Positions 1 to 64,000 of a stretch of 64,000 nucleotides of DNA are shown piece after piece. The stretch's first letter is position 1, and each line of letters starts with the position of its first letter. The stretch covers positions 186,001 through 250,000 of the forward strand of contig CP069394.1 of NCBI GenBank assembly GCA_016887485.1. Reading direction: 5' to 3'. The position numbers and the translations under genes are program-made. The notes below the pieces were generated by a model. The model was not told where the DNA came from, searched no databases, and was given only the letters and a program-made list of their open reading frames with translations. The stretch comes from Chloroflexota bacterium (GTDB taxonomy: Bacteria; Chloroflexota; Anaerolineae; Anaerolineales; Anaerolineaceae).

Positions 1-1
1 C

Positions 2-1066
2 GATCCGGAGATCGTTGAGCTGTGGAAGACAACCCGTCAATGGTCATTGGAAGGGTTCGAACAGATCTATGATTTGCTGGGTGAACACTTTGACCGGATT
101 TATTTCGAGAGCGAAGTGGAAGATTCCGGCTCAGAATTGGTGGAACAGTTGATTTCGGACGGGCTGGCAACCGATGACCGCCCCGAGGAACCCGTCTACA
201 TTGACCTGGACGCGGCTTTGGGCACGGACGACGAGTATCGGGTGCTGGTGATCCTGCGCTCCGATAGTTCTTCGCTCTATGCCACCAAGGACCTGCCGCT
301 CGCCATTCAGAAATTCAATGAATATCAACTGGACCGCTCAATCTACGTGATTGACGTACGCCAGTCCCTCTACCTCAAACAGATCTTCAAGACTTTGGAG
401 CTTCTGGGATATGACTGGTCGGATAAGCTTTACCACCTGGCTTATGAACTGGTGAATCTGCCCGGAAATGTCACCATGGCATCCCGGGAGGGGACGGTGG
501 TGCTGTTTGATGATCTGGTGGCCGAGGCGACCAGCCGGGCCAAGCAGATCGTTGAGGAAAAGAATCCTGAGCTGGCTGATGATGCTAAGGAATCCATTGC
601 CCTGGCAGTTGCCCTGGGTGCCTTGAAATACACCATGCTCTCGAGGGATAATACAAAGGTGGTCACCTTTGATTGGGACGCTGCGCTGGACTTTAATGGC
701 CAGGCTGCACCTTATATCCAATACGCTCACGTCCGGGCGGGCAGCATTCTGCGTAAGGCGGGTACTGAAATGCCCGATGCGGTCGTTTTCCCCGCTGACC
801 TTGAAAAGACAGAGGTAGACCTGATAGAATTGATGACCCGGCTGCCGGCAGAGGTTCAGAGGGCTGCAGAAGACCTGCGGCCGCTGGTGATTGCCAATCT
901 GGCGTTTGACCTGGCCAAGGCCTTCAATGATTTCTACAACACCTGCCAGGTGCTGAACGCCGAACCGGAAGTCCGGGCCTATCGGTTGCGTCTGGTGGCT
1001 GCGGCCAAACAGGTGATTGCAACAAGCTTGAGTTTGCTGGGCATCGAAGCTCCCAACATGATGTAA
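2..1066 (+). CDS. argS: Arginyl-tRNA synthetase, C-terminal part (5' end outside window)
   Basis: This class I enzyme charges tRNA-Arg with arginine. The frame is open from base 2, so the gene enters from the left edge and only about 354 C-terminal residues are seen; the first internal ATG at 47 is not the true start. The fragment holds the end of the catalytic domain, with the degenerate second signature M-A-S-R-E-G-T that many ArgRS carry instead of KMSKS. The anticodon-binding DALR domain follows, starting near the Q-Y-A-H-V-R motif, and the protein ends ...APNMM as ArgRS typically does. A synthetase homologue gene follows 54 bp downstream on the same strand. Confidence 0.95.
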   Translation, partial: DPEIVELWKTTRQWSLEGFEQIYDLLGEHFDRIYFESEVEDSGSELVEQLISDGLATDDRPEEPVYIDLDAALGTDDEYRVLVILRSDSSSLYATKDLPLAIQKFNEYQLDRSIYVIDVRQSLYLKQIFKTLELLGYDWSDKLYHLAYELVNLPGNVTMASREGTVVLFDDLVAEATSRAKQIVEEKNPELADDAKESIALAVALGALKYTMLSRDNTKVVTFDWDAALDFNGQAAPYIQYAHVRAGSILRKAGTEMPDAVVFPADLEKTEVDLIELMTRLPAEVQRAAEDLRPLVIANLAFDLAKAFNDFYNTCQVLNAEPEVRAYRLRLVAAAKQVIATSLSLLGIEAPNMM

Positions 1067-1120
1067 TGATGCCCGTTATCGTTAACCAACCAACTATTTA
1101 GATAAGGAGTACACACTTCA

Positions 1121-2440
1121 ATGGCACGAATTCGAACGATCATCATGGGCGCTGCAGGGCGAGATTTTCATAATTTCAATACCTTCTATCGTGACAATAA
1201 GGATTATGAAGTTGTCGCTTTCACAGCCACCCAGATCCCCAATATCGAGGGTCGGAAATACCCTGCGGAATTGGCTGGTGAACTCTATCCGGCTGGCATC
1301 CCGATTTATCCCGAATCCGAGCTGGTCAAGCTCATCAAGGAAAATGATATTGACCAGGTTGTTTTCGCGTATAGCGATGTCCCCGGGGAATATGTGATGC
1401 ACAAAGCTGCTTTAGTGAATGCAGTTGGAGCGGATTTCCGTCTGATGGGCATTGATAAGACCCAGATCAAATCGACCAAACCCGTTGTGGCCGTCTGTGC
1501 TGTGCGGACCGGTTCCGGCAAGAGCCAGACCACCCGCCGCGTCTCCCTGATCCTGCGCGAGATGGGCTACAAAGTGGCTGCTATCCGGCACCCAATGCCT
1601 TATGGCGACCTGGTCAAGCAGAAAGTACAACGCTTTGCCGATTACAGTGACCTGGACAAGCACGAATGCACGATCGAGGAACGCGAGGAATATGAACCCC
1701 ACCTGGATAACGGTGTGATCGTTTATGCCGGTGTGGATTATGAAGCGATCCTGCGTGAAGCCGAGAAGGAAGTGGACATCGTCCTTTGGGATGGCGGCAA
1801 TAACGACTTCTCCTTCTATGTTTCCGATCTGCTGATCGTTGTGGCTGACCCCCACCGTCCTGGCCATGAAATGCGCTATTACCCCGGCGAGACCAATGTC
1901 CGACTGGCGGATGTCTTTGTGATCAACAAAGTCGATACCGCCAATCCTGACGATGTGATCACCGTCCGTGATAACCTCTATGCCCTCAATCCCGACGCAA
2001 TGGTCATTGAAGGGGCCAGCCCCTTATTTGTGGATGACCCCGAAGCCATCCGCGGCAAACGTGTCCTGGTTGTGGAAGACGGCCCCACGTTGACCCACGG
2101 TGGTATGGCCTACGGCGCCGGTTATGTGGCTGCCCGCCGCTTTGGCGCTGGTGAAATTGTGGACCCCCGCCCATTTGCGGTTGCCTCCATCAAAGACACC
2201 TATGAAAAGTATCCCGAGACCGGTCAGATTCTGCCCGCCATGGGTTATGGTGAGAAGATGATGCGCGATCTGGAAAAGACCATCAACCGGGCCGATGTGG
2301 ACCTGGTCATCAGCGGTACGCCGATTGACCTGACCCGGATCATCAAGATCAATAAACCGATCCAGCGGGTTCGTTATGAACTCCAGGAAATCGGTGAGCC
2401 GACTCTCGAATCGATCCTGACCAAGAAATTCGGCAAATAA
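1121..2440 (+). CDS. Cyclic 2,3-diphosphoglycerate synthetase family P-loop protein
   Basis: 439 residues. The N-terminal part (about 1-115) looks like a Rossmann domain starting IIMGAAGRDFHNFN. A P-loop domain follows with G-S-G-K-S at residues 131-135, then WDGGNND (about 224-230) and an N-K-V-D motif (about 268). This matches the family of archaeal cyclic 2,3-diphosphoglycerate synthetase, which makes the thermoprotectant cDPG from 2,3-diphosphoglycerate and ATP. Bacterial homologues are usually annotated this way by similarity, so the substrate here is inferred. The ATG at 1121 has a good AAGGAG site upstream. The gene lies between argS and obg, is followed by a terminator at 2463, and no 2-phosphoglycerate kinase gene is nearby. 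Confidence 0.8.
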   Translation: MARIRTIIMGAAGRDFHNFNTFYRDNKDYEVVAFTATQIPNIEGRKYPAELAGELYPAGIPIYPESELVKLIKENDIDQVVFAYSDVPGEYVMHKAALVNAVGADFRLMGIDKTQIKSTKPVVAVCAVRTGSGKSQTTRRVSLILREMGYKVAAIRHPMPYGDLVKQKVQRFADYSDLDKHECTIEEREEYEPHLDNGVIVYAGVDYEAILREAEKEVDIVLWDGGNNDFSFYVSDLLIVVADPHRPGHEMRYYPGETNVRLADVFVINKVDTANPDDVITVRDNLYALNPDAMVIEGASPLFVDDPEAIRGKRVLVVEDGPTLTHGGMAYGAGYVAARRFGAGEIVDPRPFAVASIKDTYEKYPETGQILPAMGYGEKMMRDLEKTINRADVDLVISGTPIDLTRIIKINKPIQRVRYELQEIGEPTLESILTKKFGK

Positions 2441-2462
2441 TCCAGTTTTATTCAGATGAAAC

Positions 2463-2497
2463 AACGGGGTTGCCTTCTGGTGACCCCGTTTTGATTT
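2463..2497 (+). terminator. Rho-independent terminator after the cDPG synthetase homologue
   Basis: Arms AACGGGGT (2463-2470) and ACCCCGTT (2483-2490) pair around a 12-base loop, which itself can extend the stem with mismatches, and are followed by a T-rich tail. Confidence 0.75.
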
Positions 2498-2565
2498 AAT
2501 GCGGTAAGATTAACTGCTGTGTTGATAAAATAAACAAAATTCATTACGAAGAGTGAAAATTATCC

Positions 2566-3825
2566 ATGTTCTTTGATGAAGCAGAAATCTATGTGCAATC
2601 CGGCCGCGGCGGCGACGGGATGGTCCATTTCCATAAAGAAAAATATGTCCCTCGGGGCGGTCCGGATGGGGGTGACGGTGGCCGTGGTGGGGCCGTGATC
2701 CTCGAAGTCAACCCCAAGATCAATACCTTGTTTGACTTCAGCCACCGGGCACGCTATATTGCCGATGATGGCAGACCCGGCGGACCGAACAATATGAGCG
2801 GAAAATCAGCTCAGGACCTTGTGGTAAGTGTGCCACCTGGAACGCTGGTCTATGATGCCCAATCCGGCGATTTGTTGGGTGATCTGGTGGATGATTACCA
2901 GCAATTGGTGGTTGCCAAAGGCGGCCGAGGTGGGCGGGGCAATCAGCATTATGCCACCAGCCGCAATCAGGCCCCTCGGATGGCTGAGAAGGGCGAACCT
3001 GCTGAAGAGAAGAACCTGCGCCTGGAGCTGAAAATGATTGCCGATATCGGCATCGTGGGTGTGCCCAACGCGGGCAAGTCCAGCTTGTTATCGGTGGTCT
3101 CCAACGCCACGCCAAAGATTGCCAACTATCCCTTTACGACATTGTCGCCAAACCTCGGCGTGGTCCGGCTGGATCACGATGTTGTGATGGTGCTGGCGGA
3201 TATTCCTGGCCTGATTGAAGGGGCGCATCAGGGCGTGGGCCTTGGTTTTTCATTCCTGCGCCATGTCCAGCGGACACGGGTGCTGATCCATGTGCTGGAT
3301 GGGCTTTCGGACGATCCGCTCTCGGATTTCTCGCAGATCAACAGCGAAATGGCGCTCTATGATGAGAAGATCGCGGATAAGCCCCAGATTGTCGCTTTCA
3401 ACAAGATGGATTTACCCTTTGTGCAGGAACGCTGGCCTGAAATTGAGAAAAAAATTAAGGACCTTGGCTATGAGATCTTGCCGATCTCCACAGTGAGCCA
3501 CGAAAATGTGGACACGTTGATGTGGAAGACGTATTCCATGCTTGAAAATGCGCCGGAACCTGAGGTGGTCGAGGAAATGCCGGTTTACCGGGCTTCGGAA
3601 GACCCGCGGGCTTTCACCATTGAACAGACGGAAGAAGGCTGGGTGGTCAGCGGTGAAGCTATTGAGCGCGCTGCAGTGATGACCTATTGGGAACATCGTG
3701 AATCTGTCCGCCGGTTCCAACGCCTGATGGAAAACATCGGGGTGGAGGAGGCGTTGCGTGAGGCTGGCATCGAAGAAGGCGATACGGTCATGATTGGTGA
3801 TTACGCCCTGGAATGGCAGGACTAG
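2566..3825 (+). CDS. obg: GTPase Obg/CgtA
   Basis: Essential GTPase that associates with the large ribosomal subunit and takes part in 50S assembly and stress signalling. All three family parts are present in 419 residues: the glycine-rich Obg fold (about 1-158, with repeated GGDGG/GGRGG turns); the G domain with P-loop G-V-P-N-A-G-K-S-S near 165, the switch DIPGLIEG and NKMD; and a C-terminal OCT domain (about 340-419). The start is the ATG at 2566, with FFDEAEI following as in most Obg proteins. The 3' end overlaps nadD by 13 bp, so the two are probably co-translated. Confidence 0.95.
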   Translation: MFFDEAEIYVQSGRGGDGMVHFHKEKYVPRGGPDGGDGGRGGAVILEVNPKINTLFDFSHRARYIADDGRPGGPNNMSGKSAQDLVVSVPPGTLVYDAQSGDLLGDLVDDYQQLVVAKGGRGGRGNQHYATSRNQAPRMAEKGEPAEEKNLRLELKMIADIGIVGVPNAGKSSLLSVVSNATPKIANYPFTTLSPNLGVVRLDHDVVMVLADIPGLIEGAHQGVGLGFSFLRHVQRTRVLIHVLDGLSDDPLSDFSQINSEMALYDEKIADKPQIVAFNKMDLPFVQERWPEIEKKIKDLGYEILPISTVSHENVDTLMWKTYSMLENAPEPEVVEEMPVYRASEDPRAFTIEQTEEGWVVSGEAIERAAVMTYWEHRESVRRFQRLMENIGVEEALREAGIEEGDTVMIGDYALEWQD

Positions 3826-4436
3826 AAGTGACCTCTAAACGCCTTGGCATATTTGGCGGTACATTTGATCCGCCGCACATTGGTCATCTGATCCTGGCGG
3901 CTGAAGCCAGGGACCAATTGAATCTGGACCAGACCATATGGGTGCTGACGCCTGACCCGCCGCATAAGCAGGGGAGCAAGATTGCGTCTCTGGAGGACCG
4001 GCTGGCGATGGTGGGGCTGGCAATTGCTGATGACCCAGGTTTTGTGCTTTCACATGTGGATATTGACCGACCTGGACCGCACTATGCATTGGATACCGTG
4101 GAATTGCTGAGGTTGGAATATCCTGAAGATGATTTGATCTATCTGATGGGCGGGGATTCATTGCAGGACCTGCCGCACTGGTATCGGCCGGAAGAATTTC
4201 TATCCGCGCTGGACGGAATCGGCGTGATGCGGCGACCGGGGGATGAGATTGATATTTCCGAGTTGTTGGATGTCCTGCCGATGCTGGTAGATAAGCTGAA
4301 TTTCGTCACAGCCCCATTATTAGAGATCGCAGCTAATCAGATCCGGCGAAGGGTGTCTGATGAACGGGCGTATCGCTATTACCTCACGCCGGAGGTTTAC
4401 CGCTATATCCATGAGAAAGGTTTATATCAGGACTAG
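3813..4436 (+). CDS. nadD: Nicotinate-nucleotide adenylyltransferase
   Basis: Transfers AMP from ATP to nicotinate mononucleotide in NAD biosynthesis. The nucleotidyltransferase signature G-G-T-F-D-P-P-H-I-G-H lies at the N-terminus. A GGDSL motif lies mid-protein, and the C-terminal QIRRRVSDERAYRYYL segment replaces the usual ISST-x-IR. The ATG at 3813 lies inside obg; an in-frame GTG at 3828, just behind the obg stop, is an alternative start that would remove five residues. The obg-nadD pairing is common in bacteria. The stop overlaps the convergent response regulator gene by 4 bp. Confidence 0.93.
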   Translation: MAGLEVTSKRLGIFGGTFDPPHIGHLILAAEARDQLNLDQTIWVLTPDPPHKQGSKIASLEDRLAMVGLAIADDPGFVLSHVDIDRPGPHYALDTVELLRLEYPEDDLIYLMGGDSLQDLPHWYRPEEFLSALDGIGVMRRPGDEIDISELLDVLPMLVDKLNFVTAPLLEIAANQIRRRVSDERAYRYYLTPEVYRYIHEKGLYQD

Positions 4437-5122
4437 CCGTTCTGGTTATCCTGGGGGGAACTGACACTGGGGATTAACCCCATTTCCTGAGCTTTAAGGA
4501 TGGCTGCTGCGCGGCCATGAACCTGTAATTTCAGATATATTTTGTGCAGGAAATTCCGTACGGTTGGGTTGGCAATATCAAGCCGCTCTGCCAATACCGC
4601 TGTGTTTTCATCCGGATAGGCTGCGCAAACCGATAGGACTTCCAATTCACGCGGAGTGAGGGTGAAGTCAGCGGCGTGACCGTTGAAGAAGATATCCCGA
4701 ACACGATTGCTCATATAGCTGCCACCCTCTGCCAGGGTTTCGATGATCTTGCCCAGGTTGCGGATGCTGTCGTAATCATCCTTGAGGATATAGCCGCTAG
4801 TGCCCGATTCGAGGATGCTTTTAATCATGGCCCTTTGAGAGTGCATGGAAATCACCAGGATGGATAGTTCCGGGTGGGAGAGTTTTAGTTCGGCTAAAAG
4901 CTTGTGGATCGGCTGGATGTTACGATTTTCTTCGCTGATGGGCACGTTAATATCCAGAATCAGCATATCCACCTTTTTCTTCTTCAGCAAGCTTTTCAGA
5001 CATTCACTAAAGAGACATGAGCCAACAATTTTGATATTAGGATAATCGGAAAGACGATGGATATACCCATCAATGGTAGCTTGATGATCTTCCAGAATTG
5101 CGAGATTAATCGTTTCTGCCAT
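4433..5122 (-). CDS. LuxR/NarL-type response regulator, no histidine kinase nearby
   Basis: 229 residues. The N-terminal receiver domain has acidic residues E11/D12, the predicted phospho-acceptor D57 in LILDINV, and the conserved lysine in ILKDD. The C-terminal LuxR-type helix-turn-helix begins LTPRELEVLSVC and covers about 155-220. Such proteins act as dimeric, phosphorylation-controlled transcription factors. No sensor kinase gene lies within the window, so the input signal is unknown. A promoter-like sequence is seen at 5160-5187. The gene converges on nadD with a 4-bp overlap and no obvious terminator. Confidence 0.9.
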   Translation of the reverse strand: MAETINLAILEDHQATIDGYIHRLSDYPNIKIVGSCLFSECLKSLLKKKKVDMLILDINVPISEENRNIQPIHKLLAELKLSHPELSILVISMHSQRAMIKSILESGTSGYILKDDYDSIRNLGKIIETLAEGGSYMSNRVRDIFFNGHAADFTLTPRELEVLSVCAAYPDENTAVLAERLDIANPTVRNFLHKIYLKLQVHGRAAAILKAQEMGLIPSVSSPQDNQNG

Positions 5123-5159
5123 TTATTTCCCCTTTCACCGAAAAGAATGTCATCTATTT

Positions 5160-5187
5160 ATTCTATCAGAATATAAACTGAAATCAA
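5160..5187 (-). promoter_or_regulatory. Promoter for the response regulator
   Basis: Reading the minus strand, TTGATT (5187-5182), a 16-base spacer and TAGAAT (5165-5160) form a sigma-70-type promoter about 38 bp before the ATG. Confidence 0.6.
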
Positions 5188-5213
5188 TAGCGGCCAGGCA
5201 GGATAATTGGCGT

Positions 5214-5257
5214 TAAAAAGCTCACTGACCGGGTGAGGGGGGCACCCGGCCAGTGAG
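5214..5257 (-). terminator. Strong terminator ending the ECF sigma operon
   Basis: Fifteen-base arms 5221-5235 and 5243-5257 pair with one mismatch around a G-rich loop. On the minus strand the stem is followed by CTTTTT. It sits about 70 bp behind the lipoprotein gene, so it closes the four-gene operon. Confidence 0.85.
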
Positions 5258-5327
5258 TAAACATATTAAACCATAGGTTTAATCATTTGTCAACAATTCA
5301 GTAATCAATTGTTTAGTGTTTTTTCAT

Positions 5328-6182
5328 TTATGAATCGAGATGGATCAGTGTGACATTACCGACGGCCATATCCAAATTGATGGTCAGTGTTGGGCCTTCT
5401 TCCATGGTGGTGTAGGTGTCATCGGAGAGCAGCCAGGTGCCTTCGGTGTTGAAGTTGCTCACCGTTCCGTCGTTGATGATGACGGCTTTCATCCCGGCGG
5501 GGATGATGATGGTGATGTTGCTAATGGTTGCTTTGATGTCGACTTCGGCATCATGAGCGAGCGTACCGGTGAAATCTAGCGTGTAATCGCCAGCGCCGGC
5601 AGAAAAGCTCATCGTATTGAAGTTGGCATTTCCCAGCCCGGTGAGTGAGGCGGATGAAGCGCCGGTGGTGAAGGTGAATTCATCCATGTTGACCGGGTTA
5701 GGCGCATCAAAGTGCACGGTTGTTTTACTGGCTCCCTGAATGATCTTAAGGTTGGTCAGTTGCAAGCCGGTCAGATTGAAGTCGTTTTCACTGGCGCCGC
5801 CTTCAATTTCGAGGCTCAGTGGCAGCAGAGAAGACAGGGCAAAATTCCATTCATTGACGACATCATTGGTTGGAATGCCGGAAATCCTGTAGGGATTGAC
5901 CTGTTTGATCTCGAATAAATTGTTGCTCCGAGTGAATTGGGGTTCCCAATCTTCAACATTGTAATTGATCGCTCCGGTAACCAGTTTGGTGGAGCCGGGG
6001 GTGATGTTGAATGTCCCGCCAGTCATCGTGAAGGCCAGTTCGGTCTCGGCCAAATTGGTGGGCAAAGCCTCATTGATCATCACAGTTTGGGTGTCAATCG
6101 TTTTCATTTCAATATTGCTGATTGAGCAGGCAAAGCTGGATAGTGCCAGGGCGATAATCACAAAAATCAGTTGTTTCTTCAT
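5328..6182 (-). CDS. Lipoprotein with predicted beta-rich (DUF4097-like) fold, ECF operon
   Basis: 284 residues, start chosen at 6182, where MKKQLIF is preceded by a clear GGAAGGAGA site; the longer frame from 6239 has none. A short lipoprotein signal ends at lipobox S-F-A-C19, with Ser after the Cys, so the protein is probably anchored to the outer face of the membrane. The body is rich in beta strands with alternating N/T/S and hydrophobic residues (for example NLTGLQLTNLKI and ATISNITIIIP), resembling the repetitive beta-solenoid of DUF4097/DUF2154-type envelope proteins; this is a pattern match, not a firm family call. It is the last gene of the sigma/anti-sigma/bactofilin-like operon and is followed by a strong terminator. 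Confidence 0.8.
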   Translation of the reverse strand: MKKQLIFVIIALALSSFACSISNIEMKTIDTQTVMINEALPTNLAETELAFTMTGGTFNITPGSTKLVTGAINYNVEDWEPQFTRSNNLFEIKQVNPYRISGIPTNDVVNEWNFALSSLLPLSLEIEGGASENDFNLTGLQLTNLKIIQGASKTTVHFDAPNPVNMDEFTFTTGASSASLTGLGNANFNTMSFSAGAGDYTLDFTGTLAHDAEVDIKATISNITIIIPAGMKAVIINDGTVSNFNTEGTWLLSDDTYTTMEEGPTLTINLDMAVGNVTLIHLDS

Positions 6183-6253
6183 AAAGTTCTCCTTCCCAAT
6201 TAGAGCAGCAATCTTCGTGCCAGTTTTGGGGTGGAACACCCTGTTCCGGGAAA

Positions 6254-7300
6254 TCAGGATTCTTCCTGATTCTGATCGGTTTCAGGCTCCACAGATTTTT
6301 CAAAGGTCAGGACTTCCTGCTCATTGCGGGAAGTTTGTGTTCGAGGATAGGGGTTGGTGCCAACAAGGGTTACCACAGCCATTCCCAGCCCAAAGAGCGC
6401 TGTCAGGATCACAAGGGTCCAGCCGAGGCAGGGGATGATCCAGAGGAAGCGTGCCAGAAGGTAGAGGGCCAGGTTGCCCAAAACGGCCGTCAGGACGGGG
6501 TGCCAGGTGGTCTTGAAGATGCTGGACGCCATCCGTTTGCCAAGCTCATAACCCAATGACAGCCAGCCGACTAACAGAGCGATGGCGAAAGCCAAACCGG
6601 ACAGGGCCACCACGGGGATCAGGCAGATGGTCAGTGAAAGGATCACGCCGCCAATCGCCATGACCACGGCTGTGAGCGCTCCAAATCCAAGCATTGTCCA
6701 TGGTTGGGAGATGAGCGCCTCGGTCATCACGTCTGCGGATTTCGGCAGGATGAGCAGAAGGAGAGCGCCCAGGGCAACGATTGCCAGAAGCTGCCCAATT
6801 TCACGGGCGATCCAGGTGAAGGCGGATATAACCCCAGAACCTGGGGATTGAACTACCTGCGGGGCAGGAACATTCGGAATTTCAATATCGGTATTCGGAA
6901 GGGTCCAGTCATGAATAATATCGCCCAGGATGGTTGCGGACTCGCTGACATTGACATAACTCCCGGGTGAGATCAAATCCCCTTGAATGTAGGCATTATC
7001 TGAAAGGGTCACTGTGCCACCTACCGCTGTCATATTGCCTTGCACGGTGCCATCCACGGTGACGACACCGCCAACAACGAGGATGTTGCCTGTGACGATG
7101 GCGCCTTCCATGACATTGACCACACCGCCAAAGACATTCAGGTCACCATCGAGAATCTCGCCATCTTCAAGTGTGTAACTTTCTCCGAAGATTGTGCGGC
7201 CATCCTCAACAGGCGCTGCCAGGACGGCAGGTACAGGGATGAGTAGGGCCAGAATGATCACGAATGTAAAGATTTGAAGGACCTTTTGGATTTTCTTCAT
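6254..7300 (-). CDS. Secreted bactofilin-like beta-solenoid protein with membrane segments
   Basis: 348 residues. A signal peptide or signal anchor (about 1-29, ending VPAVLA) precedes an extracytoplasmic run of short valine/glycine repeats at about 40-125 (DGDLNVFGGVV, GNILVVGGVV, GNMTAVGGTV). This is the hallmark of bactofilin/polymer-forming beta-helices. The second half has several hydrophobic segments (about 175-197, 207-250 and 275-320), so it is an integral membrane protein with an external solenoid. The tail is acidic and Gln/Glu-rich. Its start overlaps the anti-sigma stop by 4 bp. A role in envelope structure or sensing under the ECF sigma factor is an inference from context. Confidence 0.8.
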   Translation of the reverse strand: MKKIQKVLQIFTFVIILALLIPVPAVLAAPVEDGRTIFGESYTLEDGEILDGDLNVFGGVVNVMEGAIVTGNILVVGGVVTVDGTVQGNMTAVGGTVTLSDNAYIQGDLISPGSYVNVSESATILGDIIHDWTLPNTDIEIPNVPAPQVVQSPGSGVISAFTWIAREIGQLLAIVALGALLLLILPKSADVMTEALISQPWTMLGFGALTAVVMAIGGVILSLTICLIPVVALSGLAFAIALLVGWLSLGYELGKRMASSIFKTTWHPVLTAVLGNLALYLLARFLWIIPCLGWTLVILTALFGLGMAVVTLVGTNPYPRTQTSRNEQEVLTFEKSVEPETDQNQEES

Positions 7301-7848
7301 GACTCAAATACTCCTTCTTTGACGGGGTGATAGAACTTAATCAATGAACTGAACCAGGTGACGATCAGGGCCATGGAGGCTGAGAAGCCGCCCACGCCCA
7401 GAATCACCAAGAGAGGCAATACCAGGGGGAAGGATTTGACCACAGAGCTGAGTAGATCCCAGAAATAGCTGATCCTCGCGATGGAACGGGCCAGGCTGGC
7501 AAAGGTCTGGCTGAATTGGTAGTTGAAAGAGGGGCCGAAGATGTTAATCGAGGCCAGGCCGAGGAAAATGAGGGAAGCCAGACCGAAAAGTCCTAGCGTC
7601 AGGAACCACATCTTGCGCTGTTGTTGCTGCTGTCGTCTGATGGCCAGACGATTCTCCCAACGATGGCTGAAACCCGGCAAGGGCTCAGGTTCGCTGCTGG
7701 AGTTGATCATGATTTGCACCTGGTTCCATGAGTGGGAGAGCTGTTTGCACTGCTGGCATCCTTCCAGATGCGTTTGCAGGGCCTTCTGCTGTTCCTCATC
7801 CAAATTTTCTTCTGACAATAACCAGGTTTCATAGGGCTGGTGACTCAT
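7297..7848 (-). CDS. Anti-sigma factor with zinc-finger (ZAS) domain
   Basis: 183 residues. The N-terminal zinc-binding anti-sigma motif H27-x3-C31-x2-C34 lies in a helical cytoplasmic domain. A Gln-rich linker and two hydrophobic segments follow (about 79-100 and 142-168), which places the sigma-binding domain in the cytoplasm and anchors the protein in the membrane. It overlaps the sigma gene by 20 bp, the usual arrangement for a cognate ECF/anti-sigma pair. How it would be inactivated cannot be seen; no site-1/site-2 protease gene is nearby. Confidence 0.88.
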   Translation of the reverse strand: MSHQPYETWLLSEENLDEEQQKALQTHLEGCQQCKQLSHSWNQVQIMINSSSEPEPLPGFSHRWENRLAIRRQQQQQRKMWFLTLGLFGLASLIFLGLASINIFGPSFNYQFSQTFASLARSIARISYFWDLLSSVVKSFPLVLPLLVILGVGGFSASMALIVTWFSSLIKFYHPVKEGVFES

Positions 7849-8425
7849 CAGGTCTCCTTTCTCTCACCGGCAAGGTGGCTTCTTCGGCTGTCATCCCATT
7901 TGCCAGGGCTTGACGGGCTCGGAAGAGCCTGCTCTTGACTGCGCCAACACTCAAGTTGAGGCTTTCTGCGATCTCAACTTCTGAGTATTGATGCCAATAT
8001 CGCAGGACGATAGCAGCGCGGTCTGTCGGTTTGAGGTCGTTCAATAATTTTTGGATCATCGCTTCCTTTTCCCTTGACCGGAATTCTCTTTCCGGATTGG
8101 GGGCGTTATGGTCAGCAACGATCTCCGCTGGGAGGGCGTCGGTAGAGACGGTGTCCAGTCTGCGTTTGCGCATCTGATCAATACAATAATGAGATGCAAT
8201 AGACAGCAGCCAGGTTGCAAAAGAACGTTTCGGGTCATACCGTTTTATATGGGTATAGGCCCGAAGGAAGCTTTCTTGAGCGGCATCTTCGGCTGCTTTA
8301 CTGTTCCCCAGCATGCGATAGCATAGGCTGAAGACAGGCCGTTGGTATAGTTCAACCAATTGCCCGAAAGCCGAATCATCTCCATCCAGCGCTTTGGTAA
8401 TCCAAAGGGCTTCTTGTGCTTCCAC
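7829..8425 (-). CDS. ECF-type RNA polymerase sigma factor
   Basis: 198 residues with sigma region 2 (FGQLVELYQRPVFSLCYRML and the following DAAQESFLRAY) and region 4 (LKPTDRAAIVLRYWHQYSEVEIAESL, then a helix-turn-helix ending VKSRLFRAR). Region 3 is missing, as in extracytoplasmic function factors. The start is a GTG at 8425 with AAGGAG about 8 bases upstream. It heads the operon with its anti-sigma, bactofilin-like and lipoprotein genes, and an ECF-type promoter at 8455-8482 suggests positive autoregulation. Confidence 0.93.
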   Translation of the reverse strand: MEAQEALWITKALDGDDSAFGQLVELYQRPVFSLCYRMLGNSKAAEDAAQESFLRAYTHIKRYDPKRSFATWLLSIASHYCIDQMRKRRLDTVSTDALPAEIVADHNAPNPEREFRSREKEAMIQKLLNDLKPTDRAAIVLRYWHQYSEVEIAESLNLSVGAVKSRLFRARQALANGMTAEEATLPVRERRPDESPAL

Positions 8426-8454
8426 AATGTCTCCTTGTCGCTCCTCTACTAGGA

Positions 8455-8482
8455 TATACGGTATTTGATTAAAAAAGTTGCA
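8455..8482 (-). promoter_or_regulatory. ECF-type promoter before the sigma factor
   Basis: On the minus strand TGCAAC (8482-8477), a T-rich 16-base spacer and CGTATA (8460-8455) match the general ECF promoter form (an AAC-containing -35 and a CGT-containing -10, 16 apart). It lies about 30 bp before the GTG start. This would be the site through which the factor transcribes its own operon. Confidence 0.6.
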
Positions 8483-8644
8483 GGAAATTTTACCTGAGGA
8501 GTAATTAAATTATATGCACCTGATCGCAGGTTGAACCAGTCATGTGGACAGGGTCAACCCCATCAGGTCGTAGGGATTTTTTGGCTGAAACCGTCAAATT
8601 ACCGCTCTTTGGCCAGTTTGACGGTCAGTTTCATCTATTTGGGA

Positions 8645-9280
8645 CTAAAAGACCATCTCTTCTCTGCCGGAAAGTCTCTCATTGATCCGCTGAACGACGA
8701 TATCAAGATGCTTGGTCTCATGTACAAAATCGAGGTCGTCGCTGCGGATGGTGAGCACCGGGCAGAGGTCAAATTCGCTGATCCATTCGTCATAGAAGCG
8801 TGCCAGGAGGGCGAGATAGTCTTCACTGATCCCAGTCTCAATATTGCGGGCACGCCGCCGGATGCGTTCCATCAGAACAGGCACCGGAGCTTCAAGGTGG
8901 ATCAGGAGGTCAGGCTTTGGTAGGTGGGTGACGATCAGGCTGTAGAGCCGGAGGTAGGATTCGTAATCCCGGTCATTCAGATTGCCCATATGATGCAGCG
9001 CGCGGGCGAAGATATGGGCATCTTCATATATGCTGCGGTCCAGAATGGCAGATTCAGGGAGCTCAGCCAGGTGAATGTGCTGATCGGCGCGATGACCGAG
9101 GAAATAAACCTGTAAATGGAAGGACCAGTCCCGCATGCTCTTATAGAAATCCGGCAGGTAGGGATTATCGACGACGGATTCATAGGCTGTGACCCAACCG
9201 AGACTTTCGCCAATCCTTTCTGTGAGGGATGTCTTTCCGGCACCAATATTTCCAGCAAGTAAGATCAGTCGTTTAGGCAT
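8645..9280 (-). CDS. Deoxynucleoside kinase (dGK/dCK type)
   Basis: Phosphorylates deoxynucleosides with a nucleoside triphosphate donor for dNTP salvage. 211 residues with P-loop G10-N-I-G-A-G-K16-T17, the substrate glutamate in YESVVDNPYL, the family motif D-R-S-I-Y-E-D-A, and the arginine-rich lid R-I-R-R-R-A-R. The exact base preference cannot be read from the sequence. It lies 48 bp behind the alpha/beta hydrolase gene on the same strand and close to the ribonucleotide reductase genes, which fits dNTP supply. A stem (ACCGTCAAA/TTTGACGGT, about 8598-8632) lies downstream but lacks a U-run. Confidence 0.88.
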   Translation of the reverse strand: MPKRLILLAGNIGAGKTSLTERIGESLGWVTAYESVVDNPYLPDFYKSMRDWSFHLQVYFLGHRADQHIHLAELPESAILDRSIYEDAHIFARALHHMGNLNDRDYESYLRLYSLIVTHLPKPDLLIHLEAPVPVLMERIRRRARNIETGISEDYLALLARFYDEWISEFDLCPVLTIRSDDLDFVHETKHLDIVVQRINERLSGREEMVF

Positions 9281-9328
9281 TAAGGTTCCAATCTATAAAT
9301 GAAAACTAATCACGCATGAGTTTTTTGA

Positions 9329-10153
9329 TTACGCAGGCAGGTTCCGCTTCAGGAACAGCTTTACCATCGTCAGATAGGGCTTATATTGCTCATAGCGTAC
9401 GCAGTGCCCCGCGCCGCTGATATGTCCGAATTCGCAGAACCCCATGAGTTCCATAGCTTCCACGCCTACTTTGGGCGTCACGATCGCGTTGAGGGCGTTA
9501 TCGCCAGCGATCAGCAGGGAGGGGACGTCAATGGCTTGGGCGATCTCTTGCCAGGCTGTCCGTTCCTGGGGGATATGATCAAAAATGGTGGGATCCATCT
9601 CAAGTTTCGATTCTGCCCAGGGCTCAAGGACAGCTTCTTCCCATTTACGGGCGTCTTTTCCTTTGGCCTTGATCAGTTCTTTGACAGTTTTTTCCTTCGC
9701 AGCAAGGTTGCCCTTTTTCCAATTCTGCAGGCCTTCCTTGATTTGCTTTTCAGTAAAGACTGTATCAGTCCAGGGCGGATCTTCCAGCACCAGGCAGCTG
9801 AGCCAGCCGGGATAGCGGGCAGCGAAACCGGCGGCTGTGGCAGCCCCCATTGAGTGTCCCATGACACAGGGCTTCTTCAGATCAAGTGCCAGGATGAGAT
9901 CGTGCAGGTCCTCCACCATATTGAAGCGCTTTTTAGGATCAATCCGGGATGATTTCCCGTGACCGTAGGCGTCATACATGATCACATCATAATCGGTCTC
10001 CAGATCAGCGGCTAATTGCCCCCAGCAAAGTCCATTATCCGTGATACCGTGAGCGAGCACGATGGCAGGCTTTTCGCCCTTACCGGTCCGGGTATAGAAA
10101 ATTTCGATGCCATCATCAACTTTGACTGTGCCTTGAGTCCAGTCCTTTGACAT
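9329..10153 (-). CDS. Alpha/beta hydrolase
   Basis: 274 residues with the alpha/beta-hydrolase order: oxyanion-hole loop HGITDNG (about 35-41), DAYGHGKS (61-68), nucleophile elbow G-H-S101-M-G, a helical cap (about 130-200), an acid (about D221, in SLLIAGDN) and a catalytic His in GAGHCVRYE near the C-terminus. The substrate cannot be assigned; an esterase or a haloperoxidase-like role is possible. The start has a strong GGAGGGAGA site. It may be co-transcribed with the downstream kinase. Confidence 0.85.
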   Translation of the reverse strand: MSKDWTQGTVKVDDGIEIFYTRTGKGEKPAIVLAHGITDNGLCWGQLAADLETDYDVIMYDAYGHGKSSRIDPKKRFNMVEDLHDLILALDLKKPCVMGHSMGAATAAGFAARYPGWLSCLVLEDPPWTDTVFTEKQIKEGLQNWKKGNLAAKEKTVKELIKAKGKDARKWEEAVLEPWAESKLEMDPTIFDHIPQERTAWQEIAQAIDVPSLLIAGDNALNAIVTPKVGVEAMELMGFCEFGHISGAGHCVRYEQYKPYLTMVKLFLKRNLPA

Positions 10154-10226
10154 TTTCTCCCTCCGAGAAGTTGCAGTACATTTGGTTCAAGATTAAATTA
10201 ATTGTAATCCTAATTTTCACAGAATC

Positions 10227-10256
10227 AAAAAACGGGCAAGAAACCTTGCCCGTTTT
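10227..10256 (-). terminator. Terminator after the ribonucleotide reductase gene
   Basis: AAAACGGGCAAG and CTTGCCCGTTTT form a near-perfect stem with a short loop. A T-run follows on the minus strand, about 15 bp behind the reductase stop. Confidence 0.85.
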
Positions 10257-10270
10257 GATGGTTTATTGGA

Positions 10271-12874
10271 TTAGCACTCGCTGTAGCCGCAGGTGTAGCA
10301 TTTGCGGCAGCCCTCTTCGTTGACCAGAGTTGCCATGCCGCATTCAGGGCAGAGCTCACCGATGATCCGGTTACCCTGCTCGGGGGAGTCCAGCCCGTCC
10401 ATAGGCAGGGTGGGGGCGTCTCTGAGGTCGTCTTCTTCTATATCAGCCTCGTTTTCCCAATGGCGGATGTAGAGGTATTCGTCCAGGGCCTTGGCGATGC
10501 CATCCGGCAGGGAGCGGACCCGGTTGGCACCGAAGCCCAGCGAACGACCGCCGCCGATGCCGCCCAGTTGATCCATGATGGTCTTGAGGCGTTTGCGGGG
10601 CTCAACGGGGGATGAAATCCGTAATAGGTAGGAAATCAATCGGCCAATTGCCTCCGAATGCGCAGCGGTCTCTGAGCCGGCCTTGGCGGTATTCACGAAG
10701 ACCTCAAAGGGTTGGCTGCCGCCATTTTCATTGACGGTCACGAATGTTTTGCCCAGCGGCGTCTCAATCGAGTAGGTGTAGCCCTTCAGGTAGCGGGGGC
10801 GGGGTTTCTTGGTCTCACGCCAGAAGGGCAGCTGTTCCGAGACTTCTGCGAGGGCGGACTGTTCAGAATCCAGGGCCTCAATTTCGATCATCTCGTATTT
10901 CTTCTTGGCAGTCTTCTTGGTCTCAAGCACCACCTGGTCCCGAGAGCCGGTGACATAAACCGTGATGCCTTTGCAGCCCAATTCCCAGGCCAACAGGTAG
11001 GCTTTGGCGACGTCATCCGGAGTGGCAGTGCTGGGGAAGTTGATGGTCTTGCTGAGGCTGTTGTCCACAAAGGCCTGCATGGCTGCCTGCATGCGGACGT
11101 GTTCTTCGGCGTTGATGTCGGAAGAAACAGCGAATACATCTTTGATTTTGGCGGACAGGTTTTCATCTTGCTGGCAGGTGCCGGTTTCGATCACGGCATC
11201 AATAATGGCTTCACGGATACCCGGCTCGATGTTGGCGTCTTCCAGAGCCTTTTGGAAAAGCGGGCTGACATAGTTGAGTTGGAGGTCCTTGCCATTGTCG
11301 TTGACATGGCGGATGTAGGCCAGGGCGAAGACTGGCTCACAGCCATAGCCTTCACATCCCGCAACAGTTGCAATCGTTCCGGTGGGGGCGATGGTTGTCT
11401 GGGCGGCGTTGCGAATGCCATGCTTCTTGAGATCTTTGACGATGCCATCCCAATTGAGGTTGGGGCGTTCAAAATTCAGTTCGAATACATTGAGGGGAGT
11501 TGGCGGCTGCCATTTGAGCGCTTTGGGGTCATAGAGGCTGCCCTTGATCGCCGGGAAAGCACCGCGCTCTTTGGCCAGGTTGATGCTAGTCTTCATGGCA
11601 TGATAGCGGATGAATTCCATTACCTGAGCGGCAAATTCTTGACCTTCCGGGCTGCCATAACGGATCTGGACGTGATAGAGTAGATCCGCCAGGCCCATCA
11701 GGCCCAGGCCGATCCTTCTGGCACGCAGAGCAGCTTCTTTTAGTTCGGAGACGGCGGGGACATAAGCGTTGGCGGAGACGACATCATCGAGGAAGGTTGT
11801 GGCTGATTCGACACTCTTTTGCAGGGTGTCCCAATCCACGGTATGGTCTGGACCGAAATGCTGGACTAAATTGACGGAACCCAGGCAGCAATTCTCATAG
11901 GGTCCCAGCCACTGCTCGCCGCAGGGGTTAGTTGCCTCAAGCCGGTAGAGGTGGGGAACGGGGTTCTGCCGGTTGGAGGCGTCCAGGAAGAGCATACCTG
12001 GCTCACCGTTGTGATGGGCCTGGATGACGATCTTGTTGAAGAGGTCGCGAGCCCGGATGGTCTTATAAGTCTTGATTGGGATGCCCTGCTCCATGGCGTC
12101 ATCGAGATCGCCGTTGAAATCAGAATATTCCGGAGCGTTGACATCCGGGAAGCGCAGTTCCCATTCCAAATCTTCCTTGACGGCTTCCATGAAAGCATCT
12201 GTGATGCCGACGGAGATGTTGAAGTTCGTGATCGCGTTTTCGTCCGTCTTGCAGGTGACGAATTCTTCGATATCCGGGTGATCGACCCGCAACACGCCCA
12301 TATTAGCGCCGCGCCGGGTGCCGCCCTGAGCGATCTCACCAAATGCTTCATCGTAAACCCGCAGGAAGCCGATTGGACCGGTGGCTTGACCGGCAGAGGA
12401 TTTGACCAGAGCCCCGGAGGGGCGCAGGCGGGCAAAGCTGAAACCATTGCCGCCGCCGGTCTGCTGGATCAGGGCTGCGTTGCGCAGGGTGGTGAAGATG
12501 CCATCCCCACGGCGGCCCATGTCATCGGAAATTGGGAGTACAAAGCAGGCTGCCAGCTGCCCGAGGGGTGTCCCCGCTCCGGTGAAAGTAGGGGAGTTCG
12601 GGAAGAAGCGCTTCTCGGTCAGCATTGTATAGAATTCGCGGGCCCGTTCATCGATATCGCTGTTCCATTCTTCTTCTACTTTGGCAACATGATAGGCGAC
12701 GCGCCAGAACATCTCATCGACGGTTTCGACCGGTGCGCCATCTTTCCCGTGCCGGAGATAGCGCCGGGCAAGCACCTCGCGTGAGTTGTTGGATAGTTCA
12801 ATGGGCGGGATACCTTCAGGAACAGGTGGTGTTGAAAATAAACCAGTCGATGGAAGACCAGCTTTGTCAGCCAT
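10271..12874 (-). CDS. nrdJ: Adenosylcobalamin-dependent (class II) ribonucleoside-diphosphate reductase
   Basis: Reduces ribonucleotides to deoxyribonucleotides with a radical generated from coenzyme B12, so it works with or without oxygen. 867 residues. Typical motifs are [36 protein letters not shown] (active-site Cys), the LGSVNL motif, IAPTGTI, and a C-terminal tail with CPECG...[12 protein letters not shown] that probably binds zinc or shuttles electrons. No ATP-cone precedes the catalytic barrel in the part I can read. It follows nrdR by 24 bp, so the regulator and enzyme are one transcript. A terminator follows. Confidence 0.94.
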
Positions 12875-12898
12875 GGGAAGACTCCTTGATGATTACAA

Positions 12899-13354
12899 TT
12901 AAAATTCTTCGGATAAAAGACGATCGATTTCGCCGCGGATGGCGTGTAAGTCATCCAGTTGTAAGTAAACAATGGCGTAGCGAATGTAAGCAATAAAATC
13001 GAGTTCCTTGAGCCCCTGGATGACCTGGTCGCCAACCACACGGGATGAGACCTCAGATTTGCCCATTCTTTGAAGGCGGGATTCGATTTCGCCCGTCAGA
13101 CGTTCGATATCCGCCGCTGAAACAGGTCTTTTGGCACACGCAATTCGGATCCCTGCTAATAATTTGTCCCGGTTGAATTCCTCTCGAGTGCCGTCCTGCT
13201 TGATGAGGAGAGGGGTCGCCAGGATGGGTCGCTCCAAAGTGCTGAAACGCTCACCGCATTTCAGGCACTCGCGTCGCCGCCGGATGCCGCCGGGGGCATC
13301 TTTGGTTGTGTCAACGACTTTGGATTTTTCATACTGACAATAAGGACAAAGCAT
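12899..13354 (-). CDS. nrdR: Transcriptional repressor NrdR
   Basis: Zinc-ribbon plus ATP-cone repressor that senses ATP/dATP and represses ribonucleotide reductase genes. 151 residues. The start is set at 13354, so the protein begins MLCPYC as in the family (zinc ligands CPYC and CLKC, with RRRREC between). A GAAGGGG site lies upstream; the open frame extends ten codons further without support. The ATP-cone follows (KQDGTREEFNRDKLLAGI). It leads the nrdR-nrdJ operon, and NrdR-box-like palindromes lie in and behind its promoter. Confidence 0.95.
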   Translation of the reverse strand: MLCPYCQYEKSKVVDTTKDAPGGIRRRRECLKCGERFSTLERPILATPLLIKQDGTREEFNRDKLLAGIRIACAKRPVSAADIERLTGEIESRLQRMGKSEVSSRVVGDQVIQGLKELDFIAYIRYAIVYLQLDDLHAIRGEIDRLLSEEF

Positions 13355-13395
13355 AGAGCCCCTTCGTGAAGCAATTATTGGCATGAATAAACGTA

Positions 13396-13411
13396 CCCCT
13401 ATATATGGGGG
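13396..13411 (-). promoter_or_regulatory. NrdR-box-like palindrome (downstream site)
   Basis: The 16-mer CCCCTATATATGGGGG fits the core of the NrdR box (CwAtATaTwG) and is nearly palindromic. It lies about 40 bp before the nrdR start, within the predicted leader. Confidence 0.6.
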
Positions 13412-13450
13412 TGGGTATAGTGCGGCCCCCTACCCGTCAGGTAGAGTATT

Positions 13451-13479
13451 ATTTTAGCATAGCGCTATAGTGGAATCAA
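13451..13479 (-). promoter_or_regulatory. nrdR-nrdJ promoter with an NrdR-like box in the spacer
   Basis: On the minus strand TTGATT (13479-13474), a 17-base spacer and TAAAAT (13456-13451) form a sigma-70 promoter. The spacer is almost filled by CACTATAGCGCTATGC (13472-13457), a NrdR-box-like palindrome. A repressor bound there would block RNA polymerase. Confidence 0.65.
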
Positions 13480-13697
13480 GGAAAGATTCGCATATAATTC
13501 TTAAAATTTCGGTGTTTGCCTAACTTTTTAATATGGCGGCCTGACAATTAAGGGGAAAAATCGCTGGGCTCTTAAAACCAAATTAAAATGTTTAGAAAAG
13601 CTTAACAAGATTTGAAAAATCCGGTTGACAAGGTTAATGTTTCAATAATGTCAAACTTCATGTTTTCTATGACATGGCCCCAAAAAACCCAAAAATC

Positions 13698-13727
13698 TGA
13701 CCTCGCGCAAAAAAACGGGATTATACT
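13698..13727 (+). promoter_or_regulatory. Possible ptsI promoter
   Basis: TGACCT, an 18-base spacer and TATACT lie about 40 bp before the ptsI start. The -10 is good; the -35 is weak and the spacing slightly long. Confidence 0.35.
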
Positions 13728-13765
13728 AGACGCTAATATTATATCGTTTTCAGCAGGAGGAACCT

Positions 13766-15505
13766 TTGATTGGTAAAGAGAGCAAGACCTTGAATGGTAT
13801 CCCAGCAGCACCTGGGTTGGCACATGGCAAGACCGTTATTGTTACGCAGGAAAAGCTGGATATCCCCAACTACGAAGTCCAGGACGTTGATAAGGAAGAC
13901 CAACGATTGCTGGATGCCTGCGCAAAAGGGCAGGAAGAACTTTCAGCTTTTAAGGACGAGGTGGGGGAACGTGCTAAAAGCGATGAGGCTCAGATTTTTG
14001 AGGCCCATCGGATGATCCTTGAAGATGTGGCCCTTCTGGACCGGGCAAAGAAATCAATCCAATCCGGCGTCAATGCAGAAAAAGCCTGGATGGATTCCAT
14101 TGAATACTTCGCTCAAATGATGGAAGCAATTCCGGATGAAACCCTGAGCAGTCGTGCGGTGGATATCCGCGATGTCGGCCGGCGGGTACTCGGACACCTC
14201 CTAGGCATTTCGGTTGGCGGAACGGTTTTAACCCATCCTGCGATCATTCTAGGTGATGACCTGACTCCCTCAGATACTGTCAGCCTGGATAAAGACCTTG
14301 TCCTCGGTTTCGCCACTGGTCGTGGCGGTCCTACCTCCCATACGGCCATTTTGGCTAAAGCTTTTGGGCTCCCGGCAGTTGTCGGGTTAGGCGAGGAAGT
14401 TCTTTCCATTCCAAATGGCACCATGGTCATGGTGGATGGCAATCTGGGATCCGTGATGGTCACTCCTGATGAGGCGACCCTTTCCGCTTTCATTGAAAAA
14501 GAAAAAGTTGCCGAGGAACAACAGGCAGTAGCCCGTGATGCTGCCCAGGCAAATGCTGTGACAGCGGATGGCGAACGCGTGGAAGTGGTTGCCAATGTAG
14601 GGGGCATTTCGGATGCGCCCCTGGGAATCCAGAACGGCGCTGAAGGCGTTGGACTCTTCCGGACTGAATTCCTCTATCTGGATCGCAATGCTCTGCCAAC
14701 CGTGGAAGAACAGGTTGAAGCTTATAAAGCTGTCTTTGATATCTATGCCGGACTGCCGATCGTGGTTCGGACGCTGGATATCGGCGGCGATAAAGTGATC
14801 CCCTATCTGGATCTACCTAAAGAACTCAATCCCTTCCTGGGATGGCGCGGCGTCCGGATGTTGGATGGCGCCGAGGATATTTTCCTGCAGCAGTTCAAAG
14901 GCTTGTTACAGGCTGGCGTTGGCGCCGACTTACGTATTATGGTCCCGATGGTTTCCGGCCTGGCAGAGATCAGGGCGGCGAAAGCTGTGATGGAGAAAGC
15001 TAAGGCTGAATTAAAAGCGGAAGGGAAGCCCTTTACGGATACGGTTCAATTCGGCATCATGATTGAGGTTCCCTCGGCAGCTTTGATGGCAGACCGGCTG
15101 GCAAAGGAAGTGGACTTCTTCAGCATTGGCACCAACGACCTGACCCAATACACCACCGCAGTGGATCGCACCAACAGCAAGGTGGCTCATTTGGCCAACC
15201 CGTTGAATCCTGCGGTGTTGACCTTGATCAAACGGACCATTGACTGCGCCCATGTTGAGGGCAAGTGGGTAGGGTTGTGCGGTGAACTGGCGGGTGAACC
15301 CCTGGCTGCGCCAATTCTCCTGGGTTTGGGACTGGACGAATTTAGCATGTCCCCGGCTCGGGTGCCATTGATTAAACGGGTTATGAAATCCCTGCGTAAA
15401 GCAGATTGTGTTCCCTTCGCGGATGAAGTATTGACTTATAATGATGCCGAAGAGGTGATGAAGGCCAGCGAAGCCTATTTAGTGAAATTAGGCATCGAAC
15501 TTTAA
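13766..15505 (+). CDS. ptsI: Phosphoenolpyruvate-protein phosphotransferase (Enzyme I)
   Basis: Takes phosphate from PEP and passes it to HPr, the first step of the sugar phosphotransferase system. 579 residues. The start is a TTG at 13766 with AGGAGG five bases upstream. The protein begins LNGIPAAPGLAHG as Enzyme I does. The phosphohistidine is H192 in GGPTSH, the PEP-binding barrel holds IGTNDLTQY, and the catalytic Cys is C505 in GLCGELAGE. No HPr, HPr kinase or Enzyme II gene is seen in the window, so its partner must be elsewhere. A bidirectional-type terminator follows. Confidence 0.94.
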   Translation: MIGKESKTLNGIPAAPGLAHGKTVIVTQEKLDIPNYEVQDVDKEDQRLLDACAKGQEELSAFKDEVGERAKSDEAQIFEAHRMILEDVALLDRAKKSIQSGVNAEKAWMDSIEYFAQMMEAIPDETLSSRAVDIRDVGRRVLGHLLGISVGGTVLTHPAIILGDDLTPSDTVSLDKDLVLGFATGRGGPTSHTAILAKAFGLPAVVGLGEEVLSIPNGTMVMVDGNLGSVMVTPDEATLSAFIEKEKVAEEQQAVARDAAQANAVTADGERVEVVANVGGISDAPLGIQNGAEGVGLFRTEFLYLDRNALPTVEEQVEAYKAVFDIYAGLPIVVRTLDIGGDKVIPYLDLPKELNPFLGWRGVRMLDGAEDIFLQQFKGLLQAGVGADLRIMVPMVSGLAEIRAAKAVMEKAKAELKAEGKPFTDTVQFGIMIEVPSAALMADRLAKEVDFFSIGTNDLTQYTTAVDRTNSKVAHLANPLNPAVLTLIKRTIDCAHVEGKWVGLCGELAGEPLAAPILLGLGLDEFSMSPARVPLIKRVMKSLRKADCVPFADEVLTYNDAEEVMKASEAYLVKLGIEL

Positions 15506-15535
15506 CCAACTTCGACATTTAAATTGACTTAACAG

Positions 15536-15564
15536 AAAAACGCAGGCTGCAATCCTGCGTTTTT
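15536..15564 (+). terminator. Terminator after ptsI
   Basis: AAAAACGCAGG (15536-15546) and CCTGCGTTTTT (15554-15564) form a perfect 11-bp stem with a 7-base loop and flanking A and T runs, so it can work on both strands. Confidence 0.9.
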
Positions 15565-15732
15565 CTTTTGTCCAATACCGTTAATCGAGAAGCGAGGAGT
15601 TAATTAACCGGTATAGTTTGTTGCGAGAGGCGCGTACCAGGCATACCAGTCGCCTGGTAAACAATCGACCCTCCGAATAGGCTCAATGAGTTGAGCAGCA
15701 TTTTATTGTGTTAACGTCAGTTCAGTAATAAA

Positions 15733-16884
15733 TTAGTTCTGGCTGCGTTTGCGCAGGAATGCCGGCACATCCAGATCGTCGGTGTTGATCCGGGTGGGGA
15801 ACTCGTAGGTGTCCCTGCGGGGTTCGTAAGTTTCTCCGGTATTTTCCTCTTTTAGAATACCGTCCAGGGGGCGTTGCTTCGCATAGGTGTTCTGTTTAGT
15901 CTCGACTTTGGTCTCCCGGCGAGTGTTGATGCTATTGCCTTCGAATCCAGTGGCGATTACAGTGATCCGCAGTGCATCACCCAGGCTCTCATCAATCACA
16001 GCACCAAAGATCAGGTTAACCTCGGGGTGGGCAGTTTCCTTGATGATGGCAGCGGCCTGATTCACCTCAAAGAGCTTGAGGCTGTCGCCGCCGGTCACGT
16101 TGAAGAGGATGCCGCGAGCGCCATCGATGGTGACGTCCAGCAATTGGTTGGAGATAGCCTGTTCGGCTGCCTTGATGGCCCGATCTTCACCGGAAGCCTG
16201 GCCGACAGCCATCAGCGCTGCGCCGCCTTCGGACATAATCGTGCGGACATCGGCGAAGTCCAGGTTGATCAGACCGGGGACGGTGATCAATTCGGAAATA
16301 CCCTGGATGCCCTGGCGGAGAACGTCATCGGCGACCTTGAACGCATCCTGCAGGCCGGCCCGGTTATCAACGATCTGTAACAGGCGGTCATTGGGGATCA
16401 CGATCAGGGTGTCGGCGTGTTCTTTGAGGGCAGCTGCGCCGATTTCAGCGGAGTTGGCTCGATGGGTGCCTTCAAATGTGAAGGGGCGGGTGACCACGCC
16501 GATGGTCAAGGCGTTGATCTCCTTGGCGATCTGGGCCACTACGGGGGCTGCACCGGTGCCGGTACCGCCGCCGAGACCAGCGGTCACGAAGACCATGTCG
16601 CTGCCCTTCAATACTTCATATAATTCCTCAGCCGATTCCTCGGCTGCAGTCCGGCCGATCTTGGGATCACCGCCTGCGCCGAGACCGCGGGTGGATTTAT
16701 CTCCAATCCGCACACGGACCTTGGCTTTTGAGAACTGCAAAGCCTGGGCGTCGGTGTTGACAGCGATGAATTCGATGCCGGTCAGACCTTCATCGATCAT
16801 CCGGTTGACAGCGTTGCAGCCGCCGCCACCGATTCCCACAACTTTGATCCTTGCAAATGATTCAGGTTGTAGATTCCTATCCAT
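15733..16884 (-). CDS. ftsZ: Cell division protein FtsZ
   Basis: Tubulin-like GTPase that forms the Z-ring. 383 residues. It contains the nucleotide loop [15 protein letters not shown] near 15, the tubulin signature GGGTGTG (about 106-112), and the T7 loop [11 protein letters not shown]. The C-terminal linker is short and ends in the conserved peptide [15 protein letters not shown] that would bind FtsA. It is the last gene of the dcw cluster, 48 bp behind ftsA. Two inverted repeats (about 15600-15660) in the following spacer could end the transcript. Confidence 0.97.
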
Positions 16885-16932
16885 GATTAACTCCTCTGTT
16901 TATGAACAAATTGATCAATAATTCTGACTATC

Positions 16933-18162
16933 TCAGGGCAAAAGCCGCCTGAGTAGATCCTTAAGTTGTTCGGACCAGTTTTTAGATTGTTTTGGTCCGT
17001 GACGCTCGATAAATTGACTCGAATCACTCATCAGGAGCGCCCATTGCAGCAAGCCCACGCTGGTGGCGAAAGCCGGTGAGTCGAGCTGATCGATCAGACC
17101 GATCAGATTTTGCGGTTTGGCGATTCGGGTGGGGAGGCCCATTACCTGGGAGGCCAGTTGGCGGCAACCTGGAATCAGGCTAGAACCGCCTGTGAGGACC
17201 ACACCAGCCGGCAGGAGGCCGTCATAGCCTGAGCGGCGGATCTCTTGGAGCACCAGGTAGAAGATCTCTTCCATGCGGGCTTCGATGATGTTCGCCAGAT
17301 CTGCCCGGTTGATCCGTTCGGGGTTATCCACGCCAAAGCTGCGGACGGTGAACTGTTCTTCGGGGTTCACAGCGGACTGAATGGAGTGACCAAATTTCAG
17401 TTTGACTTCTTCGGCTTGGGCGATCGGCAGCCGCAAGCCATGCGCTATATCTGAGGTGACATGGTTGCCGCCAACGGCCATCACCATTGTGTGCCAGACA
17501 TCGCCGTCAATGTAGATCGCCATGTCGGTTGTTCCTCCGCCGATATCCACAACGGCCACACCCATCTGGCGCTCCGTCTCGGAGAGCACCACTTCACCTG
17601 AAGCCAGGGGATTGAGCACGAACTGCTGCACTTCGATCCCTGATGCGCCGACGCATTGGCGAAGGTTCTCGACTGTTGAGGCTGCTGCGGTGATGATGTG
17701 GGCTTCCACTTCCAGCCGGTAGCCGTGCATACCGATCGGGGTGCGGATGCCATCCTGGCCGTCGATGGTGAATCCCCGCTGGATCACATGGATGATCTCG
17801 CGGTTATGGGGGATGGCGACAGCCTGAGCTGCGTCGAGTGCCCGGTCAATATCTTCGATGTCCACGATGCCGCCGGTGATGCCAACGACGCCTCGGCTGT
17901 TGATCGAAGAGACCTGAGAGCCAGCCAGGCTGACCAGAGCCGCATTGATCTCAAAACCTGAGGTGCGTTCTGCTTTTTCTATCGAGCGGGAGACAGCCAG
18001 TGCGGCAGCATTGAGGTCCACAACGGTCCCCTTACGGATGCCCTGGGAGGGTTCTATGCCCACACCCAGAATACGGAGGTTGTCGCTTTCTTCTACGCGG
18101 GCAACCAGGGTGCAGATTTTGCTGGTACCAATATCAATTCCAACAATGATGGGCTCTTCCAT
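16933..18162 (-). CDS. ftsA: Cell division protein FtsA
   Basis: Actin-like ATPase that tethers FtsZ to the membrane and recruits later division proteins. 409 residues. It has phosphate 1 motif GIDIGTSKICTLVA at the N-terminus, phosphate 2 VVDIGGGTTDMAIY, adenosine motif VVLTGGSSLIPG, the SHS2 (1C) insert, and a C-terminal helix (SEQLKDLLRRLLP) suited to membrane binding. The start is one base behind the ftsQ stop and ftsZ follows, which supports the assignment. Confidence 0.96.
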   Translation of the reverse strand: MEEPIIVGIDIGTSKICTLVARVEESDNLRILGVGIEPSQGIRKGTVVDLNAAALAVSRSIEKAERTSGFEINAALVSLAGSQVSSINSRGVVGITGGIVDIEDIDRALDAAQAVAIPHNREIIHVIQRGFTIDGQDGIRTPIGMHGYRLEVEAHIITAAASTVENLRQCVGASGIEVQQFVLNPLASGEVVLSETERQMGVAVVDIGGGTTDMAIYIDGDVWHTMVMAVGGNHVTSDIAHGLRLPIAQAEEVKLKFGHSIQSAVNPEEQFTVRSFGVDNPERINRADLANIIEARMEEIFYLVLQEIRRSGYDGLLPAGVVLTGGSSLIPGCRQLASQVMGLPTRIAKPQNLIGLIDQLDSPAFATSVGLLQWALLMSDSSQFIERHGPKQSKNWSEQLKDLLRRLLP

Positions 18163-18163
18163 A

Positions 18164-19174
18164 CTACGGCTCCAGTCGATAATAAGGTGCTAAAAGGAAT
18201 TCGAGGCTGATCAATGACGGCGTCAGGTTCTTGGCTTGCAATTCTGTGATGATCGTTTCGTATTCCGCCAATTTCAGGTCAATATTGCTGATGTCGCTGC
18301 CGAAATAGACCAGCCAGCCGCTGGGATCCTGCCAGCCAAGGCCAAATTCTGGGTCATACTGCAATGTGCTGCCTTCCGGCAGATAGTTTTGCAGAGCGAA
18401 CAGGGCATCGATGAATTCCGGCGTGGTCTGCGTCAGGCCTGTGGTCAGTTCAGCGACATCCGCTTCTGAAATATCCTCGGTGTCTTCAAGCGCTTCTGTC
18501 ATAGCCGTGGGCGGGTTACCGGCAGCGACCACTATGAGGGCCACTTCCGCTTCACCACGGGGATAGAACATCACGCCTTCATCGTCGATCCAATAGCTGT
18601 TCTCGGGTTCCAACCAAAGGACAAGCGGTTGTCTTTCGGTGACTTTGATCGTGAGCGATGCCGGCAGGCCGGCAGAAACCTTCGCTGTTTTGATGCTGGG
18701 GAAGATCTCGGTGACCTGGGTGGCGATCTCCTTGGGGTTGATCGCAACAATGGATTTCCCCGAGATCCCGAGTTGGGAGAGGATGATATCCGATGTCAGC
18801 CGTTCCGCGCCTTCCAGGTTGATGGCGTTGACGGAGAAGACATTCAGGCCCGTGAAGGTGATGACAACCGCCAGAGAAAGTACGAAGATCGCACCCGAAA
18901 TCAGCCGCCACCCCAGTTTGATCTGGGGGAAGGCAGGCAATTGCAGCTCAGCGCCCCTGTTCTTGAGGGGGACGTTGACCTTATTGCGCTGCCGGTTGAT
19001 CACCGGGGTCGTGGTGGAGGGCGTCCGGCGGGTCACAGGCACCTGACGGGTGGGCTGCTTGCGCGTCGCATTGGATCCAAAGGTGGGGGCCTTTTGGACC
19101 TTCGGTTGGCTTTTCTGCCGGCGAGCACGGACTCTTTCAGCCCTGCTCTTTTCCTCTGACGGACGATTTGCCAT
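18164..19174 (-). CDS. ftsQ: Cell division protein FtsQ/DivIB
   Basis: Bitopic membrane protein that links early and late divisome parts. 336 residues. The long basic cytoplasmic N-terminus (about 1-90, rich in R/K/P) is followed by one membrane helix (about 95-113). A POTRA domain starts NVFSVNAINLEGAERLTSDII, and the beta domain contains YWIDDEGVMFYP. An acidic stretch rich in E/D/T interrupts the beta domain (about 225-250). The ATG overlaps the ddl stop in a TAATG arrangement. Confidence 0.92.
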   Translation of the reverse strand: MANRPSEEKSRAERVRARRQKSQPKVQKAPTFGSNATRKQPTRQVPVTRRTPSTTTPVINRQRNKVNVPLKNRGAELQLPAFPQIKLGWRLISGAIFVLSLAVVITFTGLNVFSVNAINLEGAERLTSDIILSQLGISGKSIVAINPKEIATQVTEIFPSIKTAKVSAGLPASLTIKVTERQPLVLWLEPENSYWIDDEGVMFYPRGEAEVALIVVAAGNPPTAMTEALEDTEDISEADVAELTTGLTQTTPEFIDALFALQNYLPEGSTLQYDPEFGLGWQDPSGWLVYFGSDISNIDLKLAEYETIITELQAKNLTPSLISLEFLLAPYYRLEP

Positions 19175-20277
19175 TAACTACGGAACTCCCTTTCAGTCTG
19201 GTCGCGCTGGGCTTTACGTTCCAGCGCCAGGTCAATCAATTTCTCAATCAGTGCTTTATAGGGCAGGCCGGTGGCCTCCCAGAGTTTCGGGTACATGCTG
19301 ATACTGGTGAAACCGGGGATCGTATTGATCTCGTTGAGATAAACCTTGTCGGTTTCCCGGTCGACCAGGAAATCCACCCGAGCCATGCCGGCGCAATCCG
19401 TAACTTTGTAGGCCCTGATGGCAACTTCTTGCAGCAAGGCAACCATTTCATCTGAAACATCAGCCGGAATTAGCAGATCGGCTGTGTCATTGATGTATTT
19501 TTCCTCATAGGTGTAGAAGGTATCCTTCGGCACAATTTCGCCGGGGATGGAGGCTTTTGGTTCTTCATTGCCCAGGATGCTGACCTCGACCTCACGGGCC
19601 AGGTCCACGCCTTTTTCCACCACGATCCGGCGGTCAAAGGAGGCGGCCTGTTTCATACCTTCCATTAGATCGCTGCGGCTGGTGCATTTGCTGATCCCCA
19701 CCGAAGACCCGAGGTTGGCGGGTTTGGTGAAGAGCGGGTAAGGGGCGATGGCCTCCGCCTGGTCCAGGCAAGTATCCAGATCCTTCTCAATATCCGTACG
19801 GTTGAAGATCATATACTCCAACGTAGGAATTTGATTAGCAATCATCACATCCTTGAACAGGCCCTTATCCATGCAGGCAGCGGAACCAAGTACGCCGGCG
19901 CCAACATAGGCGACATCGGCCAGTTCCAGCAGGCCTTGCAGGGTGCCGTCTTCACTGTAGGTGCCGTGCATTACAGGGAAGATCACATCCAGCCTGGAGT
20001 AGAGTTTCATCTCGCCGTCCTGCAGGGTGTAGATACCGGGATCCTGCGGCCAGGGCAGGAAAACGGCTGGGACCAGGCTCTCATAGCGTTCATTCTGGAT
20101 TAGATTCCAGAGATTCTCGCCAACCAGCCATTGTCCCTTGCGTGTGATCCCAATTTCGATCACATCGAATTTATCCCGGTCAATTACCGAGAGGACTGAA
20201 CGTGCTGACATCAGTGAGACTTCATGCTCACCGGACCGTCCCCCGTAAATCACACCGAGTTTTAATTTCTTATCCAT
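19174..20277 (-). CDS. ddl: D-alanine--D-alanine ligase
   Basis: ATP-grasp enzyme that makes the D-Ala-D-Ala dipeptide of peptidoglycan. 367 residues. It contains the N-terminal GVIYGGRSGEHEVSLMSARSV, the ATP-grasp part FTKPANLGSSVGISKC, and the metal-binding end LNEINTIPGFTSISMYPKLWEATG. Length and motifs are normal for the long Ddl type. It shares a TAATG overlap with both murB upstream and ftsQ downstream. Confidence 0.96.
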   Translation of the reverse strand: MDKKLKLGVIYGGRSGEHEVSLMSARSVLSVIDRDKFDVIEIGITRKGQWLVGENLWNLIQNERYESLVPAVFLPWPQDPGIYTLQDGEMKLYSRLDVIFPVMHGTYSEDGTLQGLLELADVAYVGAGVLGSAACMDKGLFKDVMIANQIPTLEYMIFNRTDIEKDLDTCLDQAEAIAPYPLFTKPANLGSSVGISKCTSRSDLMEGMKQAASFDRRIVVEKGVDLAREVEVSILGNEEPKASIPGEIVPKDTFYTYEEKYINDTADLLIPADVSDEMVALLQEVAIRAYKVTDCAGMARVDFLVDRETDKVYLNEINTIPGFTSISMYPKLWEATGLPYKALIEKLIDLALERKAQRDQTEREFRS

Positions 20278-21200
20278 TAATCAAATTCACCTATTAATTC
20301 GATTTCGGGCTCCAATTCGACCCCGAATTGATTTTTGACTGTTTCCTGGGCCAGTTTCAGCAACTGGTAAATGTCCTGAGCCTTGGCGTCTTCCAGGTTA
20401 ACGATGAAATTCGCATGGACCGGGCTGATCATCGCCTGTCCAATGCGTTTTCCTTTCAAACCTGCAGCTTCGATCAGTCTGCCGGCATAATCATTGGGCG
20501 GGTTCCTGAACATTGAGCCCATGGATGCGCCGGGGGGCTGAGTGCCCTTGCGGTGAGCCTGGAATTCGGAAATCTTCGCCATAGCTTCCTCACGGTTGGT
20601 GGGGAACAGGTTGAAAACCGCTGACAGGATCACCACAGGCATCTGCTCACGTTTCAAAATGCTGCTGCGATACTGGTAGGCTAGTTTTTCGACCGGCCAG
20701 TCTTCCACGCCTTTTTTTGCGTGCAAGATTTTTGCCACTTTTAAGGAAGCTGCCACATCGCTGCCATGAGCGCCGGCGTTACCGTAAACAGCGCCGCCGA
20801 CCGTTCCGGGGACGGGTGCTGCCCATTCCATACCGCTCAGGCTCTTACGAGCCGTCTTACGGGCAACGGTACCCAGGATCACACCCGATTCAGCTGTGAC
20901 GGAGGGCGATTCGGACTCCGAATCGATCTCAAGGTTATTCGCCCGATTGAGCAGGATCACATGCTCCAGGCCGTGATCGCTGACCAGGATGTTCGACCCG
21001 CTGCCTAACAGGCTGAAGGGCACATCCAGCGACCATAAGGTCTGGGCGGTTTGCACCAGTTCATCGAGGGTGCTGATGGCGATCAGAGCCGGCACGGGGC
21101 CTCCCACCCTGGCGGTGGTGAAATTGGCCATGACGGCATCTTCCTGCATCGCCTCGCCAAAAACCTCTCTGAGTTTAGCCAATGTTGCACTTTTCATCAT
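20277..21200 (-). CDS. murB: UDP-N-acetylenolpyruvoylglucosamine reductase
   Basis: FAD enzyme that reduces UDP-GlcNAc-enolpyruvate to UDP-MurNAc. 307 residues from the ATG at 21200, just behind the murC stop; the open frame runs 21 codons further into murC without need. FAD-binding motifs TTARVGGPVPALI and LLGSGSNILVSD are present, with GTVGGAVYGNAGAHGSD and the C-terminal GSMFRNPP and NFIVNLEDAKAQD. The SMFRNP-type end indicates the type IIb (shorter) MurB. Confidence 0.95.
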   Translation of the reverse strand: MMKSATLAKLREVFGEAMQEDAVMANFTTARVGGPVPALIAISTLDELVQTAQTLWSLDVPFSLLGSGSNILVSDHGLEHVILLNRANNLEIDSESESPSVTAESGVILGTVARKTARKSLSGMEWAAPVPGTVGGAVYGNAGAHGSDVAASLKVAKILHAKKGVEDWPVEKLAYQYRSSILKREQMPVVILSAVFNLFPTNREEAMAKISEFQAHRKGTQPPGASMGSMFRNPPNDYAGRLIEAAGLKGKRIGQAMISPVHANFIVNLEDAKAQDIYQLLKLAQETVKNQFGVELEPEIELIGEFD

Positions 21201-21204
21201 ACTT

Positions 21205-22572
21205 TTAACCAATTTCCTTGGCAGTAAGCTGCTGATAAACCGACTGACTGACCTGGGTGGCATCTCCGGCGGAGAAAATGATCAGTACGTCATTCGGCTT
21301 GATCTCTTGTAATAAATACTCAGTTGCAGCCCCAAAATCATCCAGATAGGCTGCTTTTCCTGCGGGCAGGGCATCGGCGATGACCCTGGCACTGTAGCCG
21401 GGATCTTTCTCTCGGGCAGCGTAGATCTTCAAGACACCCACCCGATCGGCAATCGCCAGGGCGCTGATGAATTCAGCTTCCAGGGACTGGGTCCGTGAAT
21501 AAGTGTGTGGCTGCCAAATGGCCCAGATCCGGTGATTCTGGTAGCGGGAGTGGGCTGCCTCAAGGGTGGCCGCAATCTCAGTGGGGTGGTGGCCGTAGTC
21601 ATCAATGATGGTTACGCCGCTTACTTCACCCAGAACCTCAAACCGCCGTCCTGCGCCTGTGAAGGCTACCAGGGCCCGAATTGCGGCTGGCAGGTCCAAT
21701 CCTAGCTGATGGATTGCGCCCAGTGCACCCGTAGCGTTTAGCACGTTGTGCCAGCCGGGGATGGCCAGTTTCACTTGCCCAAGAGCCTCATCCCCGTACA
21801 TCAATGTGAAAGTTGGCCAGCCATCCACTATGACGTTGTTGATGGCCCGGTAATTGACTTCCGGCCGGCTGCCATAGGTCAGGATTGACTCCTCAGCGCT
21901 CATTTCCTCCCCGAGTGAGGCGGCACCGGGATCATCCTGACAGACAAATGCCAGCCCGTCCGATCGAACTTTCCCCAGGAAAGACTTGAAAGCTTTCCGG
22001 TAATCCCGTGGGGTGGGGAAGCAGTCCGGATGGTCATGCTCCATATTGGTCACGATTGCGATTTTGGGCGCAAGGCCGAGGAACATGTTGTCATATTCGT
22101 CCGCCTCGATCACAAAATAGTCGCCCTGACCTGCATGGGCGTTACGATTCAATTGATTGACCACGCCACCGGCGATGAAACTAGGATCCAGACCCATCTC
22201 GATCAGCATCCAGATCAGCATGGTGGTTGTGGTGGTCTTGCCGTGCGTCCCTGCCACAGCGAGCACGTCCTGCCCCTGGGTGAGCTCTGCCAGGAAATCC
22301 GAGCGCTTGAGCACAGGGATCTGGTGTGCCAGGGCATACTGCACTTCAGGGTTATCATCCGGCACTGCCGAGGAACGAACCACCAGATCGGCGCCTGACA
22401 CCTGTTCGGAAACATGACCGACATAGGTGGTTGCGCCCGCTTGGGTGACCGCATCGAACAGAGGCGAGGCCTGGCGGTCGGAGCCGCTGACCTGATAGCC
22501 TTTTTCGAGGAGGACCCGGGCGATGGCGGAGAGTCCTGTCCCGCCGATGCCGATTAAGTGCACGTGTGTCAT
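21205..22572 (-). CDS. murC: UDP-N-acetylmuramate--L-alanine ligase
   Basis: Adds L-Ala to UDP-MurNAc. 455 residues from the ATG at 22572, which overlaps the stop of the cvpA-like gene by one base (TAATG); the open frame extends 24 codons further. Motifs are HLIGIGGTGLSAIARVL, ATP loop AGTHGKTTTTTM, EADEYDNMFL, NMEHDHPD and DDYGHHPTEIAATL. All are as expected for MurC and the length is normal. Confidence 0.96.
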   Translation of the reverse strand: MTHVHLIGIGGTGLSAIARVLLEKGYQVSGSDRQASPLFDAVTQAGATTYVGHVSEQVSGADLVVRSSAVPDDNPEVQYALAHQIPVLKRSDFLAELTQGQDVLAVAGTHGKTTTTTMLIWMLIEMGLDPSFIAGGVVNQLNRNAHAGQGDYFVIEADEYDNMFLGLAPKIAIVTNMEHDHPDCFPTPRDYRKAFKSFLGKVRSDGLAFVCQDDPGAASLGEEMSAEESILTYGSRPEVNYRAINNVIVDGWPTFTLMYGDEALGQVKLAIPGWHNVLNATGALGAIHQLGLDLPAAIRALVAFTGAGRRFEVLGEVSGVTIIDDYGHHPTEIAATLEAAHSRYQNHRIWAIWQPHTYSRTQSLEAEFISALAIADRVGVLKIYAAREKDPGYSARVIADALPAGKAAYLDDFGAATEYLLQEIKPNDVLIIFSAGDATQVSQSVYQQLTAKEIG

Positions 22573-23102
22573 TAGATGAACACCACCAAAATAAAGATAA
22601 ACGAGATTGCCACTGCGATATAGATCACTGGCGATTGCAGCCAAACGGGCGGCAGCGTTTTAAGCAGTGAAGCCGCTTTCAATCCAGCTTCAGTCACCTG
22701 ATCTGGAGCGGTGATCCACTTGAAAGGATAGCCCGCGAAGTCGAGATAATACCAGGCCGTCCCAAAGATCATGTAGCCATTGACAGCGCCCAGGAAGATG
22801 CCCAAGAGGACGTCCTGGAAGCGGTCGCGGATGAATTTTCCGGAATCGATCAGCCGGGGGATGTTTGGCCCCTGATAACCGAAGAAGGTCAGCCCGGCGA
22901 GGATGCCGATCCTGAGCCAGAACTGCGAGTTCGGGTTGACATTGTCCCGCACACCGGGGATGAAAGTCTCAAGAATGGTGATCACAAAGATTGCCACGAT
23001 CACACCGGATGTGACCAGAATTTCCTTGGCCCAGCCCCGCATCGCACCGATGATGGCGAACAGGACAACAAAAATCCAGAAGAGTACCGAAAGACTGATC
23101 AC
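22572..23102 (-). CDS. CvpA-like membrane protein in the dcw cluster
   Basis: 176 residues with four or more hydrophobic segments (about 5-45, 65-80, 98-120 and 157-176) and a glycine/arginine turn after the first helix (IIGAMRGWAKEILV) like that of CvpA/colicin V production proteins. The start is a GTG that overlaps the murG stop by 4 bp, and its stop overlaps the murC ATG, so it is translated with the cell-wall genes. The family's role is poorly defined; a part in division or peptidoglycan synthesis is inferred from position only. Confidence 0.65.
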   Translation of the reverse strand: MISLSVLFWIFVVLFAIIGAMRGWAKEILVTSGVIVAIFVITILETFIPGVRDNVNPNSQFWLRIGILAGLTFFGYQGPNIPRLIDSGKFIRDRFQDVLLGIFLGAVNGYMIFGTAWYYLDFAGYPFKWITAPDQVTEAGLKAASLLKTLPPVWLQSPVIYIAVAISFIFILVVFI

Positions 23103-24202
23103 GCGTCACCTTTACTTTCCGGCGTTTCGGCCATTTCGTTGACCAATGCAGCGATCTTGAACGCCGCCTCAGGGGTTGCCAGGCTGGTCATTGCTCGGCT
23201 CATGCGGGAGAGCCGCTTGGGATCATTGATCAGATCCATCACGAGGCCCAATAACTTATCATCCATTTCCTCGTCCCGCAGGAGGATCGCTGCGCCGTGG
23301 TCTTCCAGGAAGGATGCGTTCACCTTCTGGTAGCGCCAGGCGAAGGGATAGGGTACCAGAATGGCTGGCAGCCCAAAGAGGGGATACTCGCCGAGGGTGG
23401 AGGCGCCTGCCCGAGAGACGATCAGGTCGGCTGCGGCAAAGGCAGCGCCCATCTCATGCAGGTAGGGAAAAGCCTGATAGTTCTTTGCCAGATGAGCAGG
23501 AAGCTGTTGGGCTTGTTTATCCAGAACCTCCCAGTCGAGGTGACCGGTAAGGTGAATGACCTGCATTTTCTCCAAAAGCTGCGGCAGGACCTTCATCAGG
23601 GCTGTATTGATCGTCCGGGCGCCTTTGCTGCCACCGGTGACGGTCAGGGTGGGCAGATCGGCGGTGAATCCGAAGTAATCCAGCGCTTTTTCCTTATCCC
23701 AATCCTTCAAATCAGACCGAGTTGGGTAACCGGTGACGGTCAGCTTGGATTTGTTGGGGAAGTAGGCAGCGGAAGTGCCCGTGGTGAGGGCAATCCGATC
23801 CGCAAAGCGGGCCAATGCCTTGAGCGCCATGCCGGGTTCAATGTCAGGGACATAGAGCAGGGAGGGGCGCCGCAAAGCAGCCACAGCCATCGGGAAAGCG
23901 ACGTAACCGCCTGTGAAGAGCAGGACATCTGGATTGAATTCCCGCAGGATTCGCGCCGAAGCAAAGAAGCCCTTGAGCAGCTTCCAGATGTTTCCGGGCA
24001 GCCGTTTCAATCCCACGCCATGCACGCCGGCTGCGGGAATGGCCTTAAATGGAATCTCTCGTCGCGTCACCAATGTTTCCTCGATTCCACCACGGCCGCC
24101 GACCCAAAGGATTGAATCCTTATCTAGTTCCAGGGCGTCGAGAACGGTTTCTGCGGGATACACTCCCCCGCCCGTCCCGCCGGCGCAGATCAACAACCGC
24201 AC
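23099..24202 (-). CDS. murG: UDP-GlcNAc--lipid I N-acetylglucosaminyltransferase
   Basis: GT28 enzyme that adds GlcNAc to lipid I at the inner membrane face. 367 residues. The start is set at the GTG at 24202, eight bases behind an AAAGGAG site; a GTG at 24211 is too close to that site. The N-terminus reads LLICAGGTGGGVYPA, with Gly in place of the usual His of GGTGGH. The UDP-binding half has TGGSKGARTIN and SRAGASTLGEYPLFGLPAILVPYPFA. The gene starts inside ftsW, with an 83-bp overlap. Confidence 0.94.
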   Translation of the reverse strand: MRLLICAGGTGGGVYPAETVLDALELDKDSILWVGGRGGIEETLVTRREIPFKAIPAAGVHGVGLKRLPGNIWKLLKGFFASARILREFNPDVLLFTGGYVAFPMAVAALRRPSLLYVPDIEPGMALKALARFADRIALTTGTSAAYFPNKSKLTVTGYPTRSDLKDWDKEKALDYFGFTADLPTLTVTGGSKGARTINTALMKVLPQLLEKMQVIHLTGHLDWEVLDKQAQQLPAHLAKNYQAFPYLHEMGAAFAAADLIVSRAGASTLGEYPLFGLPAILVPYPFAWRYQKVNASFLEDHGAAILLRDEEMDDKLLGLVMDLINDPKRLSRMSRAMTSLATPEAAFKIAALVNEMAETPESKGDA

Positions 24203-25367
24203 TGTGGGCACTCCTTTCCTCAGATTTCTGAGTCATGGATACTCTTGATATATTCATTACAATACCAAGCGATGTCAGGGTCACCAGCATGCTGGAGCCG
24301 CCTGCACTAATCAACGGGAGCGCATTACCTGTGAAGGGTAAGAGCCCCACGATAACAGCCATATTCATCAGGGCTTCAATCCCGATCCAGGAAGTCAGCC
24401 CAAAAGCGATCATCGAGCCTAATTGATCCGATGCATTTTTAGCAATCACCAAACCCCGCCAGATCAACAGGACGAACATTCCTGCCAGGAACAGCCCGCC
24501 CAGGATGCCGGTTTCTTCCGCCACGACGGCGAAGATGCTGTCTGTGGGGGCCAGGGGCAGCCCGGTGAACTTGGTGTCCGCCTGTCCGATCCCAACCCCG
24601 AACCAGCCGCCTTTGACGACAGCTTCCAGCGTGCGCTGGATGTGGTAGCTGCTCTGCAAGGGGTTGTTCAGGCCAGTTAGGTAGGAGGACAAGCGCTCAC
24701 GTCCGGTGGGGTAGAGGTACATTAGCGGGACGCCTACCAGCAATGCCAGAACAAAGACCAGCAGAATGACTTTCCAGTCGCCACCGGCCAGGAAGAACAG
24801 GATCACGCCCAGCATCAGGATGGTGACTGCGGCGCTCAAGTCGGGTTGCAAGAAGATCATGGCGAAGGTCACACCCAGGATGATGACCAGCGGGATATAA
24901 CCCAGCTGCATGTTATTTAGGGTTTCCTTTCGGCGGTAAAGCCAGAAGGAAAGGTAGATCACGATCACAGCCTTGGCCATCTCGGAGGGTTGAATAGAGC
25001 CGCCCAACAGGTTACGAGTTGCTTCATCGCCGGCGCCGTGGTTCACAACGAGGACTGCGAAAAGCAAGGCCAATGTGCCCAACCCAAGGGGAACCAGGAT
25101 CTTCTGGTAATGGTGATAGTCAATCAGGCTGGCTGCAATCGCAGCTACCAGCCCCAGCAATACCCAAAGGATCTGACGTCCAAAGAGGTACGTGGGTTCT
25201 TCGCCCATCAGGATGGAGAAGTCCCAGCTGGCGGAATAGACCATCAACAAACCAAAGACCACCAAGACGACCACGATTAGAAGCAACGGGACGTCAAAGG
25301 GCAGCCGGTGAGACCGGGATTTGCCCATCTTTGGTCTTGTCTGGCTTACGTAAGTTCCTTCACCCAT
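24120..25367 (-). CDS. ftsW: Lipid II polymerase FtsW (SEDS family)
   Basis: SEDS glycosyltransferase that polymerises lipid II at the septum together with its PBP. 415 residues with about ten membrane helices. Motifs are LMVYSAS, GGSIQPSEMAK, FLQPDLSAAVTI, the extracellular loop NNPLQSSYHIQRTLEAV, AEETGILGG, and the family end FTGNALPLISAGGSSM. After the last helix it carries an unusual 40-residue Ser/Arg-rich tail (ending RRNRSRRPGTR) encoded over the first 83 bp of murG. It overlaps murD by 22 bp. Confidence 0.94.
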   Translation of the reverse strand: MGEGTYVSQTRPKMGKSRSHRLPFDVPLLLIVVVLVVFGLLMVYSASWDFSILMGEEPTYLFGRQILWVLLGLVAAIAASLIDYHHYQKILVPLGLGTLALLFAVLVVNHGAGDEATRNLLGGSIQPSEMAKAVIVIYLSFWLYRRKETLNNMQLGYIPLVIILGVTFAMIFLQPDLSAAVTILMLGVILFFLAGGDWKVILLVFVLALLVGVPLMYLYPTGRERLSSYLTGLNNPLQSSYHIQRTLEAVVKGGWFGVGIGQADTKFTGLPLAPTDSIFAVVAEETGILGGLFLAGMFVLLIWRGLVIAKNASDQLGSMIAFGLTSWIGIEALMNMAVIVGLLPFTGNALPLISAGGSSMLVTLTSLGIVMNISRVSMTQKSEERSAHSAVVDLRRRDGRGSVSRRNRSRRPGTR

Positions 25368-26737
25368 TGTGTGAATCGCTTTCCACGTTCTTCAAAGTCA
25401 ATAAATTCATCAAAACTCGTGCCACCAGGGGAGAGCAGGACGATATCGCCCGGTTCTACTCGTTCAGCGGCTTTTTGAACAGCTTCTTCCAGTCCGGCGC
25501 AGCAATCAATTGTGTATGGCCGTTGATCGGGGATAACTTCGCCTATTGCATCGCAGATCAGATCCACAGTCTCACCAAAGACGACCAAATGATCCACTTT
25601 TTGATGGACTAGGTTGGCGAATTTACCCCAGGGCAGGTCTTTATCCCGTCCTCCGGCCAGCAATATGATCGGCCGGTCAAAGGAATTGATAGCGGCAATG
25701 GCCCGTTCCGGCGCAGTGGCGATGGAGTCGTTGTACCAATCGGCCCCGCCCCATTCCCGGATGAATTCCAGGCGGTGGGGGATGCCGGTGAAGTTTACAA
25801 TGCCTTCATAGATAGCTTGCATTGAGAAGGAGGCCGCAGCGGAGATGGCAATGGCAGCCAGGATGTTATAGAGGTTATGTGTCCCGGGCAGGATGATCTG
25901 ATCCGCTTTGATGATCTTGGCGATCTGGCCGCTGGCCTGCAGATAGAGCTTGCCCCGTTTATAGAAGGTCGCATCCTGTTTGTTATGAGGTTCATTCACG
26001 CCGAAGGTGATCAGACGACCTTTGATCTCGTTATAGATCTTGCGGGATTGGGTATCATCCCGGTTGAGGATCGCAATGTCATCCGGCCCCTGGTGGGTCA
26101 GGATGTTAGACTTGGCGGATGTATAAGCTGCCATCGTCTTATGGCGATCCAGGTGGTTCGGCGTCAGGTTCAGGATCACAGCGATATGCGGAGATTTGGT
26201 CATGATCTCCAACTGGAAACTCGAAAGTTCCATCACTGCAATGTCATCTTCCTTTATCTGATCCAGATATTGGATCAGCGGGTTGCCGATATTACCGCCG
26301 ACCCAGGCTTTGTTATTGGGCTTGCGCTGCTGGTAATGCAGCTTGGCGATTTCACCCACCAAGGCAGTCGTGGTGGATTTCCCGGCGGACCCGGTGATCC
26401 CGATCACGGGGCAGGGGGTCTCTTCCAGGAAAATTTGGGAGTCATTTGAAAGCGGGATTCCCCGGTTCTCGGCTTCAAGCACTATCGGCAAATCCAGCGG
26501 TACGCCACCGGATAGGCAGACCAGATCAGTGCCTTCCAATATCTCAAAGGGATGGCCACCTGTCACCCAGGTGATATCCAGATCGGAGAGTTCCTGTTTG
26601 GTTTCAGCTAACAGGCTGTCCTCTCGGCGGTCATTGAGGATGACCCTGGCGCCTTTTTGTGCCAGATAGCGTGAAAGCGCTAACCCCTGACGGGCTGCGC
26701 CAATCATCACGACTTGTTTTCCGTTCCAATCTATCAT
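25346..26737 (-). CDS. murD: UDP-N-acetylmuramoylalanine--D-glutamate ligase
   Basis: Adds D-Glu to UDP-MurNAc-L-Ala. 463 residues. The N-terminal Rossmann part is VVMIGAARQGLALSRYLAQKGA. The ATP loop GITGSAGKSTTTALVGEI and VAVILNLTPNHLDRH come next, with DSIATAPERAIAAI and AGGRDKDLPW at the C-terminal domain. It ends LSPGGTSFDEFIDFEERGKRF, a typical MurD close. It starts 4 bp behind the mraY stop and overlaps ftsW by 22 bp. Confidence 0.96.
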   Translation of the reverse strand: MIDWNGKQVVMIGAARQGLALSRYLAQKGARVILNDRREDSLLAETKQELSDLDITWVTGGHPFEILEGTDLVCLSGGVPLDLPIVLEAENRGIPLSNDSQIFLEETPCPVIGITGSAGKSTTTALVGEIAKLHYQQRKPNNKAWVGGNIGNPLIQYLDQIKEDDIAVMELSSFQLEIMTKSPHIAVILNLTPNHLDRHKTMAAYTSAKSNILTHQGPDDIAILNRDDTQSRKIYNEIKGRLITFGVNEPHNKQDATFYKRGKLYLQASGQIAKIIKADQIILPGTHNLYNILAAIAISAAASFSMQAIYEGIVNFTGIPHRLEFIREWGGADWYNDSIATAPERAIAAINSFDRPIILLAGGRDKDLPWGKFANLVHQKVDHLVVFGETVDLICDAIGEVIPDQRPYTIDCCAGLEEAVQKAAERVEPGDIVLLSPGGTSFDEFIDFEERGKRFTQWVKELT

Positions 26738-26741
26738 CTAC

Positions 26742-27737
26742 TTACTCCACCAGAATTAAGGCTATGCCTAACATGGCACAGACCAGGCTGACCAACCAGA
26801 AGCGTTGCACGACTTGCGTTTCGCTCCATCCCAGTAACTCAAAATGGTGATGCAGCGGGGCCATCTTGAAGAACCGCTTGCCTTTGGTCAGTTTGAAATA
26901 GCTCACTTGAATAACAACGCTCAGCGCTTCGCTGACGGGGATGACGGCGATCAGGGGGATAATCAGCCACTGACCGGTCATCAAGGCGACCACGCCGAGG
27001 GTGGCGCCAAGCGCCAGAGAGCCGGTATCGCCCATGAACAGCAGGGCGGGATGGACATTGAACCATAAAAAGCCAAACAGGGCGCCAACTAACGAGAAGC
27101 AGAACCTTGCCAGGAAAGATTGCCCCTGAACGAGGGCAACCATCCCAAAGGCGGCGAAGGCTGTGACCGAGATCAAACCGGCCAGGCCATCGAGCCCATC
27201 GGTGAAGTTCACAGCATTCGACATTCCTACGATGATCAACACCGCAATCGGGATGTAGAACGGGCCAAGGTTGATGGCTTCTTCCCAGGTGAACCAATAG
27301 AACTGCGGAACGACGAGAATATCTCGAAGCACGAATGCGATTCCAATGGCGAAGATCACCTGGATGATGAATTTGGTGCTGGCACGCATTCCAAGACCGC
27401 GCCGAGGGCCACGAATGCCTTCCCAGTCGTCGATCATACCCAGGAGGGCATAGGCCCACATGGTGAGCACGGGGAGCAGCACCGAACGCCCCAACAGGTT
27501 GAAGCCGAAAATGGATACCGCGTTGAATAAGATCGTCAACAGGGTGACCGGGAGCATAAACATGATCCCACCCATCGTTGGTGTGCCCATTTTTACGAAA
27601 TGCTGGTCTGGACCATCTTGGCGCACGATTTTGCCAATCCGCCAGACTTTGAGCAAGCGGATCAGTGGATCTCCCCAAATTACGGTCATCAAAAAGCTCA
27701 GACCGCTGACGGCGATGATAACGGAGGTATTCTCCAT
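26742..27737 (-). CDS. mraY: Phospho-N-acetylmuramoyl-pentapeptide transferase
   Basis: Membrane enzyme that moves phospho-MurNAc-pentapeptide to undecaprenyl phosphate, forming lipid I. 331 residues with ten predicted helices. Motifs are MGTPTMGGIMF, the aspartate pair GMIDDWE, NFTDGLDGLA, FMGDTGSLALG, and the C-terminal APLHHHFELLGWSETQVVQRFW. The ATG overlaps the murF stop by one base (TAATG). Confidence 0.96.
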   Translation of the reverse strand: MENTSVIIAVSGLSFLMTVIWGDPLIRLLKVWRIGKIVRQDGPDQHFVKMGTPTMGGIMFMLPVTLLTILFNAVSIFGFNLLGRSVLLPVLTMWAYALLGMIDDWEGIRGPRRGLGMRASTKFIIQVIFAIGIAFVLRDILVVPQFYWFTWEEAINLGPFYIPIAVLIIVGMSNAVNFTDGLDGLAGLISVTAFAAFGMVALVQGQSFLARFCFSLVGALFGFLWFNVHPALLFMGDTGSLALGATLGVVALMTGQWLIIPLIAVIPVSEALSVVIQVSYFKLTKGKRFFKMAPLHHHFELLGWSETQVVQRFWLVSLVCAMLGIALILVE

Positions 27738-29158
27738 TATTTTCTCCCTTCCAATGCGGCCAGAATCTTGGTCATTCGCATACTATTTGAACCTTTGATT
27801 AGTACGGTATCGCCATCTTGAACCAGTTGGATGGCGGGTTCGCAGGCGGTTTGGGCATCAGGATACCACTGCAGGTGGGCTTCATTGAAGCCGTTCTCCA
27901 GGGCGGCTTTGGCAGTCTTTTTTGACCTGGGGCCGACCAAAATCAACTGATCTGCGGCTGTGGCAGCCACTTTGCCGACAGATTGGTGCCCGGAGGTCTC
28001 ATATTGCCCCAGTTCGAGCATATCTCCCAGGATGGCGACCCGGCGGCCGGATAAATTCTGCAGCAATTCCAGGGCTGCGACGGTGGATTCGGGGGCTGCA
28101 TTATAGGTATCATCCAGAATGGTGATATCACCGGGCAGGTTCACCCGGCGCATACGGATATCTACCTGAGCGCTGCCCAATCCGGCTTCAATTACCGGCC
28201 ATTCCATTCCTTCCGCCAAAGCGACACCTACGGCCCGAAGGATTGTATAAACGGAGAACTCTCCCATCAGTGGGGAGTGGATTTTATGGGATGTTTCCCG
28301 GTAATTCAATACGCAGGAAAGGCCATCCAGTCCATGTGATTGGATACTGCTGGCCGAGAGGTTCGCATCACCTTTGATCCCATAGGAGAGGACTTTCGCC
28401 TGAGTTCTGCCGAACATGTACAGCACCCAGGGATCGTCACTGTTCAGCACGGCCACGCCTTTAGGCGCTGGCGGCAGGGATTCAACCAATTCTGCTTTAC
28501 CTTTGGCGATGATTTCCTGTGAGCCGGCCCGTTCTGCGTGAACGGTGCCAATATTGGTGACGACGCCGACCTGGGGTTGGGCGATCTCGCACAGCAGGTG
28601 AATCTCACCCGGAACGTAGAAGCCCATTTCCAAAACGGCATAATCATGCTCGGGGCCAAGTTCTAACAGAGTCAGGGGCAGGCCAATCTCGTTATTGCGG
28701 TTGCCTGCGTTTTTCAATACGTTGTATTTTTGTGATAGCAGGCTGGCAATCAACTCTTTGGTTGAGGTTTTGCCCACACTGCCGGTGATTCCAATCACAC
28801 GCACGTCATGGATACTGCGCCAGTAAGCTGCGACTTTCTGCAGTGCGCTGAGAGCATCATCCACCCGTAAACAGAGCGGGAAGGCGATTTCTTCCACAAC
28901 GGGCAGGGTTTGGCCGGGTCGCAGGTCCAGAATATTGAATGCTGCACCCATATCCTGATCAACCAGGGCCAGTACTGCGCCTTTATCGAAGGCGGCCTGC
29001 ACAAAGTCATGTCCATTGACATTTTCGCCGGGCAGGGCAATGAAGAGGCTGCCAGAGCGAGCGTCGCGCGAATCGATCACCACGCTGCTGATGTGTATCT
29101 TCAGCGGGCTGATCTCCTCATTTGTGAGGGCAAGAATGATGTCGTTGAGTTGAATCAC
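27737..29158 (-). CDS. murF: UDP-MurNAc-tripeptide--D-alanyl-D-alanine ligase
   Basis: Adds D-Ala-D-Ala to complete the pentapeptide precursor. 473 residues. The N-terminal uridine domain contains VVIDSRDARSGSLFIALPGENVNGHDF, the ATP loop is GITGSVGKTSTKELI, and NEIGLPLTLL, NIGTVHAE, DDTYNAAPESTVAAL and LGDMLELGQYE follow. The gene sits directly behind ftsI; the murE that usually lies between them is absent here. Confidence 0.95.
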   Translation of the reverse strand: MIQLNDIILALTNEEISPLKIHISSVVIDSRDARSGSLFIALPGENVNGHDFVQAAFDKGAVLALVDQDMGAAFNILDLRPGQTLPVVEEIAFPLCLRVDDALSALQKVAAYWRSIHDVRVIGITGSVGKTSTKELIASLLSQKYNVLKNAGNRNNEIGLPLTLLELGPEHDYAVLEMGFYVPGEIHLLCEIAQPQVGVVTNIGTVHAERAGSQEIIAKGKAELVESLPPAPKGVAVLNSDDPWVLYMFGRTQAKVLSYGIKGDANLSASSIQSHGLDGLSCVLNYRETSHKIHSPLMGEFSVYTILRAVGVALAEGMEWPVIEAGLGSAQVDIRMRRVNLPGDITILDDTYNAAPESTVAALELLQNLSGRRVAILGDMLELGQYETSGHQSVGKVAATAADQLILVGPRSKKTAKAALENGFNEAHLQWYPDAQTACEPAIQLVQDGDTVLIKGSNSMRMTKILAALEGRK

Positions 29159-29169
29159 AATTCTTCCTT

Positions 29170-30954
29170 CTAATTCGCGCTCATTTCAGCCCGGACAGCG
29201 TCCGGGGGAATCTTCATTAGTACGACCAGCTGCTCCACAACGTTGCTGAATACCGGGGCGGCTACAACCGAACCCCATTTTGAGATACTGGGCCGCTCCA
29301 GCCAGACATAAACCACAAATTGCGGATCATCTGAGGGACCCCAGCCAACGAATGAGGTGTTGGTCTCATCGGTGGTGTACCCCAGTTCCGTGGGAATTTC
29401 CGCTGTACCGGTCTTACCCGCGATACTGTAGCCATTCACCAAAGCTTCGGAAGTTTCTTCTTCCAGAGCGACGGTGAGCATTTTGGTCAGGGTCTGGGCC
29501 GTCTCAGCAGAGATCGGGTTGCCCATGACCTGCGCAGCGACATCATATTGCTGGCCGTTATCGACCACACTGCGCACAACATGAGGAACCATCATCTGCC
29601 CGTCATTGGCAACGGCTCCAATTGCCATCACCATTTGGATGGGGGTCACGGCAATACCCTGACCAAAGGAGTTGGCCGCCAGATCCACCACCACCCATTG
29701 GTTGTTGTCCGGAAGGCGGAGGGGGTAATTGGCTTCGCCGGCCAGGTCAATGCCTGTGCTGCGGCCAAAACCAAAAGCCTGTACATATTTATAGAAATCT
29801 TCTTCGCCGAGTAGATCTACGGCAATATGCGCCAAACAGACGTTCAAAGAGTGCTGCATACAGCCGGTCATGTCCTGTTCGCCCCAGGCGCCGCCATCCC
29901 AGTTATAGATGGGCCAGGTGTTTTCAACCCAATAGACGCCATAGGTGTCTTCATAGGTTGTGGAGGGCTCCACAGCGCCCGCGTCCAGTGCGGCGGCCAT
30001 TGTGATGACCTTGAATACAGAACCTGGTTCGTAGGCGTCCCCAATGGCACGGTTGTAGGGGGTAGGGTTGGGGAAGGTCTCTTCGTAGGTCCAATATTCA
30101 TTGGGGTCGAAGGTTGGCGTGCTGGCCATGCCTAAAATGTCACCGTTTTCCGGATCATAGACAATGATCGTGCCGCCTTCAGCACCGGACCATTCAAGGG
30201 CATCTGCCAGTTCTTTCTCGATCATGGCCTGGATATCGCGGTCAATGGTCAGGATCAGGCTGGCACCGTGGTCAATATTGGGCAATGCCTCGACCTCATA
30301 AGGGTCATTGGGTACAAAAACGCTTTCCGGCTGGCCGGTCAGCAGGCGGTTATAGGTTTCTTCAACGCCGTAAACACCCTGAGCGGTCTCCCGGGAGAAA
30401 TAGTTATAGAATCCGAGGACATTTGCAGCCAGCTCATCTTCAGGATAAGAACGTTGCTCCATACCCGTCCAAATCAACCCGGAAAGGCTGGGGGTAGAGG
30501 TTCCCGTTTCCCGGCGGCGTTCTGTGTAGCTATCCTTCAGAGCCTGGAGTTCATCCACGGTTTCTTCATCCACATAGCTGGCGAGGACGAAGTAGCGGTT
30601 CTCGTCTTCGCCATTCTGAAGGGTGCTGGCGAGCGAGAAAACGTCTGCATATTCCAAATCCAGCAGGCTGGCTGCGGAGAAGGCGATTGATTCGGGGTCG
30701 GTCACAAATTTTAGATCGATCCCGATCTCGTAGCCGATCTGGTTGGTCGCCAGCACATGGCCGTTGCGGTCATAGATCGTTCCGCGGGGTGGGTAAATAG
30801 TCTCTTCAAAGCCCTGGTAGCTTGCGGATTTCTCGATCAGCTCCTGGGCGCTGCTGCTGTAATTGATCCGGATCATCTGAAAGACGATCCCCACGCCAAG
30901 AATGGCGCAGGCCGCCATCAGGATCACATATCGCATGTAGAAGGGAGGTTTCAT
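29170..30954 (-). CDS. ftsI: Septal penicillin-binding protein (FtsI, class B PBP)
   Basis: Transpeptidase that cross-links septal peptidoglycan with FtsW. 594 residues: an N-terminal membrane helix (about 8-28), the PBP dimer domain starting PPRGTIYDRNGHVLA (55-69), then the transpeptidase domain. Catalytic motifs are S312-V-F-K315, S369-L-N and K514-T-G. No PASTA domains follow. It starts directly behind the ftsL-like stop. The D/E-rich loop GDAYEP before the catalytic serine is usual for the class. Confidence 0.94.
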   Translation of the reverse strand: MKPPFYMRYVILMAACAILGVGIVFQMIRINYSSSAQELIEKSASYQGFEETIYPPRGTIYDRNGHVLATNQIGYEIGIDLKFVTDPESIAFSAASLLDLEYADVFSLASTLQNGEDENRYFVLASYVDEETVDELQALKDSYTERRRETGTSTPSLSGLIWTGMEQRSYPEDELAANVLGFYNYFSRETAQGVYGVEETYNRLLTGQPESVFVPNDPYEVEALPNIDHGASLILTIDRDIQAMIEKELADALEWSGAEGGTIIVYDPENGDILGMASTPTFDPNEYWTYEETFPNPTPYNRAIGDAYEPGSVFKVITMAAALDAGAVEPSTTYEDTYGVYWVENTWPIYNWDGGAWGEQDMTGCMQHSLNVCLAHIAVDLLGEEDFYKYVQAFGFGRSTGIDLAGEANYPLRLPDNNQWVVVDLAANSFGQGIAVTPIQMVMAIGAVANDGQMMVPHVVRSVVDNGQQYDVAAQVMGNPISAETAQTLTKMLTVALEEETSEALVNGYSIAGKTGTAEIPTELGYTTDETNTSFVGWGPSDDPQFVVYVWLERPSISKWGSVVAAPVFSNVVEQLVVLMKIPPDAVRAEMSAN

Positions 30955-31428
30955 CTAGTTGCCTCCCTCGGTCAGGTTATTGGAACCCATCCAGATATTG
31001 TTCACGAACCAATCCCAGAGGGAAGAGGTGTATGAATCCTGAATGATAGGGGTTTGAATGATCGTGTTTGACCGGGGTGGCGCGAGGACAACCCCAGCAT
31101 CTGGGTCGAGGCCGGGAACTTCAACGTAGATGGCTGTTTCGGGGTCCAGCATATGGAAACCCAGCTCTTCCGCCCGGGCCATCATTTTTTCTGAGGATTG
31201 CGCCTTGGCAAGTTTGGTCATCAGGTCGGAGATCTCATTGGTCATAGTTTCAATGTCGCTCTCCAGCCCCTGGACGCTCCGCCCTGCTGCCGCTGCCTGG
31301 CCATTAACGCTGAGATACAAGCCGGCGATGGTGGCAACCAGCACCAAAGCAAGCAAAAATAAACCAATCCATTGGACTTGGGTTCGCCAGGGTGCTTGCT
31401 TATAGGCTTGTATGAGGCGTTTTTTCAT
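30955..31428 (-). CDS. ftsL: FtsL-like septum initiator protein
   Basis: 157 residues with a basic N-terminus, one membrane helix (about 20-40) and a coiled coil (about 50-92, ending AEELGFHMLDPE), the FtsL/DivIC pattern. A proline-rich and then Trp-containing tail (SLWDWFVNNIW) of about 55 residues is longer than in usual FtsL. Sequence similarity in this family is always weak, so the call rests on the topology and on the position between rsmH and ftsI. Confidence 0.75.
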   Translation of the reverse strand: MKKRLIQAYKQAPWRTQVQWIGLFLLALVLVATIAGLYLSVNGQAAAAGRSVQGLESDIETMTNEISDLMTKLAKAQSSEKMMARAEELGFHMLDPETAIYVEVPGLDPDAGVVLAPPRSNTIIQTPIIQDSYTSSLWDWFVNNIWMGSNNLTEGGN

Positions 31429-31445
31429 CTTCTTCTTCCAGCGGT

Positions 31446-32417
31446 CTAAATTTTCTCAGCTACTCTCAGCTTAGCGCTGCGAGAGCGGGGATTCCTGCGC
31501 ATTTCCTCTTCCGTGGCGCTGATCGGCTTTCGGGTCAGCACTTTGAGGGTGGCTTTATGCCCACAGGTACAGATGGGTTGGCTGGGAGGGCAGATGCAAT
31601 CTTTGCTTTCCTGCTTGAAGAATTGCTTGGTGAGCCGGTCTTCGAGCGAATGAAAGCTGATGATGGCAATCTTCCCGCCAGGTGCCAGGCATTCTGTCAG
31701 TGCCGGTAAAGCCTGAGAGATCGTCTCCAACTCTTGATTGGTGGCGATCCTTAAAGCCTGAAATGTCCGGGTTGCCGGATGGATATGAGGGTCATATCCG
31801 GCCGGGACAGCTTTTTTGATCAGAGCCGCCAGTTCTCCGGTAGTTTGGAAGGGCCTGGCAGAAACGATCGCCCGGGCAATTCGCCTCGAATATCGTTCTT
31901 CACCGTATTCGTAGATCAGGTCAGCGAGGGACTTCTCGTCCAAGAGATTGACCAGATCCGCTGCGCTGGTGCCGCCGGCGGGATTGAAGCGCATATCCAA
32001 TGGGCCGGATTCTCGGAATGAAAACCCACGATTTGGGCGGTCGAGTTGCATTGATGACACACCCAGATCGAGCAGGATTCCATCCACGGGTCCCCAGCCA
32101 ATTTCCTCGAGGACAGCGGCGGCGTCCCGGTAGGAGGCCTGGCGCAGGATCACTCTATCCTGAAAAGCGAAAAGACGCTGACGAGTGATCGCCAGCGCTT
32201 CCGGATCCAGGTCGAGACCGAGTAATCTGCCCTGTGGCGCTGAGGCTGTCAGAATGCCTTCAGCGTGGCCACCAGCGCCGACTGTCCCATCAAGATAGGA
32301 TTTACCAGTCTGCGGCGCTAAGGCACCAAGGACTTCTTGGTAAAGAACTGGCTGGTGGGGGAAATTATCGCCAGGGTTTCCGGCGATTGCTCCCCCCCCA
32401 TGTTCTGAGGCGTTCAC
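31446..32417 (-). CDS. rsmH: 16S rRNA (cytosine1402-N4)-methyltransferase
   Basis: Methylates N4 of C1402 in 16S rRNA with SAM. 323 residues. Motifs are HQPVLYQEVL, the SAM loop YLDGTVGAGGHAEGIL, GILLDLGVSSMQLD, RGFSF, and near the end ISFHSLEDRLTKQFF and KPISATEEEMRRNPRSRSAKLRVAEKI. The ATG overlaps the mraZ stop by 4 bp. Second gene of the dcw cluster. Confidence 0.96.
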   Translation of the reverse strand: MNASEHGGGAIAGNPGDNFPHQPVLYQEVLGALAPQTGKSYLDGTVGAGGHAEGILTASAPQGRLLGLDLDPEALAITRQRLFAFQDRVILRQASYRDAAAVLEEIGWGPVDGILLDLGVSSMQLDRPNRGFSFRESGPLDMRFNPAGGTSAADLVNLLDEKSLADLIYEYGEERYSRRIARAIVSARPFQTTGELAALIKKAVPAGYDPHIHPATRTFQALRIATNQELETISQALPALTECLAPGGKIAIISFHSLEDRLTKQFFKQESKDCICPPSQPICTCGHKATLKVLTRKPISATEEEMRRNPRSRSAKLRVAEKI

Positions 32418-32854
32418 GGTAGGGTAGTTAAATCCAGGGGTTTAAACCGTTGCTCATTCGCTTCAACATCATTCAGCGACGTCTGCTGAACTTGCCAGTT
32501 TTCTGGTGACCAGAGCTCAAAATATTCCCCATTGCCCACCAGAATTGCGTTTTCTTTGAGATTTGCAGTATCCCTCAGAAACGCAGGTAATAAAACACGA
32601 CCGGCTTTGTCGAATTCGATCTTCTTTGCGTATGAAAAGAAGATCCTGCGGAGTCTGCGGCTGTCCGGGTCGAGTATACTGATACCGCGGATGCGTTCAG
32701 CTAACAACTCGTACAGCTCAAGTGGGAGAGCTTGCAGGTTACCATCATAGCCCTGGGTGATGACCACGCAATCGCCAAGTTCCTCGCGAAATTCTGCGGG
32801 AATGGTGATTCGTCCTTTCTCATCGATATTGTGCTCGTATTGTCCCAGGAACAT
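32414..32854 (-). CDS. mraZ: Transcriptional regulator MraZ
   Basis: Ring-forming AbrB-like DNA-binding protein that controls the dcw operon. 146 residues from the ATG at 32854, preceded by AGGAG; the open frame runs 24 codons upstream over the operator and is not used. Two SpoVT/AbrB modules are seen, each with the D-x3-R core: DEKGRITIPAEFR and DKAGRVLLPAFLR. Four 10-bp-spaced boxes at 32901-32936 are its likely target. Confidence 0.95.
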   Translation of the reverse strand: MFLGQYEHNIDEKGRITIPAEFREELGDCVVITQGYDGNLQALPLELYELLAERIRGISILDPDSRRLRRIFFSYAKKIEFDKAGRVLLPAFLRDTANLKENAILVGNGEYFELWSPENWQVQQTSLNDVEANEQRFKPLDLTTLP

Positions 32855-32900
32855 CTGTTCTAAAGCTCCTATTACCAATGGTGCGCCGGATCCTCCGGCG

Positions 32901-32936
32901 CTCCACTGCGTCCCACTTTTCTCCACTTTTAACCAC
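32901..32936 (-). promoter_or_regulatory. MraZ operator: four direct repeats
   Basis: On the minus strand GTGGTT, GTGGAG, GTGGGA and GTGGAG each follow a 4-base spacer, giving an exact 10-bp period. This is the repeat pattern bound by MraZ upstream of mraZ in other bacteria. The repeats lie just behind the predicted start of transcription. Confidence 0.85.
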
Positions 32937-32946
32937 TAGTGCCTAA

Positions 32947-32975
32947 AGTATAGCGTAATTAGGGTTTAAAAGCAA
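32947..32975 (-). promoter_or_regulatory. dcw cluster (mraZ) promoter
   Basis: On the minus strand TTGCTT (32975-32970), a 17-base spacer and TATACT (32952-32947) form a good sigma-70 promoter, ten bases before the first MraZ box. Confidence 0.8.
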
Positions 32976-33177
32976 GTAAAATTGGGCGTACTATAATATT
33001 TCAGATGTGATTTGTCTGATTTGGGAAATGGACTTTTTAACCGGTATTTAAAGGTAAGGTACTTCATTTTTATGGTCACTCGCTATTGATTGCCTTCATT
33101 ATAACACTTTCGTAACCAGTCGTATCAATGCCCTGATAAATATATGAAGCAACATGAAAAGTATGCCTGGAATCCTG

Positions 33178-33206
33178 TTGACATCCATTGACGAAGACAT
33201 TATAAT
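33178..33206 (+). promoter_or_regulatory. rplU promoter (consensus sigma-70)
   Basis: TTGACA (33178-33183), a 17-base spacer and TATAAT (33201-33206): a perfect consensus promoter, as expected for a ribosomal protein operon. Confidence 0.92.
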
Positions 33207-33217
33207 GATGTACCTTG

Positions 33218-33259
33218 CCCCGGCGAGAAGTTTATGCTGGGGTAGTATCATGTAACCCC
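33218..33259 (+). promoter_or_regulatory. rplU leader with two competing hairpins
   Basis: CCCCGGC (33218-33224) can pair with GCTGGGG (33236-33242). The same G-run (33239-33243) can instead pair with ACCCC (33255-33259). The stems exclude each other, a layout typical of autoregulatory ribosomal-protein leaders. About 65 bp remain before the rplU ATG. Confidence 0.5.
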
Positions 33260-33325
33260 AACTTTCCCGATCCCTGGCGGTGACACGCGAGCGAGATTGG
33301 TTAAGTGAAGATTGGAGTAATAGAA

Positions 33326-33643
33326 ATGAAATTTGTTATTGTCGAACAAGGCGGCAAGCAATACCGTGCTGCTGAAGGTGAGACGATCGACGTCGATCGT
33401 TTGCCAAATGAGGTGGGTGAGGCGATCACTCTGGAAGATGTCCTTTTGTCCGTAGATGACGATAAGGTCGTTGTTGGCACCCCGCTAATCAAGGGCGCCA
33501 AGGTCCAGGCGAAAGTTCTCAATCATTTCAAGGGTCGCAAGATCCTGGTTTTTAAGTATCGCCCGAAACAACGCTATCGCGTAAAGACGGGTCATCGTCA
33601 GCAATACACGAAGCTGCTGATTGAATCGATTGGATTGGAGTAG
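33326..33643 (+). CDS. rplU: Ribosomal protein L21
   Basis: 50S subunit protein binding 23S rRNA. 105 residues from the ATG at 33326, with GGAG upstream; a seven-codon upstream extension is not needed, since L21 proteins begin close to [15 protein letters not shown]. The C-terminal signature [20 protein letters not shown] is present, followed by KTGHRQQYT. First gene of an L21-L27-L31 operon. Confidence 0.97.
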
Positions 33644-33648
33644 GAAAA

Positions 33649-33915
33649 ATGGCTCATAAAAAAGGTGGCGGTTCCTCACGAAACGGTCGTGACAGCCAGT
33701 CGCAACGACTTGGTATCAAAAAATTCGGTGGTGAATACGTGATCAGCGGCAATATCATTGTCCGCCAGCGCGGCACCAAGATCCACCCCGGCTGGAATGT
33801 CGGTATGGGTAAGGATCATACACTTTTTGCAACAACCGAAGGTCTGGTTCATTTTGAGACGATGCCCGGTGGCCGCAAAAAGGTTCACGTTGTTACACTC
33901 CCTGAGGATGAATAA
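33649..33915 (+). CDS. rpmA: Ribosomal protein L27
   Basis: 50S protein whose N-terminal arm reaches the peptidyl-transferase centre. 88 residues. It begins [16 protein letters not shown], with no cleavable N-terminal extension as found in Firmicutes, and contains [15 protein letters not shown] and the GKDHTLFA segment. It starts five bases behind rplU. Confidence 0.97.
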
Positions 33916-33951
33916 CACGTATTCACTTTTTGAAAGGATCAAGACGAAATT

Positions 33952-34431
33952 ATGAAGAAAGATATTCATCCCCAATACTATCCTGATGCGGTGGTGATTT
34001 GCGGTTCCTGTGGCAACACCTGGACAACCGGCTCAACCCAAAAAGAAATCCGCACAGAAGTCTGCTCCAATTGCCATCCCTTCTATACTGGCCAGCAGCA
34101 GCGCATTCTTGACCGTGAAGGTCAGGTGGATCGCTTCTACAAACGGCTTCAGGCTCGCAAGGATTACCTCGAAGACAAGAAGGCCAAGGAAGAAGAAAAA
34201 GTATCTCCCGATCGCCCGATCGAAGAACTTGGTTTGGGTACCCGGGTTGAAAAGGCCCTGACCGAAGCTGGTATGAAGAATGTTGGTGACGTTTTGGAAC
34301 GACTTGAAGGCGGCGAGCAGGCCATGCTGGATATCAGCGGCTTTGGTCGCAAGTCCTTGATTGACCTCAAGAAGGCCCTGCGCCAATTGGGTTACAAGAT
34401 TCCGGATGCTGCGGAAGAAATCACCGTCTAA
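33952..34431 (+). CDS. rpmE: Ribosomal protein L31 fused to an RNA polymerase alpha-CTD-like domain
   Basis: 159 residues, about twice the usual length. Residues 1-60 are L31 of the zinc type ([17 protein letters not shown]; ligands C17, C20, C38, C41; NCHPFYTG). A charged Lys/Glu-rich linker (about 62-87) leads to residues 88-148, which resemble the C-terminal domain of Rpo[12 protein letters not shown]...[13 protein letters not shown]...[16 protein letters not shown]. By my alignment from memory, R98, G132, K134 and S135 sit where E. coli R265, G296, K298 and S299 contact DNA; K101 replaces N268. The gene is third in the L21-L27 operon and is followed by a terminator. No frameshift is needed to read through. 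Confidence 0.9.
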
Positions 34432-34464
34432 TTCCAGAAACAAAAACGAAAAATGGTAAACTTA

Positions 34465-34500
34465 ACAGGCAGATGAAACTTCATCTGCCTGTCATTTTTT
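34465..34500 (+). terminator. Terminator after the rplU-rpmA-rpmE operon
   Basis: ACAGGCAGATGAA (34465-34477) pairs perfectly with TTCATCTGCCTGT (34480-34492), and a CATTTTTT tail follows. The upstream ATG of the thymidine kinase frame lies in this hairpin, so that start is excluded. Confidence 0.9.
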
Positions 34501-34520
34501 ATTTCATAGGGAGAGGGTTT

Positions 34521-35093
34521 ATGCCACATCATGTCGGGTCATTAGAAGTCATTTGCGGGTCAATGTTTTGCGGAAAGACGGAAGAACTCATCCGGCGCCT
34601 GCGTAGGGCTCAAATTGCCAAGCAGAAAGTGCAGGTCTTTAAACCGGTCATTGATAATCGATATGATCAAATGAAAGTCACCTCCCATTCCGGTTTGGAT
34701 GTGGAGGCAGTTCCGGTTCGATCGTCTGCCGAGGTATTGGCAAAATTAGACCCCGATGTGACAGTTATTGGCGTGGATGAGGCCCAATTCTTTGATGATG
34801 GCATTGTGGAAGTTGTAGAAGAACTGGCCGATAAGGATCTGCGAGTGATCGTCACAGGGCTGGACCGGGATTTCCGGGGCGAGCCATTTGGCTGCATGCC
34901 GGAATTGATGGCTCGGGCCGAAAAGGTGGATAAACTGCGGGCGATTTGTATGGTATGCGGTGAGGATGCCAGCCGGACCCAGCGGCTTGTCAATGGCGAA
35001 CCAGCCCGTTATGATGATCCGATTGTTGTCGTTGGCGCACAGGAGATGTATGAGGCGCGCTGCCGGAAGCACCACAAGGTCCCCCGAAATTAA
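34521..35093 (+). CDS. tdk: Thymidine kinase (TK1 type)
   Basis: Phosphorylates thymidine to dTMP for salvage. 190 residues from the ATG at 34521, behind GGGAGAGG. It contains P-loop G-S-M-F-C-G-K-T, the DEAQFF motif, and the zinc ribbon CMVCG...CRKHH. The lasso-type loop near [12 protein letters not shown] is typical of type II kinases. Downstream are hpt and a nucleotidyltransferase gene, separated by 13 bp or overlapping, so this is a small nucleotide-metabolism operon. Confidence 0.95.
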
Positions 35094-35106
35094 AGGATAA
35101 GAAACG

Positions 35107-35664
35107 ATGAAAGATTATCAATCCTTTTTGGCAGAAGTCCTGATTCCCGAAGCGGAGTTGAAAGCCCGAATTGCAGTATTAGGCGCTGAGATCAGCCGGG
35201 ATTATGCGGGTAAAGAAATTTTGGCGATTTGTATCCTGCGGGGCGGCGTGATGTTCCTCACGGACCTGATCCGCTGCATTGACCCGCCGGTTGCAATTGA
35301 TTTCATGGGTGTCTCGTCCTATGGGGCGGGGGCTCGTCAATCCTCCGGGCAGGTCCGGATTAACCTGGACCTGAGGACCTCGATTGCCGGAAAGCACGTA
35401 TTGATTGTGGAAGATATTATTGACAGCGGGCATACGCTCTCATCCGTGATCGAAATGCTGCGTACTCGTAACCCTGCCAGCCTGGAGATCTGCACCTTGC
35501 TCAATAAAGTGACCCGACGTGAGGTGGATGTGCCGATTAAGTATTGTGGCTTTGAGATAGCGGATAAATTCGTCTTTGGCTATGGTCTGGATATGGACGA
35601 ATTCTATCGGAACCTGCCTTTCATTGGCGTGGTCGATCTGGAAAAATATGAGGCTTTGGACTGA
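35107..35664 (+). CDS. hpt: Hypoxanthine phosphoribosyltransferase
   Basis: Converts hypoxanthine (and probably guanine) with PRPP to IMP or GMP. 185 residues. The PRPP-binding motif is [14 protein letters not shown]. The N-terminal loop [16 protein letters not shown], a flexible loop with [12 protein letters not shown], and the purine-contact end [21 protein letters not shown] follow. It overlaps the next gene by 17 bp. Confidence 0.95.
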
Positions 35665-37162
35665 TCCTTTCATCACTTCGATCTTAACGGCCGTTCAACA
35701 GGCCCTTGAACCCGATCAGCAGATTTACCTGGTCGGCGGTGCAGTACGGGACCTGCTTTTGGGCCGGGATCTGCATGATTTGGATTTCACGATGGGGGAG
35801 AACCCAGTTTCGCTGACCCGAAAAGTTGCCCGGGCGCTGGATGCCGGTTATTTTGTTTTAGATGATGAACGTCATACGACCCGTGTGGTCTTCCACCGTC
35901 CGGATGGGCGTGAATTCCCTTTAGACTTTGTGCAGTTCACTGGAGCAGACCTGGATGACGATCTGCGCCATCGCGATTTTACTCTCAATGCAATTGCGAT
36001 TGATTTACGCAAGCCAAACGAACTCATTGATCCATTGGGCGGTCAGGCCGACCTTGAGGCGGGACTGCTGAGGGCTTGCAGTGACCAGGCGCTCCTGGAT
36101 GATCCAGTGCGCGCCTTACGGGCTGTGCGGCTGGCGATCCAATTTGGCTTTGAGTTTGCGCCCGCAACAGCTGATCTGATCCGGGATGCAGCATGTCACC
36201 TACCTGAAACGACAATTGAACGCCAGCGGGATGAACTCTTTCGCATTCTTGAAGGCCCTGACCCAGCCCGCGGACTGCGGGAATGTCAGGAATTTGGCCT
36301 ACTTAGAGCTTTGGTTCCACCCCTGCAAGCGCAGGCTGATGTTCCGGCCTCCCCGCCGCATTTTTATCCCCTGTTGGAGCACACCTTACAGGTGGTCAAG
36401 AACTGCCAGAGCTTGTTGGATTCGTTAACTCAGGATGTGAATATAAATGAAGAGTCCCCCTGGCCGCTGAGCGCAGCTATGGGCGCATTAGCGCCTTTCC
36501 AAAACCAGCTGTGTGATTACTTTGCAGGTGAGGTGACGCCAGGTCGATCCATCAGGAGCCTGACCTTATTAGGCGCGCTGCTCCATGATAGTGCCAAACC
36601 GAAGACCCTGTCCAAAGGGCCGGATGGCCGGCTGCATTATTACGGCCATGACATTGCAGGTGCGGAGATAACCTGGGAAATTGCCCGGGGGTTGCAGTTG
36701 AGCAACGCTGAGGCAAAATGGCTGAGCACTTTTGTCCGTTATCACATGCGGCTGCTGCCGATGGCGAGGGTTGGAACGGGGCCGGATCGCAGGATGTTGT
36801 ATCGCTTCTTCAAAAAAGTTGGCGATGTTGGGATTGCGATTGCGATCCTTTATTTGGCGGATACGTATGCGACTTTTGGTCCGGAACTCACTCAGGAGGG
36901 TTGGAATCGTCCTGTCAAGGCTGCCCACGAGGTATTGCAGGCTTGGTGGCTCGAACATGAAGTGGTGGTTGCACCGAAGCTGCTGCTGAATGGTAACGAT
37001 ATCCAAAAGGAATTCGACCTGGCCCCTGGGGCACTTATTGGCAAGCTGATCGCTTCACTGCGGGAGGCGCAGGCCAGCGGCGAGGTGAGGGACGAGGACG
37101 ATGCGCGGGGATTTATTACCCGCCAATTGAGAAAAACCCACAAGAAGGACCAAGAGAGCTGA
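35648..37162 (+). CDS. tRNA nucleotidyltransferase / poly(A) polymerase family protein with HD domain
   Basis: 504 residues from the ATG at 35648, inside the hpt end; a further 24 codons upstream have no family support. The class II nucleotidyltransferase head [22 protein letters not shown] holds the D-x-D metal site, followed by [12 protein letters not shown] and [18 protein letters not shown], typical of CCA-adding enzymes. An HD-type domain follows with LLHDSAKP...GHDIAGAEI, and an extra C-terminal region of about 120 residues. CCA addition versus poly(A) polymerase activity cannot be told apart by eye. Confidence 0.88.
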
Positions 37163-37189
37163 AGGATTACGAGCTGGGATTATTTTGGC

Positions 37190-37218
37190 TTGCTTAAGGT
37201 TCATAGCTTTTTTATAAT
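37190..37218 (+). promoter_or_regulatory. Promoter for the glycine-rich surface protein
   Basis: TTGCTT (37190-37195), a 17-base spacer and TATAAT (37213-37218). The leader to the start codon would be about 170 bases, unusually long, with a small stem (about 37331-37353) near its end. Confidence 0.7.
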
Positions 37219-37393
37219 ATAGATACGTTCTTTACTGATCTCATAAAAATTCACCGCAATAAAGTACATAACTAAATAAAGTCATCGCACTCCATTAAAC
37301 GCCTCTGCAGATTATTGGTCGGAGTCTCTTTAATTTCCTAATGAGGGAAATGATTACTGGTATTTGTCATTCAATAGTTTTTAGATTGGGGTT

Positions 37394-39736
37394 GTGATGA
37401 ATAACAAATTAAGTAAATTGCTTGGATTCTTATCTGTATTTCTGGTGTTGCTTTCTTTTCAGCCGATTAAGACCGTAAACGCAGTTGACTATATTTCGAC
37501 GGATGAGGTTTGGAGTGGATATCAATTCCCGGATCAGGATATTGTGATCCAAAGTGGGGGATCTTTGACCATCCAATCGGGGGCGACGGTGCTCTTCGAC
37601 TGTTCGGATGCTGGTAATGTCGGCATTGATCCTGACCGGATTGAGATCATTGTTGAGAGCGGCGGTACCCTGAACATTGACGAGGCAACGCTCGCTGGCA
37701 CGGGATATCCCTCGAATAACTGTTGGTATGGGATAAAGTTTGAGCCGGGCTCGACCGGCCATATACTTGACAGTAATATTCGGGATGGCATTCGAGGTGT
37801 GGATATCCAAAGTGAGGTGGAGGTCAGCCGAAATATAATTCAACACATGCATGGTGTGGACGGTGAGGCACTGGAGGCCGGACCTACACCTTCCGGGACT
37901 GCTTGGGGAATTTATGTTAAGACGCCTAACGCGACAGATACACCTCTAATCATGGATAACGAAATTCGGAATGTCTTTGGGGGAGATGGCGCTGATGGAA
38001 TGGTTGATGGTGAAAGCAGCTCTGGTGGGGCGGCTTATGGGATATTTGTTTTGACGGGTGCACCTCTCATTAGTGGTAACACGATCCACATCGTCTGGGG
38101 TGGAAATGGGGGAGACGGAGGGGATGGCAGCGATGGCGATGATGGGCTTAATGCGATTGGCCCGGGCTCGGACGGATCTGCTGGCTCCCCAGGTTCAGCT
38201 GGTCAAAATGGCAGCCTTGGAGGAATCAGCGCAGGTATTTACCTTATTGATTCCGAAGGCGTAATTATTACCGAAAATGAAATCTACGCCATCCGTTCCG
38301 GAGATGGTGGGGCTGGGGGCAAAGGGGGCAATGGTGGCAAAGGCGGCAATGGGGGTGGAGGAGTATCGGGAGGCCCCAGTGGTCAGGATGGTGGAGATGG
38401 CGGCGCTGGTGGCGCAGGCGGCGCAGGTGGCATTGGATTTCCTAGTCGAAAGGGCTACGGGATATATTTTCCAGCAGATGTTGGGGATTCGGTAGAGATT
38501 ATAATGAACACTATCTATAACATCAGCAGCGGCGCGCCCGGAACAGGTGGCGATGGTGGTGATGGCGGCCTGGGTGGTAATGGTGGCACAGGAGGGGATG
38601 GCACGGTCACAACGGGCGGCAATGGCGGTATGGGGGGCAGCGGTGGTGGGGGCGGCGCCGCTGGCGTAGGTGGCAATGCAGGGGATGTTTATATGGTCCG
38701 ATTGGAAACAGGAGAGCTTCTAGATTTATCTCAAAACAAGGCTTCCTGGAGCATGGCCTCGGCGGGTGGAGATGGCGGGCTTGGCGGTAGTGGCGGTAAT
38801 GGGGGCACGGGTGGAAATGGGGGTGCTGGTGTTACGGCTAAGGGAATTGGTGGAAATGGAGGTGTTGGCGGCGCTGGCGCTTCTGGTGCTGATGCCGGTA
38901 ACGGAGGGATGACCTATGGCCTGGATATATATTATTTGGCCTCTCAGCCGACGGCAATAACGAATAATATCATTGATAACCTGCAGGGTGGTATTGGAGG
39001 AGGCGGTGGAAGCGGTGGTAATGGTGGAACAGGCGGTGATGGTGGTTTCGGTGTACCAAACGGCGTTGGTGGCGATGGCGGGGATGCTGGGGGTGGGGGC
39101 GGTGGAGGAGATTCCTCTGGGTCAATCCTGGTATTTAATTACTACTGTTCAATCGCCTTAGTCAATAATACGCTTTATTTACCTAAAGCTCCGATTGTTG
39201 GCGGCACAGGTGGTGTGGCAGGTACTGCAGGAATAGGGGGCTTGGGATCCACCTCTGGCAGTACTGGTACTGATGGTGTGGCAGGGTCAGTTGGCTTTGA
39301 CAATGATGCCATCGGCTTGGCTAGTTATACATCTTCGGGAATGCCCATTGATGTTTATCTGTTCAATAATATATTCAACGGTTCGAGTGCTGAAAATACG
39401 ATTGCTATCTATGAAAATTCGGAAGTGACTTACAGCGTAGAATCGAATAATTTTTGGAATTGGTCAACGTTCTCAGTTCCCGCTCATGCATTTTGGGCCA
39501 ATAATATTTCTGTACATCCGTTATTTGAGGATGAAGGTACAGGTGATTTTCATCTCACGTCTGCCTCTCCTTGTATCGATGCCGGGGACAACAGCGCGAT
39601 AGGAGTCCCAGCTGTGGATTTTGAGGGCAATTCCCGGCCTATTGATGGCGATGGTAATGGGAGTGCTATTGTTGATATAGGTGCCTTTGAATTCGATCGT
39701 GGGGTGGAGATGTTCCTGCCGATATTACTAAAATAA
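37394..39736 (+). CDS. Secreted glycine-rich beta-helix protein, choice-of-anchor Q type C-terminus
   Basis: 780 residues from a GTG at 37394 (ATG alternative at 37397). A signal peptide (about 1-30) is followed by an N-terminal beta-rich domain. Seven beta-helix rungs then follow (about 171-195, 215-235, 280-302, 355-379, 432-456, 508-530, 578-600), each of the form GIY...I..N.I. Each leads into a glycine-rich (GGX)n block: 196-213, 236-278, 303-349, 380-430, 457-506, 531-577, 602-634. The C-terminal part (about 640-770) has the HLTSASPCIDAGDN...DIGAFEF pattern of choice-of-anchor Q proteins, ending VEMFLPILLK. It is probably a cell-surface fibre or adhesin; function unknown. It stands alone with its own promoter and terminator. 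Confidence 0.85.
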   Translation: MMNNKLSKLLGFLSVFLVLLSFQPIKTVNAVDYISTDEVWSGYQFPDQDIVIQSGGSLTIQSGATVLFDCSDAGNVGIDPDRIEIIVESGGTLNIDEATLAGTGYPSNNCWYGIKFEPGSTGHILDSNIRDGIRGVDIQSEVEVSRNIIQHMHGVDGEALEAGPTPSGTAWGIYVKTPNATDTPLIMDNEIRNVFGGDGADGMVDGESSSGGAAYGIFVLTGAPLISGNTIHIVWGGNGGDGGDGSDGDDGLNAIGPGSDGSAGSPGSAGQNGSLGGISAGIYLIDSEGVIITENEIYAIRSGDGGAGGKGGNGGKGGNGGGGVSGGPSGQDGGDGGAGGAGGAGGIGFPSRKGYGIYFPADVGDSVEIIMNTIYNISSGAPGTGGDGGDGGLGGNGGTGGDGTVTTGGNGGMGGSGGGGGAAGVGGNAGDVYMVRLETGELLDLSQNKASWSMASAGGDGGLGGSGGNGGTGGNGGAGVTAKGIGGNGGVGGAGASGADAGNGGMTYGLDIYYLASQPTAITNNIIDNLQGGIGGGGGSGGNGGTGGDGGFGVPNGVGGDGGDAGGGGGGGDSSGSILVFNYYCSIALVNNTLYLPKAPIVGGTGGVAGTAGIGGLGSTSGSTGTDGVAGSVGFDNDAIGLASYTSSGMPIDVYLFNNIFNGSSAENTIAIYENSEVTYSVESNNFWNWSTFSVPAHAFWANNISVHPLFEDEGTGDFHLTSASPCIDAGDNSAIGVPAVDFEGNSRPIDGDGNGSAIVDIGAFEFDRGVEMFLPILLK
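38100..39290 (+). repeat. Glycine-rich coding repeats within the surface protein
   Basis: Six long tracts of GGT/GGC/GGG-rich triplets, each 100-150 bp, alternate with less biased 65-80 bp segments coding the helix rungs. Copies share the unit GGN-GGN-(A/G)AT/GCN but are diverged, so the array is old rather than a recent microsatellite. Confidence 0.8.
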
Positions 39737-39772
39737 TCAAACGGCAAGCGCTCGCAGAATAACAAGAAGTAT

Positions 39773-39814
39773 ACTAATACAGGCTCAAAAAAGTGAACCT
39801 GTATTAGTTTTTTA
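39773..39814 (+). terminator. Terminator after the glycine-rich protein gene
   Basis: ACTAATACAGG (39773-39783) and CCTGTATTAGT (39798-39808) form a perfect 11-bp stem followed by TTTTT. Confidence 0.88.
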
Positions 39815-39835
39815 TTGATGAAGAATGGAGATCCA

Positions 39836-40345
39836 ATGGCCCTTGAAACAATCTTTGCCCGGCGCAGTATTCGGAAATATCAGGATAAACCGGTTGAGCA
39901 GGAGAAACTGGAATTGCTGCTGCAGGCTGCGATGGCCGCGCCATCCGCGGATAACACAAAACCCTGGGAGTTCATAGTCATAACTGATCCCGAGGCGATG
40001 GAGAAGATCCGGTCTGTGATGTTGTTTGGGAAATATAACGCGCCGGCCGCGATCATGGTCTGTGGGAACACGTCGGTTTTTAAGAACCCCATTGGTATCC
40101 GGTTTTGGGTGCAGGATTGCAGTGCGGCGACAGAAAATATTCTGTTGGCCGCCGTTGAACTAGGGTTAGGAACGGTTTGGTTGGGGGTGCACCCGATCCA
40201 TAATTTTGAGAAGCGGCTCGCCAAGGCATTTGATCTGCCGGACTACGTCAAGCCGCTGAACGTGATTTATGTAGGGTATCCGGATCAGGAGAAGGCTGCC
40301 CGAACCCAGTATGACCCTAAGCGAGTGCATTGGAATAAATTCTAG
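39836..40345 (+). CDS. Nitroreductase family protein
   Basis: FMN-dependent oxidoreductase of the nitroreductase superfamily. 169 residues from the ATG at 39836, which has GGAG upstream. The FMN-binding start ARRSIRKYQDKPV, AAPSADNTKPWEFIVI, and the ENILLAAVELGLGTVWLG segment are typical. The substrate is unknown. The stop overlaps that of the convergent epimerase-like gene by 4 bp. Confidence 0.85.
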   Translation: MALETIFARRSIRKYQDKPVEQEKLELLLQAAMAAPSADNTKPWEFIVITDPEAMEKIRSVMLFGKYNAPAAIMVCGNTSVFKNPIGIRFWVQDCSAATENILLAAVELGLGTVWLGVHPIHNFEKRLAKAFDLPDYVKPLNVIYVGYPDQEKAARTQYDPKRVHWNKF

Positions 40346-41364
40346 TTCCCGGACAGGTGATCCTTTTCCAACATCTCTTCATATTTCTGAATAAGCGTTG
40401 CTTCTTTACGCAGGCTCAATCCGACCTTCAGCTTCTTGGCAGGCGGGCGGGTTTTAATCCAGTCCAGCGTGTCGCTTACTGTCTCAGAGAGGGGCTTGAA
40501 GGTCAGTCCTGCTTTGACGGCATTAGCGTTGTTGATGCTGTTAAAGCCGATGAAGTTGGGATCAGAATTGGGCAGCCAGAGGGGGAGGTCCACCCAGGGT
40601 TTTACTTTTTCACCAAGCAGGAAGTGTTCATCGGCCCAAATGAAACTGGCGTCTGAACCGGCGGCTTCCCGGCAGGCAACCAGCAATGACCCGAAATTGG
40701 CCGGGTTTTTGGGGCCGACGGCGTTATAGACGCCTTTGGCGTTATGTTCGATCAAGGTGAGGATGAAGTTCGCCAGATCGCGCACATCAATGAATTGCAG
40801 ATCAGCGCTGGGTGGGCCTGGAGACAACACTTTACCACCCTGCGCAACCCGCCACGGCCAATAGTTGAAGCGGTCGGTGGGGTCATTGGGTCCCACAATC
40901 AGTCCTGGCCGGATGACGATCAGATTGCCTTTGAAATTCTGCTGGATCTCATATTCACAGAGTGCTTTGAGGGGGCCATAGGATGCGCCGGTATAGTCCT
41001 CATCTGTGGGATCCTCCAATTCTGCCAGGGGGTAATTTACCTGAATATCTGGATTGCGAAAATTCTTATAGACGGAAACGGTCGAGATGAAAACATAGGT
41101 TCCGCACCTGTTGGAGAGCATTTTGGCAGATTCGCGTACTACCCGCGGCAGAAAACCGCTGGTGTCGATCACCGCATCCCATTTTCGCCGCTTGAACGCG
41201 CTAAGGTCTTTTTCCCTGTCGCCAATCAGTGTTTTGACATCCGGAAAAAGGTCGGGATTGGTTATGCCGCGATTGAAGAGTGTGGGGGTATGGCCGGCTT
41301 TCAGCATGGCTTCCACCAGCGCAATCCCCAAGAAACGCTTACCACCTAAGATGAGAATTTTCAT
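40342..41364 (-). CDS. NAD(P)-dependent epimerase/reductase-like (atypical SDR)
   Basis: 340 residues from the ATG at 41364, with GAGG upstream. The nucleotide-binding motif is GGKRFLG rather than the usual GxxGxxG, which marks an atypical or extended SDR. FISTVSVYKNF holds a serine/tyrosine pair, and TGASYGPLKALCE carries the YxxxK motif, so it may be active. IVIRPGLIVGPNDPTDRFNYW is usual in epimerases. It might act on sugars or isoprenoids; I cannot tell which. Confidence 0.8.
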   Translation of the reverse strand: MKILILGGKRFLGIALVEAMLKAGHTPTLFNRGITNPDLFPDVKTLIGDREKDLSAFKRRKWDAVIDTSGFLPRVVRESAKMLSNRCGTYVFISTVSVYKNFRNPDIQVNYPLAELEDPTDEDYTGASYGPLKALCEYEIQQNFKGNLIVIRPGLIVGPNDPTDRFNYWPWRVAQGGKVLSPGPPSADLQFIDVRDLANFILTLIEHNAKGVYNAVGPKNPANFGSLLVACREAAGSDASFIWADEHFLLGEKVKPWVDLPLWLPNSDPNFIGFNSINNANAVKAGLTFKPLSETVSDTLDWIKTRPPAKKLKVGLSLRKEATLIQKYEEMLEKDHLSGN

Positions 41365-41441
41365 GACCACCTCGGGACAGGTTCAAGGCTTTGATTTAAT
41401 TATACAGGATTTGGTTATTTCAAAAATCCGAAAGAAGGAGG

Positions 41442-42902
41442 CTAATCCGGAATAAAAATCCAGGCCGCATTGGTATTCGCGTAGTCACCCAGGAGATCAG
41501 ATTCAAGCACCAACGTACTGCTTCCTTCAGCAAGGTCATAGAGGTAGAGCTTACCCAGGGTGCGGTAGAGGAAAGCCGGAGAATTTGGCAGCCAGCGCAC
41601 TTCCAAAGCAGCGCCTTCCAGCTTGATGGGTTGGGGGTTCGTAAAGGACGAATCCAGCAATGCAGTTTGCCCCGAGCGATTCACCCGAACCCAAGACTCA
41701 CCATCCGTTGAGCTGCTTAGCAGGAAGATGGGATCACTGAAGGATTCGGCTATTAATTCACTATCTAAAATGAGGCTTTCGGTTTCGCAATTTAAGATGA
41801 TCGCCTCGTTTGTGACTTCCACGGGTGAACATCTATCATTCAGGGAGGTTTCCTTCAGAATCTGACCGGAGAGGTCTACGATTTGGATGATGGTGGCATA
41901 GGTCTCCGAATCCATCCGTAAAACCAGCAGCCCATTTTGAAAGCTCTGAATGGATGAGAACATGCCGTCGATCACTTGCGTTGAACTCATATTCTCTAAG
42001 TCCAGCAGTGAGAAATTGATTCCCCCGACCGGCTGCGATTGATGGATGATGCTCAAGGTTGTGCCGCCAAACCAGGCGAGGATGGGGTTGTCCGCATCCG
42101 CTGGCAAATCAATCAGTATGGTTTCAAGTGTGTCGAGATTGAGTGCGTAGTATTGGTCATCACCGGCGTAACCCGGCTCATTGATATAGCCCTTTTTAAG
42201 GAGGGCCCAATCGCCTGAAAGGGTGAAGCGTTCCACCAGACCGGGTAAGGATTCAAGCGCTTCAACCTGACCGGTGGCAACATCAACCAGAGAGAGGTGG
42301 GTGCTGGTCGGTGAGCCGGTGGTGACGGCCAGGAGGTGGTCGTCATCCTGATACCACTGCGTATTGGCAATGGAACTGGTATAGGAGGCCAACACGCCAT
42401 CCAAAGCGGCTTCATATGAAAGCCCAATGCCATCAAAGGCCGTCTGGGCGAGTTCAGCAGTTTGGTCCGCGTCAAAGCTGTCATTGGGCAGATCAATCGT
42501 CTGAAGATAACTCGTTATGAAATTGAACAGTTTCAACTGGTTGTCTTCAATCGGGAGTTTCAGAACGGTTTTACTGGGGGAAAGACTGCCGCTGATGCCG
42601 ATTCGTCGGCCTTCAACGGGCAGCTCGACAGGGTACTGTTCACCCAGCGCAAAATCGATGATCTTGTAAGTCTGGGCATCGGTTTGGATCAGCAGAAAAG
42701 GGCCATCTGAAGCAGGCTGCGGTGTGAAGGTGGGCGACTGGGTTGGGGCAGTGGATGGAGTGGATGTCTCGGTTTCAGTTAACATGACGCTGGCAGCTTC
42801 TGTTGATATTTCAACAGGGGTCGGACTAGCTGGTGTGCCGTTACAGGCAGAGAGGATGAGTAAAAGGGGGAGAAGCGTACCAAGTAATATTTTTTTCTTC
42901 AT
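41442..42902 (-). CDS. Predicted lipoprotein, beta-propeller-like, function unknown
   Basis: 486 residues. The N-terminal lipoprotein signal MKKKILLGTLLPLLLILSAC has C20 as the lipid site, followed by a Thr/Ser/Pro-rich linker (about 21-65), as seen in other lipoproteins in this window. The body has repeated blocks of about 45 residues with short beta strands and charged turns (for example TWYQDDDHLLAV-type and LLYDL-type segments), which suggests a WD/TolB-like propeller; this is a guess. No catalytic motif was recognised. It lies with an acetyltransferase gene upstream on the same strand. Confidence 0.7.
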   Translation of the reverse strand: MKKKILLGTLLPLLLILSACNGTPASPTPVEISTEAASVMLTETETSTPSTAPTQSPTFTPQPASDGPFLLIQTDAQTYKIIDFALGEQYPVELPVEGRRIGISGSLSPSKTVLKLPIEDNQLKLFNFITSYLQTIDLPNDSFDADQTAELAQTAFDGIGLSYEAALDGVLASYTSSIANTQWYQDDDHLLAVTTGSPTSTHLSLVDVATGQVEALESLPGLVERFTLSGDWALLKKGYINEPGYAGDDQYYALNLDTLETILIDLPADADNPILAWFGGTTLSIIHQSQPVGGINFSLLDLENMSSTQVIDGMFSSIQSFQNGLLVLRMDSETYATIIQIVDLSGQILKETSLNDRCSPVEVTNEAIILNCETESLILDSELIAESFSDPIFLLSSSTDGESWVRVNRSGQTALLDSSFTNPQPIKLEGAALEVRWLPNSPAFLYRTLGKLYLYDLAEGSSTLVLESDLLGDYANTNAAWIFIPD

Positions 42903-42929
42903 ATTTGGTTCACCTTTGAGATTTTTGAA

Positions 42930-43403
42930 TCAAAGTTCTTTTTCCAGGAGGACTTCATCCTGGATGGGGATGCCATTTTCACCGAACATTGGGATGGAGG
43001 GCTTGATCTTGCGGGCTAGGTCGATTCGGCCGGGAAAGACTTCTTTAATCTGGAATCCAAGATATTGGTAGAACCCAATGGCGTAAATGTTGTCATTCGT
43101 TGTTGCCACTTGCAGATGGGTGCATTGTTTCTCGGCTGCGAAATGCTCAACCGCAGTCATCAGGGCTGTGCCAACGCCTTGATTCTCTATGAGCGCGGCC
43201 AGGGTGAGCGCTTCACAGATATTTTCTCTGATTTCATAGTACAGAAAGCCGGCCAGAGTATTATCAATGAAGGCAACAAACCCAGGCAGGTCATCGTAAT
43301 TATATTGCTCGAGATGCACAACAATAATGTAGCTACCCCACAAGGACTCCGCTGCCTGATGGATTGCCGGGATATCGGATGGGTTGATTGGACGGATTTC
43401 CAT
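42930..43403 (-). CDS. GNAT family N-acetyltransferase
   Basis: 157 residues starting MEIRPINPSDIPAI. The acetyl-CoA binding stretch is about 88-108, with ENQGVGTALMTAVEHFA (a Q-x-x-G-x-G/A-like motif, here Q-G-V-G-T-A), followed by the Y-x-x-L-G-F end FYQYLGFQIKEVFPGRIDLA. The acetyl acceptor is unknown. Confidence 0.85.
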   Translation of the reverse strand: MEIRPINPSDIPAIHQAAESLWGSYIIVVHLEQYNYDDLPGFVAFIDNTLAGFLYYEIRENICEALTLAALIENQGVGTALMTAVEHFAAEKQCTHLQVATTNDNIYAIGFYQYLGFQIKEVFPGRIDLARKIKPSIPMFGENGIPIQDEVLLEKEL

Positions 43404-43497
43404 GGCACCTGTCCAGCATTGAATGGATGACTGGATTAATTATACACATTCCATCCCGGTTATTCGCTTGGCTTGAACTTTGGGTGTGTTTGATCGT

Positions 43498-44151
43498 CTA
43501 GATCGGTTCAAAGTGAATTGTGCCAGAAACCTGCAAGTTATCTTTGTCCGGCTCAGTCCATTTGAAGGCTTGCTTTTCTTCCAGGTGCTCCAGATCCAGG
43601 ACGATATTCTCCTGCATTGCTTCCATGCTGGGGATGGCGACGAAGGCATCGGTGTGTTCGGGATATGAGAACACGCTTTCGCAGTTGATATGCAGCTTGC
43701 CCTCTGTGAGGGTGGCTAAAAGGGTGCCCTTTTCATTTAATTGGGCATCAATTTTGCCATTGGCACCAGAGAGAACTAATTTTCGTAGATCAATTTCTGA
43801 GACGACCCCAATTGCCCGTGGCTGACCGAGTTGTTCCATCACAGCATCAGAATCTTCACCGAGATCGACCCCTAAACCACCCAATAGGGAGGCGAGATCG
43901 CCCAGAGGGGAGTTCTCGGCGGCATCCAGGATCGGTTGAAGCTCAATTTCGAAGATGACAGTGGCGTCCACCTGATAGGCGTGTCCTTCAATTTTCGCGG
44001 AAAAGTCAATATCCAATATGATCTTGTAGTCAGGATCCATTTCGGCGGCTGCGATTTCGCCGGCCTGGTTCATGGCCCCCAGGCCCTGGGAATAGGCGTC
44101 CTGCATTTGCTTGGCCAGGTTACTCAATTCTCCGAAGTCTGGCAATTCCAT
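43498..44151 (-). CDS. Unknown conserved-looking protein
   Basis: 217 residues from the ATG at 44151, behind AAGGAG; the frame extends further upstream but lacks a site. There is no signal peptide or membrane helix. The first 35 residues are helical and Gln/Met-rich, faintly like the start of YbaB-type nucleoid proteins. The rest alternates beta strands and acidic turns. The family is not recognised. It is divergent from pyruvate phosphate dikinase. Confidence 0.6.
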   Translation of the reverse strand: MELPDFGELSNLAKQMQDAYSQGLGAMNQAGEIAAAEMDPDYKIILDIDFSAKIEGHAYQVDATVIFEIELQPILDAAENSPLGDLASLLGGLGVDLGEDSDAVMEQLGQPRAIGVVSEIDLRKLVLSGANGKIDAQLNEKGTLLATLTEGKLHINCESVFSYPEHTDAFVAIPSMEAMQENIVLDLEHLEEKQAFKWTEPDKDNLQVSGTIHFEPI

Positions 44152-44460
44152 GTCATTTCTCCTTTTGTCATCGATCAGGTAAAGATTTGTGAGTTCTGGC
44201 CCCAAAAGCCAACCCCCGTGCTTATTTATACTGGCAGTTATTATACATTGGTTTCTTCTCAAGGTTTTTGGCTTGTACTTGTGGATGACGCTCGCGTTCC
44301 TTCAGTTGTGAGTGGGGAAACGTAAAATGAGGTTTACAGGTATTATCCACTGATGAATATTTTGGGATTCCGAAACCTTCATGGTAAAATTACATGTTTG
44401 TAAAGTAATTTTACGCTTTCCGCGTTATAAGTTTTGTTTGATTTACATTTAGGAGGAAGC
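44152..44460. other. Divergent region upstream of pyruvate phosphate dikinase
   Basis: 309 bp without a gene, AT-rich. The only clear structure is the inverted repeat at 44384-44414 listed separately. No convincing promoter pair was found on either strand. Confidence 0.6.
44384..44414 (+). promoter_or_regulatory. Inverted repeat upstream of pyruvate phosphate dikinase
   Basis: GTAAAATTAC (44384-44393) and GTAATTTTAC (44405-44414) are perfect inverted copies with centres 21 bp apart (two helical turns), 46 bp before the ATG. A dimeric regulator could bind here. Confidence 0.5.
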
Positions 44461-47304
44461 ATGTCAGAAAAGAAATGGGTTTATTTGTTCAATGAAGTTG
44501 AACAAGCGGAAAAAAATGCTGGTAGTTGGGACGGCGTTCGCGGTTTGCTCGGTGGCAAAGGTGCGAACCTGGCCGAAATGACCCGGATTGGTGTTCCTGT
44601 TCCCCCCGGCTTCACCATTACAACCGAAGCGTGTATCGCTTACCAGGATGGTCGGTCCTTCCCCGCGAATATGTGGGATCAGTCCCTGGCTGCATTGAAG
44701 GTCGTTGAAGAACAAACCAACAAGAAATTTGGCGATCCCGCCAATCCGTTATTGGTATCCTGCCGTTCCGGCGCCAAGATGTCCATGCCCGGTATGATGG
44801 ACACTGTTTTGAATATCGGTTTGAATGATGAAACCGCCAAAGGCATGGTTTCATTGACCGAGAATGAGCGATTTGTCTATGACTCCTATCGCCGCTTGAT
44901 CCAGATGTTCGGCTCCGTTGTTCTGGAGATTTCGGACGAGGCTTTCGAAGATGTTTTGGATAGCTTCAAAGAGTCTAAGGGCGCATCCAGCGACACCGAT
45001 CTGAGCGCTGATGACCTGAAGGAACTGACTGAGAAATTCAAAGCCGTGGTGAAGAAAGCCAAGGGCTTTGATTTCCCCCAGGATCCTGTCAAACAGCTCG
45101 AACTGGCCACCAAAGCCGTCTTCAATTCCTGGAATGCCAAGCGCGCAATTGACTATCGCCGCCGCGCCAACATTCCTGATGACCTCGGTACTGCCGTCAA
45201 CATTGTGACAATGGTCTTCGGTAACATGGGCTGGGATTCCGGTACTGGCGTTGCCTTCACCCGTGATCCCCAGACCGGTGATAAGAAAGTCTTCGGCGAA
45301 TTCCTGATGAACGCACAGGGTGAGGATGTTGTGGCTGGTATCCGCAACACTAAACCGATCGCTGAAATGAAAGAAGATCTCCCTGAAGTTTTTGACCAGT
45401 TCATGGACATCGCTGCCCGGCTCGAAAAGCACTACAACGATATGCAGGACGTTGAATTCACCATCGAAAAAGGTCGCTTGTGGATGCTCCAGACACGTAA
45501 CGGAAAGCGCACCGCCAAAGCCGCGATCAAGATCGCTGTTGATATGGCGAATGAAGGCTTGATCGACAAAGAAACCGCTGTGATGCGCGTGGAACCTGAA
45601 CAGGTTAACCAGATGCTTCACCCGCAGTTTGATGCCGCTACCATGCAGGCTGCTCGTGATGCCGGTAAGCTCTTCGCCACCGGTGTGAACGCCTCCCCAG
45701 GCGCTGCTGTTGGTCAGGTTTACTTCGATGCTGACACCTCCCAGGCGAAAGCCGTAAACGAAGGTCAGGATGTGATCATGGTCCGACCTTTCACCAAACC
45801 TGATGATGTGCATGGTATGCTCTCCTCCAAGGGTATTTTGACCTCTGAGGGTGGCGCCACTTCCCATGCGGCTGTGGTTGCCCGCCAATTTGGTGTGCCT
45901 TGTGTTGTTGGTGCTTCCATGATGAGCATTGACGCCGCAAAACTTGAAATGACTTCCAATGATGTCACAGTCAAAGAAGGGGAATGGATCTCCCTCGATG
46001 GCGGCACCGGTGAAGCTTTCATCGGCAAGCTCGAACTCACCGCTCCCAATATTGAAGAACAAAAAGAACTCATGACTCTGCTCTCCTGGGCTGATGATAT
46101 TGCCCGGCTGCAGGTTTGGGCCAACGCAGATTATCCCAAGGATGCTCAGCGTGCCCGCACCTTCGGCGCCAAGGGTATTGGCCTCTGCCGGACTGAGCAC
46201 ATGTTCTTCGAAGAAGAACGGCTGCCTTTTGTTCAGGAAATGATCCTGAACGCTGAAGATGCCCAGGCTATCCTCAACACCGTTGTTCGGCTCGAGCATT
46301 CTCTGAAGACCGGTAAGATTGATGGCCAGATGATGAATGATGTGGTCCGCGAGGAAGTTGAAGCGGAACTCAAGGAAGCCAAGAGCAGTCTTGAAAATGC
46401 TGATGCAGCGAAAGCTTATTTCTCTGCGCTTGGTAAACTGCTGCCCTCCCAGCGCTCAGACTTCTATGGCCTGTTTGAAGCGATGGACGGCTACCCAGTA
46501 ATCATCCGCCTGATCGATCCCCCATTGCACGAGTTCCTGCCCTCACAGGAAGAACTCCTGGTGGAAGTGACCGAAATGCGCTGCAAAGGCGAGACCAAGG
46601 GCCTGGCTGAGAAGGAAGAAATGCTGGCCGCAGTCACCAAGCTCCATGAGAGCAACCCCATGATGGGTCTCCGTGGTATCCGCTTGGGTATCGTCTTCCC
46701 CGACATCATGCGGATGCAGGTTCGGGCGATTTTCGAAGCCGCCTGTGACGCCGCCAACAAGGGCATTGATGTCCGCCCCGAGATCATGATCCCGTTGACC
46801 GGGCATGTGAACGAGTTGAAGAAAGTTCAGCCTGAACTTGAAGCCATCGCCAAGAAGGTGATGGAAGAAAAAGGCGTGAGCTTCAGCTACAAATTCGGCA
46901 CGATGATCGAGATCCCCCGTGCTGCCCTGACCTCCGCTGAGATCGCTGAAGTGGCAGAGTTCTACTCTTTCGGCACGAACGACCTGACCCAGATGACCTT
47001 TGGTTACAGCCGTGACGACGCCGAACGCAACTTCCTGATCACCTATGTGGATGAAGGCATTCTGCCCCAAAACCCATTCCAGGTCCTGGATCGCAATGGC
47101 GTTGGCCGCTTGATGAAGGTTGCTATCGCTGAAGGCCGCAAAGTCCGCCCCGAACTCGAGGTTGGTATCTGCGGTGAGCACGGTGGTGAACCCAGCTCGA
47201 TCGAGTTCTGCCACCTGGTTGGCAACAACTACGTGAGCTGCTCGCCCTTCCGTGTGCCGGTGGCCCGTCTGGCTGCTGCTCAGGCGAAGATCAAGAACGA
47301 CTAG
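44461..47304 (+). CDS. ppdK: Pyruvate, phosphate dikinase
   Basis: Interconverts PEP and pyruvate with ATP/AMP, phosphate and pyrophosphate. 947 residues from the ATG at 44461, directly behind AGGAGGAAGC; the frame has an upstream extension of nine codons. An ATP-grasp N-terminus (VPVPPGFTITTEAC; SCRSGAKMSMPGMMDTVLNIG), the phosphohistidine H469 in GGATSH and the C-terminal barrel with catalytic C904 in GICGEHGGEPSS are all present. The order is as in known PPDKs. A terminator follows. Confidence 0.96.
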   Translation: MSEKKWVYLFNEVEQAEKNAGSWDGVRGLLGGKGANLAEMTRIGVPVPPGFTITTEACIAYQDGRSFPANMWDQSLAALKVVEEQTNKKFGDPANPLLVSCRSGAKMSMPGMMDTVLNIGLNDETAKGMVSLTENERFVYDSYRRLIQMFGSVVLEISDEAFEDVLDSFKESKGASSDTDLSADDLKELTEKFKAVVKKAKGFDFPQDPVKQLELATKAVFNSWNAKRAIDYRRRANIPDDLGTAVNIVTMVFGNMGWDSGTGVAFTRDPQTGDKKVFGEFLMNAQGEDVVAGIRNTKPIAEMKEDLPEVFDQFMDIAARLEKHYNDMQDVEFTIEKGRLWMLQTRNGKRTAKAAIKIAVDMANEGLIDKETAVMRVEPEQVNQMLHPQFDAATMQAARDAGKLFATGVNASPGAAVGQVYFDADTSQAKAVNEGQDVIMVRPFTKPDDVHGMLSSKGILTSEGGATSHAAVVARQFGVPCVVGASMMSIDAAKLEMTSNDVTVKEGEWISLDGGTGEAFIGKLELTAPNIEEQKELMTLLSWADDIARLQVWANADYPKDAQRARTFGAKGIGLCRTEHMFFEEERLPFVQEMILNAEDAQAILNTVVRLEHSLKTGKIDGQMMNDVVREEVEAELKEAKSSLENADAAKAYFSALGKLLPSQRSDFYGLFEAMDGYPVIIRLIDPPLHEFLPSQEELLVEVTEMRCKGETKGLAEKEEMLAAVTKLHESNPMMGLRGIRLGIVFPDIMRMQVRAIFEAACDAANKGIDVRPEIMIPLTGHVNELKKVQPELEAIAKKVMEEKGVSFSYKFGTMIEIPRAALTSAEIAEVAEFYSFGTNDLTQMTFGYSRDDAERNFLITYVDEGILPQNPFQVLDRNGVGRLMKVAIAEGRKVRPELEVGICGEHGGEPSSIEFCHLVGNNYVSCSPFRVPVARLAAAQAKIKND

Positions 47305-47331
47305 TTTACAAATTTCCTGTTAACCATCCTG

Positions 47332-47365
47332 AGAGGCTGTCCGATTGGACAGCCTCTTTATCTTT
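47332..47365 (+). terminator. Terminator after ppdK
   Basis: AGAGGCTGTCC and GGACAGCCTCT (47332-47342 and 47347-47357) pair with a four-base loop, followed by TTATCTTT. Confidence 0.85.
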
Positions 47366-47507
47366 AATTGGTGTCCCCATTGTTGATTCTGATAAAATTC
47401 TATGAATTAATACTAGACTAAAAAGGTAATATATATCATAATAAATGATAATAATTCGACTGACAAATAGTGTGAGTATTTAATTAATCCACGAAGGGAT
47501 TTTGTGA

Positions 47508-48521
47508 ATGGATAAAAAGGAATCAATTGACCTCTATCGAGAAATGGTCATCATTCGTCGCCTGGAAGAGCGCGCTGCTGAGCTTTATCAGCAGGGTAAG
47601 ATCGGCGGCTTCTTACATTTATACATCGGGCAGGAAGCTGTCAGTGCGGGGATTTCCTCCGTCCGGCAGCCTCAGGACCGATTGATCACGGCTTATCGTG
47701 ACCATGGCTGGGCGATCAGTGCAGGGATTGACCCCAACGCGGTGATGGCTGAACTGCTGGGTAAGGTGGATGGCTGCTCGAAGGGAAAGGGTGGCTCCAT
47801 GCACATGGCCGATACCGAACTGAACTTCTGGGGCGGCCATGCCATTGTAGGTGCACACATCCCCTTAGCTGCCGGGTTGGCGTTGGGTGATGTTTACCAG
47901 GGCAATGACGATGCGGTGACCATCTGCATGTTCGGTGATGGCTCCACCAATATTGGCTTTTTCCATGAAGGCCTGAACTTAAGCAAGGTCTGGAACCTGC
48001 CAGTACTTTGGGTTTGCGAGAACAACCAATATGGCATGGGTACGGCCGTTGACCGTGCGTCGGCGGTTTCGGAAATCCGCCAGAAAGCCGAAGGTTACGG
48101 GATGCCCAATGAACGGATCGAAGGCATGGACGTGATGGAAGTCCGTAAGGAAGTCTCACGGGTGCTGGAGAAGATCCGCAAGGAAGGCGGCCCATACCTG
48201 CTGGAGATCATGACTTATCGCTATCGGGGTCACTCGATGGGCGATCCGGAACGCTACCGCGATAAGGATGAAGTGAAGAAATGGGAAGAAGAAGATCCGA
48301 TCGGTATTTATCGCAAGGAATTGATCGCAGGAAAGATCGCCACTGCGAAGGAACTGGATGCAGTGGATGAGGAAGCTATGAAAATTGTGGATGACGCTGA
48401 GGCCTTTGCTAAGGCCAGTCCAAACCCGGACAAATCGACATTGTTTGAAGATATCTATGTGGAACCGACCCCAGTGGAATACCGCGGATACGCCCTGGAA
48501 CGTGAAAGTGAGGGACGTTAA
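47508..48521 (+). CDS. pdhA: 2-oxoacid dehydrogenase E1 component, alpha subunit
   Basis: Thiamine-dependent decarboxylase subunit of the pyruvate (or acetoin) dehydrogenase complex. 337 residues. It contains YRDHGWAISAGID, GGSMHMADTELNFWGGHAIVG, and the TPP motif GDGSTNIGFFHEGLNLSKVWNLP...ENNQYGM. Phosphorylation-loop-like YRYRGHSMGDPERYR is also present. The stop is one base before the beta subunit ATG. The substrate, pyruvate versus acetoin, cannot be decided. Confidence 0.93.
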   Translation: MDKKESIDLYREMVIIRRLEERAAELYQQGKIGGFLHLYIGQEAVSAGISSVRQPQDRLITAYRDHGWAISAGIDPNAVMAELLGKVDGCSKGKGGSMHMADTELNFWGGHAIVGAHIPLAAGLALGDVYQGNDDAVTICMFGDGSTNIGFFHEGLNLSKVWNLPVLWVCENNQYGMGTAVDRASAVSEIRQKAEGYGMPNERIEGMDVMEVRKEVSRVLEKIRKEGGPYLLEIMTYRYRGHSMGDPERYRDKDEVKKWEEEDPIGIYRKELIAGKIATAKELDAVDEEAMKIVDDAEAFAKASPNPDKSTLFEDIYVEPTPVEYRGYALERESEGR

Positions 48522-48522
48522 G

Positions 48523-49503
48523 ATGACACGAATGACAATGCGCGAAGCGATCTCTAAGGCGCTCTGGGAAGAGATGGAGCGCGACGAACGGGTATTCATT
48601 CAGGGTGAGGAAGTCGGCTTATGGGGCGGCACTTATGCTGTCACCAAAGGCTTTTATGATCATTTCGGTGAGAAGCGTGTTCGGGATACCCCGATTGCTG
48701 AGTCGGCCATCGTTGGCAGCGCAATCGGCGCCGCGATGACCGGTTTGCGACCGGTGGCGGAGCTGATGACGATCAATTTCGCCTTTGTAGCGATGGACCA
48801 CATCATCAATGAGGCGGCTAAACTGCATTATATGTTTGGCGGCCAGTTCAAGCTGCCCCTTGTGATCCGTGCGGTGAGCGGCGGCGGTCGTCAGTTGGGC
48901 GCTACGCACTCCCAGACGCCGGACGCGATCTTTGCCCATTTTCCCGGGTTGAAGGTTGTCTCCCCCGGTACCCCTGCGGATGCCAAAGGCTTGTTAAAGA
49001 GCGCCATTCGCAGTGATGATCCGGTGCTGTTTATTGAAAATGCCACCTTGTACCAAACCAAGGGCGAGGTGCCGGATGATGAGGATTATTTGGAGCCACT
49101 GGGAAAATCCAAGGTCCAGCGAGAAGGGGACGATGTGACGATTGTGGCCTATTCGAAGATGGTCCCGGCGGCTTTGAAAGCTGCCGACATGCTGGCGGGA
49201 GATGGAATAAACGCGGAGGTGATTGACCTGCGCTCCCTGCGGCCCTTGGATATGGACCCGATCATCGCTTCCTTCAAGCGGACCAATCGGGCTGTGATTG
49301 CCGAGGAAGGCTGGCGGTCCTATGGCGTCGGTTCGGAAGTGTCCTCCCGGATTTATGAAATGGCATTTGACTATGTGGATGCGCCGGTGAAGCGGGTAGC
49401 CCAGGCCGAAGTGCCACTGCCTTATAACGCTGAACTGGAACAATTGGCGCTGCCCCAGACGGAAGATATTTATCATGCTGCCAAGGAGGTATTGAATGGC
49501 TGA
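48523..49503 (+). CDS. pdhB: 2-oxoacid dehydrogenase E1 component, beta subunit
   Basis: Partner of E1 alpha. 326 residues from the ATG at 48523, one base behind the alpha subunit stop; the frame is open for 46 codons further upstream, overlapping the alpha gene. It contains GEEVGLWGGTYAVTKGF, TPIAESAIVGSAIGAAMTG, the catalytic-site HSQTPDAIFAHFPGLKVV, and IDLRSLRPLD. It overlaps the E2 gene by 8 bp. Confidence 0.94.
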   Translation: MTRMTMREAISKALWEEMERDERVFIQGEEVGLWGGTYAVTKGFYDHFGEKRVRDTPIAESAIVGSAIGAAMTGLRPVAELMTINFAFVAMDHIINEAAKLHYMFGGQFKLPLVIRAVSGGGRQLGATHSQTPDAIFAHFPGLKVVSPGTPADAKGLLKSAIRSDDPVLFIENATLYQTKGEVPDDEDYLEPLGKSKVQREGDDVTIVAYSKMVPAALKAADMLAGDGINAEVIDLRSLRPLDMDPIIASFKRTNRAVIAEEGWRSYGVGSEVSSRIYEMAFDYVDAPVKRVAQAEVPLPYNAELEQLALPQTEDIYHAAKEVLNG

Positions 49504-50791
49504 GCTTGTGACCATGCCCAAATTGGGTTTTGATATGGCCGAGGGCAAGTTGGTGCGCTGGGTCAAAGCCGAAGGCGATACGGTCGCCAAGGGGGATGTG
49601 ATTGCCGAAATTGAAACGGATAAAGCCACGGTGGAAGTGGAATCGAGCCTGGATGGTGTGATGTTCCGCCACCTGGCCCCCGAAGAAGCGGAACTACCGG
49701 TCAATTCTCCGATTGCCGTGGTCAGTGCGGCTGGGGAAGAACCTACTGAGGATGAGATTGATTCGTTAGTGGCGCAAGCCAGCGGGAAGCCATCAAAGAA
49801 GATGGAAAAACCTGCTGAGAAGAAACAGGCTGAGAAAGCCCCTTCGAAAGCAGTTGAATCTGATGATAGTGCTGATGTATCACCTGCTGGTGGTGTGCGT
49901 TCATCTCCTCTGGCCCGTAAGATCGCCGAGAATCACGATATTCAACTCGCAGCGGTCGAGGGCAGCGGCCCTCAAGGGCGCGTAGTGAAAAAGGACGTCG
50001 AGGCTTATCTCGACAGCATGAGCCAGGCAGGTTCAGGATCGAAGTCCGCCGGTAATGGTCAGACTTTCCAATCTGCCTCGAGTTTCAGTTTGGGTGAAGT
50101 GCCCGCTGATGAGGTTGTTGACCTGACGCGTCTACGTCAGGCGATCAGCCGACGGATGCAGGATTCCAATCAGAACTTCCCGCATTTCTATCTGACCCGT
50201 TCCTATCGTACCGGGGCATTGATGGCCTTGCGGAAACAATTGAATCAGATTCTGCCGGAAACGGACAAGCTCTCTGTGAATGACTTCGTGGTCAAGGCTG
50301 TGGCCCTGGCATTGCGGCAGTATCCCAATTTGAACGCCTCGCTGCAGGATGATAAAAACATCGTGCGGCATGGACACGTCAATATCGGCGTGGCGGTGGC
50401 GGTTGAGGGCGGTCTGCTGACGGTGGTCAGCAAGGATGCCGATTTGAAACCGATCCGCTTGATCGCTCGTGAGATCCGTGAGATGGTGGGACGGGCGCGG
50501 GAGGGCAAAGTGCGGCCGGAGGACATTGAAGGCTCCACTTTCTCGATCAGCAATCTGGGTATGTATGGCATTGAGAACTTTTCAGCGATCATCAACCCCC
50601 CAGAGGCTGCTATCCTGGCTGTGAGTGCGGTTCAAGACGTTCCGATGGTGGTAGATGGTGAGCTGACAGTTGGATCCCAGATGAAAGCCTCGATTTCTGC
50701 TGATCATCGGGTGACCGATGGTGCCGAGGCCGCAGAATTCATGCGGGTCCTCGCTGACTATCTGGAAGAACCGATGCGCTTATTGATCTAA
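49496..50791 (+). CDS. pdhC: Dihydrolipoamide acyltransferase (E2)
   Basis: Core of the complex; transfers acyl groups from lipoate to CoA. 431 residues: one lipoyl domain with lipoylated K43 in IETDKATVEVES, an Ala/Glu/Lys-rich linker (about 80-120), the peripheral-subunit-binding domain (about 124-160, with SSPLARKIAENHDI...GPQGRVVKKDV), and the catalytic domain ending in the active-site H404-R-V-T-D408-G409. The E3 gene is not next to it, so E3 must lie elsewhere; a lipoate ligase gene lies at 61497. Confidence 0.94.
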   Translation: MAELVTMPKLGFDMAEGKLVRWVKAEGDTVAKGDVIAEIETDKATVEVESSLDGVMFRHLAPEEAELPVNSPIAVVSAAGEEPTEDEIDSLVAQASGKPSKKMEKPAEKKQAEKAPSKAVESDDSADVSPAGGVRSSPLARKIAENHDIQLAAVEGSGPQGRVVKKDVEAYLDSMSQAGSGSKSAGNGQTFQSASSFSLGEVPADEVVDLTRLRQAISRRMQDSNQNFPHFYLTRSYRTGALMALRKQLNQILPETDKLSVNDFVVKAVALALRQYPNLNASLQDDKNIVRHGHVNIGVAVAVEGGLLTVVSKDADLKPIRLIAREIREMVGRAREGKVRPEDIEGSTFSISNLGMYGIENFSAIINPPEAAILAVSAVQDVPMVVDGELTVGSQMKASISADHRVTDGAEAAEFMRVLADYLEEPMRLLI

Positions 50792-50809
50792 ACGACCCTC
50801 TAGAACAAT

Positions 50810-50840
50810 AAAAGGGCTGTGATAATTCACAGCCCTTTTA
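50810..50840 (+). terminator. Bidirectional terminator between E2 and the transglycosylase
   Basis: AAAAGGGCTGTGA (50810-50822) pairs perfectly with TCACAGCCCTTTT (50827-50839). Runs of A and T at the two ends let it stop transcription from both sides of this convergent pair. Confidence 0.9.
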
Positions 50841-50864
50841 GATTTCATTTTTACTGCCCCGTGT

Positions 50865-53297
50865 TTATCTTTCCGCCATTGTGCCATAGATCATGCGATA
50901 GATGGTGTAATTTTCGGTGATAAGGCGGATGTAGTTGCGGGTTTCCTGGATGCGGATGGTTTCCAGGAAAAGGTCCATATCATTGCCGGCCAATTCCTGC
51001 CAATAGAGGGTATTACCGGGACCGCCGTTATAGGCTGCAAGCATGTCATAGAGGTCGCCGTCAAAGTAATTTAACTGGCGGGCCAGGTAGGTGGCGCCGA
51101 ACAGGATGCTCACATAGGGGCGGTAAAGGTCAGCGGCGGTGTAATCTGTCGGCCAACCCAATTCACCCGCGAGTTCTTCACCGGTTGTGGGGATGATTTG
51201 CATGACACCGTAGGCATAAGCGGCCGATTGGGCAAATCCCTCATAATGGCTTTCCTGCCGCATAATTGCCAGCAGTAACAAGGGATCAAAATTCCTGTTT
51301 TTGGCAATCGGGAGGACCCAATCTAGATAGTATGCGCCGAAGCGTACCCGGGTAAAGAATTCCGGGGCATCCAGTGCTGTGGCACCTTCCAATCCAGCCA
51401 GCTTCAGCAGGCTGTTGCTTGCCACCAGGGCGGAGCGGTAAAGCCCGATCTCCACCAGGGCGGGGATCAGTCGGAAGGTCTCGGCTGGGTCATTGGCGAC
51501 TTCCAGTCGGATCGATTCAAATTCAGCTTTAGCTTCGGGATATAAGCCCAACGCCCAATATTCCAACCCGCGCTGGAAACGGGGATCGTTACCCAGCAGC
51601 CCGGGGCTTTGCAGATTGGTGTCGGCGGGGAGTTCAAAGGTGGTGCGGACCCAATCCTCGGCTTCCATTCGATAGGGAGAGAGGTCCGGATCAAGGTCAT
51701 AGGTAAGCGGCGGTGTGAGCGCTTCCTGACCGATCAGCAAATCTTCCGCCCGGATGCTGTAATAGCCATAGGGATCGGCGGTCTGCGCCAGTTTCCAGGT
51801 ATCAACCGCGGCGCTGACATCGCCAAGGGCGTTCTGGCATTTTCCGATCCAGAGATAGGCAGCTGCGATTTCGGAGGGCTCACTGGTGAGTATGAGGGCG
51901 CGGGAGAAGAGCGGCTGGGCTGCTGCCCAGTTGCCCTGACGGACGGTGACGATCCCGGCGAAGTAATTTGCCAGGAAGGCGTAATCGGCACTGGGATATT
52001 CGTTGCCAATCTGCTGCCAGGTTGTGGAAGCCAGATCGAGTGCGTCTGCCCGTTCATAGGAACGTCCGGCAAGGAACAGGAAGTCCGCTGCCTCGGCTGA
52101 TTCAGGGTAACGAGCCACATAAGCCAGGGCGGTTTCCGCTGCCTGGCGGGGTTCGTCCATATATGCCCATTGGGTGTATTCGATGTCTTCCCAGGCATCA
52201 ATCACATAGCTGCTCGTGGGATGATTCTCGATCAAATCCTGCCAGGCAGTGATCGCATCATCATATTGACCTTCACCTGAGGTGGATTGATAGGCTCGAA
52301 TGGCCAGGCCCTTGTAATAGAGCGCTGCACCAATGGCGATTTCATTATCCGCTGTAGCCAGGAAGCGGTCAAAGGCTTCCACGGCCAGGGCATAATTGCT
52401 GACATTGTAATTGATCAAGCCGCGCTGATATTCATTGACCACCACATCGTCATTGACCAGGGTGACCAGGGCTGAATAGGAGTCATAAGCCCAAGGAAAA
52501 TTATTGACCGTATCTTGAAAATAGGCATAGGCCTGATCGTAATTTTCCTGGCTGTAATAGATCTGTCCAATCCGCAGATCCATTTCGGCTTTAGTGTAAT
52601 CGCTGGCGGTGGTGTTGTAGATGTCCTGGAAAAGGGCGAGGGCTGTCGCCGTGTCACCGCTCTGCTGATAAGCCGCGGCGATCTTGATCGCCAGGCTCTC
52701 AGACCCGCCACTGGGATCGGTTCGGTAAGCTTCCTGATAGCTGGCAATGGCCTGCAGGGGGTTACCAACCGTCAGATAGAGGTCGCCCATCTGCTCATGG
52801 ATCGTCGAATCGATCACGCCGGGGCGTAATGTAAGATAGGCCACAAATGATTGAAAGGCCTCATCATAGCGTTCCAGAATGATGTAGGACTGGGCCAGGA
52901 AATAATTGGCCTGGGCTGCGATGGTTGTATCTGCGGAAGCAGCGGCTAGGCGCAAGGCTGTGAGCGCCGGGGCATAATTGTCTTGTTCATAGTAAGCCTG
53001 CCCGATGCCCAAATTGCTCTTATCCGTCACCGTTGCATCTGTGGTGTTTGCCAGAGCGTTTTGGAAGATTTCAATAGCCCGGTTATAATCCCCGGCGATA
53101 ATCGCCCGATCGCCATCGTTCGTCAATTCCAACGGGGTGGCGGTGGGTGAGGGGGTGGGCATAGGTGTGGGTTCAGCCGTCGCTGTAGCCGCAGTGAGGT
53201 CTTCGACAGGGGGCGTTCCCTGTTGTGTGACGGGCTGGGCACAGGAGGTGAGGATCAAAATCAGGATGAGGATGTATAGCGCTTTGGGTTTCTTCAT
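50865..53297 (-). CDS. Lytic transglycosylase lipoprotein with tetratricopeptide-like repeats
   Basis: 810 residues from the ATG at 53297; the lipobox L-T-S-C lies at about residue 19, and the longer upstream frame is ignored. A Thr/Pro linker and about 550 residues of helical repeats of the TPR type (A-x-x-x-Y-x-x-A-L/I...) lead to a C-terminal SLT domain. This domain has the catalytic Glu in MRQESHYEGFAQSAAYAYGVMQIIP and the substrate loop ATYLARQLNYFDGDLYDMLAAYNGG. It probably cleaves peptidoglycan at the cell surface. It resembles soluble lytic transglycosylase Slt70 in layout. Confidence 0.92.
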   Translation of the reverse strand: MKKPKALYILILILILTSCAQPVTQQGTPPVEDLTAATATAEPTPMPTPSPTATPLELTNDGDRAIIAGDYNRAIEIFQNALANTTDATVTDKSNLGIGQAYYEQDNYAPALTALRLAAASADTTIAAQANYFLAQSYIILERYDEAFQSFVAYLTLRPGVIDSTIHEQMGDLYLTVGNPLQAIASYQEAYRTDPSGGSESLAIKIAAAYQQSGDTATALALFQDIYNTTASDYTKAEMDLRIGQIYYSQENYDQAYAYFQDTVNNFPWAYDSYSALVTLVNDDVVVNEYQRGLINYNVSNYALAVEAFDRFLATADNEIAIGAALYYKGLAIRAYQSTSGEGQYDDAITAWQDLIENHPTSSYVIDAWEDIEYTQWAYMDEPRQAAETALAYVARYPESAEAADFLFLAGRSYERADALDLASTTWQQIGNEYPSADYAFLANYFAGIVTVRQGNWAAAQPLFSRALILTSEPSEIAAAYLWIGKCQNALGDVSAAVDTWKLAQTADPYGYYSIRAEDLLIGQEALTPPLTYDLDPDLSPYRMEAEDWVRTTFELPADTNLQSPGLLGNDPRFQRGLEYWALGLYPEAKAEFESIRLEVANDPAETFRLIPALVEIGLYRSALVASNSLLKLAGLEGATALDAPEFFTRVRFGAYYLDWVLPIAKNRNFDPLLLLAIMRQESHYEGFAQSAAYAYGVMQIIPTTGEELAGELGWPTDYTAADLYRPYVSILFGATYLARQLNYFDGDLYDMLAAYNGGPGNTLYWQELAGNDMDLFLETIRIQETRNYIRLITENYTIYRMIYGTMAER

Positions 53298-53337
53298 ATT
53301 AGGTTTTATAATGTAAGAGTTAGTGTGTGTCAATGTT

Positions 53338-53366
53338 TTGACGAAGCAGCCAACCAATGGTAAAAT
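53338..53366 (+). promoter_or_regulatory. mtnA promoter
   Basis: TTGACG (53338-53343), a 17-base spacer and TAAAAT (53361-53366) form a good sigma-70 promoter about 60 bp before the mtnA ATG. Confidence 0.75.
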
Positions 53367-53385
53367 CTCAACGCACCTTCAGTTG

Positions 53386-53408
53386 ACGCCCAAAAAGGGC
53401 GTTTTTTC
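53386..53408 (+). promoter_or_regulatory. Terminator-like hairpin in the mtnA leader
   Basis: ACGCCC, AAAAA and GGGCGT (53386-53402), then TTTTTT (53403-53407 region), form a compact intrinsic-terminator shape about 20 bp before the mtnA start and behind its promoter. It may attenuate the operon. Confidence 0.5.
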
Positions 53409-53426
53409 ACGAAAAGGGAAAAACGG

Positions 53427-54482
53427 ATGATGAGAACAATCACCTGGGATGACGAAAAAAAGGTCATGCAAATGATTGACCAGCGTATTTTACCCCAGGA
53501 ATTCAAAATCCAAAATTATGACAACTATCAGGACGTTGCGGATGGGATCCGAACGATGGTAGTGCGAGGTGCACCAGCTATTGGGGTGGCCGCAGCTTAT
53601 GGCATGGCCCTGGCTGGCTTACGCTCCAAGGCAAGCACTCGCGAAGCCCTGCTGGATGACCTGAGGATCGCCGGTGAGGTATTGAACCAAGCCCGACCGA
53701 CCGCCGTGAACCTGATTTGGGCGGTCCGGCGGATGCAGAAAGCTGCTGAAGCAATGGATGATGACCTGGAGGATATTCGGGGAGCGCTGGTTCGGCTGGC
53801 CGGTGAGATGGCTGATGAGGACGTGGCTACCAATATCCGGATGGCAGAATATGGTGCAGCGTTGATTGAGGATGGCGATACCATTGTGCATCATTGCAAC
53901 ACCGGCGCGCTTGCCACCGTTGATTACGGCACCGCACTGGGCGTGATCCGGATGGCGCATGAACAGGGTAAACAAATCCATGTTTTCGTGGATGAGACCC
54001 GCCCCCGGTTGCAAGGTGCTCGGCTGACCGCCTGGGAACTGGAGCAGTACGGCATTCCCTATGACATCATCACTGACGGTGCGTCAGGTTTGATGATGCG
54101 CAAAGGGTTGGTGCAGAAAGTCTTTTTTGGCGCTGACCGGGTGGCTGCAAATGGTGATGTTGCCAATAAGATCGGCAGTTATATGCTGGCATTGGCGGCA
54201 TATGATAACGGCATTCCGGCCTATTCCGTTTTCCCGATTTCAACGGTCGATTTTGACCTGGAACGGGGTGACCTGATCCCGATTGAAGAACGCGGCCAGG
54301 AGGAAGTCCTGGATTTGGCCCTGATGGGCCGGCGGGTGACACCTGAAAAGGCGACTGCCCGGAATTTTGCTTTTGACGTGACTCCCAGCCGCTTACTTTC
54401 TGGTTGGGTGACAGATAAGGGCGTCATCAAACCGCCCTTCAAAGAGAACCTTCTTGCAGTCATGGAAGTTGAGGACAAGTAA
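53427..54482 (+). CDS. mtnA: S-methyl-5-thioribose-1-phosphate isomerase
   Basis: Isomerises methylthioribose-1-phosphate to the ribulose form in methionine salvage. 351 residues. The ATG at 53427 begins MMRTITWDD. Catalytic Cys is in HHCNTGALATVDYGTALG and catalytic Asp is in FFGADRVAANGDVANKIGSY. GAPAIGVAAAYGMAL is present. The alternative reading as an eIF-2B alpha-like or ribose-1,5-bisphosphate isomerase is less likely, because all MtnA signatures are present. It overlaps the next gene by one base (TAATG). Confidence 0.94.
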   Translation: MMRTITWDDEKKVMQMIDQRILPQEFKIQNYDNYQDVADGIRTMVVRGAPAIGVAAAYGMALAGLRSKASTREALLDDLRIAGEVLNQARPTAVNLIWAVRRMQKAAEAMDDDLEDIRGALVRLAGEMADEDVATNIRMAEYGAALIEDGDTIVHHCNTGALATVDYGTALGVIRMAHEQGKQIHVFVDETRPRLQGARLTAWELEQYGIPYDIITDGASGLMMRKGLVQKVFFGADRVAANGDVANKIGSYMLALAAYDNGIPAYSVFPISTVDFDLERGDLIPIEERGQEEVLDLALMGRRVTPEKATARNFAFDVTPSRLLSGWVTDKGVIKPPFKENLLAVMEVEDK

Positions 54483-55447
54483 TGAGTATTATCCTGACCG
54501 GTTCGATCGCTTATGATTACCTGATGACATTCCCCGGTTATTTCAAGGACCACATCCTTCCCGAACATCTCGATTCGATTAGCCTCTCATTCCTGGTGGA
54601 TGAGATGACCAAACAGCCCGGTGGGGTGGCGGCCAATATTGCCTATACCCTCGGTCTGCTTTGCGAAAAGCCCCGCCTGGTGGCCACCGCCGGGATGGAC
54701 TTTGGGGACTACCGGCAGGCACTGGATGACGCTGGAGTAGATACCTCCGGCGTGAAGATCATCCAGGGGAAATTCACCGCTTCGTTCTTTGTGAATACTG
54801 ACCTTTCCAATGCGCAAATTGCCACCTTCTACGCCGGTGCGATGGCGGATGCTTCAGAAATCTCGATGAAGGACCTGGGCCTGACGACTGATGATGTGGT
54901 CGTGATCAGCCCCAATGCCCCTGATGCAATGATAAAATATGCTTTGGAGTGTCAGGAAATGGGCGTCCCATATATTTTTGACCCCAGCCAGCAGATCGTC
55001 CGTTTGGACGGTGAACGGCTCAAAGAGGGCATACTGGGCGCGAAAGCCTTATTTGCCAATGCGTATGAATTTGAGCTGCTGCAAAAGCACTGCCAGATGA
55101 CAGCGGATGAAATCTTGAATGCAGTGGATTTTGCCGTGGTGACCCTGGGTGAGCAAGGCTCACGGGTGTATGAAAATGGCAAGCTGCTTGGTGATGTCCC
55201 GGTCGTCCCACCACACCAGATCATGGACCCGACCGGAGTGGGTGATGCCTACCGAGGCGGCTTCCTAAAGGGTTACGTCCACGGGTTTGATCTGCTCCTC
55301 TGCGGTAAAATGGGCGCTTTGGCGGCCACTTATTGCCTGGAGGAAAAAGGAACCCAATCACAATGTTATTTAACCAACGATTTTGTTGCCCGTTTCAGAA
55401 CAATCTTCGACGACCAGGGCGCGTTGGATGCGATTATCTCTGATTAG
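54482..55447 (+). CDS. Adenosine kinase, mycobacterial PfkB type
   Basis: 321 residues of the PfkB/ribokinase fold. The start TGSIAYDYLMTFPG...LPEHLDSISLSFLVDEM and FYAGAMADASEI look strongly like the adenosine kinase of Mycobacterium as I remember it. The anion-hole motif is DPTGVGDAYRGG. By context it would recycle adenosine released by ahcY, and perhaps other nucleosides. It shares a TAATG overlap with mtnA and lies 55 bp before ahcY. The exact substrate is inferred. Confidence 0.82.
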   Translation: MSIILTGSIAYDYLMTFPGYFKDHILPEHLDSISLSFLVDEMTKQPGGVAANIAYTLGLLCEKPRLVATAGMDFGDYRQALDDAGVDTSGVKIIQGKFTASFFVNTDLSNAQIATFYAGAMADASEISMKDLGLTTDDVVVISPNAPDAMIKYALECQEMGVPYIFDPSQQIVRLDGERLKEGILGAKALFANAYEFELLQKHCQMTADEILNAVDFAVVTLGEQGSRVYENGKLLGDVPVVPPHQIMDPTGVGDAYRGGFLKGYVHGFDLLLCGKMGALAATYCLEEKGTQSQCYLTNDFVARFRTIFDDQGALDAIISD

Positions 55448-55454
55448 TAAGTGA

Positions 55455-56762
<1,308 letters not shown>

Positions 56763-56791
56763 ATCGACGTTTAGATATATTATGAAAAAAT

Positions 56792-56837
56792 ACCCCTTTC
56801 TTTTCCTGAACAGGAGAGAGAAAGGGGTTTGTTTTAA
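56792..56837 (+). terminator. Terminator after ahcY
   Basis: ACCCCTTTC... (from 56792) pairs with ...GAAAGGGGT (to about 56828), and a GTTTT tail follows. Confidence 0.75.
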
Positions 56838-56850
56838 CTTTGTGAAATGA

Positions 56851-56884
56851 AAAAGGACAGATTCGGTATCAACCTGTCCTTTAT
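56851..56884 (-). terminator. Terminator after recA
   Basis: AAAGGACAG (56852-56860) and CTGTCCTTT (56874-56882) form a stem; on the minus strand a run CCTTTTT follows, 26 bp behind the recA stop. Confidence 0.75.
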
Positions 56885-56908
56885 GGTTATTGGGAGAGGA
56901 AGAGGGGT

Positions 56909-57970
56909 TTATTCGTCTTCCATCATTCCTTCATCCTCATCGGCATAATCTTCATCACCCTTATCCCAGGGGTTGGGAATGCCGCCAGCCATGGATTGTT
57001 CACGAATAGCCTTTTCGATTTCAGCGGCCATTTCCTCATTTTGCTGGAGGTATTCTTTGGCGTTTTCACGACCCTGTCCGAGGCGAACATCGCCATAGGA
57101 ATACCAGGAACCGCGCTTTTCAACGATATCCAGGTCGGAGCCGAGGTCAATGATATCGCCGACTTTGGAGATACCTTCGTTGTACATGATGTCAAATTCA
57201 GCCGTGCGGAAGGGGGCAGCCACCTTATTTTTGACTACCCGCACACGAACCCGGTTGCCGGTGATCTCGGCGCCGACTTTGATCGATTGGATTCGGCGGA
57301 CATCGAGGCGTACAGAAGCGTAGAATTTGAGGGCGTTACCGCCGGTGGTGGTTTCAGGGTTGCCAAACATCACACCGATCTTATGGCGGAGCTGGTTGGT
57401 GAAGATCACGGCCGTGCGGGTCTGGTTGATTGCGCCGGAGAGCTTGCGCATCGCCTGGGACATCAGGCGGGCCTGGGTGCCCATGGTGGGGTCGCCCATA
57501 TCACCTTCGATTTCCGAGCGGGGCACCAACGCGGCAACCGAGTCCACTACGACGATATCAACCGCACCAGAGCGCACCAGGGTTTCGGTGATCTCAAGGG
57601 CTTGCTCGCCCATGTCGGGTTGGGAGATCAGCAGTTCGTCTACGTTGACACCGCATTTGGCGGCATAGGTTGGATCGAGGGCATGTTCCATGTCAATGAA
57701 GGCCGCCGTGCCGCCTAATTTTTGGGCTTCGGCCACAATGTGCTGGCAGATGGTGGTCTTTCCGGAGGATTCCGGCCCGTAGATTTCAGTGATCCGGGCG
57801 CGGGGAATGCCGCCGACGCCCAGGGCGATATCCAGCGAGAGGGAGCCGGTGGGGATTGCATCCACGGCCATATGCTTGGCCTGACCCAACCGCATGATGG
57901 ATCCTTCGCCATAGCGTTTGGTGATATCTTTTAGGGCTTTATCCAGAACAGTTTTCTTTGCCTCGTCCAT
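56909..57970 (-). CDS. recA: Recombinase RecA
   Basis: Strand-exchange ATPase that also triggers LexA self-cleavage. 353 residues. The N-terminus has [27 protein letters not shown]. The P-loop G-P-E-S-S-G-K-T-T lies at about 65-73, with the [13 protein letters not shown] Walker B region and [35 protein letters not shown] (L2 loop and following strand). The acidic C-terminal tail ([15 protein letters not shown]) is longer than in E. coli. A LexA-like site lies in its promoter. Confidence 0.97.
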
Positions 57971-58026
57971 GTCGCCATCCTTTATTAGTTAATCTTTTTA
58001 TTCCTGCGTAGAATAATTCATGATTA

Positions 58027-58039
58027 GCTGATTATCAGC
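58027..58039 (-). promoter_or_regulatory. Palindrome just behind the recA transcription start
   Basis: GCTGAT-T-ATCAGC (58027-58039) is a perfect inverted repeat with one central base, about 10 bp behind the predicted -10. It could be a second operator or a short leader hairpin. Confidence 0.4.
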
Positions 58040-58048
58040 CACAATGCT

Positions 58049-58076
58049 ATTTTAGCACAAATGTTCAGTGTGTCAA
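58049..58076 (-). promoter_or_regulatory. recA promoter with a LexA-like site
   Basis: On the minus strand TTGACA (58076-58071), a 16-base spacer and TAAAAT (58054-58049). The spacer contains GAACATTTGTGC (58066-58055), close to the Gram-positive type LexA box (GAAC-N4-GTTC; one mismatch). Confidence 0.6.
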
Positions 58077-58081
58077 GAGAG

Positions 58082-58936
58082 TTAGGGGACCGCTTCAAAT
58101 ATCTCAAACGGATCCACGATCTGGTAATAGCCGCTGGAACGCCAAAGGCAGTAATTACTGAGCTGCTCTTCTGACGCTGTGGTTTCATAGTGTGCCATGG
58201 TGGTGATCTCCATCCCGGAAGGTCCCATACGGGTCTCAAGATGGAGGTGAGGGGTACTGGACCAGCCACTGTTGCCTACATTCCCCAATAGCTGACCGCA
58301 AACTATTTCCTCACCTAATTCAAAGGCCGGGCGGACCTGCTGATGCGCGTAGAGGTGATAGAGCGAGTATTCTCCCGTGAGGGTGGGGGTGGGAACATTA
58401 GGGCAGTTGTACTGGTATTCCAAATCTTCCGGAACTGGCACATATTCTGCCATCAGTAATTGCTGCAGCTCTTCGGGCAGGTCTGAGAGCGGTGTCTCAA
58501 TGACGATTGTATAGCCATAAGGATAGAAATCATCCAGAATGAGCGCAACCCGCCCCGACATGATGGCGTAGATCTCGATGCCTTCAATCGATTTGCGATC
58601 TCCCCGCTGATAGTATGCGAAATCCAACCCCGGATGACCGAAGTCCGTGCCCCAGGCATAGGGTTCCACCAGGGGGTTAAACAGGATCAGCGGTAGGGAT
58701 TCGATGGTCTCATCTTCCAATGGACAACAGACCGTAAAGGGTTCTTCGGTGGGTGTCGGAGTGGGCGGCAGGATGGTCGGGCTGGGGGATGGCGTTGGTT
58801 GAGTGGTATGGGTGGGTACGGGGGTGACTGTCGCAGGTAGAACAGTGCTTGTCACCCCAACCGGGCGACAAGCACTCAGAATCACGATCAGAAACAGGAA
58901 AATGGTTTTCCGCATTAAATTTAGATTTTTCGGCAT
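58082..58936 (-). CDS. M23 family metallopeptidase lipoprotein
   Basis: 284 residues from 58936 (an ATG at 58915 would also keep the signal). A lipobox L-S-A-C (C at about 23) is followed by a long Thr/Pro/Ser linker (about 30-65). The peptidase domain has zinc ligands H-x3-D in GHPGLDF and H-x-H in STPHLHLE, with about 130 residues between. This fits a LytM-type endopeptidase of peptidoglycan. The two cysteines CC (about 70) and others could be oxidised. It overlaps the DUF1015 gene by 16 bp. Confidence 0.85.
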   Translation of the reverse strand: MPKNLNLMRKTIFLFLIVILSACRPVGVTSTVLPATVTPVPTHTTQPTPSPSPTILPPTPTPTEEPFTVCCPLEDETIESLPLILFNPLVEPYAWGTDFGHPGLDFAYYQRGDRKSIEGIEIYAIMSGRVALILDDFYPYGYTIVIETPLSDLPEELQQLLMAEYVPVPEDLEYQYNCPNVPTPTLTGEYSLYHLYAHQQVRPAFELGEEIVCGQLLGNVGNSGWSSTPHLHLETRMGPSGMEITTMAHYETTASEEQLSNYCLWRSSGYYQIVDPFEIFEAVP

Positions 58937-60237
58937 TCCATATAGAACCGTTTCTCACGGGCTTCACCCATCGAGAAAGTCTTGCGGGGGAGTGCGCCAT
59001 CGAGGATCACGGTCTTGAACAGGTCTGATTTGTCCATACCGGGGACATAGAAGCCGGTGTTGCCAGCTATTTGGCCTTTTTCCACCAGGATTTCAGTGCC
59101 GTGGACGTAATCGATCTTCTCTGCGCCGTTATCTTTCAGAAAACCATCGAGGAAACGCTGGAGGGTGCCGACCGGGAGGTTGTCTTCCGGCTTGCGAATT
59201 TCAAGAACCTTGAATCCCTCAGGCGTGATCCAGCCTACCAGGTGCCCAGCGGCTTCAGCTTCATCCACGATCCGGACCATTTCTTCCGCTGAACTGGCGG
59301 AGTTGATAACCAGTCGGTCGCCCCAATAGGTCTGCATTTCAGCCAGCAGGTCTTTCTTCAGGCCGAAGAGCAGCCGGTGGATGGGTTCAAATTCCAGTGC
59401 GGGGCAATGGATGTTTTCGATCTCCACCAGCGCGTAACGGGCGGGGTGATCCATGCCGACAGTGGGTTTGAGTTTCTCCCAGATCGCCTTGGCGGTAGCC
59501 AGGGAGTGGTTGCCGTCACCCATCGCAAAGAGCAACGGTTTGTGCTGGCCGGGGATGAGGTTATATTTCTCGGCAAAGGTGTCGGGATCAATCAGATCGG
59601 CAAGCGCCTGAAAGATATTCTGCCGGACAGCTTCATTGTTAATGGCGAAGCCGGTCAGGTGGCCGCTGCCCTGCATCAGATCGAAGTCATAAAGCTCCTC
59701 GAAACCCATCGACTGTTCATCCAAAGGGCCAAAGACGGTGTCATTGGGATCGTCAAAGAGGACAAGGATGTGGGGGAGTTCGAGGGCGGCTTGCTCGCGG
59801 ATGCGAATGCGCGGAGGGAGCCGGTCGAGGATGGTGCCCTCGGTGGCGCGGATCAGGGTCTGGGCACCCTTGTTATAGTCATATTGTTCCAGATCCAGGC
59901 AGACCATCAAGCCTTTGCGGCAGTGTCCATCCACTTCCCGCAGGACGTAGACCAGGTCATCCACAGCTTTGAACAACCCATCTTTGAGGTATTGGCGCAT
60001 GGCTTCCTGAGTTGAGGCCAGCCGCTTCTGTTCCTCCGGGGTTTCCAAATAGACCTCGGGAAGGATCATGTGATAGGTTGAGGGAGAATCGCCAACAAAT
60101 TCATCCACTTTGTCCCAATATTCCGGCTCCGAAGTGAATTGGTCGCAGGCGATCACTGCCCATTTTTGAGGGTCAATGCCCGCTTTGGGAAGTAAGATAT
60201 CCGGTATTTTGATGCCAATTTCTTGAGGAAGGTTCAT
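58921..60237 (-). CDS. DUF1015 family protein
   Basis: 438 residues that fit DUF1015. Conserved features include the N-terminal WAVIACDQFTSEPEYWDKV, the middle ILVLFDDPNDTVFG, the FAMGDGNHSLATAKAIWE block (a Gly-Asp-Gly-Asn-His motif), and the C-terminal region with DYVHGTEI. The family has no firm function; a ParB-like nucleotide-binding fold has been suggested for it. A ribosome binding site AAAGGATGG precedes the ATG. It precedes the M23 peptidase on the same strand. Confidence 0.88.
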   Translation of the reverse strand: MNLPQEIGIKIPDILLPKAGIDPQKWAVIACDQFTSEPEYWDKVDEFVGDSPSTYHMILPEVYLETPEEQKRLASTQEAMRQYLKDGLFKAVDDLVYVLREVDGHCRKGLMVCLDLEQYDYNKGAQTLIRATEGTILDRLPPRIRIREQAALELPHILVLFDDPNDTVFGPLDEQSMGFEELYDFDLMQGSGHLTGFAINNEAVRQNIFQALADLIDPDTFAEKYNLIPGQHKPLLFAMGDGNHSLATAKAIWEKLKPTVGMDHPARYALVEIENIHCPALEFEPIHRLLFGLKKDLLAEMQTYWGDRLVINSASSAEEMVRIVDEAEAAGHLVGWITPEGFKVLEIRKPEDNLPVGTLQRFLDGFLKDNGAEKIDYVHGTEILVEKGQIAGNTGFYVPGMDKSDLFKTVILDGALPRKTFSMGEAREKRFYMECRKI

Positions 60238-60318
60238 TTATCCATCCTTTAAACTTTGGTGAGTATTTACGGCTCTATTTTATCCGAAATTCCATCCTAA
60301 ATGGGACTGGATTAGTGA

Positions 60319-60355
60319 GAAAAAAAGGAGAGGCTGCTGAAAAGCAGCCTCTCCT
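60319..60355 (-). terminator. Terminator after the DegV gene
   Basis: AGGAGAGGCTGCT and AGCAGCCTCTCCT (60326-60338 and 60343-60355) pair perfectly around a GAAA loop (TTTC on the minus strand), followed by TTTTTTC on the minus strand. Confidence 0.92.
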
Positions 60356-60381
60356 GATCTACCAACAAGGTCGGATGGGGA

Positions 60382-61257
60382 TTAGATGAGCTTGAGGAGG
60401 TCTGGATCCACACCCGCAACAAAGCCCACCCCAACCGTACCGGGACCGGTATGAACACCGATGACGGGGCTGAGGTTGGCGACCATGATTTCACGGGGTG
60501 AGAAACGGGTCTCAATTTTATCCAATAGGTGTTTAGCGGATTTCTCAGCATTTGCTCCGACCACGCCCATCATGTTGATGGGTGTCTTTCCGTAGACGTT
60601 GTCGCCAATCAAATCAATCAGTCGGTCATGCGCTTTTTTAGATGTGCGCACGCGCTCTAGGGCTTCAATTTTGCCATCTTTCAAGTAAAGAATCGGCTTG
60701 AGGTTGAGGGCCGTCCCAAGGAACCTGGATGCACCACCGATCCGGCCGCCGCGATGCAGAAATTCCAGGGTATCCACAGCAAAAAAGACCTGGGCATGAT
60801 CGCGGATTTCTTCAGCGATGCTCTTGCATTCACCGAGCGAGGCACCCTGTTTTGCTGCCCGGGCGGCTGCCAGGGCCATATATGCCAGTGGAACGGAGGT
60901 TATTTTTGAATCGACAACTTCCACGACTGCATCCGGGACCATTGCTTTAGCCTGGGTCGCTGAATCCATTGTGCCGGATAGGGCAGCAGAGAGCACTAGA
61001 GCGAGGATCTCGTACCCTTCTGCGTGTAATTTTTCATAGACATCTGCAAAGGACTTGACGGTAGGTTGGGAAGTGGAGGGCATGATCTTGGCTTTAGATA
61101 AGCGCTCATAGAACTCCTTCGGACCGATATCCACATTGTCATGCAGCGTTTCCGTCCCCCAGATGACCACCAGGGGCACAACCGAGATGTTATAGGTGGT
61201 CAGCAGGTCATCTTGTAAATAAGCGGTTGAATCCGTAACAATAGCAACTTTAGACAT
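60382..61257 (-). CDS. DegV family (fatty acid-binding) protein
   Basis: 291 residues. It begins VAIVTDSTAYLQDDL and contains TSQPTVKSFADVYEKL, ALSGTMDSATQAK, the glycine-rich GGRIGG segment, and the C-terminal SPVIGVHTGPGTVGVGF. This is the FakB/DegV fold, which binds a fatty acid; in Firmicutes it hands the fatty acid to the FakA kinase. No FakA gene is seen nearby, so the partner is unknown. The terminator behind it separates it from the DUF1015 gene. Confidence 0.92.
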   Translation of the reverse strand: MSKVAIVTDSTAYLQDDLLTTYNISVVPLVVIWGTETLHDNVDIGPKEFYERLSKAKIMPSTSQPTVKSFADVYEKLHAEGYEILALVLSAALSGTMDSATQAKAMVPDAVVEVVDSKITSVPLAYMALAAARAAKQGASLGECKSIAEEIRDHAQVFFAVDTLEFLHRGGRIGGASRFLGTALNLKPILYLKDGKIEALERVRTSKKAHDRLIDLIGDNVYGKTPINMMGVVGANAEKSAKHLLDKIETRFSPREIMVANLSPVIGVHTGPGTVGVGFVAGVDPDLLKLI

Positions 61258-61445
61258 AATAAATTCTCACTTTCAACTAGTCAGCAAGTGACAAACCAGT
61301 TAATTCATTGTCTTGTTTAACCCAAGGGTGGTGAAATGGTCGCGATGATGAGTATTAGAGTGGCGGGTAGGGGATCCGGAGATAGAGTGGGCTAATTAAT
61401 TAATTACCTTCATTTTCTATTGATTAATCGGGTAAAAATAAGGGG

Positions 61446-61473
61446 TTGAATTTATATCCTACAAAATTATTAG
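61446..61473 (+). promoter_or_regulatory. Possible lplA promoter
   Basis: TTGAAT (61446-61451), a 16-base spacer and TATTAG (61468-61473), about 25 bp before the ATG. Weak in the -10. Confidence 0.4.
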
Positions 61474-61496
61474 TGAACCAATAGGACAGAAACAAA

Positions 61497-62504
61497 ATGA
61501 TCTACATCGAAACAAACTCAACGGACCCAACCTGGAATCTGGCATTTGAAGAATATTGCCTGCGAGAGCTGGTCCAGTTTGAGCGGATCTTATTACTCTG
61601 GCAGAATGACAATGCCATCATCATTGGCCGCTATCAGAATGCCGAAAGTGAAATCAACCTGGAAGCCGCACGCACGCTCGATACCAAGATTGTGCGCCGG
61701 CCATCCGGGGGCGGGGCGGTCTATCATGATATGGGCAATCTCAACTACACCTTCATTTACCCGATTGACGGGTTGAACCGGCAGGACATCTCCGTTTATG
61801 CTGAGCCGATGGTCAAAGCACTAAATAGGATTGGCGTCCCTGCAGAGATCAAAGGGCGCAATGACCTGCTATTGGATGGCAAGAAGATCTCTGGTACAGC
61901 GCAGCGTATTCAAAAAGGTCGCTTGATGCACCATGGCACCTTGCTCTATGATTCCAACCTGGATTCGTTGGAAGGGGTTCTGCAGGTGGATAAGGCCAAA
62001 GTTGCCTCAAAAGGGATTGCTTCTATCCGCAGCCGGGTGACCAATATCAAAGAATATCTGCCGGAGGGGCAGTTTGAGGATGTGCAGGCTTTTTGGCGGG
62101 CACTGCTGGATGCCTTCTCGGAAGAGGAGCCGCTCACTCCGTTTGAACTGACGGATGAGATGCTGGCTGAGGTGGAGAAGCTGCAAAAAGAGAAATATCA
62201 ATCCTGGGAGTGGAACTTCGGCAATGCGCCGGCTTTTGAATATAAAAACAGCCAACGCTATCCCTTTGGCAAACTGGAAATTCAGGCCAACATCAAAAAA
62301 GGGCTGATCGAGGAATGCAAGATTTCCGGTGATTTCATGGGGATGGCCGATTTGGATCCCCTGGAAGAAGCCTTGATGGGTGTTCGTTACGCTCCGGAGG
62401 ATGTGCGCAAGGTGCTGGATGATTTGGAGTTGTCGCTTTATCTGGGTGGGATCACCACGGATGAATTTATCCAGTGTCTTTTTGAAGGGACAGGTGTAAG
62501 CTAA
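61497..62504 (+). CDS. lplA: Lipoate-protein ligase A
   Basis: Attaches lipoate, through lipoyl-AMP, to E2 and related proteins. 335 residues. The lipoate-binding motif RRPSGGGAVYHDMGNLNYTF and the catalytic-lysine area GRNDLLLDGKKISGTAQR are present, and the C-terminal accessory domain (about 245-335) is complete, so it should carry out both steps. It fits the E2 gene at 49496. A weak promoter lies upstream. Confidence 0.93.
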   Translation: MIYIETNSTDPTWNLAFEEYCLRELVQFERILLLWQNDNAIIIGRYQNAESEINLEAARTLDTKIVRRPSGGGAVYHDMGNLNYTFIYPIDGLNRQDISVYAEPMVKALNRIGVPAEIKGRNDLLLDGKKISGTAQRIQKGRLMHHGTLLYDSNLDSLEGVLQVDKAKVASKGIASIRSRVTNIKEYLPEGQFEDVQAFWRALLDAFSEEEPLTPFELTDEMLAEVEKLQKEKYQSWEWNFGNAPAFEYKNSQRYPFGKLEIQANIKKGLIEECKISGDFMGMADLDPLEEALMGVRYAPEDVRKVLDDLELSLYLGGITTDEFIQCLFEGTGVS

Positions 62505-62655
62505 ATACTACGCGAATTCTGGATTCGCTGGCATTTGCCGCATATTAATGGAGAGCCGACCGGGTGTCTTCCTGAATCTCCCTTGACCAACCACGTTTTA
62601 CACGCTAAAATCACTGGTTGACGATGTGACCGAAAGAATCGATTAAGTCTTTATT

Positions 62656-63978
62656 GTGTTTGAAAACTTAACAGACCGCCTAAACACCATATTTCAAAAT
62701 CTGCGCCGGCACGGACGCCTCTCTGAGGCGGATGTGGATCAGGCCATGCGGGAAGTCCGAATGGCACTGTTGGAAGCAGATGTCCATTATGGCGTGGTCA
62801 AATCCTTTACCCAGCGCGTGAAGGAGCGGGCGATTGGGGCGGAGGTTTCTAAAGCCCTCAACCCGGCCCAGCAGGTCATCAAGATCGTCAATGAAGAACT
62901 GATTGCCACCCTGGGTGAGCCCAGCGGATTGAACCTGAAAGGCGAAAAGCCTTTCGTGATCATGCTGGTGGGCTTGCAGGGTTCCGGTAAAACCACAGCT
63001 GCTGCCAAACTGGCGAAGCGATTACGTGCCCAGGGCGAGCGGGTTTTACTGGTGGCGGCGGACCCTTACCGGCCGGCCGCCGTCAAGCAGCTGCAGACAT
63101 TGGGTGAGCAGATTGACGTCCCGGTGTTTGCCAAAGATGGTGTTGCCCCACCGAAATTGGCGGATGAAGCATTCAAAACTGCCAAAAAGGGTGGCACCAC
63201 TGTTGTGATCCTGGATACGGCAGGTCGTTCACAGCTTGATTCCGAGCTGATGAATGAGCTGACGGCAATCCAGAAGAAAGTACCGCTGACCGAGATCCTC
63301 CTCGTGGTGGACTCGATGATCGGCCAGGAAGCGCTCAATGTGGCGCAGGGCTTCCGCAAGGAGCTGCCCGTTTCAGGCCTGATCATGACCAAGATCGACG
63401 GCGACGCCCGCGGCGGCGCAGCCATTTCCATTCGGGAAGTGACCGGCGTGCCGATCAAGTATTTGGGCGTTGGCGAGGGCGTGGATGCAATTGAGGAGTA
63501 TAATCCAGGCAGGTTAGCCTCCCGCATCCTCGGCATGGGTGACATTCTGGGCCTGATCGAAAAAGCAGAAGCTAGCTTCGACCAGGAACAGGCTGAGCAG
63601 CAGGCTGAAAAGCTGATGCGCGGCGAATTCACCCTTGAAGACTTCGCCAAGCAGTTGAAGCAGATGCGGAAGATGGGCCCCTTAGGGCAGATTCTGGATA
63701 TGATGCCCGGCCAGATGGGGCAGGTTGCCCGTCAGGTGGACCCGAACGAAGCTGAGGACCAACTCATGCAGATTGAGGCGGTGATCAACTCCATGACGGT
63801 CTCTGAACGGCGGAACCCGAAATTGTTGAATGCAAGCCGCAGGCGCAGGATTGCGCAAGGGTGCGGCATGGATGTGCAAGTGGTCAATCAGGTCATGAAG
63901 CGCTTCCGGGACACCCAGCGACTTGTGAAAACTTTACAGAAATCAGGCGGCAAAGGTTTAGGCCGTATGATGCGATAG
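62656..63978 (+). CDS. ffh: Signal recognition particle protein Ffh
   Basis: GTPase of the signal recognition particle; binds 4.5S RNA and signal sequences. 440 residues. The start is a GTG at 62656. The N-domain is followed by the G-domain (GLQGSGKTTAAAKLA; DPYRPAAVKQL; DTAGRSQLD; TKIDGDARGGAA; GVGEGVDAIEEYNPGRLASRILGMGD). The M-domain is methionine-rich (LKQMRKMGPLGQILDMMPGQ) with SRRRRIAQGCG. All domains are complete. Confidence 0.96.
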   Translation: MFENLTDRLNTIFQNLRRHGRLSEADVDQAMREVRMALLEADVHYGVVKSFTQRVKERAIGAEVSKALNPAQQVIKIVNEELIATLGEPSGLNLKGEKPFVIMLVGLQGSGKTTAAAKLAKRLRAQGERVLLVAADPYRPAAVKQLQTLGEQIDVPVFAKDGVAPPKLADEAFKTAKKGGTTVVILDTAGRSQLDSELMNELTAIQKKVPLTEILLVVDSMIGQEALNVAQGFRKELPVSGLIMTKIDGDARGGAAISIREVTGVPIKYLGVGEGVDAIEEYNPGRLASRILGMGDILGLIEKAEASFDQEQAEQQAEKLMRGEFTLEDFAKQLKQMRKMGPLGQILDMMPGQMGQVARQVDPNEAEDQLMQIEAVINSMTVSERRNPKLLNASRRRRIAQGCGMDVQVVNQVMKRFRDTQRLVKTLQKSGGKGLGRMMR

Positions 63979-64000
63979 CCAGACGTACGAGAAAGGTCAG

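Follow-up and report, generated by a model that had tools for sequence, protein, structure and literature searches.

That ribosomal proteins can gain domains is known in principle, for instance from the long L21 proteins of alphaproteobacteria. It is contested how closely the ribosomes of bacteria trail RNA polymerase and whether the two are physically joined. In one type of expressome, polymerase and ribosome are bridged by NusA and NusG, and in an in vitro coupled system NusA and NusG have had no effect so far (PMC10953045). The C-terminal domain of the RNA polymerase alpha subunit (alphaCTD) is bound by NusA-NTD and NusA-AR2 in E. coli; AR2 has a C-terminal aromatic pair, W490/F491, and AR domains are so far known only from this species and some other gammaproteobacteria (PMC7171158). 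On the ribosomal side, E. coli bL31 bridges the two subunits, with its C-domain passing over S13/S19 to S14 and h41 in the 30S head; subunit association requires intact bL31, and protease 7 can cut the protein near residue 62, an event held to occur at cell breakage (PMC9966373). In the open-access literature, searched largely at abstract level, we found no description of an alphaCTD on a ribosomal protein, and a term search in the available part of PMC7203096 gave no occurrence.

The window analysed here, a stretch of 64,000 nucleotides from a Chloroflexota bacterium, contains a gene in which these two kinds of component are joined. This rpmE variant (33952..34431, forward strand) is one frame of 159 amino acids plus a stop, and internal stops are absent from its translation. 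Residues 1-66 (33952..34149) form a zinc-type bL31 domain that matches PF01197 (Ribosomal_L31) with an E-value of 1.4e-27 and 96.1 bits against a cut-off of 27. It possesses the zinc cysteines of the C+ form (C17, C20, C38 and C41), which are nearly invariant among 42 aligned fusions. An alphaCTD-like module occupies residues 84-152 (34201..34407), and PF03118 (RNA_pol_A_CTD) matches residues 79-144 with an E-value of 7.6e-11 and 42.0 bits (gathering score 23.8). The L31 and RpoA models of NCBIfam split the protein into the same two halves (TIGR00105: 85.6 bits, cut-off 38.35). The initial annotation had described a single frame joining a complete four-cysteine L31 to an alphaCTD-like tail, and both the translation and Pfam, with the two parts above their cut-offs, bear this out. 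Its residue map was recovered unchanged in the alignment to E. coli K-12 rpoA: R98, G132, K134 and S135 correspond to R265, G296, K298 and S299, and K101 takes the place of N268. The codon of R98 lies at 34243..34245. The N-terminal dimerisation domain of alpha is absent from the fusion, the N-terminal part of which is L31; the RpoA of the genome is encoded elsewhere (locus L002), and L31 is present in one clear copy.

An AlphaFold2 model built on the 42 fusions (mean pLDDT 76.2, pTM 0.42) consists of the L31 part, one continuous helix predicted at residues 58-83 (34123..34200) that spans a Lys/Glu-rich linker, and a compact helical module. Foldseek matched the N-terminal part to ribosomal L31 chains and the module to the alphaCTDs 1doq (TMt 0.75) and 8y5t_A2 (TMt 0.82). 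The top matches of VIA-align are alphaCTDs, with a Z-score of 10.9 and an rmsd of 1.5 A over 65 residues for the E. coli domain (residues 85-152 of the fusion protein). Judged by title, each of its first 43 rows is a chain of RNA polymerase alpha or of a plastid polymerase; Dmc1 (Z 8.3) and RAD51 (Z 8.1) rank below the alphaCTDs. The match of the tail to RpoA C-terminal domains is significant by sequence (PF03118) as well as by the fold of the model, and Pfam, NCBIfam and fold comparison agree on an alphaCTD homologue. A chance resemblance of the helix-hairpin-helix (HhH) kind was rejected, since HHH_5 gives a weak match of 14.5 bits (cut-off 27), PF03118 exceeds its own cut-off and VIA-align favours alpha chains. 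Overall, the window gene encodes a bL31 that carries a copy of the RNA polymerase alphaCTD on a helical linker.

The mechanism that we favour, with a probability of roughly 0.38, is that the ribosome-borne module contacts the transcription complex. The bL31 part would insert normally, its C-terminus would exit the 30S head near uS14/h41, where uS14 has uS3 and uS10 in its vicinity, and the helical linker would bring the module within reach of the transcription complex. The module would touch either nucleic acid near the polymerase, via R98 and a basic last helix, or NusA; through this contact, ribosome and polymerase would stay joined, or ribosomes would be retained close to the nucleoid. A different fate of the tail would be its removal by proteolysis, after which it would act as a separate small nucleoid- or polymerase-binding protein and L31 would only set its dose. 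The protease 7 cut near residue 62 of E. coli bL31 points in this direction, but the linker is predicted as one helix, and we consider such a fate very improbable.

The fusion gene stands third in an ordinary organisation of ribosomal protein genes, rplU-rpmA-fusion, all on the forward strand. rplU (33326..33643; the ATG was picked by reading, the tool having given a GTG at 33305) encodes a plain bL21 without the module, and the open frame at 33649..33915 is, judged by its sequence, presumably rpmA, encoding bL27. A consensus scan gave three promoter-like sites, one of which is a sigma-70-type site (TTGACA-17-TATAAT, 12 of 12) at 33178..33206 (+); shuffled sequence yields 2.7 such sites on average, whatever their quality. 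Directly 3' of the fusion gene, at 34465..34492 (+), folding energy indicates an intrinsic-terminator-like hairpin with a T run, which would close rplU-rpmA-rpmE (-23.6 kcal/mol and z -5.43 for the stretch 34440-34520). With L31 last in this apparent operon, a consensus promoter-like site and a terminator-like hairpin of its own, the layout would suit an autogenous regulator, where unassembled L31 would use the module to bind its own operon, at the promoter DNA or on the leader mRNA, and tune the synthesis of ribosomal proteins. However, Rfam gave no credible leader or element near the fusion gene (one chance-level match), and the carrier of the module differs among relatives. Regulation of the own operon, which the initial annotation had listed among its options, has nothing in its favour beyond the operon layout and is improbable. 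Further downstream in the window, positions 37394-39736 (+) encode a secreted-looking protein of 780 amino acids that has an apparent N-terminal signal and contains long repeats rich in Gly-Gly.

An L31 match that extends into the module is present in at least 149 of 396 genomes of the class (150 matches listed), a count that rests on the match range and on a subset of loci that was read. Genome G611 (locus L053) is the sole one of the 150 listed matches without the module. From the fetched loci, 53 distinct L31 modules were extracted. When the best 80 named loci from GTDB genomes were considered, both parts were in one frame in 67, all Chloroflexota by title; the titles of fused loci include Anaerolineaceae, Pelolinea, Leptolinea, Promineifilum and Thermoflexales, and no fusion outside Chloroflexota is among the best 80 named loci listed. 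No relative has a stop between the two parts, neither among the 42 full-length fusions aligned nor among these 67 single-frame loci, and PF03118 matches at E <= 0.01 in 41 of the 42. An artefact or a missed stop is ruled out, since the single frame recurs across many genomes. The fusion is genuine and is conserved within a portion of a single class of Chloroflexota, which the names indicate to be Anaerolineae.

We identified at least one fused L31 in 20 of the 59 families of the class examined; the 39 families without one, among the matches listed, are mostly represented by one genome each, and family f113 is outside this resolved tally. In none of 47 further genomes did an L31 match run beyond residue 121; G498, G515, G531 and G417 gave no L31 at all. 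The module was absent from all 20 loci picked from odd or unfused L31 genes. Matches were obtained in 21 phage records (5 rows listed), none of which reached 80% query coverage. PDB searches (best 60 rows of 89, 75 and 73) gave no ribosomal chain that bears the module. In genome G372, the fused L31 (L040:2024-2467, forward strand) has all four zinc cysteines replaced, so that the module also occurs on a zinc-free L31. The tails of unfused L31 relatives are of mixed charge and varied length. Very long low-complexity Lys/Ala/Pro/Glu tails of approximately 150-250 residues are found on the unfused L31 at loci L277 (G411), L280 (G439), L281 (G415) and L268 (G427). Judged by the predicted proteins of these four relatives, L31 tails are variable in Chloroflexota even without the module.

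The surface of the L31 module was compared with that of RpoA, residue counts referring to 52 L31 modules (without L028) and 42 RpoA modules, and charge means to 53 L31, 8 S16 and 42 RpoA modules. At the position equivalent to R265, 45 of the 52 L31 modules have R, four have K and three have Q. G296 has a glycine as its counterpart in 50 of 52, K298 a lysine in 37 of 52 and S299 a serine in 35 of 52. At the position of N268, asparagine is found in 13 of 52 L31 modules versus 42 of 42 RpoA modules, the window protein having K101, and the E302 equivalent is D in 31 of 52. In the weighted L31 columns, R98 has the lowest entropy among charged positions (R 0.86), closely accompanied by the K304 equivalent (K 0.88), and R98 is nearly invariant over the 42 aligned fusions. 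The mean net charge of columns 49-63, the last helix, is +3.58 in the L31 modules versus -0.02 in RpoA; it amounts to 0 in S16, +0.71 in NusA and +1.75 in L21. The DNA-contact centre is kept and its surroundings are altered, a pattern that fits nucleic-acid binding of changed specificity, be it to DNA or RNA. From the initial annotation of a DNA-binding tail, homology and fold stand; DNA binding is plausible from sequence, with the R265 equivalent kept but the N268 equivalent mostly lost.

The L31 module is under purifying selection, as indicated by the pairs L005 and L006 (dN 0, dS 0.32) and L001 and L007 (dN 0.14, dS 2.0); several other pairs are saturated in dS. A recent copy of the genome's own RpoA CTD is disfavoured, since identity to RpoA modules does not exceed 53.2% and the L31 modules cluster. 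In a quick tree, 44 L31 modules (43 plus the mislabelled L028) group together with a support of 85, and six label changes are required if L028 is counted as 'other'. A single clade of all 53 L31 modules stays acceptable in the AU test (p 0.475), from which the rows L134_other_3, L109_other_6, L130_other_1 and L003_NusA_1 were dropped as poor.

The altered surface also has to be weighed under a purely ribosomal explanation. Here, a recruited HhH RNA-binding domain would clamp rRNA (16S or 5S) close to the L31 bridge, strengthening subunit association or head position, with no partner in transcription. Loss of N268 together with a basic last helix suits general phosphate binding better than the reading of A-tract DNA, and the requirement for intact bL31 in subunit association of E. 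coli (PMC9966373) is in line with such a role. The mixed-charge tails of unfused L31 relatives suggest that a contact by the tail may even be ancestral. The other carriers of the module bear on this explanation as well as on the favoured contact with the transcription complex.

The first of these carriers is NusA. The NusA of the window genome bears a weak module that scores 19.0 bits with PF03118, which is under the cut-off, and 46.3 bits with our own profile. Strong modules are present in the NusA proteins of G469, G417, G404 and G456, with two copies each in G469 and G417. Applying our own profile with a threshold of at least 18 bits, we detected a C-terminal module on NusA in 19 of 26 L31-fused genomes examined, 11 of which had been picked after a PF03118 match (of the other 15, eight carry it), and in none of 15 hand-chosen unfused genomes. 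A Fisher test for NusA module and L31 fusion gives p 2.7e-6, with genomes that are related and selected and a profile that includes NusA modules; the co-occurrence is confounded by phylogeny and is only a lead. G505, G582, G502, G410 and G682 have a fused L31 without a credible NusA module, G240 and G600 are borderline cases, and a NusA module is combined with a plain L31 in G404 and G445. The unfused genome G088, which is outside the 15, gave PF03118 at 18.6 bits in a frame of 625 amino acids, and the fetched stretch contained neither NusA nor the module.

In genome G469, the genes encoding NusA and L31 lie side by side in divergent orientation. The L31 module of this genome shares 82.8% identity with repeat 2 of its NusA (85.6% on the DNA level over 180 bases); the closest L31 module from elsewhere reaches 53.1%, and the RpoA of G469 itself 56.5% (DNA 63.9%). 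Tree support for a NusA-like placement of this L31 module is moderate (82-86). From pairwise identity and this support, it looks like an exchange of the module between NusA and L31. The direction was deduced from G445, a member of the same family, because it has a plain L31 with a similar tail and a NusA with the module.

Two further ribosomal proteins carry the module as well. Frames read after the alphaCTD search revealed it on bL21 and bS16 of G403, G546 and G456 and on bS16 of G498, G429 and G558; Pfam, applied to four of these proteins, recognised two as L21 with the module (44 and 56 bits) and two as S16 with the module (43 and 45 bits). All six genomes also have a module on the NusA that was read. 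Full-length matches of the S16 fusion were found in G403, G531, G546, G480, G558 and G498 (298 genomes, among the matches listed) and of the L21 fusion in G456, G403, G546 and G480 (199 genomes, among the matches listed), and reading of frames added S16 fusions in G515 and G128. Altogether, at least ten genomes from four families (f7, f94, f119 and f123) possess an S16 fusion, an L21 fusion or both. L31 is plain in all seven of these in which it was found (G403, G546, G480, G456, G558, G429 and G128, the last one judged by match range). An S16 match past residue 125 was discarded as a sign of fusion, as the module was absent in the six cases read (G477, G581, G574, G526, G639 and G372). In G128, the S16 match ended at residue 107, yet the module lies far downstream in the same frame; since the match range misses such cases, the count of S16 fusions is a lower bound.

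S16 and L21 are located elsewhere on the ribosome than L31, and a single docking geometry therefore cannot apply. The change of carrier between L31, S16 and L21 argues for a tether rather than for one precise docking site, and under the favoured contact with the transcription complex S16 and L21 would be alternative tether points. Several points speak against an rRNA clamp: the S16 and L21 modules, at different positions of the ribosome, show a small basic shift or none, the S16 fusion is modelled as S16, a disordered linker at residues 100-130 and then the module, and NusA and RpoC carry the module too. The clamp is the chief rival of the favoured contact, possible though doubtful.

In the beta-prime subunit, the module is located in the interior. 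Two genomes with unfused L31, G361 and G184, gave weak PF03118 matches in frames of about 1500 amino acids. In these RpoC proteins an alphaCTD-like module is inserted within Pfam Rpb1 domain 3, with 45 and 42 bits in our own profile and scores below the PF03118 cut-off of Pfam. With the RpoC insertion stretch as query, matches were found in 48 of 199 genomes of the class, distributed over 13 families (f6, f10, f14, f100, f103, f104, f107, f110, f111, f113, f114, f115 and f117). All 24 loci read after this search contain the module in RpoC with 13 to 64 bits, the lowest scores (G538 13.2, G483 20.5 and G435 20.9) each being doubtful alone; the RpoC loci with the insertion are L341, L342, L346-L365 and L368-L371. 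None of the 48 carriers is among the 149 L31-fused genomes, and the RpoC of the window genome does not match the insertion stretch. It is possible, that L31 and RpoC carriers simply mark two branches of the class. As part of the favoured mechanism, the module built into RpoC would be the polymerase side of the same contact. The RpoC-inserted modules keep the arginine, and the K298/S299 site reads otherwise, for instance GPAA; since the arginine is kept without K298/S299, the R98-type residue may be partly structural.

The module was also observed on proteins outside this set. In G168, which belongs to the genus of the window, a frame of 442 amino acids (L294:1960-3285, reverse strand), which we take to be bactofilin-like by eye, ends in an alphaCTD-like module (55.8 bits, own profile). 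Large proteins with several such modules are encoded at L109:561-4649 (reverse strand; G469) and L134 (G723), the former with five PF03118 stretches and a sigma-70 region 4-like stretch (Sigma70_r4, 26.8 bits). Further non-ribosomal carriers are encoded at L130:619-1137 (forward strand), L136, L140, L132, L135 and L139; by eye, these carriers include HTH-type, deoxynucleoside-kinase-like, PPK2-like, glycosyltransferase-like and other large proteins.

Such a spread raises the question of a lineage-wide accretion, where a small stable alphaCTD-like domain at an exposed C-terminus or loop would be tolerated rather than needed. The module sits on RpoC, NusA and three ribosomal proteins and, in some families, on PPK2-, deoxynucleoside-kinase-, glycosyltransferase-, bactofilin- and sigma-like proteins, named mostly by eye. 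This wider spread, together with the RpoC arginine that is kept without K298/S299, makes coupling slightly less likely and accretion slightly more likely. However, the L31 module recurs through many families under purifying selection, and R98 is nearly invariant. Given the many carriers, mere accretion is a serious alternative, although a rather unlikely one.

In the favoured reading, a ribosome-borne module that contacts the transcription complex, the tie to transcription draws indirect support from the occurrence of the same module on NusA, RpoC, S16 and L21, its presence on NusA and RpoC arguing for such a link. Against coupling, the module is also present on proteins without an evident tie to transcription, and the basic shift of the last helix is absent from the S16 modules and small in those of NusA and L21. 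In a broader form, which we put forward tentatively, transcription and translation in Anaerolineae would be linked by an alphaCTD-like domain that NusA and the ribosome have in common with RNA polymerase, where it is part of alpha and, for some families, also of beta-prime. It would have been captured by L31, S16 and L21 and exchanged between NusA and L31 at least once, ribosomes would be docked to polymerase or template, and the bearer of the extra copy would vary by lineage. A polymerase domain in three ribosomal proteins, in NusA and in the interior of RpoC within one class is a natural test case for coupling. If the module binds rRNA, it would illustrate the lineage-specific rebuilding of a subunit bridge. 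Either way, the alphaCTD is a domain that also occurs apart from the alpha subunit, and there is a real chance that the biology behind the fusion is new; that the fusion is undescribed, as initially annotated, is not contradicted by the open-access literature searched at abstract level.

Among known systems, the long bL21 (NF008916/NF008915, PRK12278) resembles the fused L21 in being a ribosomal protein with an extra C-terminal domain, which we take to be helix-hairpin-helix-like. In the fused L21 P0004, the long-bL21 match reaches residue 168, within the module, while that of P0002 ends at residue 126. Given the P0004 match, the extra domains of both protein types may be related, and the two fused L21 proteins fail the long-bL21 cut-offs (113.6 and 119.4 versus 193; 90.5 and 104.3 versus 281). 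An alphaCTD-like domain is also present in NF011498 (PRK14906) and NF033442, presumably an RpoC/alpha-domain fusion and the BREX protein PglW, with weak matches. In PRK14906 the match is near the C-terminus (approximately 1315-1370 of 1459 model positions), whereas the Anaerolineae module is inside Rpb1 domain 3. No NCBIfam model for the fused L31 was among the matches of the 42 fusions, and in the Pfam and NCBIfam models searched the alphaCTD outside alpha is named only part by part. The gammaproteobacterial NusA AR1/AR2 are likewise small C-terminal domains on a transcription factor, at the same place as the Anaerolineae NusA module; the latter matches PF03118 or our own alphaCTD profile. 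With ordinary bL31 (PF01197/TIGR00105), the fusion shares the complete zinc-type domain, the single clear copy and the neighbouring ribosomal protein genes, but it is longer by about 90 residues. Finally, the E. coli alphaCTD (PF03118) is alike in fold, profile match and the equivalents of R265, G296, K298 and S299; it differs in that no ribosomal protein is attached to it, whereas the L31 modules mostly lack N268, mostly have D in place of E302 and possess a basic last helix.
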